Source: Dasypus novemcinctus (lineage: Eukaryota > Chordata > Mammalia > Cingulata > Dasypodidae). From it: 64,000 nt of DNA. Both the position numbers and the translations under genes were made by a program. The stretch is taken from contig NC_080673.1 in NCBI RefSeq assembly GCF_030445035.2, positions 179,347,216 to 179,411,215 on the forward strand. Direction: 5' to 3'. The notes beneath the pieces were generated by a model, which made no database searches, had not been told where the DNA came from, and saw only the letters and a list, made by a program, of their open reading frames with translations. This document shows, piece by piece, positions 1-64,000 of the stretch; the stretch's first letter is position 1, and every line of letters begins with the position of its first letter.

Positions 1-1076
1 TATTAGGGGTCATGTATGCTAGTGAGCATAAACTGGTACAAAGGGGAGGCAAGAAGTAGGACTTGTTTCCACAGAGAAAGAAAATTCCATCTTGATACCA
101 CACAATTAGCAGCAAATGTGAGATTAGTTATTGGTGAGCTGGAGTCCTTTTAAGAGTTTACAATTACCAGCTACTGGTTAACCTGCTAGCAGACTACATG
201 AAAATACATCCACTGGGCACTGGGTCTTGAAACAGGATTCTTCGCTCAGTGTCCCGTACAAGTTCGGCTCCTCCTCACAGGTCACAGGGGTCTAGTTTAC
301 AGCACATGACATTTTTGGTGGGGTGTTTTGGTCAGCATAAGTTGGTTTTAGAATACAGAATCACAAGAGCTAGCAGGGTGACCTCAACAGTACTGGGTAG
401 TGTTTGAGTCTCATACTATTCCTCCCTTAGCCTGCCATGCCTTCAGTGGATCTTTGGGGCTGGTAAGCATTGTGGTGTTGATAGAGTAATGGGCTAAGTA
501 GATATCTGAACCCCCAAACTTGAGAGGAAGAGGTCAGCATATCTAAGTGTTTGACCAGCTGAGGGGCCACCCAGAAGCATTGTTAACAGGAGGTAAGAGT
601 AAGTTGATCCAGCAAAGGAGGGGAGGATTGCTGGAAAGCATTAGAGTAGATACAGATGGGGCAGGTAGTGTTCTTAGGTATGTGGACTCAAGTGTACAGA
701 GGTCCCAATAGAGAGAGAGGTAGGTTCTAAGGTGATGATACTAGCTCAGAGTGTTGTGAGAAACTAACTGATAGATTGTTGTTATTCTACCTCTGCAATG
801 GGTGGTATTGTGACAATAAACTGGGCTATAAAATGGGCAGTTGCCCAGTGTTAGGGAGCAACTTTTCAGGCCATGGATGTTTCTGGATGGGACACACAGA
901 GCCAACATGAGGATTTATTGCTAAGTCAGCTGTTTTTTAGACAAGATTTTTTAAGGGCACTCTGGCTTGCCCTTTCCCTAGCAATAGGATAATATAGTAG
1001 AATACATGAATTTGGGTTAGAGTTAGAGAGAATAGCACACAATTTATGTACTGACTTTGACACAGACATTACTTAA
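1..1076 (-). other. Probable env-side remnant of the old minus-strand ERV
   Basis: No open frame of useful length exists on either strand. The stretch lies downstream (minus sense) of the integrase C-terminal remnant at 1578-2083, where a gammaretrovirus-like ERV would carry env. A short cysteine-containing minus-strand reading at about 200-330 is compatible with decayed env surface sequence, but I see no diagnostic motif such as CXXC plus CX6CC. The assignment rests on position only, and the region could equally be unrelated flanking DNA. Confidence 0.25.
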
Positions 1077-1087
1077 CATTGTATCTT

Positions 1088-1468
1088 TTTTTTTTTTAAT
1101 TTCTCTCCCTCCCTGCTGTCTCTCTGTGTCCATTCATTGTGTGTTCTTCTGTGACCGCTTCTATCCTTATTAGCAGCACTAGGAATCTGTGTTTCTTTTT
1201 GTTGCGTCAACTCTCTGTGTGTGCAGCGCTATTCTTGGGCAGGCTGCACTTTCTTTTGCCCTGGGTGGTTCTCCTTACAGGGCGCACTCCTTGCACGTGG
1301 GGCTCTCCTCTGCCAGAGACACCCCTGCATGGCACGGCACTTCTTGTGCACATCAGCACTGTGCATGCACCAGCTCCACATGGGTCAAGGAGGCCCGGGG
1401 TTTGAACCATGGACCTCCCATGTGGTAGGTGGATGCCCTATCCATTGGGCCAAGTCTGCTTCCCTTAT
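1088..1468 (-). mobile_element. DAS-type tRNA-derived SINE, near full length
   Basis: Read on the minus strand it begins with a tRNA-like head (AGCAGACTTGGCCCAATGG) with box A/B-like segments, continues through the long GC-rich DAS body, and ends in an A-rich tail seen here as the T-run at 1087-1099. An 11-bp direct repeat, CATTGTATCTT, flanks it at 1077-1087 and 1469-1479, as expected for L1-assisted insertion. The family is known from armadillos (DAS SINEs, reported to derive from a tRNA-Ala gene). The several overlapping small ORFs inside are not genes. Confidence 0.88.
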
Positions 1469-1479
1469 CATTGTATCTT

Positions 1480-2079
1480 GAAGAGGTATTCCAGGCTATT
1501 TAATGGCTGGAACTTGAATGTTTTGTCCAGCACATCCAATGAGCTGGCACTTCTTTGGACACTAGGCTTCACTCAAGTTAAGTGCACCCAGTAATTCCTT
1601 TAACAGCTATGGAAGTGATCAGAGCCACAGAGTATGGTCCCTTCCATTTTGGCTCTAATTGGGAATGAGACTTATTCTCCTGGCAAGTTTTTATCAGAAT
1701 CTGGTCTCTGGGATTAACTTTAGGTAGAAGTAAGTCACAGTTGGGGCCAAAGAGGATTTTGTTCTGGAGTTCCTGGATGATTTGTTGAGTTTTTCCTAGG
1801 TTGATAAAAATTTGGTGAATTACTGGGTCTCTTGATCTACTGCCCATCCTGGGTAATGAAATATTGTTTATAGACCATTTTGAAGAGGCTAAGCTGAAGC
1901 AGGTCTTCTGGAGCTATATGCAGCCTCAGCAAAGCAACAGGTAGACTGGTGATCCAAGGTGATGTATTACAGTTTCTTAGCAAAGTTTAGCCAGAATATG
2001 TTTCAGGGTTTGGTTAGCTCTTTCTACTTTCCCTGAGGATTGGTGTCTCCAGGAACTATGTGGATGAAATTTCACTCTG
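1480..2079 (-). pseudogene. pol: Old ERV pol: integrase C-terminal remnant
   Basis: The minus-strand frame at 1578-1847 carries the typical C-terminal end of a gammaretroviral-type integrase, including the conserved segment EPKWKGPYSV and a following AVKG. Further upstream in minus sense (about 1960-2080) a frame reads the integrase core segment with SSGKVERANQT, the region holding the third catalytic Glu. The rest of integrase lies 7 kb away at 9034-9572, because the young LTR element at 2084-9033 sits between the parts. Stops and frameshifts make it non-functional. Confidence 0.8.
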
Positions 2080-2083
2080 ATGG
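2080..2083. repeat. Left target-site duplication of young ERV (ATGG)
   Basis: ATGG immediately precedes the TG start of the 5' LTR and is repeated at 9034-9037 directly after the CA end of the 3' LTR. A 4-bp duplication is the usual size for class I (gammaretrovirus-like) integrase. Confidence 0.9.
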
Positions 2084-2387
2084 TGATGTGGGCTATGGGT
2101 GGAAGGCTCTTTGTCTCTTCAGAGATAACTAAGTTGTTTGACTTGTGGGTGTGAAACGGTAAGAGGCTGCAGTCCTGCTCTTAGGGACCAGCAGGCTCCA
2201 GTCCCAGGAAATGTTTAACAAAGCAAGGGCTATAAACTTTAAGTATTTAGGGGAAATGCAAAAACCAAGGCTTATCTAAAATGTCTGGAGTCCTTGCTAA
2301 AAGCTTACCTAAGATGTGGAAGAGATATATGCTAATTGAAGCCTATTGAGAACTGAAACAAAGGGACGATTTGGCCTTTCCTCTCTG

Positions 2388-2394
2388 TATAAAA
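2388..2394 (+). promoter_or_regulatory. TATA box of the 5' LTR promoter
   Basis: TATAAAA lies about 70 bp upstream of the AATAAA signal, the order expected at a U3/R junction. The same box recurs at 8874-8880 in the 3' LTR. Confidence 0.8.
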
Positions 2395-2460
2395 GACGTT
2401 TGAAAATCTTGTTCCGGGCTCGGGATTCAAACTGAAAGCTCCCGAGTCCGGCCGGCCGTC

Positions 2461-2466
2461 AATAAA
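2461..2466 (+). terminator. Poly(A) signal of the 5' LTR
   Basis: AATAAA follows the GC-rich R hairpin and the CCGGCCGGCC stretch. In the 3' LTR the copy at 8947-8952 would direct polyadenylation of the genomic RNA. Confidence 0.75.
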
Positions 2467-2551
2467 CCATTTTTCCTTCTCAAAATCATTCCTGAGTCCT
2501 GGCCTCTCTATACTCAAATAATTGAACTTCTCTTAAATTCCACAACATTAA

Positions 2552-2568
2552 TGGCGACCACGAAGGGA
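2552..2568 (+). promoter_or_regulatory. Primer-binding site, Arg-tRNA type
   Basis: Four bases (TTAA) after the LTR end, the 17-mer TGGCGACCACGAAGGGA begins. It matches the complement of the 3' end (including CCA) of mammalian tRNA-Arg(TCG) as I remember that tRNA. The next base departs from the match. Position and TGG start are exactly those of a retroviral minus-strand primer site. Confidence 0.82.
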
Positions 2569-2664
2569 TAATAAATGAAGGCCAGAGACGGTAGCATTTT
2601 GCTGCCCCTTCCAAATCCCCGAGGAAGCCGGGAGGACTCGGGTGAACCCCAAATCTGGGCGCCC

Positions 2665-2684
2665 CTGGATTAAATTTAATCCAG
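2665..2684 (+). promoter_or_regulatory. 20-bp perfect palindrome in the leader, dimerisation-signal candidate
   Basis: The half-site CTGGATTAAA is followed directly by its reverse complement. It lies about 95 bases after the primer-binding site and 105 bases before a consensus splice donor. In gammaretroviruses this interval holds palindromic dimer-linkage and packaging elements. Function is inferred from position and symmetry only. Confidence 0.55.
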
Positions 2685-2784
2685 AAAAGATGTGGGCTCC
2701 ACCAGAATCTTCCCGACAAAATCGAGGGGCAATGGAAGGTCTGAAGAGAAAGATTCTGGGAACGAAAAAGAACTCCGAACATGG

Positions 2785-2796
2785 AAGAAGGTAAGA
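2785..2796 (+). promoter_or_regulatory. Predicted 5' splice donor in the leader
   Basis: The sequence AAG|GTAAGA at 2788-2796 (cut after 2790) is a near-perfect mammalian donor. It sits downstream of the leader palindrome, where retroviruses keep the major donor. No partner acceptor can be established; CTTATTTTCTTCCAG ending at 6078 is one candidate. Confidence 0.5.
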
Positions 2797-2797
2797 C

Positions 2798-5790
2798 TCC
2801 CCGGGTGAGCACAGTCTGGAAGGCCCTAGCTTTAATTGCTAGGAAGGGGAGGCTGATCACCTCCCGAGAGAACCCTAGTAGCCCCAGAAGGCTGGGGGGA
2901 AGCCGTTCTCTCTAGGCTTGGGAAAAGGAGGAAAACCGGGGAAAAGCCCTGGTGTTTTGGGTTTGTCTAACTGCATGTTAGAATCTGGTACTGGTCTTAT
3001 ATCCACTAAAGGAGTGGAGTCTCGATTTTAATAGGAAGGGTATTTATAGGTTCGAGTCCTAATATCCTGGAAATTGGTCTAGATTAAGGAAAACAAAACT
3101 TGGTTACAGGAAAATGGATCGGCTTTTCTGGTGGAGCTTGGTCTGGGTGTAAAGTTTAAACAGTGGAAAAGTCTAGCTGGAATCTTTTGTTATGGTGCTA
3201 ATTTGTGAATGAATTTGCTTTATACCAAATGTTAAGTGTTCTGAGGTTTGTGATGGCTGTGGGGGCAGCCGTGGTGAAAATAAATATATAAACTTGTGAG
3301 TCAGATTAGTGACCTTTGTGCTTCTGTCTGTGTCAGCTCAATGTTAGTGTTGGAGTTGTGTCCTTACATGAAGTAGAATTACAGCTGAGCTGGAGCCCTC
3401 CCTTGCCATTGGCAAGGGGGTGAAATGATTCTGGGGCAAAAGCTGAGGAGTCTAGATGTTTGTGCATGTTCTGGTGTCTTGTCTCTGGTCTGGCCCTTTG
3501 CCGGGGCTTGGAGGCCATCTGTGTCCGCGCCAAGCACCCAAGTCTGTTGGGAATGTCCCAGTCAGGGCGGCTGGGTTCCTGGGAGAGTTGCCAAATTTGA
3601 GTAGGTTCTGTCTGCCCATTTTGGCTGAAAGCTGGAAAGGGGGGAGCGGCTTGCCCCTTTCCAGTGAGTCCACCCTTCTATTCATAAGCCGCATTCCTGT
3701 TTGTTGTGCACCCGACTGCCTGGAAGGGGGGGAAGTGAAGGAGGTGAAAAGCAGAATCAGAATAAATGCAGTAAAGTTCCCTCCTTAGGGTGTCAAAGCC
3801 AAAATACGTTTGCATTCTGCTCAGGTTCTTAGAAGGTATTGTAGTAACCTTAAGGTAAGAGAATGTGTTCTGTGAAGGTAAACTTTGTATTAAGGGTATA
3901 AATAATTATAAAAGTTTTACAAAGCATTGTTTAAGGTATTTAAGTGGCTAATTGCAGAAAGTCATTATTTAACAAAACTGAATTGATAATAATAATAATA
4001 AAAGGCAATTTTATAACAAACTTATTCGGCAGCCAATCTCCCCTGCCAACTTGCTTCCAAAAAAACTGTTTCTGGTATTACATGCTACTAAGTATTTAAA
4101 GTGAAGAAAAGTTCATTATTTTAACAAACTTGTTTAGTATTAATGGCAATTATATGTTGTAAGAAGTTTGCCTGGTAACTCAGTATGTGGGATATATGGA
4201 ATGTGTTTTTATTGTTAAGGCAACAGAAGATGATTTTGTCCTAAGATAAAATGATTGATTATTGGAAAGAGTAGAGTGTGGGACAGAACCTGAATGAATA
4301 CTGAAAGTGTAGAAGGTTTGTGGAAGGGAAATTTTTATGATTAAAATTGAGTAAGATCAATATACAAAGAAAATATTTTATCAATAGCTTCTTGTGCTTT
4401 AACCTCATCATATCCTCAATGTTTGAAGAAGAGTTCTTTTAAAAGAACATTTTATGTTCTAGAAATCAAATCCTGAAAAGTAGCCTTTTATTTCAAACTA
4501 ACTGCAAGAGATTTATTCTTTCACTTTAAAGGAAAAATTAAAGTAATGGTTAAGTTCATTTAATATGTTATAAGTTGAATGAAAGGTATTTAAAGGTGTT
4601 ATAAAATTAATAGGTTTTAAAAAAAATTAATAAAAACTGTAACTAAGAGTTAAAATCATTTATAAATGCATTTATATTGTAAAACAGTGGAAAGACAATA
4701 ACTGAGATTATAGCTGGGTGAATTTAGCCTGAAACTATTATTTAAGTGTAAATTCTACACTAACCTTTCCTTTGTTTATGGTTACTTCAAGCCTAACCTC
4801 ACCCTTTGCCTTTGCCTATGGTTATTTCATAATTGAGAAGAGCTGGGACATCACTGTCTCCTCTTCTGGTATTAGTAACCCTTTCTCTCATGAATTCAAG
4901 TGTAAACTAAATAAATTGCTGCCTGATAGAATAAGGTTAAATGACCACTGGAGTTTTATTATCTCCAAAACCAAAAGGGGGGTGGAGGGGGAGAAGTCTC
5001 CTGCCTTGACGGTCAGTGTTCCTAAGAGTGGCAATTCATGAGAGAAAGCAGTCTGTCTCCCTGAGGCTTCAAATAGCCTCAGTAAATATATATATAAAAC
5101 TAATCTTCTTGCTTATCCAAAATTCTGCTAATTTCAAGGTAAAATATAAAGTTCTAAAACAAAATGGTGCTAAGGCATTGAGAACATTTTGGTTATTACA
5201 ATCCATTAAGTAAGAAAGAAAATTCTTGTGGTAAACTGCATGGTCATAGTGCAAATTAAGAAGAGTTTCAAAAGTCTTTGAAAAGTTTAAAGTAACTAAA
5301 GTCATGTTGTTGTGCCAAACTATTCATGTCTGCTTATTTGCTCAAATTGTTGAGGTTAAATATGCAGTTATATTTATAAATATTCTTAAAGCCCAAATTG
5401 AACTAAGCAGGATGAGAAAGTCATAGAAATCTGATTATGGAAACAATTGGGAAAGGGCCTCCTCTTTGCAAGAGTTTTTAAGGCAAGACTAGGTGTGGCA
5501 GATTAAATCTTATCTACTAGGCTAGGGAATTAAGAATCAGTTTGCCTGGTAATTTCCCAGTTTAAACCTTTTGTCAGCCATAAAATGCAAAAAAAAAAAA
5601 AAAAAATTAGGTTAATTTTCACAGAAGAAAAATGTTGATGTAACCCGGCGGCCTGCTGCCTCAGTCTCCCACTCCCGGGTTGGACAGCAGTGGAGGAGAC
5701 CAGTTTAGGCCAGTCCTATGGGCAGTGGAAGGATGCCCAAGAAGGAGCTACTAAATCGGTGCCATTTCAGCACTAAATTCTATTCCTTAT
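2798..5790 (+). other. Young ERV interior, part 1: no coding region
   Basis: The first kilobase is moderately GC-rich; from about 3800 the sequence becomes AT-rich with small A-runs. Stops are dense in all six frames and no retroviral motif is visible: no CCHC knuckle, DTGA, YXDD or integrase HHCC/DDE. An inverted repeat, CCCTTGCC-ATT-GGCAAGGG, lies at 3400-3418 and a related segment recurs at 47265-47285. An A18-type run is at 5589-5606. A GC-richer island starts at about 5640. Confidence 0.7.
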
Positions 5791-6095
5791 TTGACAAAGG
5801 GGGGGAGCAGGTAAAAACTAAAATGGTTGGAATGTGATAGAAGAAGCAGTTAAATCAAACTTTTGCGTGGGAAAGTTAAATCTCAGATAAGCTGTAACTT
5901 CTGAAGTATCCAATCTATGGAAAAACAGGAAGAGCTTGCATGCTAGGCTTAGGGGTATAAATTGTGTCATTTTTCTTTGTTCGGGGCACCAGCCATATCT
6001 GGCTCTGCGCCCCTTCTTGCAAGATTGAGAATAAAGTATTTTCTTCTCCACAATCTGGTGAGCCTTATTTTCTTCCAGAAGATTTCTTTCCAACA
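5791..6095 (+). repeat. Second polypurine tract followed by an LTR-like segment inside the ERV interior
   Basis: TTGACAAAGGGGGGGAGCAGG at 5791-5811 closely resembles the real polypurine tract at 8554-8569. After it comes an LTR-like segment (about 5824-6095) that starts TGG, has a TATA-like GTATAAAT (5954-5961), a pyrimidine- and GC-richer stretch, AATAAA at 6030-6035, and ends CAACA. It resembles the 3' end of a different LTR element retained inside this one. I see no target duplication around it, so recombination or read-through capture fits better than simple nesting. Confidence 0.45.
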
Positions 6096-8552
6096 AAATA
6101 AGGTAATTAGTGGCTCTATTAACAAATTTCAGTAAGAAAAGGAAAGTCCATAAAAACTATGGAGAGATCTTTCCTGGGTTATGATTTTAAAAAATTAAGT
6201 AATTGTGTAATGTGTTTTGAAACCTGGAAGTCAGTATGCATGTGTTTTAAAACCTGGTAGTCAGTTATGCTTTTAAATTAATAATTTTCATAACTTAAAG
6301 AAAAGAAGTTTTTAGCTTCCTGTAAGGGAAAAAGAGAACATTCCTTGCATAAACTATTATGGTTTCAATTTTATTTAACTTGAGTGTAATCTCCCATAGT
6401 TAATTTATAAACTAAATTAACATATGTACAAATCTTTACGGTAATGAAAATTGTAAGTGAAAATTGTAAGTTCACATTGGTGAAATTAGGCTAAAGGGAA
6501 AAGATTGTAGATATGCTCTCTTAAATAAAGAGTAAATTTCTTTCATTGGTAATTGTAATTTAGTAAGTTTATTTAAACATGAGGTGGCTAGTCAATGTGG
6601 TTATAGTCAATTATAAAGAGTTTGTAAAACATCTTCCAAACTGAAAATGTTTAAATAGTTCTAGTTGTAGAAGTCATTGTTAACTAAAGAAACTTAGATT
6701 GGTATTGGTAGCAGAAATAACTTCATGATAATAAACCTGTCTGAAGGCCACTGCAAAATACACATTTAAGTAAATGATAATAAAAAGTTGTCTTGATTCT
6801 ATTGGAAAAATTGTTTTCATTCTAACAATGAAAAATAATATTTTTCCTCTATTACTAAAGTAAAGCACCTACTGTTATCTTCATAGTAAAATTGTGTAAG
6901 TAAATAGTCATTTGATATATGTATTGCGTTAAGTTGTTTAAAATATATATAAAACAAGGAATAAACTTTAACATTGTCAAACTCTTGTGCATTCGAACCA
7001 GGCCTTGTATACATTACAGGTGGCCTCTCCATGTGAGTTATTGGCTAGGCTGGTCACTGACCCCTCAATTAAAAATATGTGCTATATCAGTCTCTGGTTC
7101 TGCTCCTGAAGTCGATGGAAACTATATTGCAGTTTCAAGCTCCTGCAGCCAATAATGACTCGGTACAGCCAAGTGTACAATGGATATCGCCTCCAGACTG
7201 GCACTGTTCCATGGTGCCAGAGAGCACTATGCACCAGGCTAGTAGAATACTGGAAAATCTCTGGAATACTGGAAGGATGCTGCAACTTGCTCACTGCGTT
7301 GAAGAACATGCTAAGTGGAGCCATGATACCAGGAGACTGTAAGTAAAACTTAAACACAATTGGCATTATGGCCTGCTCTCATGGAGAGATAACATGTAAA
7401 GTATTACAAACCTGAAACTCAAAACTAATAATGGCAACTCTGAATCCTTATGCATTAAGTAATACATTAGTTAATATTAAGTGCTGTACTTTTATCCTGT
7501 ACTAAATATATGCCTAATAATTGTAATGTTATCTTTTCTATTTTGGATCAAGTGCAGAAGTATATTAGACATGTTAAATTCCTGGTAAAATCATTTTCTA
7601 AACAGTTAATAACATGTCTATAGAATAAGGTGGCAGTCTCAGCCAGTCTCAAGTTAGCAAAAGTGAGGCTTGCTTGCTGATGGTGAGTCACCTATTGAAC
7701 AAGTCAAAATTGCTAGAAATTGTACAATGAAAACCAAGGTGTAAAAATCTTTATTCTGTAGTTCTGATCACTCCCACAGGTGAAAACTAAGAGTATTTCC
7801 AAATTAGTGTTCTAATCCTGAGTGAAGCCAGTTGCCCAAGGAGTGCCAGTTCACCAGGAGCATCTGACAGAGCGAATGAGTGTCAATCATTGAACAGCTT
7901 GGAATGTGTCTTCAGACAAAGCTAAGTGTCTGTTGCAATTTCTCTCTAAAGATGGATAACTTAAAAAAGAATATATATGCTGTTCCCACCAGCTTTTAAG
8001 GAATGCCATCTTTATAGGCATCTAATCTTGTCTATCTCTGTAATCCAATGTGTCCTCTTTTAAAAACGGGTATTCCAAATTTTTAATTAAGTTTGTTTCT
8101 TTCAGAGTGAACATCTTATTAACCATATGAAAACTTCATTCAACTTCGTACAGAATGCCAGATCCATCTTCCTCCAGTTAGAATAAATTAAAGAGTTTTT
8201 ACACCTTATTAGGCAATGACTACAGCCCATGGCCAGCAGGAAGCAGTTACAGAAAAGAGATCGTCTCCCTTCAGCACCCCTTTTAAATTAAAGGTGTAAA
8301 CTCTTTAAGAGTAAAATAAAAGTAATAGATGGATCTGGAACCTGACTGGAAATCCACGTGAGTGCCAGTGGCAGCAGAATAACTGCGGGAGGCCCCTGCC
8401 CAAGATTCTGCTGTCCAGAATGAAAAGTTCTAAACTTCTAAAAACGGTCCTTGATGCTGTACTAAAGACTGATAAATAATCAGTCAAGACAACAAACAGT
8501 CATCCACCTCATAGCTACAACAATAATTATGCCAAAGCTTAGCAAGTAAACT
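6096..8552 (+). other. Young ERV interior, part 2: no coding region
   Basis: AT-rich, with only short frames (at most 94 codons, on the antisense strand). The portion 8100-8550, just upstream of the polypurine tract, is where env would end in an intact provirus, but no transmembrane-subunit motif can be recognised. I see no obvious captured host exon. Confidence 0.7.
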
Positions 8553-8553
8553 T

Positions 8554-8569
8554 TGACAAAGGGGGGGAA
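8554..8569 (+). promoter_or_regulatory. Polypurine tract of young ERV
   Basis: GACAAAGGGGGGGAA abuts the TG start of the 3' LTR. This is the canonical plus-strand priming position. Confidence 0.9.
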
Positions 8570-9033
8570 TGATGTGGGCTATGGGTGGAAGGCTCTTTGT
8601 CTCTTCAGAGATAACTAAGTTGTTTGACTTGTGGGTGTGAAACGGTAAGAGGCTGCAGTCCTGCTCTTAGGGACCAGCAGGCTCCAGTCCCAGGAAATGT
8701 TTAACAAAGCAAGGGCTATAAACTTTAAGTATTTAGGGGAAATGCAAAAACCAAGGCTTATCTAAAATGTCTGGAGTCCTTGCTAAAAGCTTACCTAAGA
8801 TGTGGAAGAGATATATGCTAATTGAAGCCTATTGAGAACTGAAACAAAGGGACGATTTGGCCTTTCCTCTCTGTATAAAAGACGTTTGAAAATCTTGTTC
8901 CGGGCTCGGGATTCAAACTGAAAGCTCCCGAGTCCGGCCGGCCGTCAATAAACCATTTTTCCTTCTCAAAATCATTCCTGAGTCCTGGCCTCTCTATACT
9001 CAAATAATTGAACTTCTCTTAAATTCCACAACA
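8570..9033 (+). repeat. 3' LTR of young ERV
   Basis: 464 bp, base-for-base the same as the 5' LTR by line comparison (constant offset 6486, no gap). TATA at 8874-8880 and AATAAA at 8947-8952. It is followed by the right copy of the target duplication ATGG (9034-9037). Confidence 0.95.
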
Positions 9034-9037
9034 ATGG

Positions 9038-9572
9038 CACCTGAAGGATCTTGGGCTATTTTGCTAGTAAAGGCTGGCCCATTGTCACTTTGGAGGGACT
9101 TAGGCAGCCCAAAACTTGGGACGATTTCCTTTAGGAGGTCTTTAGCCACTTTGTTTGCTGTTTCCCTTCTAGTAGAAAATGCTTGTATCCATCCAGTAAA
9201 AGTATCTACCAATACTAAGAGGTAGTTATATCCCTGGCAAGATGACAAGTAGGTAAAGTTTATCTACCTATCCTTTCCAGGGTATGATCCTCACAGCTGG
9301 ACAGGGGTCTTAAATGAGGAGGTGTGTTGAGCTCCATTATTTGGGTCATTAATTGCACACAAGGAACAACTTTTGGTGACTTCTTTGATTGTTTTTGCCA
9401 GGACCTGGCCCTCAAAAACGTTTTTGACTATGTTTGTAAGGGCATCCTTCCCTAGATGAGTGGCTTGGTGAAATTCGTGAAGGATCTTCCACTGCTCTGC
9501 TTCCAGCAGATAGAATTCGGCTTCCTTAACAAGCCACTCACTAACTTCCAGGATGAAATCTAGGCTGGCCAC
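9038..9572 (-). pseudogene. pol: Old ERV pol: integrase zinc-binding and catalytic core remnant
   Basis: On the minus strand 9572-9291 carries an HHCC-type zinc-binding remnant (LHEFHQATHLG then CSLCA). 9248-9038 carries core segments LVLVDTFTGW and SDNGPAFTS, with the first two catalytic Asp positions. The third part of integrase continues at 2079 on the far side of the young ERV. The two parts adjoin at the ATGG target. Frameshifts between 9248 and 9291 show the gene was already dead. Confidence 0.85.
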
Positions 9573-10150
9573 TTTAGTTTTCTGCTCATCCTGGGTATAT
9601 TCTGGAGGCCCAGGTAGTATGGCAGATTCTAGGTTGAGGGCTAGGAGGAAGACTTGGGTTTGTGCTGTGGCTTTAACTGCTGTGTCTACTTGGGCATTTC
9701 ACCTAGCTATGGCAGTGTCTGTTTTCTGGTGCCCTGGGCAATGCATCCCTGCTATTTCTTGGGGCAACAGAGTCTTAAATTGAGAGGCCACTGCATAGCC
9801 TACTCTTTCAGTTTCTTCCCTGATAAAATTGCTTCCATCGGTCAACCACTCAAAGCCTGGGTTCTCAGTTACTTGCAGATAGAAAGACTTGTTTGGGTTA
9901 GGAACTTCTAATGCTGAAGGGTTAATTAAGGCCTGTTTCAAGGTATGGAAGGTCTTTTCCCCTTGTCTTTTCCCCATTCTAAGGGTTGCTTATTAGCCCC
10001 AGCAATATCACTGTATAATAGCCAGGCTATTTTGCCAAACCTGAGTATCCACAGTTTACAGTCCACAGGGAAGAGGTTTAGTAAGCAGCCTAGACCTTGA
10101 TTTTCCATCAACTCTTAAGATAGGGCATGCCAAGATGAAAGAGGTCTGGA
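9573..10150 (-). pseudogene. pol: Old ERV pol: thumb/connection and RNase H remnants with deletions
   Basis: The minus-strand frame near 9977-9699 reads connection-like sequence (TFHTLKQALINPSAL) and then, after only a few residues, RNase H sequence (LTDGSNF). It soon reaches a late RNase H motif, HCPGHQK. In an intact pol these motifs are hundreds of codons further apart, so two internal deletions are evident. The polymerase palm with YXDD is absent: too little sequence remains between this segment and the protease remnant to hold it. Confidence 0.75.
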
Positions 10151-10345
10151 GTGGCAGTCAGGACAAGTGGTTTCCATATCAATCAAGAAATTAACAATCT
10201 TACCTGCTATGTCAAGGCTCACCTGAGCCTCCTCCTGGTTAATGGTTTGTGGTGTTGTTCAGGGAGCCATATTTGTACTAGTGCTGCCTCAGTTTTCCTT
10301 GCTTATGGCAAACAGGGTTTATGGGGAGCCCCATTCCCTTTCTGG
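10151..10345 (-). pseudogene. pro: Old ERV protease remnant with altered active site
   Basis: A minus-strand reading at about 10240-10165 resembles the start of a retroviral aspartic protease (VSLDIAGKIVNFLID). The catalytic Asp is followed by Met-Glu where Thr-Gly is expected, so the active-site triad is lost. It lies directly downstream of the nucleocapsid knuckles, as in gag-pro-pol order. Confidence 0.55.
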
Positions 10346-10480
10346 GGAGCAATGCACTCCCAGACTCACTGCCCATCCTTTCTACACCTGAGGCAAGGCC
10401 CTAGCTGATGCCTGCAGTGAAGCAGATTGAGGCAGCCATGCTTCCTGTGGCCAACCTCTCCACACTTGAAGCAGGTTCCT
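10346..10480 (-). pseudogene. gag: Old ERV nucleocapsid: two CCHC knuckles, second one broken
   Basis: Knuckle 1 (10473-10432, minus) keeps the C-X2-C-X4-H-X4-C pattern: CFKCGEVGHRKHGC. Knuckle 2 (10395-10354) keeps the three Cys, but the His position reads Gln and the next codon is a stop. Together they mark the end of gag. Confidence 0.75.
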
Positions 10481-11284
10481 GCTGAAGTGGAGCCTGATCT
10501 TGGGTAGTTCTGAGGTGACAGGATGCCTTTAATGGTGACTGCAGAAAGATAAGTCTATTCCTGGGCCTTCAGCCTACTGCTCCATACCTCTTCCATATTG
10601 GTGGTATGGTCTTGATGGTTGAAGTTTGAGAAGGCTGTTTCTAAAAGGTGTTCAGGAGAGTTTGAGGACCCAAAGAAAGCTTCGTAGCTTCCTATGGATA
10701 TCTGGAGCAGACTGGCTAATGAAATGAGTTCCTATGAGGATTTGTCCTTCATTAGAGTTAGGATGTACCAGAGTATATTTCTTCACTACATCTACCAACC
10801 TTCCCTGAAATAAGGCTGGGTTTTCATCCTACTTCTGAGTAATTTCCCTGAATTTACTGTAATTGACCACTTTGGTAATGTACTTCCTCATTCCTTGGAG
10901 GAGACAGACGACCATATGGTTTCTAGTCTTCAGATCTTCCTTTCCCTTTTGATAGTAACACCTAGGAACTGTATTAGGAATTGCAACTGCTTCCACTGCA
11001 TACTCTTTAGGCTGTGGGGCAGCCAGTTTATCCAAATGCCCTGTGCCTCAGTCCAGATGTGGAGCTTTTCCTCCAGCATGCAGCAAGTTGAAAGAATAGT
11101 GTGCATTTCATCCCATGATATTTCAAAAATCATTGGGAGGTGCTTGAACCCCTCAGCAAATTTGCTGAAGTCCTCAGAAAACCAACCTAACTTCTCTTTT
11201 CACTGTGCCAGGTCAGACATAGAGAAAAGGGTATATACCCTAATGGTTCCTACATTCCCATTAGCTACTTCCTTTAAAGGATAG
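10481..11284 (-). pseudogene. gag: Old ERV gag: capsid remnant
   Basis: Minus-strand frames carry capsid-like segments of gammaretrovirus type: a part with ISWDEMHTILSTCCMLEEK (about 11120-11065) and a part with VNYSKFREITQK then NPALF (about 10870-10815). Several stops and frameshifts separate them. The frame at 10895-11284 on the plus strand is a shadow of this remnant. Confidence 0.75.
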
Positions 11285-12700
11285 AGATGCTCAGACTTCC
11301 TAGCTGGGTAGAATGAGGCTAACTTGGGGTATGACCTGTTGGACTAAACCTCAAGGCATATGTGGGAGCTACTGAAGCCCCTGCTGGAGGTGAGTTGAAA
11401 GGGGCTTCTGGTGCCAGGCCATAGCAAAGTGGGTAACTAAGCAGGGGGTTCATCTAAGATATTTTCTTTCTTCTTGGAAGCGGATTACTCTACACTCTGG
11501 GGATCCTTCTGCATAGCACCATCAACAAGAACCCCTTAGGCTCTTATTATGAGACAGGGTTATAAAAAGCTGGATATAGGGAAAGTTTACCAATTTCATC
11601 TCCTTTCTACACAGTAGGGCTATCTGGAGAATAGGGTTTAAACTGATGGTCCCATTTAATGACCACTTCTGGCTGTCTTTTAGCTTATACTGTGGCCACA
11701 TAGTATGGCAGAGAGAGATTAGCTTCTTCCCTTTTAAACCATCAGTAGGCAGGTTGTCTCAGTTTCTGAGAAGATAACCCAATAGGGAGTCTGCTGTAAT
11801 GCTGAGAGAGCCATCCATTGTTCTAGGAGAGGACAAATATGTTCATCAGTCTAGGATTTGTCCCATTGCTAGACCTAACTGAACAGATTTATTGCAGATC
11901 TAGCATCCTGCAGATCAGGAGCCCTACCTCCTGATCCCATTTTACCAGGAATCAGGAGTCTCTCTTCTCTGGGTTTTCCCAGAGCCTTAGGTCTTAGGAG
12001 ATGTCCCAGACTGAAGTACCTAAGACAGGCTTTCTCCCTAGGAAAGGGACTAGCTAAGAATATTTCTTTTATCTTCCCTTTACAGCAGTCTTAGGAGATA
12101 GCCATGAGTGAACTCATCTCATGGCCACTCCCAGGGACTGAGTTCCACAGTTAAACCTGACATTAAATCTCATTAACAAATTCTGTGTCTTGCCAACAAA
12201 CAGGCTTGGGGGCCTCCGAGACAATCTCATATCTTGAGAAGGAACAACACTTCAGGGAGCTACCAAAGGTGGGACTAATGCCTCACTAACAAAAGCATTT
12301 TCAGTTTCTAAGGTGTTACAAAGCATCTCACAGACCAAAATGAGGACAGCATTAGTTGGAAGATTAAAGGCACTACTAATAAAAAGGAGTTAACTAGTGG
12401 CCTAAAGAAACTATACAACAGGTGATAGTCATCCTGGACTCACAGAGAGGGCTGGTAGGCTTCCAGTAATCTCCTGCTCTACTTAGGCAACATGCCTAGT
12501 CAAGTCTCAGGGAGAATTTCACCCACCATCAAGAATTTCCTTGGATCTACATGGTGTGGGGGCTCACACCCACCACCTTAGAAAAGGGAGCCTTAAGTCT
12601 GGACAGACTGAGTTAATATCCTGTGGGAACCTATCCAGGAACCCATTCAAAATGGCAGAAGGGGATGGCAGGCAACCAAAGAGGGCACAGACAGGATATA
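11285..12700 (-). other. Probable matrix/leader part of old ERV, heavily decayed
   Basis: No open frame longer than about 63 codons. Position upstream of capsid on the minus strand suggests matrix, the p12-like region and leader. I cannot point to a myristoylation site, PPPY motif or primer-binding site with confidence. Confidence 0.35.
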
Positions 12701-12985
12701 ATTTAAAATTTAGACTCAGCAGTCCTTACTGAGTATCGAGGAGAGTTACCTGCCTCAAGAACTCCTGACCTGCTTGCCAAATACAGTTGGGAAATTCTGG
12801 ATTCCTTGGATTCCTCTTGGTTCTTGGTTATATTGCATAAAAGAATTAAACAATGTGCAAGTTTAGATAGGCCATAAAAGAGTTTACTGAGAAATGAGAG
12901 AAAAGTACACACCCAGATGTAGATGCAAGTTGCCTCCAGGAAAGACGAGCCTACACCATGGTTATGAAGCTTCATCTATATAATA
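12701..12985 (-). repeat. Possible LTR end of old ERV
   Basis: The minus-strand frame 12975-12703 has the look of LTR R/U5 sequence rather than protein (pyrimidine-rich, CAGTAAACTC poly(A)-signal-like segment). It lies where the 5' LTR of the minus-strand ERV should be. No second copy is available in the window for comparison, so the call is tentative. Confidence 0.3.
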
Positions 12986-13172
12986 ATTAATAATTTAAAA
13001 TAATTTTCACCTGCCTTATATTAATAAAAATACCACATATTAAACCACCTTATACATAGTGTACCATAGAAGTATAAATATGGAATATTGGAGCCTTTAA
13101 ATTCAGCTACCAATTAAACAGAAATACAAGGAATAGGGTAACTAATAAAATAATTCTATGGTGCCCATCCAG

Positions 13173-13186
13173 AAATCCATACTTTT
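13173..13186. repeat. Left target-site duplication of the 13.2-17.0 kb L1
   Basis: AAATCCATACTTTT here and AAATCCACACTTTT at 16975-16988 differ at one of 14 positions. They bracket the L1. Confidence 0.7.
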
Positions 13187-16100
13187 TGGTTTTTTAGCTT
13201 TTTTTAATTGAAATATATCATTCATACACAAACATACATAAACAATAAATGTATATTAGTTGTGAACTTAAAAAAACAAACATATAATATCAAACACAGA
13301 TAACATCTTATCTTACCACCAATAACTTGCATTGTTTTTAAAAATGATTAAAGAGCATTGTCAAAATATTACTACTAAACAATTTTTCCCTAGCCACTCT
13401 GATTATTATCTTTATATCATTTATATATGAACATACATAAACAATTAAGTGTATAGTAAAACTTGTGAACTTACAAAGCAAACATGCATAACGTTATACA
13501 GGGGTCCCATACATCAACCCTCCAACAACACCTTGCATTGTCATGAGATGTTTGTTGCAAACTATGAAAGAACACTGTCAAAATCTTACTACTAATCATA
13601 GTTCTTATCTTAAATTTGGTGTGTTTTTCCCCCAACCCACCCTATCATTATTTTTTAAATATATTTTTTATGACAGAAGTTGTAAACTTATAAAACAGTT
13701 ATGCACAAACAACATCCCTCCATCAACATACCACAACGTGATGTGTCATTTGCTATAAATAAAATAATATCATCTGATTATTGCCATGTTTATGGTGTGC
13801 ATTTGACTCATTTTTTCCATACTGCCTCAGTATCAACATAGTACATCTTTTGTATAGATGCAAGGATATTATATTACTACTACTATCCACAGTCCATAGG
13901 TCACTCCAGCTGTATTTTTCCCATGCTTCTTCACATTCCCAACACCCTGCAGCTGTGATATACATTTGTTGTAGCTCACAAAGGACACTCTTGTATCTGT
14001 ACCATCAACCACAATTCTCAACCACCTTTTGGTTTACTGTGCTATCCTGCTCCTAGATTATTCTCAACCATTGTCAATTGGCATTTACATAACTAGATTA
14101 CCATTTTCAGTCACATCTTCATTTATAAACTAGTTGTTACTCACTGTGTGTTACCATCCACTCTATACATACCCACAATTTTAAAGTAAAGCTAATTAAA
14201 ACTTCTACATACATTAACATCAGTAGTCCACTCAGTCCTTCTCTTATCTCCTTTAAGAATCCATGACCTACCACCAGGTCTTGAAGATATTTTCAAATAA
14301 TTTCTTCTAGAAGTTTTATGGTTCTTGCTTTTATTTTTATTTTTTTGATCCATTTTGAGTTAATTTTTGAAAAGGTGTGAGATAGGGGTCCTCTTTCCTT
14401 CTTTCAGCTATGGATGTCCAATTCTTTCAACACCGTTTGTTAAATGGATTGTTCTACCTGAGAGGTGTGAGTTTAACAGACGAGTCAAAAATCACTTGAC
14501 CATACCTGTGAGGGTCTGTTTCTGAACCATAAATTTGGTTCCATTGGTCTATTTTATGTCTGTCTTTAGGCCAGTACCATGCTTTTATTTACCACTATAG
14601 GTAGGTGTATTGATTTAAAATCTGAGATGAGGGTTCACTGTTCCTTTTTATGATGTTTCTGACTATTCAGGACTACTTACCCTTCCAAATAAATTTAATG
14701 ATCATGTTTTCAATTTTTTCTCTAATGCTGGTGGAATTTTTATCAGGATTGCATTAAATCTGTATATCAATTTGAGTAGAACTGACATCTTAATGATATT
14801 TAGTCTTCTAATCCATTAGCATGGAATGTTCTTCCAGTTATTTAGGGTTTTTAAAATTTATTTTAAAACTGAGTTGCAGTTTTCTGAATACAAGTGTTTT
14901 ACATCATTGGTTAAGTTTATTCCTATTTGAGTTTTATCTGTCACATATTATTTTCTCCACTCTTTTGACACTTTTGGCTACTTTTATTGATAAAAATCTT
15001 CATTTCTAGACTCTCTTCCAGTCATCTCTCTCCTGTATATTCTTTTCAGACTCTAGCACACCCTTTAGTATATTCTGAAATTCTGGTCTCTTGCTTAGAA
15101 ATTCTCTCAATTTCTGTTTATTGGTGAATATTCTAATTTTGCCCCCATTTTTGAAAGACAGTCTTACTGGATATAAGATTCTTGGCTAGAAGTTTTTCTC
15201 TTGTAGTATCTTAAATATATCAGACCACTGTCTTCTTACCTCCTTGGTTTCTGGTGAGAAATCAGCACTTAACCTTATTGGATATCCCTTATATGTTATG
15301 CATTGCTTTTCTCTTGATGCTCTCAGAATTCTTTGTCTTTGGCCTTTGACATTCTGATGTGTATGTGTCTTGGAGTTGGTCTATTTGGATTTTTTCAGAT
15401 GGGAGTATGTTGTGATTCTTGGACAGGGATAGCTATGTCCTTCAATAGGGTTGGGAAATTTTTTACCATTATTACTTTAAATATTCTTTCTGCCCCTTTT
15501 CCCTTCTCTTCTCCTTCTGGGACATCCATGACACAAATTTTTGCATGCCTATTGCTCCCATTTAGTTCCCTGAGACCTTGTTCAATTCTTTCCTTTCTTT
15601 CCTTCATCTGCTCTTTTGTATGTTCACTTTCAGAGGCCATTTCTTCAAGCTCACCAATCCTTTCTTCTACCACCTCAAATCTGCTATTATATGATTCCAG
15701 TGTTTTTTTAAAATTCATTGATTGTACCTTTCATTCCCATATGATCTGCTATTTTTCTATGTATGCTTTCAAATTCTTCTTTGTGCTCATCCAATGTCTT
15801 TTTAATATCCTTAATCTCTTTAGCCATCTCATTGAATTTATTAAGGAGATTTGTTTGAACATCTATAATTAGTTGTCTCAACTCCTTCATGTCATCTGGA
15901 TGCTTATCTTTTTCCTTTAGCTGGGCCATAGCTTCCTGTTTCTTGGTGTGGATTATAATTTTTGATTGGTGTCTTCACATCTGGCTTAATAGATGTATTT
16001 ATTCTGGGTACAGTTTTTCTCTTTAATTTAGGGCTTCTTATCATTTCTTCCTTGCTGGTTGCACAGTAGGAGCCAAGCATGTAGTTGGTGGGTGCTGTAA

Positions 16101-16974
16101 GCTGTGGAGGCTCAAGCTGCCCTCATTGCACCAGGGACCAATGAAGCTTCTTCCAACTTTCTCCTTTGCCAGGTGTAGGGACAATGTCACAGCTACATGG
16201 AGAAATCCACATGCAGGGCTAGACTGCAGTTGCCCAGAGAGACTGATGAAGCTTCACATCCCTTTCTCCCCTGCCTGAGGCAGGGATGGAGCTGCAGATT
16301 TGGGCAACAATCAATGCAGTGCAGGTCCAAGATGACCGCAGTTGCCTTGGTAGACTTCTGATTTTCAGTCTAAGGCAGCCAAAGTTCTCTGCAGTTATCT
16401 GTACAGGCTGGTGCAGGGTTTCTCACCTCCTGCCTGCCAGAGGCTGGTCTGAAGCCTAGGCTAGGGCTGCAGGCTGATCTGCATGAAAGAACCTGGTGTT
16501 CCAGTCAGCCCAGCTTCCCCTCAGGCTGGGGGTGGGGTAAGAATGGCAGCTACTAGCCTCTTTCTGACTTTGACAGGCTCAAACCTTAGTTATTTTCAGG
16601 ATCATACTGTAGCCCACTGAATTTTCTCATCATAGCTGAAATTGGTGCTCAACTGTCTCTTCCTCCCCTGTTTTGGGGAAGGAGAGCTTTCAATTCCAGT
16701 CACAGAACAGCTCCAGAGGCATCTTGTGCCTTCAGTGGAGGATGGGCATCAGCCTCCACAGTGTGGAGGGCTCTACTTACCAGTCTTCTCTGCTGGTGGG
16801 CATCTCCACCTTCCCCTCCTTCAAGTATATTACAGGATGCTCTTCTGGCCTCCTGGAGCCCCCAGACAGGTTCTTCAGCTAGCTCTAGAGAGCTCTGGGT
16901 GTTTGCTAACTGCCCTGTAGCAGGAGTTGACTCTAGGAGCTCCTTACTCCACCACCATCTTGCTGGTTCTCAAA
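13187..16974 (-). mobile_element. L1 with intact ends but most of ORF2 missing
   Basis: Minus-strand order: 5' end at about 16974 (GAGAACCAGCAAGATGGTGG), GC-rich 5' UTR (16970-15950), ORF1 (15929 to about 15000), a short C-terminal ORF2 portion (about 14985-14280), 3' UTR, and a T-rich left edge for the poly(A). An intact L1 is about 6-7 kb; this one is 3.8 kb. The jump from ORF1 sequence to late ORF2 sequence lies near 14990-15010 and removes the endonuclease and most of the reverse transcriptase. Flanking 14-bp direct repeats show it inserted as a unit or was deleted afterwards. Confidence 0.8.
15000..15929 (-). pseudogene. L1 ORF1 protein gene, degenerate
   Basis: Minus-strand frames 15929-15708 and 15718-15395 read an L1 ORF1p: an N-terminal Lys/Glu-rich coiled coil (KEIKDIKKTLDEHKEEFE), a further coiled segment, then the RRM-like start with VPEGEEKGKGAERIF. 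The two frames differ, so a frameshift lies near 15710, with further breaks downstream. ORF1p is the trimeric RNA-binding chaperone of L1. The 179-codon plus-strand frame 15333-15872 is its antisense shadow. Confidence 0.8.
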
Positions 16975-16989
16975 AAATCCACACTTTTG

Positions 16990-17430
16990 AAACTTTTATA
17001 AATGATAAATAACCAGTTTAGTCAATGAGTAAATGTAATAATAGCAATAAAAGGATTTGCAGTTATATTGACTGACAGACACATCAACCAAATGCAATGT
17101 GTGGATATTACTATCCTTTTTTTTTTAACATATCATTTAAATTCTGTATGGAAAAATTGGGTATATTTAAATGATTGCTACATATAGGAAGATAGTAAGG
17201 AATTATTTTTACTTTAGATATGATAGTATTATAGCTACACTAAAAATAAAGGCAACATAATTTACAAATACATAGTGAAATTTTAAATTGACATATATGA
17301 TATGTAGGATGTGTCAAAAAATAATTCAGAGGAGATGGAGAGAGGTTAGTGAATCTATACCTGAAAAACATTGGCCTTGAGAACTCTTGAAGGTGGATGA
17401 TGGGTACAAAGGTGGTACATTATACTTTTT
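16990..17430. other. No recognised gene or repeat
   Basis: AT-rich unique-looking sequence with no open frame and no clear repeat signature. Confidence 0.5.
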
Positions 17431-17431
17431 A

Positions 17432-17522
17432 TTTTTATTTTTTGGAGGTGCTAGGGATTGAATATGAGACCTTGCACATACAAAGCAGGCATTCAACCAT
17501 GTAGCGGCACCTACTCCGCAAT
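17432..17522 (-). mobile_element. Short tRNA-derived SINE fragment
   Basis: Antisense of the lineage-typical tRNA-like SINE head: GGAGGTGCTAGGGATTGAA, then GACCTTGCACAT and ACCATGTAGCGGCACCTACT. The T-rich left edge marks the tail. Confidence 0.7.
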
Positions 17523-17579
17523 TATACGTTTTTTCTACTAATGTGTATGATTGAGATATCCATAATGAACAGTCTTAAA

Positions 17580-17790
17580 TTAATATGCAATACATTCTTT
17601 GGACTAAGGTCCAAGGATTTGTAATCTTTGATCAACCTCTTGAAAGCTATGGGCAAACTGGCTACTTCTCTAATTTTTTTTATACATCAGTGAAATAGGA
17701 GTAATTACACTTTTATCATATAAAGATTAAAGTAAGTCATGTTTGTAAAGCACTTACCATTTTAAGAATTAATAAATAACTATTTTTTTA
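17580..17790 (+). repeat. MIR-like fossil SINE
   Basis: Shows degraded MIR core features in order: the equivalent of 'gggcaaac..ctact', a 'cagtgaaataggagtaat' segment, then 'gtaaagcactta'. Divergent, hence moderate confidence. Confidence 0.45.
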
Positions 17791-18189
17791 TTTACCCAGT
17801 GTAGGTCATAGTTGTTTTGTGAATTAGTTGAGGAAGTAAAACAGCATTTATAGCTCTCTTTCTATGGGAAAAAATGTTATGAACGCAAACATAGATTAAT
17901 TTTGAGAACATAGCCTATAAATAATTTTGGAATTACTAGAATAATATAAATTACAAATGAGTATACTTTCTATTTCTCACATATGTTGAAATCTTCATGG
18001 ATTGAAGCTTCTATGATTATCCCAAGGCAAAAATAAATGTCTCTTAGTTGGAGGATTTTTTAAAAAGCTTAATTGATTATTGAATAAAACTCACATTGAT
18101 GTAATTACTTTCAAAGGAGAGTAATGCAAATAAATAAAATTTTGTTTCCTATGTATCTGGGGGAATTCATATAAAAGAAATGTATTTGA

Positions 18190-18217
18190 TATTCTCTCTC
18201 TCTCTCTCTTTCTCTTT
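18190..18217. repeat. (TC)n microsatellite
   Basis: Alternating TC run interrupted once by TTT. Confidence 0.9.
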
Positions 18218-18564
18218 TAGTTACGTAGGATCCAAAGAGTCTGCAAATCATCTACAGTGGAAGGATTAGGCTGTGGTAGACTGTTGAAAAAATGCTCATT
18301 GAGGTTAAATTATTGGATATGAATAAGCTTTTAAAAAATTAACATAAAAAGCAATGCAAAGTTTTCTTTGTTTTCTTCTTCTTTCATTAAATATCTTTTG
18401 ATAACCAATTATACAAATAAGTTATAAATGCAGGAGTTCCAATTAACTATTTTCAGCTTCCATATATGCTGTGTAACCCTTATTTTATGTAACTTCACAG
18501 CAGAATTTACTCCTGAAAATCTTTCTGAAATGACTTCTTTCATTGATTTCCATACTGCAATCGA

Positions 18565-18658
18565 TTTTTTTTTTTTTTTTTGAGATACCAGAGATTGAAC
18601 CCAGGACCTCATATGCGGAAAGCTGGCACTCAACCACTGAGTTACATCAACTTCCCAC
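18565..18658 (-). mobile_element. Short tRNA-derived SINE
   Basis: T17 run followed by GAGATACCAGAGATTGAACC and the antisense tRNA-like head ending ...GAGTTACATCAACTTCC. Same family as the copies at 17432, 28975 and 61620. Confidence 0.8.
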
Positions 18659-18939
18659 CATTGATTCATCTATCTAATTTACCATCCCTTCTCATACTGC
18701 TTCTTTATTCTTCTCTTTTTCTACCACCATCACCAATGATGGTGGTATTTCCTATAGGATACAATATCTGTTCTCTTCTTTTCCCTCTCTGTATCTTCTT
18801 CTGAGGCACCTTCATTTAGTTAACAATCAAATGCATATGCTAAAGACCCCACATTCTTATTCTCAAGAATATTTTTCAATGTCATGCTCATATATTTAAT
18901 CATTATGCTCCTAAAGAAATCACTGGTTTCCCCCTAAAA

Positions 18940-19580
18940 TTTGTAATTATGCTTTGCTTTCTTCATCTTAGTAAATAGCACTGTTTTTTACTCAGTTTAC
19001 TCAAGCTGTAAGACAAGAACATGCATTTCTTGATCAAAATTCATCTATCTGAATTCATTCTTACCAGTTTCTAATCTGCTCCCTACTTCCAGAGTGGTTT
19101 TTCATAAGTGTGGATATGTCACTCTTCTGCTTTAAAATTCTTCTTTGGCCCCCAGTTGTTTTCAGAATAAAGTAGAAACTTCTCATCCTTATATTCAAGA
19201 CCTTACATAATTCAGATACAGCTATTCATTTAATAACTTTTAATATCTTGTTCAGGCATAGGACATATTTATCCTCTATATGTACCCAGCTCTTTCATGT
19301 TCCCCTTTCTTTAGTTTATTCTTTAACATGAAATATCCTCTTTGTTCTTCTCCCTGAAAACTTTTGGTTTTTTAAATTATGAAGTAGTTTTAACAAGTCT
19401 CCCCAAAGAGCTTTTGCTTACTTCCAGCAGATGATGTAGGTCATTCCTACTATTTTCTTTCTCCATCCTCCTATAACACTATGCTGACATGCTACACACG
19501 ATTGCACATTACAATTTTTTTTTACTTTTTTCTGCTTCCTTGCACAAGATGACGGGCTTGCAAAAGTAATAATCTTCTTT
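18940..19580 (-). repeat. L2 fossil LINE fragment
   Basis: The plus strand reads the familiar antisense L2 3' sequence: a 'gtcactcttctgctttaaaa' segment, then 'cagaataaagtagaaacttc' and 'caagaccttacataattc'. This corresponds to the C-terminal part of L2 ORF2. Diverged and non-functional. Confidence 0.6.
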
Positions 19581-20187
19581 ATTCACCTCTAAATTTTCTT
19601 TCTCTAGAAGAATGACTAATTTAAATTAATGACTTGCCATCCTTTTCCTCTAAAACATTTTGAAACATTTTCTTTTATCTTTTTCTTATATTGCTGTTAT
19701 CTGGTACTTACTCTAATGCTTGTCTTAGTTAATTTTATCCCTAGCTGAAATAGCAAGGTCAAATTATGTAAAAATTGAATACTTTGCTTTCAAGTTGCCA
19801 AACTTAGTCACTTTTAAATACTCTAAAACTAGAGGGGACTTTGGATTTAGATCAACCTTTCTTTAAAAATCTAGAGGCAAAGGTTTACAGGGAAATATGT
19901 AGTCAGTCTTAACTGCCAGATTTTGAATTATTTGTTATTTAGTTATCTAGTTATTTCCAAATGTTATTTCTTTTGCAAACTTATTTTCAATGCTTAGTCT
20001 TCACCTGAAAATGGAAACCAGTACAAAACCCATGAGGAATTGCTTCTTGAAACTATATTTCTATTAGTCAGACAAGCTTTAATTTTATTGGGTAATATTA
20101 AATCAATTATTAAAAACATTTTTATGTAAAATTGATCCATGGAAAGTACAGCAAGGGAAAATTTTGACAGTTATGTTTTATCATGAG
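19581..20187. other. No recognised gene or repeat
   Basis: AT-rich sequence between the L2 fossil and the TBL1XR1 retrocopy. Nothing coding is visible. Confidence 0.5.
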
Positions 20188-20199
20188 AAAATAATAGAG
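20188..20199. repeat. Left target-site duplication of the TBL1XR1 retrocopy
   Basis: AAAATAATAGAG here is repeated exactly at 24314-24325, just after the A-rich tail. Confidence 0.88.
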
Positions 20200-20539
20200 G
20201 GAGCACCTCCGCTCGCCACCTGGGGACACGCGCCACGCTCCCCGCCCGCGCCCGCCCGGCGCCCATCCCCCGTGCCCTCTGCTCACCGGGGTTATAATTG
20301 CCTCTCACCCCCCCCCCCCCGGAGGGGTTATTTGGGGGTGGCTGGAGGTGGCGGCAGCGGCGAGGAGGGGGATTTCCTTGTGCCTCCATTCCCGGGAGGG
20401 GGGAGCGGCGTTGGAGGCCACCGTTTTCCAGCACCAGCAACAACGGCCTGTGATTGGCAGTATCGGACGTTCAATTGCACATCCCCACGTCAATGCACTG
20501 CCAATGGGTTATATCCTGTGCTGTGACCTCATGGTTTAA

Positions 20540-20821
<282 letters not shown>

Positions 20822-20826
20822 TGTAG

Positions 20827-22107
<1,281 letters not shown>

Positions 22108-24288
22108 TTGGAAGCCATGGACTGACTATGAATGTGTACATAGCCAAATGACTGTCCCTGACCCATGTACTGCTGTAGTCCCACTTGAACCATGGCCAGT
22201 CCACTACAGCCAAATCTAAAAGAAATATATACATACATTGTATATAAACAAAATTGCACCCTGAAGATGACAGAGTTTTGTCACAACTTGTGAATTCTGT
22301 TCACCAAGTGCTGGAATCTAATCTGCTGTGCCCCCAAAATAGCATTTAGAAGTTTTGGATATGAAAAACAGAAGAAAAAAAGAAATATACCTTATAAAAG
22401 CAGACCATATATGTACCAGTTTTTGGATACTAATGACAGCCTTGTTTCTCCCCTTTGAATCAGCAGACACCATGGATTATATTCTTTTTTCCCTTCAGTA
22501 GTCAAGCAGTTTGCACACAGAAAATGGACTTAAAAAAACTTGTAGCAGTAGTTTGTTCTTGCTTTTAAACTTTGTTTTTGGTTTAGTTTATGGATGCATG
22601 AAGCAAGGGAGTGAATCAGTTTCTTGTTTATATTTTTTTCACCTTTTAAACAAAAAAAAAATTCTTAAAAATATTTTAATGCATTCTTTTGAAGAGGTAG
22701 CTGTTGAAGAGGTACATTTTACGACTCCCAGATCATATATACAATTGGTGCATGTTAAGGGAAGGGGGAATTGGAAATGAAATAATAATATATGACTAGC
22801 ATCATGTCAACTTTTAAGACACATCAGTAAAAGGATTATGCTCCGGGTTTTGGTGATGTGGCTGAAATGCAATAGTTTCTGTTTTGGGGACATATTTCTG
22901 CCAATTAAAGACTAGAAGGCCACAAAATGTTTTGTTCATTTTTTAAAAAATACCATAGAGAAGATGCATACAAAACAAATCTTCTGATGTTTTGTAGCCA
23001 TAACTAAATTATGGTTAAAATGTGTACTATTGTGAAAAGGAGTAAAGTAGTTTTTTTTGTTTGTTTTTTGGTTTTTATGTGTGTGCGAGCATGTGTGTGT
23101 GTGTGTGTGTTTTTTTGGTCATTTTTTGTTTTGCTTTGTTTTTAAGAGATTAAAATGATTCTGGATAAGGATTAGCTTCTCAAAGTGTCCATCATTATGT
23201 GTAGAAGCTTAACTATATAATGTAACCAAACTCCAGTATTAAAAATCTCTCGTTATTTTACTTTATACAAAGCAAGATAACGGTATATAACACTGCCATT
23301 ATGTGGCAAAATGTTTGCTACCTTAGTTTAAAAAACAATCTTTAAAACAAAAGACTTGCTTCAACATGTTTTTAAATAACAGTGATTCAGAATTAAGAAA
23401 AAAAAAAGTATAATTGCACTAACCTCCCTGCTGCTCTGATTCTGCGTTTGTGGTACTTGTGACTACATTTCCCCCCCCAAAATATATAGATAGATTTAAG
23501 CTGCTATTTTTTCCCATTAATCACTACAATATCATGTCTTTTACTATTTATAATATCAGATATTTTCTTAAAGATATTGGTATCAAATCAAACCTCTTGT
23601 GCTCATGCAACTAAAAGTTAACATATACAGAATTTACAAATGACAGCATGAGGCCATGTTTATATGTGTGATTAACAGGGTTTGTCATGATTAAAATAAC
23701 AATCCAGGAGTGTCAGTTTTGAAGAGAATAGTTATCAAATTTCTGTTGCAAAGATTTTAATTAAGGAATTCCTTGTTATTGAGCTTAGCAAATTTATAAC
23801 ACTATTTCCGTCACTAATTATCTTGAGGCCTTTACTACTAAAAATTTAACCCATATTCTAAGTTTAAGTAGGAACTGATTTAACCCAAGTAATGCAGTTT
23901 TGATTTTCAACATTCGTTGTTTTGCTATTTTTACTCAACAGCATTGATTGAAGCAAGCCTTGGTTTTACTAAGCTAGGGTAGCATTTGCTATTGGTAAAG
24001 AGAATAAATACACTTAATTTCACAATATTTTGTTAAATGTACCCCAGTTATTAGTGGGGTCTATGATACTGTAATAATATTTTTTTTTCAAATTTACATC
24101 CAGAGAGGCAGTCATTCATGATGGTTTTGTGCCAGCTGTATTTAGGGTTTTGGAACACATTATAAATATTTAGAACTATTACCCTGTGACTTATGTAGGA
24201 AACCTAATATGCTGAGTATCTGGCACTTGAAATCCTGCTTTTCTTGCTGGAAGTCCTCACCTATGGTTGACCTCTCTTATTGTTTAAA

Positions 24289-24294
24289 AATAAA
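24289..24294 (+). terminator. Poly(A) signal of retrocopied TBL1XR1 mRNA
   Basis: AATAAA about 10-20 bases before the A-rich tail marks the 3' end of the source transcript. Confidence 0.75.
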
Positions 24295-24348
24295 GAAAGA
24301 AAAAAAAAGAAAAAAAATAATAGAGTTTTATTTCATTGTTTTCAAGTG

Positions 24349-25030
24349 TGTTTGTCTGCCAAACGGTGCTGATGCAAAGTGTCAGAAATCGACTGACTTA
24401 CATAATGAGAATTTATTTGGGAGCAAAAGCTTACAGTTCCAAGGCCAAATCAAGGCATCAACAGATATGCTTTCTAACCAAATTCAGCTACTGTTGATGC
24501 TGGTATGTTGCCACATGTGAAGCAAGATGACTCAATCTTTGTGAGGTTTCAGCCTTCCTCTCTAGGAATCCTCTCTCAGGCTCAAGTGCTCTGCTTTCTT
24601 CCCAATTTCAGCTGCAAGTTAGCATAGGCTTCTCTATTAGGGACTCCTATATCAGTTGTTCCAATCTCTTCCTAAATGCAGCTGTAAACTATCAGGCAAA
24701 TAGTTCATTTGTCCCAGGGGCTCAGCTGTTTGAGATTTCTTTCAGTCATACTGCAGGATCAAAAATGACAGAGCCCTCTCTTCTGAGTCTGTCTTAATCA
24801 GTCTTTCTCTGTGTTTGCATTTATATCTTTGGGGGCAGAGACCTAACCTGAGTTATGCCTCACCGATGTAGCCAATCAAATGTCCTAAATCAATCTTATC
24901 AAGTAACCTAAACCAGAGGCCCCTCAAATTAATTAAATACAATCAAAAGGTATCACACTGAGTAAAGGATTAGTTCACAAACATAATCTTTCTCTTTTTA
25001 GGATTCACAAAATAATCTTAAACTGCTACA
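24349..25030 (-). mobile_element. Solo LTR, family 'S', copy 1
   Basis: In plus-strand reading it runs from TGTTTGTCTGCC, through GGTGCTGATGCAAAGTGTC and a TTTATTTGGG segment (antisense of the AATAAA region), to AAACTGCTACA. So the LTR itself is on the minus strand (TGTAGCAGTTT...). Same family as 25069, 37239, 39193, 44371, 44942, 53629 and 57084. No matching target duplication is visible for this copy. It starts 23 bp after the retrocopy's right duplication. Confidence 0.75.
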
Positions 25031-25068
25031 ACAAACTACTAAATAAAGTAAAATGGTAAAATGGAAAC

Positions 25069-25736
25069 TATTAGTCAGCTGAAGAGGTGCTGAAGCAAAG
25101 TACCAGAAATCTGTTGGTTTTTATAAATAGTATTTATTTGGGATAAAAGCTTACGATTACAAGGCCCTAACAAGTCCATCTCAAGGTTTCATAAGAGATA
25201 TTTTCTCACCAAAGTCTGTTGCCACGTGTTGAAGCAAGATTGTTGCTGATCTCTACGAAGATTCAGCCTTCTTCCTCTTAAGACTCCATGGGCTTAGCTT
25301 CTTCTGATCTCAGCTCTAGGCTGGAGGGCTCTTTTCTTTCTAGGCCTTCTCAGCTACTCAGGACTCTGGTCTCTTCAGCTGAACACTATCAGGCAAATAG
25401 CTCATCTCTCTTGCTGGGGCCACAGGATCAAAGCAGACAAAGTTCTCTCCTCTGGTATCCATGGAGCTGCTCTTTTCCCATGTTTATCTTCTGTGTGTCT
25501 TTTTGATTGAGTGTCCATTTATATTGCCCACAGAGGCTATAAAAGGAACGGGGATTCAACCTTGAGTCACACCCTACTAACATGGTCTCATCAAAGGCCC
25601 TAAATTGTCTTAATCAAGTAAATATAAAACCTTTGAATTTAATAAAACCAAAGGGTTTCACACTGAGAGGAACAGACCAGTTTACAAACATAATCAAAAT
25701 CTTTTTTTAATTCATAAAGAATATCAAACTGACTTA
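25069..25736 (-). mobile_element. Solo LTR, family 'S', copy 2
   Basis: Same family as copy 1 and only 38 bp from it. GAAAC at 25064-25068 and 25737-25741 forms a 5-bp target duplication. The outer TG is missing at the plus-left edge. Confidence 0.78.
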
Positions 25737-25739
25737 GAA

Positions 25740-27440
25740 ACTAAAGTTATTTGCATGTTTGACAAATATTAAAATGAATGTATACCTTCCAAGGTGGTTA
25801 TTTTTTATGAACAACATTCATTTATACATGTTTCTTTCTAAAGTGTGTCATTATCATTTGTAGTTTTTCTTCATCTGTAATAAATTTCATTTCACTGAAC
25901 ATTTGGATATGACTTGTTGCAGAAATGGGTTATCTTAAGAGAACTGTTGTTTTTCTTCTGTGAACATGGATAAACTATATTCCCTACCTCCCTTATTTGG
26001 TGAGGCTACTTGACTGCTTTGCCACATGTGACACAGGTGGATCTCTAACAAGATACTCTATTCTGGTCCCTCCTCTATTCTGGATACAGAAGGCCCAAGG
26101 GAGAATCAAAGACCCAAAGGGAAAATTCTATCAGTTTGTCTTCGGTCTCTGGGTAACTGTACACAAAAGACTTCTCTTGCAGAGGCCCCCTTCTACACTG
26201 TACTAGAAGTAAAGTGTTAAGTCACTAACAGTGAGGGATTGTTTATTGCAATATTTAAACAATTCTTCCTAATACAGTAGTAGGCTATGAATTTGGCACT
26301 CAAACAAAAATATATACCAAACCACAAAGTAAAAATTATCTGAAATGACTTGAATGGCAGATCATGTGCTCCCTGAGACTCAAGGGGTAGAGAATAGAAG
26401 GCAGAACATTGGTGGTGTGTATGAGTCTTTACTACAACCAAACATATCGTATATTTAGAGAGAGATGAGTTCAAACATGAGATGACCAGTTAGAAAACAT
26501 AAATGCAAGTGAATAGGGAGTGAAAATTTATATAGGGCATGAAGGATTGGAAAGGCTAATTGCTCATAGACTTCAAGTTTAAAGAGATAAGACTAAGAAT
26601 AGTTTTGAGTGACAAAGGTCTATTAAGACCTTAGACCAAAGATCAGCTCAACGATATGACCTTCCCACTCAAGTATCTTAGATAATCTCCAGATAGACTC
26701 AAACATATCAGACAACCTCATAATATCTCCTTTATGTTACCAAAATGGAGTGATATTTATGCTAATAACAAAGCAATAAGTCAAGCTTGAAAATTAAATC
26801 TGTGGGAAAACACACATACGCACTCAGGTATCTATCATTACTGGCACATGGACCTAATTAGAGATAATTAATTCCAGCAAATTTTTTTGAGTTAATTGCA
26901 TTATGAAATTAAAGATCATGTCATATCTAAAAAGCTTTGTTTTCCTGATAAACCATCAGGGATCTTGAAATTGCTCCAGGACAAAGTGGTCTGTGAGTGC
27001 AATGTAGTGCATTGGAAAGTTTATTCCCCAAGGCTTGCTTCTGCAGGAGCCAGGCATAATAATGGATACAGGTGGGGCCAGGGGTCATGGAGAACAATAC
27101 CTGGAACACTGTATATCAAACAGCAGCACCAGTGTTTAATCAAGATTAGAAGGCTTTCAGATTCCATGCCAAGCGGGATCATATAGAATTGGTATGGCTC
27201 ATGATTTTCCTGTGTGTTTTCCATTCTTCTGCTTTCAAATGTTTACAATCTTTAAATATTCAGAGGATGGTTAGTATGTTTGGAGGAATGGACATAAATT
27301 GGAGCTACACGTAAACTAATAGGGGAAAGGGCAACCATCCAAAACCTTGGACTTTGAAATAGAAGCGTTGACTCAATGGGGACTTTGTGTTTTCCTGTGC
27401 CAATGAGTGAATGCTGATATTCAGTAATCCTCCATGCTTT
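25740..27440. other. No recognised gene
   Basis: Only short frames (up to 96 codons at 26896-27186, without domain similarity I know). No clear repeat signature. Possibly unique intergenic DNA. Confidence 0.5.
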
Positions 27441-27454
27441 TCTCAACTTTGTTT

Positions 27455-28180
27455 ACAACAGAACCAAAAAAATTTGGAAATTATGCTTCCCAGCCTCCCT
27501 TGCCAGTGAGATATATTTTAGATGCCACTCATAAAAGGATACACTTCAATGAGAAAAGAATACATGTGAAGAGAAAACAAATATGAGTATTGAGCAACTT
27601 TTGCGTTAGTGCATACGAATCACTGGTATGATAGAAAACTACAATCATAAAAGAGGTTCTTTGCAAATCAGAAAATTCTGGATTTTGCCAAAGTCAGAAG
27701 AAATTCTCCCTGACATTTGTTTTCCTTGCCCTTTAAAGATTTCTTAAGCATATACTTTGTTAGACTAAATGCTTCCAAAATTTCTGTAGCGATTTCTACT
27801 TCCTGACTATCCCTGACTGATACATCTCATAGGCAAAGATGACTGATTGTATTAAATGCGTTCAAGAGGAGTGAAACAGACATTTTATGTCAAGAAAGAT
27901 GGAATGTAGCAGTCTCTGCCTAATTACTATCCAACTATTCTCTTGCTCTTTGGCACACAACTAAACTATATTTCCCAGCCCTCCTTATAATAAAGAGCAG
28001 TCATGTGGTGAACCTCTGTCCAATGTAATATACTAGCCACATGCACAACATCTGGTGGGGGACTACAAGGCTCTATGGGTGTGGCAAAGCCACAGGGTTG
28101 AATGAGTCAATTTTTATTGTTTATTCTACTGATTTGCTGTTGTTTCTGTTATAAAATTTAGTGTACTCTAACTGATACAC
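27455..28180 (+). repeat. Possible ancient interspersed repeat fragments
   Basis: Two stretches (27480-27540 and 27960-28060) share a 'tttcccagcctcccttgcca'-like motif, followed at the second by 'gtcatgtggtgaacctctgtccaatgta'. This pattern is common in old mammalian repeats. The family is not identified. Confidence 0.3.
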
Positions 28181-28574
28181 AGCTACTTCATAAGAATCTG
28201 GTGCCAAACTTGGACTAGTAAATAAGATACATATGGTAACCATCTTTGCTATGGATTGAGTACTCACTGAATTGGACAAACACTGTGAACAAATGTTCAA
28301 TGATATGTTAACAGAGACTTGACATAGAGCTGGAAATAGGGAGGGGGAAATAGTGAAGTAGTAGTGACTTGAAGACCCTGGGTCCTATCCTGGGCCAGTC
28401 ACAACTGAATAACAACAGATTTTGGAACAGACTTTGCTTCAAACCACTTATTCCTCCATCAAGATAAATTTTATTTTTTACATTATAAAATATATTGAGG
28501 TTCATTCCTATTCATTTTGCTAGCATAAATTCATGCTGCACTTCCAGCCTGAATCATATCCAGGAGTCATATCT

Positions 28575-28790
28575 ATGAAATAATAGAAAGAGCAAGAGAT
28601 TTGGAATCTAGAAGAACTAGGTTTGAACATGACTCTACTAAATGTGTGATTTATTACCATCGGCAACTTCTTATTATTATGGATTTGAAGTTTCATATTT
28701 CCGCTGTAAAAATAGGGGTGATAATGTACATTTAAACTAGACCGAAAGACTTAAATTTAAAAGAGCTAATGAAGTAATATGTGACCATAA
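28575..28790 (+). repeat. MIR fossil SINE
   Basis: Order typical of MIR: 'ttggaatctagaagaactag', 'gtttgaacatgactctacta', 'ggcaacttctta', 'gtaaaaataggggtgataat'. Confidence 0.7.
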
Positions 28791-28824
28791 TGATTTCCTT
28801 GCCAACACCTGTCACTTTTTTTTA

Positions 28825-29886
28825 AATAGTTGACATTCCAAGAGGGTATAAAATGGTATCCCACTGTGGTTTTGATTGGCATTTTCCTAATGGTAAAAGA
28901 TGCTGAGCATCTATTAACTTGCTCATTGGTCATTTGTGTATCTTCTTTAGAGAAATGTCTATTTAAGTCCTTTTTTAATTTTTTTTATCCCCTCCACTCC
29001 CCCAAGATGGCTCCCTTATCTGTCTGCTTGTCTCTTCATTTTCTTCGGGCAGCATAGGGAAATGAACCCTGAATCCCTCATGTGGGAGGCAAATGCCCAA
29101 CCACTTGAGCCACTTCTGCTCATGATTCCTTGCACTTGTCATGGTCTGCTGTGGTTCATTGTGGCTCGTCTTCTTTAGGAGGCACTTTGAATCAAACCTG
29201 GGACCTCCCATGTGGGAGGCAGGCACCCAAATGCTTAAGCCACATCTGCTCCTCCCTTTGTCCGTTTTTTAAATGAGTCATCTTTTTTGTTGTTGAGTCA
29301 CAAGAATATTATATATATATTTTGGAATTAAGACTTATTAGATATATGGTTTCAAAATATTTTCTCCCACACAGTAGGTGGCCATTCCATTTTCTTTTAA
29401 TGTCATTTGATATGTAAAAGTTTATAATTTTGATAAAGTCCCATTTATCTATTTTTCCTTTAGTTGCTTCTGCTTTTGGTGTAAAGACCTGAAGGTGCTT
29501 GTTTTTGTTTTCTACTAGGAGTTTTATAGTTTTGGTTCTTATATTAGGTCTTTGAACTGTTTTGAGTTCATTTCTATATATGGTGTGAGATAGAGGTCAC
29601 ATTTTTTTGAGGGGGGATGGAGATTCAATTTTCCCAGCACCATTTGAAGAGACTCTTCTTTCCCAATTGAATGGGCATGGTGCCATTGTGAAAAATCAAT
29701 TGGCAATGTATAACAGGGCTTACTTCCAAACTCTTAATTCCATTTCATTCATTTATATGTCTGTCCTTGGACTAGCACCATTCTTTGATGAATGTAGATT
29801 TCTAATAAGTTTTAAATATAAGAAGAGTGAGTCCTCCAACTTTATTCTTTTTCAACTTTTTTGGCCATTCAAGGCCCCATATCCAT
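28825..29886 (-). mobile_element. L1 3' fragment, interrupted by SINE sequence
   Basis: The plus strand reads antisense L1 ORF2 C-terminus and 3' region: 'cccactgtggttttgattgg', 'gagaaatgtctatttaagtc', then after the SINE 'ggtgtgagatagaggtcac' and 'cccagcaccatttgaagag'. Short frames such as 28830-29057 and 29607-29924 are shadows. Confidence 0.8.
28975..29260 (-). mobile_element. DAS-related SINE sequence, two tandem heads
   Basis: Two antisense tRNA-like heads lie in tandem: one ending CACTTGAGCCACTTCTGCTC (about 29120), one ending TTAAGCCACATCTGCTCC (about 29252). L1 sequence resumes on both sides, so it is inserted in the L1. Confidence 0.72.
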
Positions 29887-29887
29887 C

Positions 29888-30300
29888 TGTTTTAGTTCTT
29901 AGACTACTCCAGCAAATAACATGATATGGGTGGGCTTAAACATTGGAATGTATTAGCTTAGAGGTTTGAGGCCAAGGAAATACCCAAATCAAGGCATCAT
30001 CAGGATAATTCTTTCTTTCTGAAAACTGGCTGTCATTGATCCTTGGATCCTCTGTCACATGGCAAGGCATAGTGGCATCTCCTGGTCTCTTTTTCTCTTC
30101 TGGATTTTGCTGATTTCACCTTCTTGCTTCCCTGGCTTTATCTTCTTCTGTTTGAATATCATTATCCCATAAAAGACTCCAATAATAGGATTAAGACCCA
30201 TCCTGTTTGAGGTAGGACACACTTTAACTGAAGTAACTTCAATGGCTTTACACCTATAGAGATAGATTAATGTTTTTCTAGGGTACATGCAGCTAGGGTA
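29888..30300 (-). repeat. MaLR-type LTR fragment
   Basis: The plus strand reads an antisense MaLR-like pattern: CTGTTTTAGTTCTTAG, 'gaggtttgaggccaaggaaa', 'ctgtcacatggcaaggc', 'aataggattaagacccatcc'. The same pattern recurs at 40090-40340 and 47640-47990. Confidence 0.55.
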
Positions 30301-30424
30301 CATAGAACTTTATATGAATTTGATTATTGACTTTTCCATTACTCCAAAGAAGGTTATTATAACTTTTAGGAAGGGTTTCAAATTATTTCTATGGTATCAT
30401 CATAATAACATTCTTCTTTTTTGT

Positions 30425-33400
30425 AATAAAAAAAACACTTTTTTTTACAGAAGTTTTAGATTTACAGTTACAGAAAAATTAACGTGAAAGAACAAGGAAT
30501 CCACATATAATATTCCCCAACCACACTTACACCCAGACATCAAGTTTCCCCTATTATTAACATCTTACATTAGAGTGATACATTAGTTATAATTGATGAA
30601 CCAGTATTGAAGCATTGCTAATAACCAGTCTATTGTTTTCATTATGGCTTACACTTTGTACAGTTTTATAGTCTTTGACAAATGAATTATGTCATGTGTG
30701 TCCATTATTGCAGTATCTTACAGAAAAATTTCACTGCCTTAAATATGCCCTGTGTTCCATCTTTCCATCGCTTGCCCTCTTCTGAGCCTGTGGCAACAAT
30801 TATCTTTATATAAACATTACAAGTTCTTCTGTTAACACAAGATAATAACTGCAATAACAGTAAATCTACTTTGGTCTGTGGTTATACTCTTCTGTTATGT
30901 TTGTTCATTCCTCAATCTTGAGGGACTTGGAATGAGGTCCATTCTTATTGCTTCAGGCTGAAGGGGACTTAGATATAATGGGGTAGATGGAAGCTATTGT
31001 TTTGCCTGCAGTTTTAGATAACTCCTGTATTTTTGGGGGGAATGGAATTTGCCCATTATAAATTTTTTTTTTTTTTTTGGTTGTCCTAATCAAGTCCGAA
31101 GAACTGAAGAGGTGGAGTTGGCTAAAACTCTTCTGGGATTTAGGACTCAACCAGCACATAAACAATCAATCAATTTAAGTCCTGAAAGATATATTTAATG
31201 GGTATATTGAAAATTATTTGTTCAAACAAAAGGAGTAGAAAGATCATGAGCAGAGGAATTATAAATAAGTAGAACTATGTTACACTGGGGAATAGTTATC
31301 ACATATTCCTAAATAGGGCCCACTGAGGGAGCATTGATTTCACAAGGCTGTGGGCCTTGCCTTTGCTGTCTGCATTTCCCTAGAGACATTGGGAACACTT
31401 GGGTTTGAGACTTTGTTTACTGTGATAGTTAGTGAAATATGACTGACACCTGCATAAGTGTAACCTCTGGATGATGTCCCCACACACTTTAAAATCTCTT
31501 AGCCGTAAAAACTCGTTTTCATTTAATGTTTTCCCCTTTTGGTCAAAGTATTTTTCCAAATGCATCACTGGCTAGCACTTGGTAATAATCACTCAGTGTC
31601 AGGGAGGTTCATTCCCAAGAATCATGCCCCACATCAGGGGATGGTAGGGTGTTTATTTCCTGAGTTTGGTTTAGAAACAGGCCACATTTGAGAAACAAGG
31701 AGACTACTTTTAGTCATTAATTATAATTAGGCGGTGTTTCTTTTTCTGCGGGAATAAGTTTCATAAGTACAAGCATTGAGATTGAAGGCTTGGCAGATAG
31801 GCTTATGTTCTTTTCTTTATCATGGCTTATATATTCTAGAGATTTTTGCCCTTTTATTTGAGATAGTAGCAGGGTTTCACCAGGATGGGAGTTTAATATT
31901 TTGTTAATTACTGTGTGGGCCTCCATCTATTGAGAAATCATATATTTGTCAACATGAATGAATTCATATCCCATAGCAGTATGTTATAGGAGCCTTTCCC
32001 CCTACATATCACCCCACTATGAACACCTTGTACTAGTGACATAACTTTGTTATAGATCCTGAAATCATATTCTATTGTTTGTATTCTTAACCACAATCCT
32101 CAGCCACCCCAGTGTACAATGTGTTATACAGTAGCCTCTTTTGTTCTCTAGCTTTCCTTCTAATATCATGGGCAGCTCAAAACTTCCTCTTTCAACTACA
32201 CTCACACTCATACTTCAGCACTGTTAATTACACTCATATCACGGCACCACCATCACCTCTATTCATTTCCAAACAATTGCAATCAACCTAATTATAATTA
32301 TGAATTCTGTACATACTAAGAATTGGCTCACCAGTCTCTACTCCCCTTCTACCTCCTGGTAACTTATCTTCCAGATTCTGCCTCCATGAGTCTGCTGGCT
32401 TTCCTTTTTTCATATCAGTGAGATCACACAATATCTGTTCTTTTGTGATTGGCTTATTTCACTCAACATATGGTCCTCAAGGTTCATCCTTCTAATTGCA
32501 TGTCAATACTTCATTCCTTCTTACAGCTGAATAATATTCCATCATATGTATTTACCACATTTTTAAAATCCATTCTTCTGTTTATTGGGACCTTGTTTAC
32601 TTCCATCTTTTGGTAATTGTGAAGAATGTCAATATGAACATTGGTGTGCATGTATCTGTTTGTGTTCCTGCTTTCAATTCTTTGTATATACCTAGTAGTG
32701 GGATTACTAGATCATATGACAATTCTTTACTTAGCTTGCTAAGGAATTGGAAAAATGTCCCTCACAGTGGTTGCACCATTATATATAGATATGTAGCAGC
32801 AATCCATGTGTGTTCCTATTTCTCCACATTCTTTCCAACACTTGTAGTTTTTCTTTTTTAATAGCATCCATCCAGTAGGTGTGAAATGAAATCCCACTGT
32901 AGTTTTGACTTGCATTTCCCTAATAGCTAGTGATATTGGGCATCTCTTCATGTGCATTTAGGCCATCCATATTTCCACTGTGGAAAAGAGTCCGTTCAAG
33001 TCTCTTACCCACTTTTTAAATGTGTTATCTTTTTATTATTGAGTTGTAGGATTTCCTCATATATGCTGGATATAAACCTTTATTGGATATAGGGTTTCCT
33101 AATATATTTTTTCCCATTAAGGAGGCTTTCTTGACAAACTTTCTTGACAAACTCCTTAGAAGCACATTTTTAATTTTGAGGGCATCCCATTTATCTATTT
33201 TTTTCTTTAGTTACTCAAGTCTTGGGTGTAAAGTACATGAAACTACTGCTTACCACAGGATCAAATAGATACTTCTGAACATTATCTTCTACAGCTTTAT
33301 GGCCCTAGATCTTATATTTAGGTCTTTGATCCATCTTGAGTTACTTTTTGTACAAGACATGAGATAGGGATCCTCTTTCATTCATTTGGATATGAATATC

Positions 33401-34625
33401 CAATTTTCCCAGCACCATTTGTGGAAGAAACTATTCTGTTCTAGTTGAGTGGACTTGGCAAGCTTGTAGAATATCAGTTGGCCATAGATGTGTAACTTTA
33501 TTTCTGAACTCTCAATTCAATTCCATTGTGACAATACCATGCAGTTGTGACCACTGTAATTTTTCAGTATGCTTTAATGTCAGATAGTATGAGTCCTCCA
33601 AATTTGTTTTTCATTTTCAAGATGATTTTGGTTAGTCTGGGCCCCTTACCCTTAAAAATAAATTGAATGATTGGCTTTTTCATTTCTGTAAAAATGCCAG
33701 TGGAATTGCATTAAATTTGCAAATCAATTTGGGTAGAATTGACATCTTAATAATATTGATTTTCCAATCCGAGAGCATTAGCAATTTTGTGTAGTTTTCT
33801 ATGTATAAATTCTTTTCATCTTTTTATTCTGAGAAATTTTATTCTTTTAGTTGCTATTGTAAATGGAATTTCTTTCTTGATTTTCCCCAGTTTGCCCATG
33901 TAAAGACACACTACTGATTTTATACACTACTCATATAAAGGCCCACCACTCATGTTTATCTTATATCCCACTACTTTACAGAACTCGTTTATCAGCTTTA
34001 GTATCTTTGCTGTAGATTTTCAGGACTTATTATATATAGTTCGTGTCATCTGAAAATAGTGAGTTTTACTTTTTCCTTTTCAGTTTGGATCCCTTTTATT
34101 TATTTCTTTTTTTTTGCCTATGTGCTCTGACAAAGACTTCTAACACAATGTTGAATAGGAGTGGTGACAATGAGTGTTCTTGTCTTGTTCCAGATCTTGA
34201 AGGGAAAGCCTTTACTCTTTCACCATTAAGTATATTAGCTGCACATTTTTCATATATGCCCTTTAGCATGTTTAGGAAGTTTCATTCTACTTCTATCATT
34301 GTTTAACTCTCCTGTGTACAACCATCCTTGCATACCTGGGATAAAATCCATTAATCATGGTTCCTAATTCATTTTAATTGTTTTTGGATTTGATTTCTGA
34401 GTATTTTGTTGCAAATTTTGCATCTAAGTTCATTAGAGAGATTAGTCTTTAATTTTGTTTTCTTGTAACATCTTTATATGGTTTGGTATTAAGGTGATAT
34501 TGGCATTATAGAATGAAATAAGTAATGTTTCCTCCTCTCGAATTTTTTGGAAGAGTTTGAGCAAGATTAGTGTTAGTTCTTTTTGGAATGTTTGTTCAAA
34601 TTTATGGAGCTTTCTGGTCCTGGGC
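30425..34625 (-). mobile_element. L1 3' UTR and distal ORF2, degenerate
   Basis: Antisense L1 3' UTR from about 30430 ('cagaagttttagatttacag', 'ggaatccacatataatattc'), continuing through 31200-31930 (matches the 3' UTR copy at 51190-51660) and 32,000-32,850. ORF2 C-terminal sequence follows from about 32860 ('cttgagttactttttgtaca', 'cccagcaccatttgtgg'). All frames are broken. Confidence 0.75.
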
Positions 34626-34629
34626 TTCT

Positions 34630-36582
34630 ATTGTAATTTTGATTGGGATTGCATTGAATCTGTAAATCATTTTGGGTGGAAATGACAGCTTAACAATATT
34701 TGCTCTTCCAATATATGAACACAGAATGTTCTTCAATTTTGGTCTTTAATTTCTTTCAGCATTTTTCTGTAGTTTTCCTTATAGAAGTCCTGTATATCTT
34801 TAGTTCATTTATTTCTAGATGATTGATTCTTTTAGTTGGTATTGCAAATGGAATTTTTTTAAAATTTCCTTTTAAATTTGTTCATTATTGGGAATACAGT
34901 GATTTTTTATTTTCCTCTTAAAAATTGGCACTTTGTTGAATTTGTTTATTAGCTCTAATAGCTCTCTTATGGTAATTTTTAAGGATTTTCTACATATATA
35001 GGATCATGTCATCTGCAAATAAGGACAGTTTCATTTGCTTCTTTCCAATTTGGACATTTGTACTTCTTTTTCTTGCCTAATTGACATGACTAGAACTTCC
35101 AGTACTATATTGAATAATAATAGTGACAGATGACTTTCTTATATATTTTTTCTAATCATAAGGGTAAAGTTTTCTGTCTTTCAACAATTAGTATTATATT
35201 AGCTGTGGATTCTCCATATATGCATTTCATCATGTCAAGGGTCTCTCCTTCTATTCCTAGTGTTCTGAGTTTATTGAGACGGGGTGCTAGATTTTTCAAA
35301 TGCCTTTTCTGGGTTAATTGAGATGATATGTATATTCCCTCTTCTTTCTATTAATGTGGTATATTACATTAATTTATTTTCCTATGTGGAGTGACCCTTG
35401 CATTCCCAGGATAAATCCAACTAGATTGTGGTGTGTAATTATTTTCATGTGTATTGGATTTGGTACGGTAACATTTTCTTAAGGATATTTGCATCTATAT
35501 TCACAAGTGCTATTTAACGGTGATCTATTTTCTGTTATATATTTATCTGAATTTGTTAGTAGGCTGATATGGACTTCATAGAATGAGTTATGAAATAATT
35601 ATCCCTCTTCAATTTTTGGAAAACTTTCAGTGGGATTGGTGTTAATTCTTCTTGGCATGTTTGATAAAATCCACCAGAGAAGCCATCTAAGCCAGAATAT
35701 TAGTTCTTTGGGTGATTTTTGATTGCTGATTCAATCTCCTTCCTTGTTATTGGAGTGTTGGAATCTATTTCTGTTTAGTGAGTGTGGGTAGTTTGCATTT
35801 TTTTCTGGGAATTTTTCCATTTCCTCTAAGTTATCTAATTTTTTTGGCATACTATTATTCACAGTATACTCTTATAATCTTTCTTTTTCTGTAGGATCAG
35901 TAGTGACCCCCTTCTTCTAGTTCTGATTTTAGTCATTTGCATCCTATATCTATTTTTTTCCTCAGTCTAGCTACAGGTTTGTCAATTTTACTGATGTTCT
36001 CAAACTGCTTCTTTGATTATATTATTTCCTTATTTTCTATTACATTATCTCTGCTCTATTATTTATTTCTATTCTTCTTACTTTGGGTTTTGTTAGTTCA
36101 CCTTAGTCAAGTTCTTCCTGGGATGAGGTTAGGTCACTGATTTGAGAATTTTTTCTTTAAGTAAGCATTTACAGCTATAGATTTACCTCTGAGCACTGTC
36201 TTTGCTGCATTCCATAATTTTGTTATGTTGTATTTTCATTTTGCTTTGCCTTAAGTTTTTTCCTAATTTCCCTTTTGATTTCTTCTTTGATTCATTGGTA
36301 GTTAAAGTATATTATTTCCTCCTCAAATATTTGTGGATTTTTCAACTTTCTTTTTGTTGTGAATTTTTAGCTTCATTCCATTGTTGTCAGAAAAGATATA
36401 TGACTTCAGTAATTTAACTTTATTAATATTGTGTTTCTCTTTACCTAAATATGGGTTATCCTATGATTTATGTGCACCTGAGAAGAACGTGTTGGATGAA
36501 ATGTCCTATACGTGTCTGTGTGGTAGTTCAAGCCTTTGTAGGTCTTAGAAATTTATTTCCTTCAATTGATTGATTTCTGTAG
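34630..36582 (-). mobile_element. Second L1 ORF2 fragment overlapping the first in content
   Basis: At 34640 the sequence restarts at a point already passed at about 33690 ('gggattgcattgaatctgta' versus 'ggaattgcattaaatttgca'). So this is a separate L1 insertion or a duplicated segment. It runs on into ORF2 mid-region ('gagaagaacgtgttggatga' at about 36480) and ends where the MaLR begins. Confidence 0.7.
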
Positions 36583-37055
36583 ATGTGACACCCTTTGACT
36601 GAATTGGATTCATTTGTGGGTCATTTGATTAGATTGCTTCATTGAAGCATAGGCTGGGGTGAGTCTTGGTCCTCTTGCTGGAGTCCTTTATAAATGGAAA
36701 AGAGCAGTCTTTAGAAACAGAGAAACACCCAGACGTAGAGAGAAGGCCCTGGAAGACAAAAGCTGAAATCAACAGAACACAGAAACCTGAAGCTGAAAGC
36801 AAAGAGGCTTGCAGAAGAAAGGAGACATGAGCAGATGCCACCAATTGCCTGACCACCTGTAGCTGCTGAGAGAGAAGGCCCTGGAAGTTAGAAGCCTAAT
36901 CAATAACAGCTGCAGCTTGAGGAAGGCGCAACTTCTGATTATTCCTTGATTTGGACATTTTTAAGACCTTGGAACCGTAAGCTTATAAATTAATAAATCC
37001 TGATTGAATAAACCAACACATTTCTGGTATATTGTCTTGGCAGACTTTAGAAAAC
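36583..37055 (+). repeat. 5' LTR of MaLR provirus
   Basis: Matches the 3' LTR of the same provirus: 'ggatcatttgattggattgc' (39137) versus 'gggtcatttgattagattgc', and 'ctggagtcctttataaa' in both. Ends ...GGCAGACTTTAGAAAACTAA, the usual MaLR LTR/internal border. The 5' edge is approximate and seems truncated relative to the 3' LTR. Confidence 0.7.
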
Positions 37056-39057
37056 TAACCAGAAATTGGTACCAGGAAAGCGGAATGCTGCTATGCAATT
37101 ATCATGTTAAAAGGACTTTTAAAATGGGTAATGTGTAGACGTTGGAAAAACTGTGAGATGCTTGATAGAAAAGGCCTAGATTGCTTTGAAGAAACTATTG
37201 GTAGGAGTATGAATTCTAAAGATACTTCTGATGAGACCTGTATTAGTCAGCCAAAGGGGGTGCTGATGCAAAATACCAGAAATCTGTTGGCTTTTATAAA
37301 GGTTATTTATTTGGGGTAGAAGCTTACAGTTACCAGGCCATAAAGTGCAAGTTACCTCCTTCACCAAAGTCTCCTGCCACATATTGGGGCATGATGGCTG
37401 CCAACATCTGTGTGGGTTCAGGTTTCCTGGGTTCCTCTTTTCCCAGGGCTTGCTTTTCTCTGGGCTCAGCTGCTCTGCTATCTCTACAAGGTCAGCCATA
37501 GACTATGAGGTGAATGTCTTGTCTCCCTGGGGCTTGATTCTCTCTGGGATAAGCTGCTCTGCTCCTCTGTGTGCTTACTACCAGGCTCCAGCTCAAATCA
37601 CCCAACTCTGTCCTTTGCCATGCCTTTTCTCTGAGTTCCCACCCACTAAGGGGTGGGGACTCAATGCTCAAAGTCCTAATCATATTTTAATCAATTAAAA
37701 GTGATATCTCGGACAGACCAGTTTACAAAAATAATCCAGTAACTATTTTTGGAATTCATAAACAATGCCAAACTGCTACAAGGCCTTAGACAGAAATGAT
37801 GACTGTATCATGGCAAACTGGAATGAAGGTGATCTTTGTTTTAAAGTGACAGAAAACTTGGCAAAATTTACTCCTGAGGTTAGATGGAAGTTATCCTTGA
37901 AGATTATAGTAAAATGCAAGAGGAAAGGAATAAACTGACAACTGAATTCCTGGGCACAGAGAAACTAGAGATTAATGGTTTGGGAAATTCTGAGCTTCCA
38001 GAAACTGAATCCCCAGAGAATAGTGACTCATGTGAAGATTTAACTGAACTTCAAACCAGACACACTTCACAATGTAAGTCATAATTAGAAATACAGTTAT
38101 CCAGGAAGCATCTACAGAAAGTCTTGTCTAATGGCTTGGTTCCCTGTCCTGCAGGTGAAACCAAGTTTTTATATTTGTTTTTTTTTTTTTTTTTTTTGTG
38201 AGTTTTGTGTAATGGAACTGCCACCCTGGACTAAAAGGGACACAAAAGGGAGAGACTGAAGGAAAAATAGTTTCCAAGTCAGAACTGTGGAAACTGATCT
38301 AGACTAAAACCATCTTCTTGGGCCAAGAGAAGGACCCCACCCATGTGAGGAGAAAGGGTGATTATGCTTGGCACTTGAAGAGGTACACCTTCTTTCCCAT
38401 TGTTCAGGGAGAATATTACTACCCCAGGTTTCAGAGAGGATAAAGCACAATCCCTCAGAATTGGGGAGTTTGTCCACCACCCCACAGTTCTAAGGGAATT
38501 GAACTTGTGCCCGAGAGATCGCAGAGTCTGGATATCATTCCAGTGTATTCAGACTTGGGGCCCAGGGTTCAGCCACCACCCAGATGCTTAATGAGGGTGG
38601 AGCCAAGAATATGGCCACTGGGTAAGCTCTTGGAAAGGGAGGGACTGCCACACTAGCAGGCCCTGAGGAAAAGAAGACTCTCACACATTGAAATCTAAAG
38701 GAGTAGCCTCTGCAGGTTTTCAGAACTGTTTGGGACCCATGACCCCTCCCTGTTTTCTTTCAATTTCTCCCTATGGCAATGGGAACATTTATACTGACAT
38801 TCATTTTATACTGGAAACAGATAACTTGTTTTGTAAGTTTCACAGGTCCACATCCTGAGTGACATTTTGCCCTAAGTCTAAACACCTATAACTGATTTTG
38901 GTGAGACTTATATTTAATATTGTTCCTGAAATGATTTAGGGCTTTTTGAAATACTGTAATGGAATGCTTGCATTTTGCATATAGATAGAACATGTGGTTT
39001 GGGATCCAGATAGTGGGATGTAGTCAGAGGGTGGAATGTAATTATTTGGGTCTTTTG
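37056..39057 (+). mobile_element. MaLR internal region (interrupted at 37239-37780)
   Basis: Begins with the characteristic MaLR internal start 'gaaattggtaccaggaaagc', followed by 'gatgcttgatagaaaaggcc' and 'gatgagacc', then continues after the solo LTR with 'aaacttggcaaaatttactc' and 'gttagatggaagttatcctt'. MaLR internals are non-coding derivatives of ERVL. Frames such as 37884-38084 are chance. T21 run at 38179-38199. Confidence 0.75.
37239..37780 (-). mobile_element. Solo LTR, family 'S', copy 3, inside MaLR
   Basis: Plus-strand edges TGTATTAGTCAG and AAACTGCTACA; 542 bp. Flanks AGACC (37234-37238) and AGGCC (37781-37785) are a 5-bp target duplication with one mismatch. MaLR internal sequence continues on both sides. 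Confidence 0.88.
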
Positions 39058-40340
39058 TGGACCCCCAAAAATTATGTTCTTAAATTGGTCCTTTACTGTC
39101 AATGTGGGATCATTTGATTGCATTGGTTTCAGTTGAGGATCATTTGATTGGATTGCTTTAGTGGGCTGTAGACCAGGATGTGTCTTGGTTCTTGTATTAG
39201 CCAGTCAAAGGGGTGCTGATGCAAAGTACCAGAAATCTATTGGTTTTTACAAAAGGATATTTATTTGGGGTAGAAACTTATAGTTACCAGGCCATTATGC
39301 ATAAGTCACTTTCCTCACTACAGTCTGTTGTCACATGTTTGAGCAGGATGGCTGCCAATGTCTGCAAGGGTTCAGACTTCCTCTTCCTCTTAAGGCTCCA
39401 TGGTCCCAGTTTCTTCTAATATCAAGTGTAGGCTAGGATAAGTCTTTCTCTCTCTTGGCACTCATTTCTCTCTGGGCTCAGCTGCTCTGCTCTTTCCACA
39501 AGACCAGCTGTAAACTATCAGGCTTTGGCTCATCTTTCATCCCAGGGACTCTGCTGTTTCTAATAGAGCCTTATCTATTTCCTCATGTGTCTGCTTCTCT
39601 ACGTATTTACTTTCCAGGGCTCCGGGATCAAAATTTTGTCTCCTCTTCTTGTCATTTTCTCTGTGACTCCTCACCCACCAGGGGGGCAGGAGGGACTCAA
39701 CACCCTACTGACATGGCCCAGTTAAAGTCAATAGTCATAATTTAACCAAGTAAAAGAGAAACCATGAATTCAATACAATCTAGATGGTATCATTAATCCA
39801 GAGGAACAGACCGGTTTACAAACATAATCAGCATTTCTTTTCAGAATTCATCAATAATATCAAAGTGCCACAGTTCTCCTTCTGGAGTCCTTTATAAACA
39901 GGAGAAATATAAAGAAATACCCAATAGCTGAAATAAAAGACCCCAGGAGCCAGGAGCTGAATGCAATGGGGTCTAGAGAAAAGGGAGAAACAAGCAGATG
40001 CCACCATTTACTGGATCACCCACAGCTGCTGAGAGAAAAGATCCTAGTTTTGAGATTAAGAGTCCAAAATTTAGACATCAGCAATGTGATACTTTCTCCT
40101 TTAAGACAATGATGTTCTGGTGCTGGCTTCAGGAGATCCTTGGTCCTTGGCTTTTCTGCCACATGACAGTGTACATGGCACTCTCTTCTCCCTTCTTTCT
40201 CTTCCATGTTTTGTTGGCTTCTAGTTTCTTACTTTTCCTTTGGCTTTCTCTTCTGTATCTAATTTCTTTTGCTCATAAGAACTTCAGTCATATTAGATTA
40301 AGTCCCACCTTAACTTAGTTTGGGCATATTTGCCAATAAC
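39058..40340 (+). repeat. 3' LTR of MaLR provirus (interrupted at 39193-39872)
   Basis: Starts TGGACCCCCAAAAATTATG and continues after the solo LTR with 'ctccttctggagtcctttat', parallel to the 5' LTR. The distal portion at 40090-40340 contains antisense MaLR-like sequence and may be a second, oppositely oriented LTR fragment. The right edge is uncertain. Confidence 0.6.
39193..39872 (-). mobile_element. Solo LTR, family 'S', copy 4, inside MaLR 3' LTR
   Basis: 680 bp from TGTATTAGCCAG to AAAGTGCCACA. The perfect 5-bp duplication GTTCT lies at 39188-39192 and 39873-39877. MaLR LTR sequence is contiguous across it. Confidence 0.92.
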
Positions 40341-40370
40341 ATCATCAAAGTGCTATTTAGAGATAGGCTT

Positions 40371-40670
40371 TGTTTTAGTCTGCCAAGTACCAGAAAAGGT
40401 TTTGCTTTTATAAAGAGGATTTATTTGTGGTAAAAATTTACAGTTCCAAAGCCATGAAAAGTAAACTCGAGACGATGCAAGAGGTGCTTTCTCATTAGAG
40501 TCAGCTGGCACATGGTGATGCAAGATGGCTGTTGATCTCTCCTGATCTTCACCTTTCTGAAGCTGTAGCCAAACCTGACATAGAGCTTGTCTCTTCCCTG
40601 ACCTTCTCCCTGGGCTTCATTTCGTTGAGCCTCTCAGGATCTTCTCTCCTTGCAGCTCTTTTAGATTAGT
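40371..40670 (-). mobile_element. Solo LTR, family 'S', copy 5, partial
   Basis: Retains the 'gtaccagaaaaggttttg', 'ttataaagaggatttattt' and 'catggtgatgcaagatggct' segments of the family, then loses similarity at about 40670. Confidence 0.6.
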
Positions 40671-40879
40671 ACAAATTAAATGGCAGCATAGGTAAATTTT
40701 GGGAAATATAGTTTGCTTTAGTTCCTATATATACAAGAACAAATATATCTTTTGCTTCAGTACAAAATGGTCTATACTTTCCAGTGACCTACTTCAATAA
40801 ATCAGAATCAATCTTTGTTGTTTTGTGTTTGGCCTAACAGTAACATGTATTAAAATATAGATATTTATATATGAATTAT

Positions 40880-41375
40880 TTTTCCCATGGTAGCAGAAAC
40901 AGTGATTACTAGGAATCAAATAATATTCCCCACAAGGCATGTTCAAGTCCTAGCTCCCAGTCTTGTGGGTGTGAAACCACTTGCAAATAGTGCCTTGGAA
41001 TACATTATCAGTTAATGTCAGTCAGGGTATGCATGTGAAGATGTTATTAGTTAAGGTAAGGCCAAAATGAATGAGGAGGACCTTAAACCAATATGACTGA
41101 ACCCTCATAAACAGAGGAAATTCAGATAACTAGCAGGAATTAGAATCCAGAAAAGGAGACCCCCATGAGAGGGCTGCAGAGATGCAGCTATAAGCCTAGA
41201 AGTGTCAAGGATTGTCACAAGTCAGCACCAGAATTCTACAGACCCCTGGAAAAAGAATGGCATGATGGTACATTGATGTTGAATTCTAGCTTCAAAATCT
41301 TTAAGACAATACATTCTTTTTTATGCCAAACTCTTTGTGTGGTATTTGTTAAAGTAGGTCTAGTAACCTAAGATA
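40880..41375 (+). repeat. MLT1-type MaLR LTR
   Basis: Shows the familiar order 'ggaatcaaataatattcccc', 'agtcctagctcccag', 'gatgttattagttaaggtaa', 'cttaaaccaatatgactgaa', 'gaggaaattcagataactag' and 'gtgtggtatttgttaaagta'. Frame 41165-41371 is chance. Confidence 0.68.
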
Positions 41376-41804
41376 GTGGTACATGAGTGAGTTTTCTTTC
41401 TTATTTCATGACGGAGACATCAATGCTCACATGTAGTAGGTGCTCAGAGTTTATGTTTATATTTAGCTCATCTCTTTCTTTTGTGACAATATCCAGAGTA
41501 TCGAAGAGGAGCCAGTATAACAAAAGGCATAACATCATTATACCTTTTGACTCCACAAAACTCTGTTAAGGTGTTGAAAGCACTCTCACCCAGTTCCTTA
41601 CTTCTCATAAGCATGGAAGTAGGGGAATCCAGTGATATTTTGTGTATCTCTATTGCCAACTCACTCCATGGATTGTTAGTGGCCCCTTCTTTATTGGAAA
41701 GGGAGTTATTAGTACCCTTGAGTCCAACTGCAAAACTCCTAGAACCACCTCAGACATCCCGTGTTTAAGACTTTGTTTTTCAAGAATCACTCTTAGTACC
41801 AAGC

Positions 41805-42240
41805 TGTAATAGTCAGGGTTCTCTAGGGAATCAGAATCATCAGCAGATATCTGTCAATAGTAAGAGATTTTATAAAAGTCTCCCACATGACTGTGCAGAT
41901 ACACAAGTCCAGGTTTTGCAGGAGCCTGAAAACCAGGAGCTCTGATGAAAGTTCAATGAAGGTCCTTAATGAGTTTCTGGGAGGCAGGTTGGTTGTCTAA
42001 AGATGAGCTGGGAAATTCTCTCTGAATGCTGAAATCACTTCCCCTTTTAAGGCATCCAACAGATTAGATAAAGTGTCACTCATTGCTGATGTCAGTCTTC
42101 CTAATTGATGTAAATGTAATCAACTATCTATGCAGTAAAATCACTAATGACTAAAATTCATAGAAGTCCTTCTATTACAAATAGCCCAGTGCTTGCCTAA
42201 CCAAAAAACTGGCCACAACCTGATGGAGTTGACACATTAG
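41805..42240 (-). repeat. ERVL/MLT2-like LTR fragment
   Basis: The plus strand begins TGTAATAGTCAGGGTTCTCT and ends near GATGGAGTTGACACATTAG, the antisense pattern of an MLT2-like LTR. Internal sequence is divergent. Confidence 0.5.
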
Positions 42241-42369
42241 CTTAAGCATCACTCTCAATGATGAAGAATTGGATTCTTTCCCTGCTTTTTCTAAAAAAAT
42301 ATTTTATCTATAGCTTCTGTTTTATAGTACAACCTGTATTATATTTACTAGGTCCTATTTTATGTGTGG

Positions 42370-44365
42370 TTTAATATTTTTTAATATAATTTTATTTTTT
42401 AAAAGATATTTAGATTACATAAATGTTACACAGTATATATAGGGGACTCCCATATGCCTCACTCCCCACACCTCCCACTTCTTCCCACCTTGGAAACATC
42501 TTTTATTAGTACAATTGCTAAACACATTTGGTGCATTGCCGCCAAGCATGGTTACAGTTTATTTGTAGTTTACACCATCTCCCACTCTGTAGGTTATGGC
42601 AGGATATATTATGACCTGTACCTGTTGTTGTAATGTCACTCAGGAAAGTTCCCAAGTCCCAAAAATGCCCCCATATTACACCTGTGTTTCCCTCTCCCTA
42701 CACCCAGAACCTTCAATGGCCACTGCCTCCACAACAGTGATCTTTCTTCCATTGCTAGAATCACAATAAAGTCTATAGTAGAATATTAGTAAGAATACTT
42801 TAGTACATAGTTCATTCTCCATTCCTGAGGACTCTGTGATGGTGATGCCCACTATGCCTTTAATTGAGAGAGGACTTTGATCCCATATGGTTGATGGATG
42901 GGACTCTCCTGATTGCAGTTGTAGACACTCTTGGTTCCTTGGTATGTTGTTTCTCCATTGTCTCCTACTTGTTATTTGTCCTGGGTAAGTCCAATGAGCT
43001 GGAGAGTAGGTATTGGAACATCATTGAATGTTAGATGATATCTCATTTTTGTTTTGATTTACATTTCCCTAAAAACTAGTGATATAGAATATTTTTTCAT
43101 GTGCTTTTTGACCATTTGTATTTCGTCTTTAGAGAAATGTCTATTTAAATCTTTTGCTCATTTTTAAATTGGATTACTTGCTCTGTTATTTTTGAGTTAC
43201 AGGATCTCTTTATATAGAACACAAATAAAACCCTTATTGAATATGTGGTTTTCAAAAATGTTCTCCCATTAAGTGGGCTGCCTTTTCATCTTGTTGATGA
43301 ACTCCTTTGAATCACAGAAGTGTTTAAGTCGGAAGAGATCCCATTTATCCATGTTTTCTTTCATTGCTTGTTCTTTCAGTGTAAAGTTTAAGAAATCCAC
43401 CACCTACCACAAGGTCTTGAAAATGCTTCCCTACTTTGCTTTCTAGGATCCTTATGGTACTTGCTTTTATATTTAGGTCTTTGATCCATTTTAAATTAAT
43501 ATCTGTATGGAGTGTGAGATAGGGGTCTTATTTCTTTCTTTTGGTGATGGATATCCAGTTCTCCCAGCACCATTTGTTGAACAGACTGCTCTGTCTCTGC
43601 TGGGTGGGTTTGAGAGGCTTGTCAAAAATCACTTGGTTGTAGATGTAAGGGTCTGTTTCTGAACTATCAGTTTGGTTGCATTGGTCTATGTGTCTATCTT
43701 TATGCCAACATCATGCTTTTATTTTTTTAACACTGTAATTAGGTAATATGATTTAAAGTTCAGAAGTGAGAGTCCTCCAACTTCACTTTTCCTTTTTAAG
43801 ATGTTTCTGGCTATTGAGGGCCACTTACCCTCCCAGATAAATTTGATAATTGTGTTTTCCATTTGCTTAAAAAATGCTAGTGTAATTTTTATTGGAATTG
43901 CATTGAATCTGTATATCTATTTGGGTAGAATTGACATCTTAATGATATTTAATCTTCTAATCCATGACCATGGAATGCTCTTCCAATTATTTAGGGCTTT
44001 TAAAATTTCTTTTAGCAACTCATTATATTATTCTGAATACAAGGTGCTTCAAGGTGCTTTACATACTTGGTTAGGTTTATTCCAAAATATTTGTTTCTTT
44101 TAGTTGCTATTGTAAAAGGAATTTTTTTTTACTTCTTTCTCAGATTGCATATTACTAATGTATAGCAACACTAGTGATTTTTGCATATTGATCTTGTATC
44201 CTGACATTCTACTGAAATCACTTATTAGCTCTAGCAGCTTAGTTGTAGATTTTTCAGGATTTTCTAGATATAGGATCATATCATCTGTGAAGAGTGAAAA
44301 TTTTACTTTTCCTCTCTGATTTGGATGCCTTTTATTTCTTTTTCTTCCCTGATTGCTCTAGCTAT
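42370..44365 (-). mobile_element. L1 3' UTR and distal ORF2 (first part)
   Basis: T-rich left edge, then antisense 3' UTR ('ggggactcccatatgcctca', 'cacatttggtgcattgccgc') and ORF2 C-terminus to palm ('gatccattttaaattaatat', 'cccagcaccatttgttga', 'ttttctagatataggatcat'). It is cut at 44370 by the tandem LTR insertion and resumes at 45449. Confidence 0.8.
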
Positions 44366-44370
44366 AACCT

Positions 44371-44941
44371 TGTAGCAGTTTGATATACTTATGAATTACA
44401 AAAATAGACATTGGATTATGTTTGTAATCTGGTCTGTACGTGGGCATGATTAAGTTATGATTAGGACTTTGATTGAGCCAATTCATTAGGGTGTTGAGAC
44501 CCCATCCCTTGGTGGGTGGAGACTCACAGAAAAAAGACATGGCAAAGGACAGAGTTGAGGGTCTCTGATGTTGGAGTTTTGATGTTGGAGTTTGATGCTG
44601 AAGTCTTAAGCTGGTTTCCCAGGAAGTCAGCACAAAGAGGAAAGAGTAGAAAGCCCCAGGAAGAGCCAGGAGAAGAACACAGAGGAATAAGGATGGCTCT
44701 TTAGACACAGTAGAAATCCCAGGGAAAGAGACAGAGCCATTCACCTGATAGTCTACAGCTGACCTTGTGGAGAAAACAGTGTGCTGAGCCCAGAGGAACC
44801 CAGGAAACCCTCACCCTTACAGTTGTCAGCAGCCATCCTGCTCCAACAAGTGAAAATAGATTTTGATGAAGGAAGTAACTTATACTTTATGGCCTGGTAT
44901 CTGTAAGCTCCTACCCCAAATAAAAATACCCTTTATGTGGA
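44371..44941 (+). mobile_element. Solo LTR, family 'S', copy 6 (first of tandem pair)
   Basis: Starts TGTAGCAGTTTGATATACTT and keeps the poly(A)-signal area (CCCCAAATAAAAATACCC) but stops at ...CCTTTATGTGGA without its last ~60 bases. Copy 7 follows directly. The left 5-bp flank is AACCT (44366-44370). Confidence 0.82.
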
Positions 44942-45443
44942 TGTAGCAGTTTAAAAAAAGAAATATTGGATTATGTTTGTAAACTGGTCTTCTCCTCTGG
45001 GCATGATTAAATTATTATTAGGATTTGATTGGGCCATGTCTGTAGGACCAAAAGGGTGGGGACTCACAGAAAAAATGACATGGCAGAAGAGTTAGTTGGA
45101 GTTTTGAGCTAGAGCCTGGGAAGTAATCACACAGAGGAGCAGAGCAGCTGAGCTCAGAGAGAATCAAGCCTAGAGAGCCTCATAGTCTATAGCTGATCTT
45201 TTAGAGAAAAGAGATGAGCTGAGAGTGGACAGAAATGAGCCCTGGGATGAGAAAGACCCTGGAAGCCTGAACCCTAGTAGACGTTGGCAACCGTCTTGCT
45301 CCAACACATGGCAATAGACTTTGGTGAGGGAGGTAAGCTTTATGACCTGGTAAATGTAAGCTTCTACCCCAAATAAATACCCTTTATAAAAACCAACCAA
45401 TTTCTGGTATTTTGCATCAGCACCCCTTTGGCTGACTCATATA
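44942..45443 (+). mobile_element. Solo LTR, family 'S', copy 7 (second of tandem pair)
   Basis: Starts TGTAGCAGTTTAAAAAAAG, has CCCCAAATAAATACCC near the end and finishes ...GGCTGACTCATATA. AACCT at 45444-45448 matches the flank before copy 6, so the two copies share one target duplication. Confidence 0.82.
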
Positions 45444-45448
45444 AACCT

Positions 45449-46544
45449 CTAGCTCTACATTGAACAACAGTGGTGACAATGGGCATCCTTGTCTTGCCCC
45501 TGATCTCAATGAGAAAGTCTTCAGGCTTCACCCTTAAATACAATTTTAGCTGTGGGTTTTTCAAATATGGCCTTTATCACATAAAATTTTCTTCAATTCC
45601 TATCTTTTTGTAGTATTTTTACTGTATTATATTATGCTATATTATGTCAAATGCCTTTTCTCTATCAATTGATAAGATCATGTGATTTTTCTTCTTTGAT
45701 TTATTTATATGGTGTATTATGCCAATTGATTTTCTTGTGTTGAACCAGCTTACATTCTTGGAATAAAACCCATTTTTTCATGATGAATTATTCTTTTAAT
45801 GTGTCATTGGATTTGATTAGCAAGTGTTTTATTGAGGACTTTTGTATCTGTATTCATTAGAGAAATGGGTCTGTAATTTTCTTTTTTTGTAACATCTTTA
45901 ACTGGCTTTGATATTAGGGTGATCTTGGCTTCATAGATGAGTTTGGTAGTGTTTCTTCTTGTTCAAAAAATTGGAAGAGCTTGAGTAAGATTGACATTAA
46001 ATCTTTTTAAATGCTTGGTAGAACTCACCTATGAAACCATCTAGTCCTGGGAATTTCATTTTGGGGAGCTGTATGATGACTGTTTCAATATCTTTTCTTG
46101 TGACTGATTTGTTGAGGTCTTCTATTTCTTCTAGGATCCATGTAGGTTGTTTTTATGTCCCTAGGAAATTTTCCATTTTGTCTACTTTGTCTAGCTTTTT
46201 GGCATAAAGTTGTCCATAGTATCCTCTTATGATGTCTCTTATTTCTGTGGTATCAGTAGTCATGTTCCTGTTTTTTTAAAAATTTCATTTATTTTCATGT
46301 TCCCTCCTTTTTTCTTAGTCAATGTACCTAAGGATCTGTCAATTTTGTTAATCTTCTCAAAGAACCAACTTTTGGTTTTGTTTATTCTCTCTATTGTTTT
46401 GTTGTTGTTGCTGTTGTTCCCAATTGCATTTACTTTTGCTCTGATTTTTGTTATTTCCTTCCTTCTATTAGCTTTGGAATTCATTTGCTCTTCTTTTTCT
46501 AGTTCCTCCAGCTTTGTAGTTCAGTCATTGATTTATATTTTTCT
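45449..46544 (-). mobile_element. L1 ORF2 (continuation after tandem LTR)
   Basis: Resumes with 'ctctacattgaacaacagtg' and 'gacaatgggcatccttgtct', antisense of the reverse-transcriptase region, running to 'ctcttctttttctagttcct' at about 46500. A minus-strand frame 46484-46260 retains L1 residues (NRRKEITKIRAKVN). The 234-codon plus frame 46210-46914 is antisense. Confidence 0.82.
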
Positions 46545-46950
46545 TTTTTTAAGATTCATTTTTATTTATTTCTCTCCCCTTCCCTCCTGTTGTCTGCTCT
46601 TTGTGTCCATTTCCTATGTGTTCTTGGGCATCCACTTGCATTATCCAGCAGCACTGGGAAACTGCATCTTTTTATTGTTGCATCATCTTGCTGTATCAGC
46701 CCTCATGTGTGTGGCGCACCTCCTGGGTGGGCTGTGCTTTTTTCATGCAGATGGCTCTCCTTGTGGGGTACACACCTTGTGTGTGGGGCACCCACATGCA
46801 GGAGCACCACTGTATGGCAGAGCTCTCCTTGCATGCAGCAGCACTGCACATGGGCCAGCTTACTACATGGGTCAGGAGGCCCTCGTATCAAATACTGGAC
46901 CCTCCATATGGTAGATGATTGCTCTATCTGTTGAGCCACATCCACTTTCC
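46545..46950 (-). mobile_element. DAS-type SINE, full length, inserted in L1
   Basis: Antisense tail 'aagattcatttttatttatt', full DAS body, and tRNA-like head ending TTGAGCCACATCCACTTTCC. L1 sequence continues after it at about 46965-47095. Confidence 0.85.
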
Positions 46951-46964
46951 ATCTTTCTTCTTTT

Positions 46965-47095
46965 TAAATGTAAACATTAAGGGCTATAAATTTTCCTCTC
47001 AACATTGCTTCATTGCATCCCATAGGTTCTGATATGTTTTACTCTCATTTTCATTTGTCTTGAGATATTTATTGATTTCCATCAATAACCTCCAA
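46965..47095 (-). mobile_element. L1 ORF2 tail end of interrupted copy
   Basis: 'agggctataaattttcctct', 'cattgcatcccataggttct': antisense L1 ORF2 endonuclease/RT linker region. Ends abruptly at about 47095. Confidence 0.75.
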
Positions 47096-47520
47096 GATGG
47101 CTGACTGGAAGACCCTCCCTAAGATTATGCCATTCAGAAAAAAGACTTCCTCTGGAAGCCAGGAGAAGCCCCAGAGATTCCCCCAAGGACTTCATCATTG
47201 GGTCCTCCTGGGAGATAGATGGGAAAAATGAGCAATCAAAACAGTAAACAGTGGAATTCCTCCCTTGCCATTAGCAAAGGGGTGGAATAACTAACGGTTC
47301 AATAGGCAGGCCCCAGGCTGAGCTCTCTCTCTTGTGTGCTCTCATTCCTGTGAACTTGTGCCTGCCATCAGCACACCACCCTCACTGTTTTTTCTCTGCT
47401 ATGTGGCCATGCAAGTAAACCTGGGGATTTATAAACCATAATGGGAAACTGTAGCCTGTAAATCAGTCTTTTTTTTTATCACACTTCAACCCCTTCCTCT
47501 CTACCTAGGACCCTTGATCT
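47096..47520 (+). repeat. LTR-like or ERV-leader-like segment, family unknown
   Basis: Contains CCTCCCTTGCCATTAGCAAA followed by GGGGTGGAATAA, closely matching 3397-3428 in the young ERV. Later it has 'ctatgtggccatgcaagtaa' and TTTATAAACC, reminiscent of an LTR 3' part. No second copy of the whole segment and no target duplication can be shown. Confidence 0.35.
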
Positions 47521-47639
47521 ATTATTTTCTCCCATTTATCTTCCCTCCTTACCTGAGTAAATTACTGGCTTACCCCACCCAACGTGCTGTTGAAATTCAT
47601 TTCTGTAGCATATGTCAAGAACCTAAAGGAAATCTGGTA

Positions 47640-47990
47640 ACAGGACTAGTATCTTCCAGTTGGCCAGCAATCTGTGGGTTTTCTTGGTTTTTCTGTCACA
47701 TGGCAATGCACATGGCAGAGTCTTCTCCTTTCTCTTCTGGGTTTTCTGGACTTCCAGCTTTTGATTTGCTCCCCTTGGGTTCTCTCTCTCCCTCTGTGGC
47801 ATTCTCTAATAAAATAAAATAAAAAAACAACAGCGATAGGATTAAGACCCACCCTGATTCAGTTGCTCTATGCCTTAATCCAAGTAACCTCATCAAAAGG
47901 TCATATTAACAATGGGTTCATGCCCTCAAGAATGGATTGGGATTATTAATATCTATATCTGAGGTACATAAAACCAAGCCACCACAGCTA
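47640..47990 (-). repeat. MaLR-type LTR fragment
   Basis: Parallel to 29888-30300: 'ttctgtcacatggcaatgca', 'aggattaagacccaccctga', 'taacctcatcaaaaggtc'. Antisense orientation. Confidence 0.55.
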
Positions 47991-47999
47991 GTAAAAAGC

Positions 48000-50040
48000 T
48001 AATTTAATTATTCAGTCATCTGAAATGTATTCATGCATATTTCTATCAATATTTAATCACCTACATATGTAGCTCCATCTTAGAACATTAAGCTTTTCCT
48101 AGCAGTATTTGTAGAGTCACAGTGTGTGGGCTGCAGGCAGACAAAAGCAAAAGGTTAGAGCTAGAGAAGTCTGCCTATAACTACAAAATTAGGAGGAAGG
48201 GACAATCAAGTTTGATATATTGTGAAATCTGTTCCCCTAAATCAGCTACATGTCTAGTTCAGATAATTCATCTAACCTTCAAAATTGTCTTTCAAAAGTT
48301 GATAGTGCTGGAAGAAGGTGGTTGATTTTTCTGTTATAGAGTAGGAAAATTTTAAGTTAAGATGATGTCACTAAGAGGTTATCTAATCCTAAATCATCCT
48401 AGATTTATATAATTCTTGTTTTCTCTCAGAGACCTTCAAAAAAACTTCACTAAATCGTTTGATGATTTCTGTAGTAATGATTGCCTGCTCCTTAGAGAGA
48501 TGGCCTAGGGAGAATGACTGATTTGGGGCGCATATGGATATCCTTTTGTTATTTTAATTTTTTCTTTTATTTATTTATTTTTGTTTTGTTTAGTATTCCT
48601 TCTGGTATTGGCAAATGCTTGCCTAATCCTATATGCAGGATGAAAAGAAAGCATTCTAAAAAGAAAAGTCTTTGTGCACAAAATATGCATAAAATGGCTG
48701 TTAAATGAAAATTTAGAGCTTTAGTTTGAAAAAAGGGGTAAAATAATAAACTAAATTCTTCACTTAGCCAAATATTAATTTTATTGAAACATGAAGCCAT
48801 TAAACTTTTACATATCTTTCTCTGTTAAAATCTATGGGACATAGTTCCAACAACAAAAAAAATACCTGGACATATTCTAAAGCTATTAAAAAATAATAAA
48901 CCTGATTTATTTAATTTGTGTCTCTGGTTCATTGTAATTTTGTAATTTGAACACCTAAAATTATTTACTGTACTTTAAAAAAATTTTGCCTTATAAACAA
49001 TATGGTGATGGCATATGTTTAACAAGCCCAAGAGAATAGGGTTGGAATGCCGAAAAATAATTTCACTTTCATTGAAGAATACAGTGAAATAAAATTAAAC
49101 TCATTGTTCCTTTTATCCTTCTAATTCTATAAGATATTATTAAAGTGTATAGCTCTTATTATAGTCAAAATAATCAATAGTTCAATATACAGGTTAAAAT
49201 ACAAAAAAGTATTGAAAAGTACTGAAAATTACCCAAATCTTTTATTTCAGACCAGCTAAAATAGAAACTTATATATTCAATCTCCTCAGGGGCCAATTCT
49301 GCAGAAAAGGTAAGTATCCTTCTGTACATTCCAGGGCCCCAGAAACTGACAGATCTGTCTCTACTGCAGAGTAAGCTATTCAGCTGCAAATATGGGTGGC
49401 CTGAAGAATATATTTTGGCTTATTAAATATGTCTGGATCAGCTTATTCCAGTGAAATAGCAGAGAGAGAAAGAATAACTGTGAAGCAGGAAAAAGTAATG
49501 GTGGAGGTGGATTAAGAGGTGACTCAAAGCAGATTTCTTTCTCATTTTTAATCCATTTAAACAATTATTTTACTTGGCCAAATAAGCTTTCTCTTTTATT
49601 TTCCTGAATGAAGGTGGACATGTGCTGAAAACTAAAGATAAATACTTACTAAGAAAGATACTCACTAAATGTTATAAGTCTAATGTTTAATGATGATCCT
49701 CTTTCCATTGAAAACAAACAATGGAAATTCCAAGCAGTTTCTATAATTTGGAATAATCAGGCCACAGGGGAATGGAATACTAGGTCACTGCATCCTTTTT
49801 TTAAATTTTTAAATTTTTTATTTTTTTTTACTTGGAACCAGTTATTTAATTTCTGATTAGTAGAGATTTACCATCAGTCTTAGACATATGCTTTATATTT
49901 TACTTGGGTGATGTTTACATTAAACAATATTTATTTACTACTAGTCATTTTTAAAGTATTTTACCTATAAAACAAAGCGCATATATAGAAAAGATCTCTA
50001 AACAAATAATGAAATATCATAAGACATCACTTCCTCTCTT
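48000..50040. other. No recognised gene
   Basis: AT-rich with frames of at most 77 codons and no domain signatures. T-rich stretch at 49793-49840 might be a poor L1 remnant. Confidence 0.45.
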
Positions 50041-50049
50041 GTAGAACCC

Positions 50050-51700
50050 TCATTTACTTTTTTTAAACTTTTTTGTCTTTCTTTATTTTTTTAATGTTAC
50101 ATTTAAAAAAAATATGAGGTCCCCATATAGTCCCCAACCCTTCACCCCACTCCTCCCAAATCAACAACTTCTTTCATTATCATGGGACATTCATTACATT
50201 TGGTGAATACATTTTGGAGCACGGCTACACCACATGGATAGTGGTTTACATTGTAGTTTACACTCTCCCCCAGTCCACCCAGTGGGCCATGGCAGGACAT
50301 ACAATGTCCAGCAACTGTCCCTGCAGTACCACCCAGGACAACTACAAGTCCTGAAAATGCCCCCACATCATATCTCTCCTTCCCTCTCCCTGCCCTCAGC
50401 AGTTACCGTGGCCACTTTCTCCACATCAATGCTACATTTTCTCCCATTACTAATCACAGTAGTTCCAGAATAGAATATTAGTAAGTCCACTCTAATCCAT
50501 ACTTGATTTCCTCATGCTGTGGACCCTGGGATGTTATGTCCACTCCACCTTTATATTGAGAGGGGGCTTAGATTCCAGATGGATGCAATTCTCCTGCTTG
50601 CAGTTGTAGGCACTCTTGGCTCCCTGGTGTGGTGGTTGACCTTCTTCACCTCCCTGTAGCTGACTGGAATAAGTCCAATAAACCAGAAAGTAGGAGTCAC
50701 AGGTCTGTTGAGGCTCAAGCCCTGGCTATCACATCAACAGTCCAGAGATTCAGGTCTCCTGAGTATACACCAAATGCCAGTGCCAATCACAGGTCCAGTA
50801 AAAGTAACAGGAGAGGCTAGGGAACAAAGATCACATCTGACTTCAACTCCATCACACTCAGGAAAACTCCAAAGTAGGGCCAACTGACATAGCACTGAAC
50901 TCCATCTGCCATGACCATAGAACCCATGGGTCTCTGTAGCCCTCAAAAGAAACAATACCTGGGCTTTTATCTACTTTGGCTGTCTCTAGGACCCTGCTGA
51001 GGCATGCATAAGAACAACCCCTCTGATGTCCTCCTGACTCTTTTTTGGAGACTCAAAGCCATATAAATTCATTTGTCTTTTCCATTTCCCCCTTTTATTC
51101 AAGGTGAAAAAACATTTTTAACACCTGATATTACATGTAGGCTGAGATATTCTGCTGGTCTGAGTTGATCCTTTTATTCAAGGTTGTTTTCTAGTTACAT
51201 CATCTGCTGGTACTTGGTAGTAATCCCTTGGTGCCAGGGAGGCTCATCCCCAGGAATCATGTCCCATGCTGGGGGGAAGGTAATGCATTTACATGCTGAG
51301 TTTGGCTTCAAGACTGGCCACATTTGAACAATATGGAGGCTCTCAGGAGGTAACTCTTAGGCACCCTGCAGCTCTAGGCCTAGCTCTTATTTCAGGTGCA
51401 CAGACTCACAAGCATAGTCATCTGTATCAAGGGCTCATTGTTAGACCATCCTTTTTTGGTCTTAACCATTGCAGTTGGGGGATTGTTGCTGTTTCATTGA
51501 GGAATGTGATAGAGCCCCATTTACTAGGAACTCAGCACTCCCTCATTTGTCATTTTTAACTGTAGCCACTATGAAAATATCCAATCATTTTTATGTACCC
51601 TGTATACATGCTCTGGAGAACTCCCTCTCAATCATGTGCCCCTGTCAATAACATCCCACACCAGTATTCCTCCCCTGCCATAGTTGACCCTCTCTGTGAT
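50050..51700 (-). mobile_element. L1 3' UTR, 5'-truncated copy
   Basis: Left T-rich edge, then antisense 3' UTR: 'gaggtccccatatagtcccc', 'catttggtgaatacattttg', 'gtggtttacattgtagttta', and at 51190-51660 the segment shared with 31560-31930 ('ggaatcatgtcccatgctgg'). No ORF2 is included, so the family's 3' UTR is unusually long (over 1.5 kb). Confidence 0.75.
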
Positions 51701-53050
51701 CCAAAACTTATTTGAAAATGAAACCTAATATATTACCAGGTTCCATTAATAGTAAAATAGAATATAGTGATGGGTTTAAAGGTTAGATATAGAATACATA
51801 CTAATTTAGAAAAATCGTTTTGTATATCAAACCTTGTAGATGAAAATAAAGTATAATTCGGTACTTCTGCCTAAAGAAGATTGTAGTTAGAATGACTAAT
51901 TTTTTTCTTGAAACTTGGAAATGCTGAACAACAGTTATCACTTGGAGGAGTGTTACTTTTGAAATAATAGGAATTTGGAAGTATGTATTTGAATATAGGA
52001 TGTAACTTAGATATTTGGAGGATTTTTTCCCCCCAGTAATTCACATGAGCTTACATCCTTAAAATTTGTTTATATTGCCAAAAGAAGTGATTTTGAAATG
52101 ACTGACACTATTTAATGGAAATTCTCTATTGTGGAATAGTTCCTGATGCTGACCTCTGAGCTGAATTCCTTATTCCCAATACATATAAAAATGAGTAAAC
52201 TAAAACAAGGAGAAAGATCCCCATATACTCTCCTTAATTTATTAACACTATTATCTATGGTTTTAGTATTCTTAGAAGTAATGGACAGGATTATAGGTCA
52301 CTGTGCTCAAATTTATTTACTGATTATATGCCAATCATAATCTTTTATTTCATTTAATCCTCACAGGCTTGCAAAGTTAATATTATTTGTATTATTGGTT
52401 ATTTTATAACAGAAATGATTAGAAAGCAGGCTCACTGGACTCTTAAGACATTTTTGCTGCTGCTGCTGCTAATGATGATGATAATGGTGATGAAGAAGAA
52501 GAAAATGAGAAAGAAGAGAATGAGAAGAAGGAGAGGAAGAAGAAAGGGAAGCAAACAGCATTCTTGGATACCTAACACAGGGTAATTAATATTTCCATGT
52601 AGGAAATCCTATATAGAAATTGTTGGAATGTGTTTTTTTTTTTTTTAAATCCCGATTCCTGAGAAAAACTAGATGAAATTTAGGAAATAGGAAAAATGTA
52701 TTATAATACTCTCACAAGTATTAAACCTTAAGCAACATAAAGATGTTACAGTTTTGAAGGAATGTACTGATCTCATCTCTGAATTAAGAGCAGAGAACCT
52801 TATTAAAAGATAAAGTCAACATTTCTGGTAAACTAGAGAGGAATATGTAGGGAAAAAGCCAACATCTTGTTTGTAGGAGTCATCACACTCAAAGTATATG
52901 TTTACAGACCCATGTTGCTAATTGTGAGTCATTTGTGAAAAGAAAGTAAATATTAATAAGTTTAATCACACAGTATATACTTTATACAAGTTTTGTGACT
53001 GGTGCTTTGGACCTATGTACCTGAAAAAAATCATATTCTTAGACTTGGCT
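51701..53050. other. No recognised gene; small microsatellite inside
   Basis: AT-rich, shortest of signals only. A weak MIR-like stretch may lie at 52320-52440. The microsatellite at 52450-52550 is listed separately. Confidence 0.45.
52452..52552. repeat. Compound microsatellite (GCT)n-(GAT)n-(GAA)n
   Basis: Runs of GCT, then GAT, then a long GAA/GAG-rich purine tract on the plus strand. Confidence 0.9.
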
Positions 53051-53054
53051 TGTT

Positions 53055-53628
53055 CTTATTTATGTGGAGTCTTTTAAATGGAACCTTTTGATGAGGTTGC
53101 TTTGGTTAAGGTATGGACCAGCTGAGTCAGGATGGGTTTTAATTCTATAAAAGGAAACTTAATAGGGTAGATCATAGAGAGGGTAAAAAAGGGCAGAAGG
53201 AGCAGCCAGAAGCTGAAAGTCAACAGAACCCAGAAGAGAAGGGAGAATCCAGGACAGGCTGCCATGTGTATTGCCATGACAGAAAAACCAAGGACTGAGG
53301 ATTTCCAGCAGCCAACCCCAGAAAATGGTAGTCTTCTAGAGAAAGCATAATCTTGATCACACTTTGATTTTGGACTTCTCTTAGGCTCAACACCATGAGC
53401 CAATAAACTCCCATTGTTTAAGCCAACCCATTACATGGTATTTACTTTAGTAATGAGGAAAATAAAACATATTTTATTAACAGAAGAGTAGATGCTGCCA
53501 TTGGAAGAACCAAAAAATGTGGAAACAGCTTTGGAATTATGTAATAGGTAGAAATTGGAAGGAATGAAAGGTGCTTGATAGAAAAAGCCTAGATTGTTCT
53601 TAAGAGACTGTTGGTTGAATACAGATGC
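53055..53628 (+). mobile_element. MaLR LTR plus start of internal region
   Basis: LTR-type sequence to about 53470 ('ccatgagccaataaactccc', 'gtttaagccaacccattaca'), followed by internal-type 'gtggaaacagctttggaatt', 'ggtgcttgatagaaaaagcc' and 'aagagactgttggttgaata'. Same arrangement as 36583-37230. Cut by the solo LTR at 53629. Confidence 0.75.
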
Positions 53629-54205
53629 TGTAGCAGTTTGATATCATTTTAAAATTCCAAAAAAAATATGGATTATGTTTGTTAACTGGTCTGTTTCTCT
53701 GGGTGTGATGCCCTTTTATTGTATTAAATTCAAAGGTTTTGCATTTACTGCATTAAATCAAGTTTAGGGCTTTGAATCAACCGCATCAGTAGTGCATGAC
53801 TCAGGGTTGAATCTCCCCCCTCTCCCCCCCCACCCCCCATTTGGGCTGATAGAAACATATACACAGAAGAAGATAAGGTAGAGAAGAAAACTTGATCATT
53901 TTGGTCCTGCTATGTGACAGAAAGGAGAAGGCTCAAACAGCTATAGTCCTATGCCAGCCTACTATAGAGATCAAAAGAAGCGGGGCCTATGGAGCCTTAA
54001 GAGGTAAAAAGAGAGACCAGGTGGAGGTTTTCCATTATCTTCCTTCAACAAGTGGCAGCAGATGTGGGTGAGGTAGTAACCTGGAGTTGGACTCTTTGGG
54101 GACTTGTAACTGTAAGCTTCTACCCCAAATAAATATTCTTTATATTAGCAAAAGCCGAAAGAGTTCTGGTACTTTGCATCAGCACACCTTTGGCTGACTA
54201 GTACA
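53629..54205 (+). mobile_element. Solo LTR, family 'S', copy 8, inside MaLR internal
   Basis: 577 bp from TGTAGCAGTTTGATATC to GGCTGACTAGTACA, with CCCCAAATAAATATTC near its end. Contains a C-rich stretch at 53813-53839. No clean 5-bp duplication is visible, so flanking sequence has changed. Confidence 0.85.
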
Positions 54206-54214
54206 ATCACATAA

Positions 54215-54400
54215 CCACCTGATCTATCTGTCCCTCTACCTGTGTCCAATTTCCTCTTCTTACAAGGACATAAGTCCTATTGGATTTAGGCCCATTCTAA
54301 TTCAATTTCGCATCATTTTAACTAACAACATATTCAAAAACCCTATTTCTAAATAGGATCATATTCTCAGGGAGGGAGTTAGGATTTGAATAGATCATTT
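54215..54400 (-). repeat. MaLR LTR fragment, antisense
   Basis: 'cttacaaggacataagtcct', 'attggatttaggcccattct', 'aaaccctatttctaaatagg'-like order typical of antisense MLT/MST LTRs. Confidence 0.6.
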
Positions 54401-54609
54401 TATGTGGGAAAAAATTTAGTCCATTAAAGTGTCAGTTTTTACCATAGCATAACCTTGCTGACCCTTTCTAATACAATAAGTATAATTATAGGATAACTAA
54501 AACTCCTATATTTAGTCATGTCAGATTCTTCATCACATGATTCCTGCCAGTATTTTCATATGTATGTCTAGCATTCTATTCCCAAATACTTTATTAAAAG
54601 TTTAATGCT

Positions 54610-55019
54610 GGAGGTGGATTTGGCTCAATTGATGGGGCATTTGCCTACCATGTTGGAAGTCCAGGGTTCAGAGCCAGGGCCTCCTGGCCCATGTTATGGG
54701 CTGGCCCATGCATGGTGCCAATGCGTGCAGGGAGTGCTGTGCCATACAGGGGTATCCCCCACATAAGGGATCCCCACATGCAAGGAGTGTGCCCTATAAG
54801 GAGAGCTGCCCAGCGTGAAAAGAGTGCAGCCTGCCCAGGAGTGGTGCTGCATGGAGAGCTGACACAGCAGTATGGCACAGCAGAAGGAGACACAGGTTCC
54901 TGGTGCCTCTAACAGGAACGCAGGCAGATGCAGAGGAGCGCACAGTGAATGGACTCAGGGGGTAGACAGCTGGGGGCAGGGGAGAGAGAAATAAATAAAA
55001 AAAGATAAATCTTAAAAAA
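54610..55019 (+). mobile_element. DAS-type SINE, full length
   Basis: tRNA-like head GGAGGTGGATTTGGCTCAAT with box B-like GGGTTCAGAGCC, complete DAS body, and A-rich tail with AATAAATAAAAAAAG. Flanked by AAAGTTTAATGCT (54597-54609) and AAAGCTTAATGCT (55020-55032), a 13-bp duplication with one mismatch. It is the best-preserved SINE in the window and the main lineage marker. Confidence 0.93.
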
Positions 55020-55032
55020 AAAGCTTAATGCT

Positions 55033-56120
55033 TTAAAATGTGCTTCTCATATTTTCCTCCTTGGCTGGATAGAGTATAGCTTGTTGAAGACAGAGATTAT
55101 TTAATTCACTTTTGCATAATCATTTCCTGTCATATTGTGGTGTATTGGGTAGCTATTCAATAAAATCTATTAAATATGTACCTCATCAAAACACAATGTA
55201 TCTTGAGGTTAAAAACTGATTTTTATTAGTAAGCAACTTTCAGCAATGTAATAATGCCTTATACCTATGCAGATATGTAATAATATCTGAATATTTACTA
55301 CAGAGATTGTAAGATTTTAAACTGCCTATCTCACTTTTAGTAAAACAACATTGAATAACTCTACCACTTTCCTTTAAAAACCTTCACAGAAAATGAAATG
55401 AGCTGACATGACATCACTCAGCTTTAACTCACAAAGTCCATTCATCCACAAATGCAAAAATCTTTTCAATAGTTAGGAATTTTATCACTGAACAGGAGGA
55501 GTCTTTATAGCTATTTATCTTTACTATACTGTCACAAAATCTGTGTGCTCTATGACAGTCCTATAGTTAATGAACTAGAATCCCCTTTTCAATGTTTTAG
55601 AAGTCTGTCTTTCTTTCCCACCCTCCTTGCATAATTTTATTCCTGGAGTTACAGTACAATTCTATACAGTAGTCTGCACTTAATCATCATATCTCATCTT
55701 CCCGATTCATCTTGTTGGAAAGAATTCAACAACCTATAATTTTACCCTCCATTGAACTAGAATAGATTACTACATTTAGATTATTCAGAGCCATTAACAG
55801 AGCTTTGTTTTCTACTAGCATTTAATTCTACTATACTCCACTGTCAAATGCATTAAAAAATACACACACAAAGAAATACAGAATCTCAGATCCTTCAACG
55901 GCAAAGACAAACTAGCAAGAACATAGCAAGTGTATAGACATACCTTTCTCAGCCCCTATAATAATCATGCCATAATTTTTGATCCATCATACATGTATTC
56001 TATTTTATGTGAAATCAAAATCAGTTGCTCAAATAATAGCTTTTGCTGTACTCTCCCATGCTAGTAACAGCACCTCAGGAGACAAAGCTAGACAGCAATG
56101 CCTAAACGTCACAATAGATT
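55033..56120. other. No recognised gene or repeat
   Basis: Unique-looking AT-rich sequence without useful frames. Confidence 0.5.
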
Positions 56121-56129
56121 CTTCTTCCT

Positions 56130-56700
56130 CTATATAGGATGATCAAGTGTAAGGATTATACAGGAACCAACAGGCAGCTATATTCTTGCTATAACTATAA
56201 TAACTATATGGTAGACAATTTCCAAAGAGGGCCACAATCAATTTTCCCATCCCTGTCAGTGTGTGCACTTTCCCTACTGAGAGATGAAGTTTCTTTTCCA
56301 CTTTAATCTTTTCTGACTTCATAACTGCTATGACCAATATAATGAGGCAGAAGTATTGTTCTGGGACTTCTGGACCCAGGCCCAAATAGTACTGGGAGTA
56401 TTCTCTTCCTTTTTCTTGGAATACTCCTTCTTGGAATGCAGACGTGATGCTGTGAGGAAACTCAAACAGCCTCATGGACTGACTGTGAAAAGTACCAACG
56501 CTCCATACCAGCAGGCCCAGAGAATCTCCTGGCCAGTAGCTAGCCTGCCTATGAGGGAGTTTATTGTAGATCTTCTATTCATTCTAGTTCCTCTGCTAAC
56601 TTTACCTGAAGAAAAGAACTGCTTGGTCACCCACAGAATTGTAATATATAATTTAAATATTTATGTTTTAAGTCACTAAGCTTTGGCGTAGTTTGTTATA
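56130..56700 (+). repeat. Possible ancient repeat containing two chance frames
   Basis: Overlapping frames of 107-110 codons on opposite strands (56143-56475 minus, 56356-56679 plus) have no known domain. The 'gatgctgtgaggaaactcaa' and 'cagcctcatgg' order resembles a common old mammalian repeat, but I cannot name the family. Confidence 0.3.
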
Positions 56701-56799
56701 TATTAATGGGTAACCAAAAAGGGATGGAAATTATTCTCTGGTGGATAACTCAGAGTTAAGTAGCTACCCATTCTCTATAAGCAATGCAATATAGTTGTA

Positions 56800-57050
56800 A
56801 AGAGGGTGGACCTTGAGCCATATTGCTTGGGTTCAAATGCCAGTTTTGACACTTACTAGCGGTATGACACTGGCCAAACTACTGAAGCCATGTGCCTCAT
56901 TTTTTATTTAAATAAAATAATATTATAATATTAAATTCAATAATATTAAAATAATAGCTACATTATTGAGTAATTTTCAGGGTTAACTGAGGTTAGTACA
57001 GGTGAAGTCCTTAGAAAAGTGCCTTTCACATAGTAAACTTTCATTTTAGC
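56800..57050 (+). repeat. MIR fossil SINE
   Basis: 'gcttgggttcaaatgccagt', 'gacacttactagcggtatga', 'cttagaaaagtgcctttcac', 'catagtaaactt': a full MIR order with an AT insertion near 56905. Confidence 0.75.
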
Positions 57051-57083
57051 TACCAGTAGTTTCTGGATGGTGATCTTAGTCAC

Positions 57084-57746
57084 TGTATTAATCAGCCAAA
57101 AGGGTATTGATGTACAGTATCAGAAATCTGTTGACATTTATAAAAGGTGTTTCTTTAGGATAGAAGCTTACAGTAACCAGACCATAAGTTATTTTCCTCA
57201 CCAAAGTCTGTTGCCACATGTTGGAGCAAGTTGGCTGCCAACGTCAGCAAAGGTTCAGCCTTCTTCCTCTTCAGGCTTCATGATCCCAGCTTCTTCCAAT
57301 ATCAGTTGTAGTCTGGGACATGTCTCGTCTCTTTCCTGGGGCTTGGTTTCCTCCAGGCTCAGCTGCTCTGTTCTCTTCACAAGGTCAGCCATAAACTATC
57401 AGGTAAATGGTTTGTCCTTTTCCCAGGGCCTCTGCTGTGTCTAAAGGAGCCTTCTCTCCTTCCTCACATATCTGCTTCTTGTGTATGTACTCCCCATGCC
57501 TCCAGCATTACCACTCCAAATTCTGTCCTCTGTTATGTCTTTTCCTCTGTGATCCCCACCTATCAAGGGAAAGGTGATACAACATCCTACTGATGTGGCC
57601 CAATCAAAGCCTTAATCATAATTTAATCAAGTAAAAGTTAAACCTCTGAATCTAATACAATATAATATGCCCAGTGGAACAAACCAGTTCACAAACATAA
57701 TCAAATATCTATTTTTGGAATTCAAAAACAATATCAAACTGCTATA
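57084..57746 (-). mobile_element. Solo LTR, family 'S', copy 9
   Basis: 663 bp from TGTATTAATCAG to AAACTGCTATA in plus reading. The perfect 5-bp duplication GTCAC lies at 57079-57083 and 57747-57751. The frame 57067-57444 is chance. Confidence 0.92.
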
Positions 57747-57779
57747 GTCACTAAGCTACAATTTAAAACCCTTCATTAT

Positions 57780-58050
57780 ATGCCCCTTTATTCTTTTTTT
57801 ATTTTCCATTTATCTTCCACTACCCTTGTATCACAAAAACCTTATGTTCTGATCAATTTGAAATAGAGGCCTACTTCTACTACTGTCCTTTATTCTTACC
57901 TGGCCCAACCCTCTATTTCCTCCTTCTAGATTTTACTCCTCTTTCAAACTCTAGGCTCCTTTTTTCCTCATTAGCACTCTCTTGATCATCTTACAGATGA
58001 TACACATTTCTTACCAAATATTTAATGAGTAGCAGCCTTGGGGATAGAGC
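57780..58050 (-). repeat. Possible L2 fragment
   Basis: Antisense L2-like order ('ctggcccaaccctctatttc', 'ttttactcctctttcaaact'). Weak. Confidence 0.35.
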
Positions 58051-58264
58051 AGTAAAAAGATGGCCAGATTCACGGCCCTCATGAGGTATAAACTCTAGTA
58101 GCAGGGAATATGCATCAATAGACCTGGTCTGCCATTCATCTTTCTTAGATTTTGTCATTATTTTTGTTTCTTTTTGATAGTCACTTAGTCAATTTTAAAT
58201 GGATTTAATAAACTTATATTCATAATAAATTCCAGCATGGTTGTAATACTTCATTACTCTTATT

Positions 58265-58510
58265 GCATCATGGTGGTTAAGATTACAAGGGATGATGGAG
58301 TTTAGATAGATTATTGTCAAATGCCTGTTTCATCAGCCTAAAAACTATATGTCTTTAGAAAATTGTTTAACATCATTGGCCCTTACATTGTCATCTATTG
58401 TATGGGGCTAATAATAATAACTGCCTTAAAGAGAGGTTGTGATGATTAAAGTGATAATCCATGTAAAGGGCTTAGTTTAGTGCCTACACATGATAGATGT
58501 TTTATATATA
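58265..58510 (+). repeat. MIR fossil SINE
   Basis: 'catggtggttaagattacaa', 'tgtttaacatcattggccct', 'ggggctaataataataactg', 'gtaaagggcttagtttagtg'. Confidence 0.7.
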
Positions 58511-59030
58511 TATATTTTTATCAGTAATAATTTAGTGGTATGGAGCCAGAGTATACCTTTGAGATCAGGTACTCCAATTCCTTTTGTCACTACCAAGTAA
58601 GTCAAAATCCCAAAATTTAAATAGTGTGTGGTGTTCTCATCTCCCAGGCTCTGAGTGTATGTGACTAATAAACTGCTGGCAATCTCATCTGTACAGTTTG
58701 GGGTGTCATATATATGACCATCCCCAAAACTCTAAGGAGGGACTTCTTCTCCCACCAACATGGTAAATAGTAGTCAATTAAAACATCCTTATCCCTCCCA
58801 ACCTTACAGCAATTACATACTTCAGGTATGTTCTTTTCCATCATCCCTGATTATTTATAATTATGATAATAGTTTGGTGAGTAGTTCTTAAGAATTCTTG
58901 GTAAGTTCATTTAATTTAATCTACACAATCACCATAGGAAGAAGGTACTATTACACAATTGTCATCATTGTACAAAATGGGAAACTGGAACTTAGAAAGG
59001 TTAAGGACCTTGCCTCAGTAGGTATATTTA

Positions 59031-59282
59031 TTTATTTATTTTTTCTCTAATTCCTTTATTTTTTTATTTTTTTATTTATTGACTTTGTAATAATATTACA
59101 TTAAAAATATATATGTGAGGTCCCATTCAACCCCACCCCCCCACCCCCCCCTCTCCCCCCCCAACAACACTCGTTCCCATCATCATGACACATCCATTGG
59201 ATTTGGTAAGTACATCTTTGGGCACCTCTGCACCTCATAGACAATGGTCCACATCATGGCCCATACTCTCCTCCATTCCATC
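59031..59282 (-). mobile_element. Short L1 3' UTR insertion with perfect target duplication
   Basis: Only the terminal ~250 bp of the L1 3' UTR (antisense 'tgtgaggtcccattcaaccc', 'cattggatttggtaagtaca'), with a T-rich left edge and a C-rich tract at 59136-59161. The 15-bp repeat CAGTAGGTATATTTA lies at 59016-59030 and 59283-59297 without mismatch, so it is a fairly recent severely 5'-truncated L1. Confidence 0.9.
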
Positions 59283-59299
59283 CAGTAGGTATATTTAAA

Positions 59300-61600
59300 T
59301 GTAGACACTTTACAGCCCTAGTTGCCAGATGCTCTTCTCTGCTACATCTGGTTTAGAAAATTTTCTCACATCCTTTCCTCATCCTTCAGGGCCTGCTTGC
59401 ATCCCATCTCTTTCAAAAATCCTCTCTTGCCTGTCCCAAATTAAAGTGATTAATCCTGTTTCCAGAGTTCCACAGTGTTTACAATCTTTCATATGCATTT
59501 AGCAATGATTTTTTGTTGCAATTTAATGCTACTCTTTCCAATAGTCTTTCCGGATTTTTCTCACATTAATATCAGCTGCAAACTTCATTTGTAAATTCTT
59601 TGCATCATTGACCCATTAGAGACAGAACGTAGATTTGTGGTTGACAAGGAATTTGTTGTTTGTTTAGGCAGGAAGAATTGGGACTGCCTCTAATGAGTAC
59701 AGGTTTTCTTTTTGGGGTAATGAAAATGATCTGCAATTAGATAGTGATGATGATGACACAACACAATGAATATATTAAAAACGACTGAATTGTACATATT
59801 AAGAAGATGAATTTTATGTTTTCTGACTTATACCTCAATTTTTAAAAATTGCTGTGGAGCCTTGGAAAATTTAATACAATATTGTTATGGAGTCCAATAG
59901 ACTCTCAAGTTTAAAAACATTACAAATCAATCCTTATAGGATTAGTCCATGTTTGTTAGCAACAAAACTCAAAAGAGAAAGAAGTCCAAGAGACAGATAT
60001 AAAATCTAACAGAAATCTAGGAGTATATACACATTAGGAGAGGATTGCCTGGATGGAGGAGATTATAGATCATTTATCCCGTTACTTTCAGGCCTATATT
60101 TGTTTCCTAAATGCCCCTTCAATGACTATGCATTCATTTTGTAAGAAGAGAAAAACAAACCTTCATAATAATTTCACAAGGAAGAAAATGAACCAAGTAC
60201 CATGGATGTATACTTCAAGAAAAAGAGGACATAAGGAAGAACACATAGGATTTATCTTCATCCATATTGCATGAGGAGGGGTTGTGTAAGAGTGAGAAAG
60301 AGAGAGATTCATTCTTTCTGAAGTTTTGGCATGTCCCATCCAGAAAGAATAAAAATTGTTTAGTAAAGTAGATCCAAGCAAAGGTAGTAGTAGTGCATGC
60401 TTATGTCCCGAAAGGTGCCCATAGCCCAAGGGAATCAGCGGAAGCTTAGTTTCCCATTCCAGGGTCTCATTCCAGGGCACTCCCTGAATCCCTATTTCTG
60501 TTATCTCCTTTGTCCTGGTTATTTCCAGGAAAATTATTAAAACAAAGCTTAGACATCCAGGAGAGGCTCCAAGACTTGTAAACCTTAGTACATTCACAGC
60601 AAATTTATAAAGCTGAAGAAAAAAGTCTTAAGATAGAGAGTTCTACTCAGCAAGTGTGATTTGGGGAATTCTTGGCATTGGGAAATATTATTCTGCTAAT
60701 GATGCCAGATATTTTCTGAAAACCAATGTGTCTCTTAAGCCAAGGAGGTTCGAGTTCCCCTTACAATGAGAGTAGTACATTTTTCTTTAGAGAAGGATAA
60801 GAACTATTCAGTAATAGTAAATATATTACTTGTAAATTTGCCATTTTGGAATCTTCATTTATAAATTGTTTACTTAAAGGTTATTCTTATAGTTCACAGG
60901 GAGAATTTTTTATAAAGAATCCCTTGAAGATTTTAAGACTTTTACCTAAAGACTGATGCAATATAATTAATTATTATATAATAAGATATAAAGTCCTTAT
61001 TCTTTCACCCTTTTAAGAATTTGATGTTCATCTATTTGATAAGTTTCAAATAAGGAATTGAGTATTACATCAAAAAAATAGTTAGAAATTTCTAGGTAAT
61101 GCAAAGATGGGCAAAATATGAAGACTGTTTTTAGGTGGAAATTCTAATGATTAGAAAAGACCACATGAATTTGGAAAGTTTTCTGAGACGGGGGAGCTGG
61201 CAGTGGAAGGGAGAAGATAACTTCCTCTCAGTGCCAACTAAGTTTTGCATTCAGAATGCATTGCAGAGAGAGTTCAAAGATATAGGTAGACAAACTGATT
61301 GAAGAGGCAGTCCCTTGTATAAAATGTGTAAATTAAATTGAGTTACTACTGTCCAAAGCAAACAGAGGAAGTACACATAGGTCAGGAAATGAAATAAAGG
61401 ATATCAAAAGGAAATGAAATAAAAGGGCTCAAAAGCCCCCCATTCCAGGTTCATCATGACATAGTCTTGTGATTTTAACCAAAGCAATCAAGGTGACTGA
61501 ACCAGCTGCAAAAGTTAGCACATTGTCACAGTGTTTAGAATGCATATCATCTGGGAATTTTGAAACCTCAAGAAACCCAGGTCATATCAGAGGTGATTTT
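59300..61600. other. No recognised gene
   Basis: The first 230 bp may contain an L2-like relic. The longest frame is 144 codons on the minus strand (60597-60163), without known domain, signal peptide or coding-like composition. The rest is AT-rich. Confidence 0.45.
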
Positions 61601-61617
61601 GATTTTTAAAGGAATAT

Positions 61618-61850
61618 GCATTTATTTATTTATTTATTTTTGAGGTACTGGGGCCTGGGAATTAAGCCCCAGACCTCCTATAGGAAGCCAGGTCTCAACC
61701 ACTGAGTCATATCAGCTTCCTTGAGTTAGTTTATTCATTTGTTTTGCTTGTTGGTTGATTTTTGCATTTTCAGGAGGCACCCAGGAACCGAACCAGGACT
61801 TCCCATGTGGGAGGCAGACACTCAAGTGCTTAAGCCACATCTGCTTCCAT
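61618..61850 (-). mobile_element. Two tandem DAS-related SINE heads
   Basis: First head: TTTATT repeat tail, GAGGTACTGGGGCCTGGGAA ... GAGTCATATCAGCTTCC. Second: AGGAGGCACCCAGGAACCGA ... TTAAGCCACATCTGCTTCC. Arrangement parallels 28975-29260. Confidence 0.75.
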
Positions 61851-61859
61851 GAAAGAGAA

Positions 61860-63120
61860 TTTTTTACGAGGTAATTCTGATGCAGAAAATCTGATACCCT
61901 TCCTCTGATAGTGTTAAGTTTCAGTTTTTGAAAATTTGACACTTAGTGCAATGCCAGTGAGTAAGTATTAACATGAGAAGGAGGGTAAGAAAGAAAGAGT
62001 TGACTTAATAAATAAATTCTAGAAACACCTTGAGGTTTATATATAATTAGCAAATCCATCCATCTCCAGTATAAATGTGTGTGTACATGCATGAACATGC
62101 ATATACTCAGACACATTCACATTTCCCCTTTACATACATATATATATATACATGTGACTTTATTCTGATGTATGTCAGAAAAGATTTAGCTTACATTCAA
62201 ATTTAGGTAATATTATTTTCTTCCAGGTTCCTAATCTATAAAAATAGTGTGTACCAAATTCTTCAAGAAAAAAATTAATTTTAAAAAGGAGTAGAGACAT
62301 GACATATCTGGATTTTGGAAACAATAAAAATTATATGCAAGATGCAGTCCTAGGTACATCAGTACAAGTATAACTTATTGTCTTGACTTGCTGGGATTGC
62401 TGACCTGTACATAATTCCTAATCTTGCATTTCTTTTCTTCATCTATTTCTGTTTTGTTTGTTTATTTCATGTCAGAACCCTGAAGACCAAGTATTCTGTT
62501 CCTGTGAAGAAACCACAAACATACATATGCATTCCTGTTAATCACTGTGACAAATAATACCCCTTGACCTTCATTATTTTCTCCTTGTTCCTCAATAAAG
62601 TAACCCTCATATTTTAGTTAAGTACATGGAAATGAAGAATGAATGTTAGGTTTCCAATTCTCCCACTTGTAGGTAAGGTGTTGATGTGACTAAGTTTTAC
62701 TTGGTAGAACATAAGCAGAAATCTCTTATGCTTCAGAAGTGGCAATTTTTGGAAGTCTTCCTTTAAAAGGAAAAAAAAAAATAACTAGTACAAGTAGTTA
62801 GAACTCTTTCATCCATTCCTTTACATTCTCCTGCCTTGATGGCGAATGTTAATATCTTGTATGAGAATGAAGATTACACTCTTGGGGTGGCTGAACAATG
62901 AGCTAGAAGGAACTTGTGCCTCAAAGAACTTTCTGGAGCAGAAGTTGGCATCCAAATCCTGAGCCATTTACTTTTGAATGATGCCCATGTCCCTTATGCT
63001 ATCATCTTACCCTTATCTCCACAACACATGAAAACAGTCATCTGATTCTGCTAGTTTTACTTTCATGTCTCAAAAATCTTATTTTTCTTGCCTTCTGGCA
63101 GCAATGGAAATTTGAGACTT
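61860..63120. other. No recognised gene
   Basis: Apart from the low-complexity tract, only unique-looking AT-rich sequence. Confidence 0.45.
62078..62155. repeat. (GT)n/(TA)n low-complexity tract
   Basis: TGTGTGTG near 62080 and an ATATATATATATA run at about 62138-62150. Confidence 0.85.
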
Positions 63121-63169
63121 GTTTTTTTTTTTTTTTTTTGACATGGGTTACTCTATAATCTCTCTATCT

Positions 63170-63900
63170 CTGTAATGACCTCACTATCTCCAGTCTTTCC
63201 ACATCGTTTCTTATGCTCATTGTCACTAAATCAATACATTGTCTGCATCATTACAATCATATCACACTCCTGCTCTTCAACAATGACTCCTTAGTGCCAG
63301 TAGGGTAAAACTCCAGTCTCTTAGCACAAAATTAAAGTTACTTCATAGTTCTCCCTGAACCCTCCTTTCTAATAACTTCCTATGATCCCTTCTTATTCCA
63401 GCTACCCAAGATACCTTACTATTTGCAGAATACATTATTTCTTCCTACCCTGAATGTACAATTGTATTCATCTTTCCTTGTTGAGTTCTGTCTCTGCAGC
63501 TACCAGCCTGATCTATTAAAAGTATAAACCCATCATAACAATGCCCTGGTTAAAAGTCAATTGTTTCTCATTATGCTTAAAAAGCCAAAATCCTTCAAAT
63601 GGTTTCTATGACCTGACTCTTATTTTCTTCATAATCTCCTCTAACATATGCCTTGTTTCCCCCCATCTTGCAGCCAAATTAGCTATCTTTCAAGTTATGA
63701 ATAGACATTGTTCTTTCCTGACTCAAATTTGTCACACAAAGTTTTTCCAGATCTGGAATAGTCTTCCTTCCTCTAGTCACCTAGTAAAATTCTACTAATT
63801 TCTAAGGTCTTTACTTAATTTATATTTAATCAGACAAAACTTTCCTGATAATCTTTCTTCCTATTTCAGTACTTTCCTTCTGTAACAACGTCATATTGTC
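63170..63900 (-). repeat. L2 fossil LINE fragments
   Basis: Two antisense L2 segments: 'acactcctgctcttcaacaa' then 'gactccttagtgccagtagg' with 'gggtaaaactccagtctctt' (63260-63330), and 'ttcaaatggtttctatgacc' (63595-63615). The 85-codon frame 63541-63798 is part of this relic. Confidence 0.65.
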
Positions 63901-64000
63901 CCCTTTAATTTTAGTTTATACCAATGATCAACAAATTTCCTGTAATGGACCAGAGAGTAAATATGTTAAGCTTTGTAGGTTTAAACAACTACTCAAATCT

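What the first reader, a model, noticed from the sequence alone, without database searches (positions are those of the whole stretch)
2084..9033. Recently inserted LTR element with complete retroviral cis-signals and no genes
Both 464-bp LTRs read identical, with a matching 4-bp target duplication, primer site, polypurine tract, TATA and poly(A) signals, and a leader with palindrome and splice donor. Yet 6 kb of interior has no gag, pro, pol or env remnant. Identical LTRs mean very recent retrotransposition, so armadillo-lineage cells recently held an ERV able to package and copy this RNA in trans. This is a xenarthran counterpart in kind to VL30/ETn and MER4-type parasites of retroviruses, and may be undescribed.
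Basis: partly seen in the sequence, partly recalled or inferred. Interest (0 to 1): 0.85.

Follow-up and report, generated by a model that had tools for sequence, protein, structure and literature searches.

The report
Gene-less, recently active retrovirus-like element family
This stretch is one copy of a family of retrovirus-like mobile elements that carry no genes of their own, spread very recently through what looks like an armadillo genome, and probably did so by borrowing the proteins of a related, still gene-bearing virus family in the same genome.

Summary
Both 464-bp LTRs are identical, with a 4-bp duplication, a tRNA-Arg primer site and a polypurine tract. It sits antisense inside the integrase gene of an older ERV. 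"No pol remnant" is wrong: 7725-7926 is a decayed end of integrase. Block 5586-6095 is a fossil LTR of another family. No other gene remnant was detected.

The host genome (3.61 Gb) could be searched. At least 40 near-identical LTRs exist. In 11 full-length copies, selected by LTR similarity, LTR pairs show 1 difference in 11 x 464 sites, and 10 of 11 have 4-bp duplications. Linkage between variable sites decays from r2 0.67 below 50 bp to 0.06 beyond 3 kb, as expected if different RNAs are co-packaged and templates switch.

The same genome holds a similarly young gammaretrovirus-like family with long open pol frames. Its leader is 71% identical to the element's and fits a common predicted fold. 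It primes from a different tRNA-Arg. It is the best helper candidate; trans-packaging is inferred, not shown.

Verdict: an apparently undescribed member of a known kind (non-autonomous class I LTR element), with an unusually direct recombination signal and a named helper candidate.

The parts
2080..2083 (.). target-site duplication ATGG, left
2084..2547 (+). 5' LTR, 464 bp, TG..CA; TATAAA 2388, AATAAA 2461, GC-rich hairpin between them
2552..2569 (+). primer binding site, 17 of 18 to tRNA-Arg(UCG)
2577..2929 (+). leader homologous to the leader of a gene-bearing gammaretrovirus-like family in the same genome (242 of 340 aligned bases identical)
2665..2684 (+). palindromic stem-loop, candidate dimer-initiation site
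2788..2796 (+). candidate splice donor; GGTAAGA kept in the helper candidate's leader
2930..5585 (+). non-coding interior; no gag homology detected
5586..6095 (+). fossil LTR of a different, abundant ERV family, fixed inside the interior
6096..7724 (+). non-coding interior of unknown origin
7725..7926 (+). decayed remnant of the 3' end of pol (integrase C-terminal region)
   Evidence: reference piece identified
8552..8569 (+). polypurine tract
8570..9033 (+). 3' LTR, identical to the 5' LTR
9034..9037 (.). target-site duplication ATGG, right
1581..1913 (-). older host ERV: integrase C-terminal part (MLVIN_C, below Pfam's cut-off), left of the insertion
9036..9989 (-). older host ERV: integrase core, H2C2 zinc finger, RNase H remnant (the last below Pfam's cut-off), right of the insertion

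Best explanation
It is a copy of a non-autonomous class I (gammaretrovirus-like) LTR element family. The element keeps the cis-signals (promoter and poly(A) in the LTR, tRNA-Arg primer site, structured leader, polypurine tract, LTR ends) and has no coding capacity. Pol II transcribes it from its LTR. The RNA is probably packaged through its leader, as a dimer, by Gag of a related gene-bearing ERV, reverse-transcribed with that virus's enzyme, and inserted with a 4-bp duplication by its integrase. Different copies are co-packaged and recombine during copying. Shown: structure, youth, copy family, a recombination signal between copies, and a young gene-bearing family with a homologous leader. 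Inferred: transcription, packaging, template switching as the cause of that signal, and which helper.
For: LTR pair 0/464 and TSD. The LTR query gave 1623 first-look candidates; 40 were scored, each matching positions 1-464 (827-838 bits; the query itself 838), and 22 of the 40 form 11 pairs whose starts lie 6.45-6.72 kb apart. Of these 11 copies, 10 have 0 LTR-LTR differences and one has 1; 10 of 11 have 4-bp TSDs. Linkage decay among the 11 copies: four-gamete conflict 3 of 55 site pairs at 1-50 bp, 282 of 350 at 3-6.1 kb; correlation of r2 with log distance -0.687, reached by 0 of 2000 shuffles; same with CpG sites dropped. Gene-bearing family: 150 MLVIN_C matches scored of 4015 candidates, 12 of the 150 in open frames of at least 1200 aa; 0 of 14 control genomes ring; both LTR pairs examined are near-identical (0 of 449 and 1 of 447). 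Leader homology E 4.7e-24 to 7e-23 in 3 of 3 5'-end loci; common fold of 53 pairs kept in 99.6% of cells, 6 pairs with changes on both sides. The PPT cores are alike (CAAAGGGGGG(G)AA) and both LTRs begin TGAT.
Against: No RNA, particle or transposition data. The gene-bearing family's primer site is for another tRNA-Arg isoacceptor and its LTR aligns only in the 3' part (106 of 155); so it is a relative, not the parent. The fold was predicted from the same alignment, which holds two lineages (5 distinct rows), and the count of 6 pairs with both-sided change is reached by 61 of 500 shuffles (percentage paired, cells with both-sided change and covariation score by 0 of 500). Gene conversion could imitate part of the recombination signal. 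The 11 copies were chosen for LTR similarity. Only 1.5 kb at each end of the other 10 copies was read. One copy (C25) lacks a TSD.
Confidence: 0.9

Rival explanations
1. A defective provirus of an autonomous family with the same LTR: gene-bearing members exist, and this copy is an internally deleted or rearranged member.
For: Leader and LTR 3' part are related to a gene-bearing family; a 200-bp pol remnant exists.
Against: All 11 pairs among the 40 scored LTRs are spaced 6.45-6.72 kb, none longer. The end pieces read share this interior at 98.3-99.6% of aligned bases. An older relative (L047, blocks at 75-83% identity) already carries the decayed pol end and the fossil LTR. There, 24 ORFs gave no retroviral family and ERV pieces gave only a 100-bp antisense match to locus L020 (E 5.9e-9) and a weak match to L010 (E 0.0013) besides pol end and LTR. 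Leader divergence from the gene-bearing family is 29%.
Confidence: 0.08
2. The youth is an illusion: LTR identity and shared variants come from gene conversion or assembly collapse.
For: Conversion can also break linkage; LTR diversity (mean 0.0031) is below interior diversity (0.0084 and 0.0139) in the chosen copies.
Against: The LTR-LTR match holds in 11 separate genomic places, 10 of them with their own 4-bp TSD. A low LTR diversity is expected from choosing copies by LTR.
Confidence: 0.04
3. The helper is another gammaretrovirus-like family, not the one with the homologous leader.
For: The primer tRNA isoacceptor differs. The element's pol remnant matches the family that hosts the insertion, while pieces of loci L035, L010, L018 and L020 gave no hit to the interior. 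The 30 MLVIN_C loci fetched fall into four groups at 90% identity.
Against: The candidate is young, has open pol frames, and shares a 350-bp leader. Leaders of other families were not compared.
Confidence: 0.4

Closest known systems
VL30 (mouse)
   Same: Full-length copies with intact LTR, PBS and PPT, no coding capacity; 42 of 86 full-length copies have identical LTRs (PMC4859993, passages read).
   Different: Mouse; primer sites Gly, Gln, Pro, Met, Thr; degenerate gag and pol regions are recognisable. Here tRNA-Arg and only a 200-bp pol end.
ERV-MER41E and other MER41-type class I ERVs (primates)
   Same: Class I, 4-bp TSD, tRNA-Arg primer, large deletion, judged non-autonomous; MER41-like ERVs colonised other mammals independently (PMC11905727, passages and section 12 read).
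ERV2N1_CHo of the two-toed sloth
   Same: Young LTR family in a xenarthran (402 copies under 1% divergence, PMC3183009).
   Different: Class II by its name; this one has 4-bp TSDs, a tRNA-Arg primer and a gammaretroviral pol remnant.
ETn/MusD (mouse)
   Same: Gene-less element mobilised by a coding relative sharing leader and LTR (recalled).
   Different: Class II; there the LTRs of the partners are near-identical (recalled), here only distantly related.

Membership tests
non-autonomous LTR retrotransposon | paired LTRs with TSD, PBS and PPT | tested here: met
non-autonomous LTR retrotransposon | no coding capacity in the interior | tested here: met
   for this copy; only 1.5 kb at each end compared in 10 other copies
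non-autonomous LTR retrotransposon | multiplied as a family | tested here: met
non-autonomous LTR retrotransposon | moved by proteins of a helper | tested here: inconclusive
   helper candidate with homologous leader found; no packaging data
class I ERV (gammaretrovirus-like) | 4-bp TSD | tested here: met
   10 of 11 copies
class I ERV (gammaretrovirus-like) | pol homology to gammaretroviruses | tested here: met
   7725-7926 by way of the host ERV, whose own piece matches MLVIN_C (E 2.6e-5, below Pfam's cut-off) and PDB 2m9u (E 0.0059)
VL30 | VL30 sequence homology | not testable with these tools
   no VL30 sequence fetched; primer tRNA differs from the five types reported
MER41-like ERVs | sequence similarity to MER41 LTR or interior | not testable with these tools
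   no Dfam/Repbase on hand; primer tRNA and TSD length agree with published values for MER41E

The most novel reading that the evidence does not exclude
A long-lived, gene-less retroviral parasite lineage, still active or nearly so in the armadillo, that behaves like a freely recombining population of RNAs. It has kept little but LTR, primer site and a packaging leader whose fold has co-varied with that of a young gammaretrovirus-like helper, while older subfamilies of the same gene-less element record earlier waves over perhaps tens of millions of years.
Probability: 0.45. Interest if true: 0.75.

Novelty: new member of a known kind. Interest (0 to 1): 0.6.

Why it matters
It gives a mammal outside rodents and primates with both partners of a parasite-helper pair seemingly active in recent time, so packaging specificity can be compared between two natural leaders 29% apart in sequence but alike in predicted fold. 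The linkage decay among dispersed copies turns genome copies into a record of RNA co-packaging and template switching. It also conflicts with a 2011 table that lists no transposable-element family under 1% divergence in armadillo (PMC3183009, section 9), while agreeing with a 2014 table giving 2570 of 5449 armadillo ERV loci to the last 10 My (PMC4102558, passages).

Tried and rejected
An internal polypurine tract followed by a fossil 3' LTR, suggested by an exact 17-mer shared by 5790-5806 and 8552-8568, was rejected: the fossil LTR begins at 5586, the 17-mer lies inside it, and the 17 loci examined carry 11-15 of 17 matches at a corresponding place. An LTR was rightly suspected there from TATA, hairpin and AATAAA spacing (0 of 852 300-nt tiles on either strand of 12601-64000).

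Weak matches of the interior to 47105-47311 (E 0.0007 to 0.45) were judged chance on reading the alignments. Rfam: 0 hits in the window at gathering threshold and 0 in the element at E up to 1. IMG/VR: 47 stretches matched patterns of the host integrase piece but none encodes a relative, 0 PBS matches, one PPT match that was not followed up. Interior ORF matches to Pfam were nine unrelated families, best E 0.0016. Twenty-four of the 55 ORFs listed in the older relative L047 (sense strand, not all of them) gave no retroviral family. The left integrase fragment alone found nothing in the PDB at E up to 10. The first local-alignment controls used too lenient gap costs and were replaced. A search with interior pieces to get an LTR-independent sample of copies did not complete.
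Full report
Observation. The two LTRs (2084-2547, 8570-9033) are identical over 464 bp and are flanked by ATGG on both sides. The PBS at 2552-2569 matches the 3' end of tRNA-Arg(UCG) in 17 of 18 positions; the tRNA was recalled and its identity checked with ARAGORN. No such site occurs in 100 shuffles of the window. The PPT is at 8552-8568, with TATAAA at 2388, AATAAA at 2461 and a perfect 20-nt palindrome at 2665-2684. The leader 2548-2847 folds better than most shuffles (z -2.5, 5 of 200 as good).

Setting. The element lies antisense inside the integrase gene of an older, decayed gammaretrovirus-like ERV. Integrase core (rve, E 8.5e-14), H2C2 finger (E 1.1e-6) and an RNase H remnant (E 1.1e-4, below Pfam's cut-off) lie to its right on the minus strand, and the integrase C-terminal piece (MLVIN_C, E 2.6e-5, below the cut-off) to its left. 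PDB matches agree: retroviral integrases for the core piece, and 2m9u, named integrase p46, for the C-terminal piece at E 0.0059. A 27-aa piece next to the insertion found nothing. That the window is armadillo is plausible but not proven: a tRNA-like SINE at 1091-1465 with two further long copies in the window looks like the DAS-SINE of armadillo (recalled; PMC3183009 only cites that family). The genome held for the window has 3.61 Gb in 546 contigs and no name.

Interior. Of 105 stop-to-stop ORFs of 30 aa or more, none matches a retroviral Pfam family. At DNA level, however, 7725-7926 matches the flanking ERV's pol end, in the same sense: nhmmer E 6.4e-15, alignment score 290 against a shuffle maximum of 151 in 150; the other flank, with upstream genes, shows nothing (score 95, 135 of 150 shuffles as high). 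The same remnant is in an older relative of the element, L047 (E 7.6e-11); 82 query pieces from ERVs found nothing else in the interior at E up to 0.01, with 0 hits in reversed controls. So 'no pol remnant' is wrong, but no gene is left. Detection of gag, RT or env remnants is limited: Pfam missed this pol end too, so equally decayed pieces could hide.

Block 5586-6095 was suspected to be an LTR from its TATA-hairpin-AATAAA spacing, a pattern found in 0 of 852 tiles on each strand elsewhere. The genome search bore this out: a copy of this block had 2578 first-look candidates, 40 scored, the query itself and 39 others at 88-90%. Of 11 plus-strand loci compared, 10 match the element only over 5595 to 6090-6096, and one (L054) goes on as an older copy of the element. 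In 16 loci whose edges were printed, the block begins with TG and mostly ends with CA. My scan found 4-5 bp duplications in 7 of 26 loci and none in 19. In older relatives L047 and L054 the block is bounded by AAAA on both sides, which in such sequence is weak. It is best read as a solo LTR of another ERV family that landed in an ancestor of this family and has been copied along since. CpG content is mosaic: leader and LTR have observed/expected 0.38-0.43, the AT-rich core 0.07-0.17, the leader-core contrast being p 4.8e-8 by Fisher test. The core does not differ from the rest of the window in this respect (p 1.0), as expected of long residence in methylated DNA or of host origin; which of the two is open.

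Family and age. The LTR query gave 1623 first-look candidates; the 40 scored all match positions 1-464 with 827-838 bits, and 22 of them form 11 pairs whose starts are 6.45-6.72 kb apart; 18 have no partner in the list, among them one solo LTR with TTAC on both sides (L002). For the 11 pairs (window copy included) the LTR-LTR differences are 0 in 10 and 1 in one (C6); 10 of 11 have a 4-bp duplication, C25 has none. One difference in 11 x 464 sites gives a mean age of about 0.05 My, 95% upper bound 0.21 My at 2.2e-9 per site per year; the sample was chosen for LTR similarity, so this describes the youngest members. For the window copy alone the 95% upper bound is 1.47 My. PBS sequences are 17-18 of 18 to tRNA-Arg(UCG) in 10 of 11 copies and 14 of 18 in C6 (counted). 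An older LTR subfamily, represented by L047's LTR, 82% identical to the young LTR, had 5830 first-look candidates, 40 scored: the query itself and 39 others at 93-95% to it. L047 shares interior blocks with the window copy at 75-83% identity, including the fossil LTR and the pol remnant. If neutral rates apply, the gene-less lineage is tens of millions of years old; this is a rough inference.

Recombination. In 1.5 kb after the 5' LTR and 1.5 kb before the 3' LTR of the 11 copies, distances at the two ends are uncorrelated (Mantel r -0.01). Of 39 informative sites, four-gamete conflict rises from 3 of 55 site pairs at 1-50 bp, through 19 of 76, 88 of 133 and 99 of 127, to 282 of 350 at 3-6.1 kb, and mean r2 falls from 0.67 to 0.06; the correlation of r2 with log distance (-0.687) was reached by 0 of 2000 position shuffles, and dropping CpG sites leaves 32 sites and -0.734. 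Columns within 3 of a gap were dropped. Retroviral template switching between unlike RNAs in one particle explains this directly; gene conversion between dispersed copies is a weaker rival.

Helper candidate. A search with MLVIN_C had 4015 first-look candidates, 150 scored, 12 of these in open frames of at least 1200 aa, and rang in 0 of 14 control genomes. Of the 30 loci fetched, 27 join one group at 90% identity (single linkage); five of the 12 long frames lie in that group, the other seven were not fetched. Two copies of the group have LTR pairs with 0 of 449 and 1 of 447 differences. Their leader matches element 2585-2929 at E 4.7e-24 to 7e-23 in 3 of 3 5'-end loci; 242 of 340 aligned bases of 2577-2929 are identical, and the LTR aligns at 106 of 155 in its 3' part. 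PPT cores are alike and both LTRs begin TGAT. A common fold of 53 pairs, predicted from the alignment itself, is kept in 99.6% of cells, 6 pairs with changes on both sides; slid versions keep 34.6-57.3% of cells. In the shuffle control the percentage paired, the cells with both-sided change and the covariation score are reached by 0 of 500, but the 6 pairs by 61 of 500. The alignment has only two lineages (5 distinct rows), so this is support, not proof. The group's PBS fits tRNA-Arg(ACG) at 18 of 18 (tRNA recalled, ARAGORN-checked), so the two partners use different arginine tRNAs. By its LTRs this family moved in about the same recent period as the element.

Literature. VL30 is the nearest in behaviour (PMC4859993, passages); ERV-MER41E is the nearest in class, TSD and primer (PMC11905727, passages and section 12). 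A 2011 table shows 0 armadillo families under 1% divergence with at least five members (PMC3183009, section 9); the 40 LTRs listed here appear to make such a family. A 2014 survey lists 2570 armadillo ERV loci younger than 10 My and calls the species an outlier (PMC4102558, passages). Nine paper searches, judged by their listings, showed no report of this family; only open-licence papers are held and Repbase/Dfam could not be searched, so novelty is provisional.

Noticed in passing
window 20827-22104 +: TBL1XR1-like copy with a 426-aa frame open from stop to stop (best PDB match 4lg9, E 3.9e-265 over residues 41-423); looks like an intronless, processed retrocopy.
   Followed up: partly
window 1581-1913, 9036-9989 and 10369-10554, minus strand: Decayed gammaretrovirus-like ERV that hosts the insertion; integrase, RNase H and a gag zinc-knuckle trace (the knuckle below Pfam's cut-off).
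   Followed up: partly
window 1091-1465 -, 46561-46950 -, 54611-55000 +: Copies of one tRNA-like SINE, resembling the armadillo DAS-SINE by recall.
   Followed up: partly
L047 (G000:C3:25147000-25156900): An older gene-less relative of the element (blocks at 75-83% identity) with about 2.2 kb more between the parts matching 3834 and 4622 of the element; content unidentified; also a 100-bp antisense match to a piece of locus L020 (E 5.9e-9).
   Followed up: partly
genome copy C6:45354187-45361353: Family member with a more changed primer site (14 of 18) and the only LTR pair of the 11 with a difference.
   Followed up: no
window 5589-5606: A run of 18 A at the start of the fossil LTR, where the older copies L047 and L054 read a shorter mixed A-rich stretch.
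   Followed up: partly
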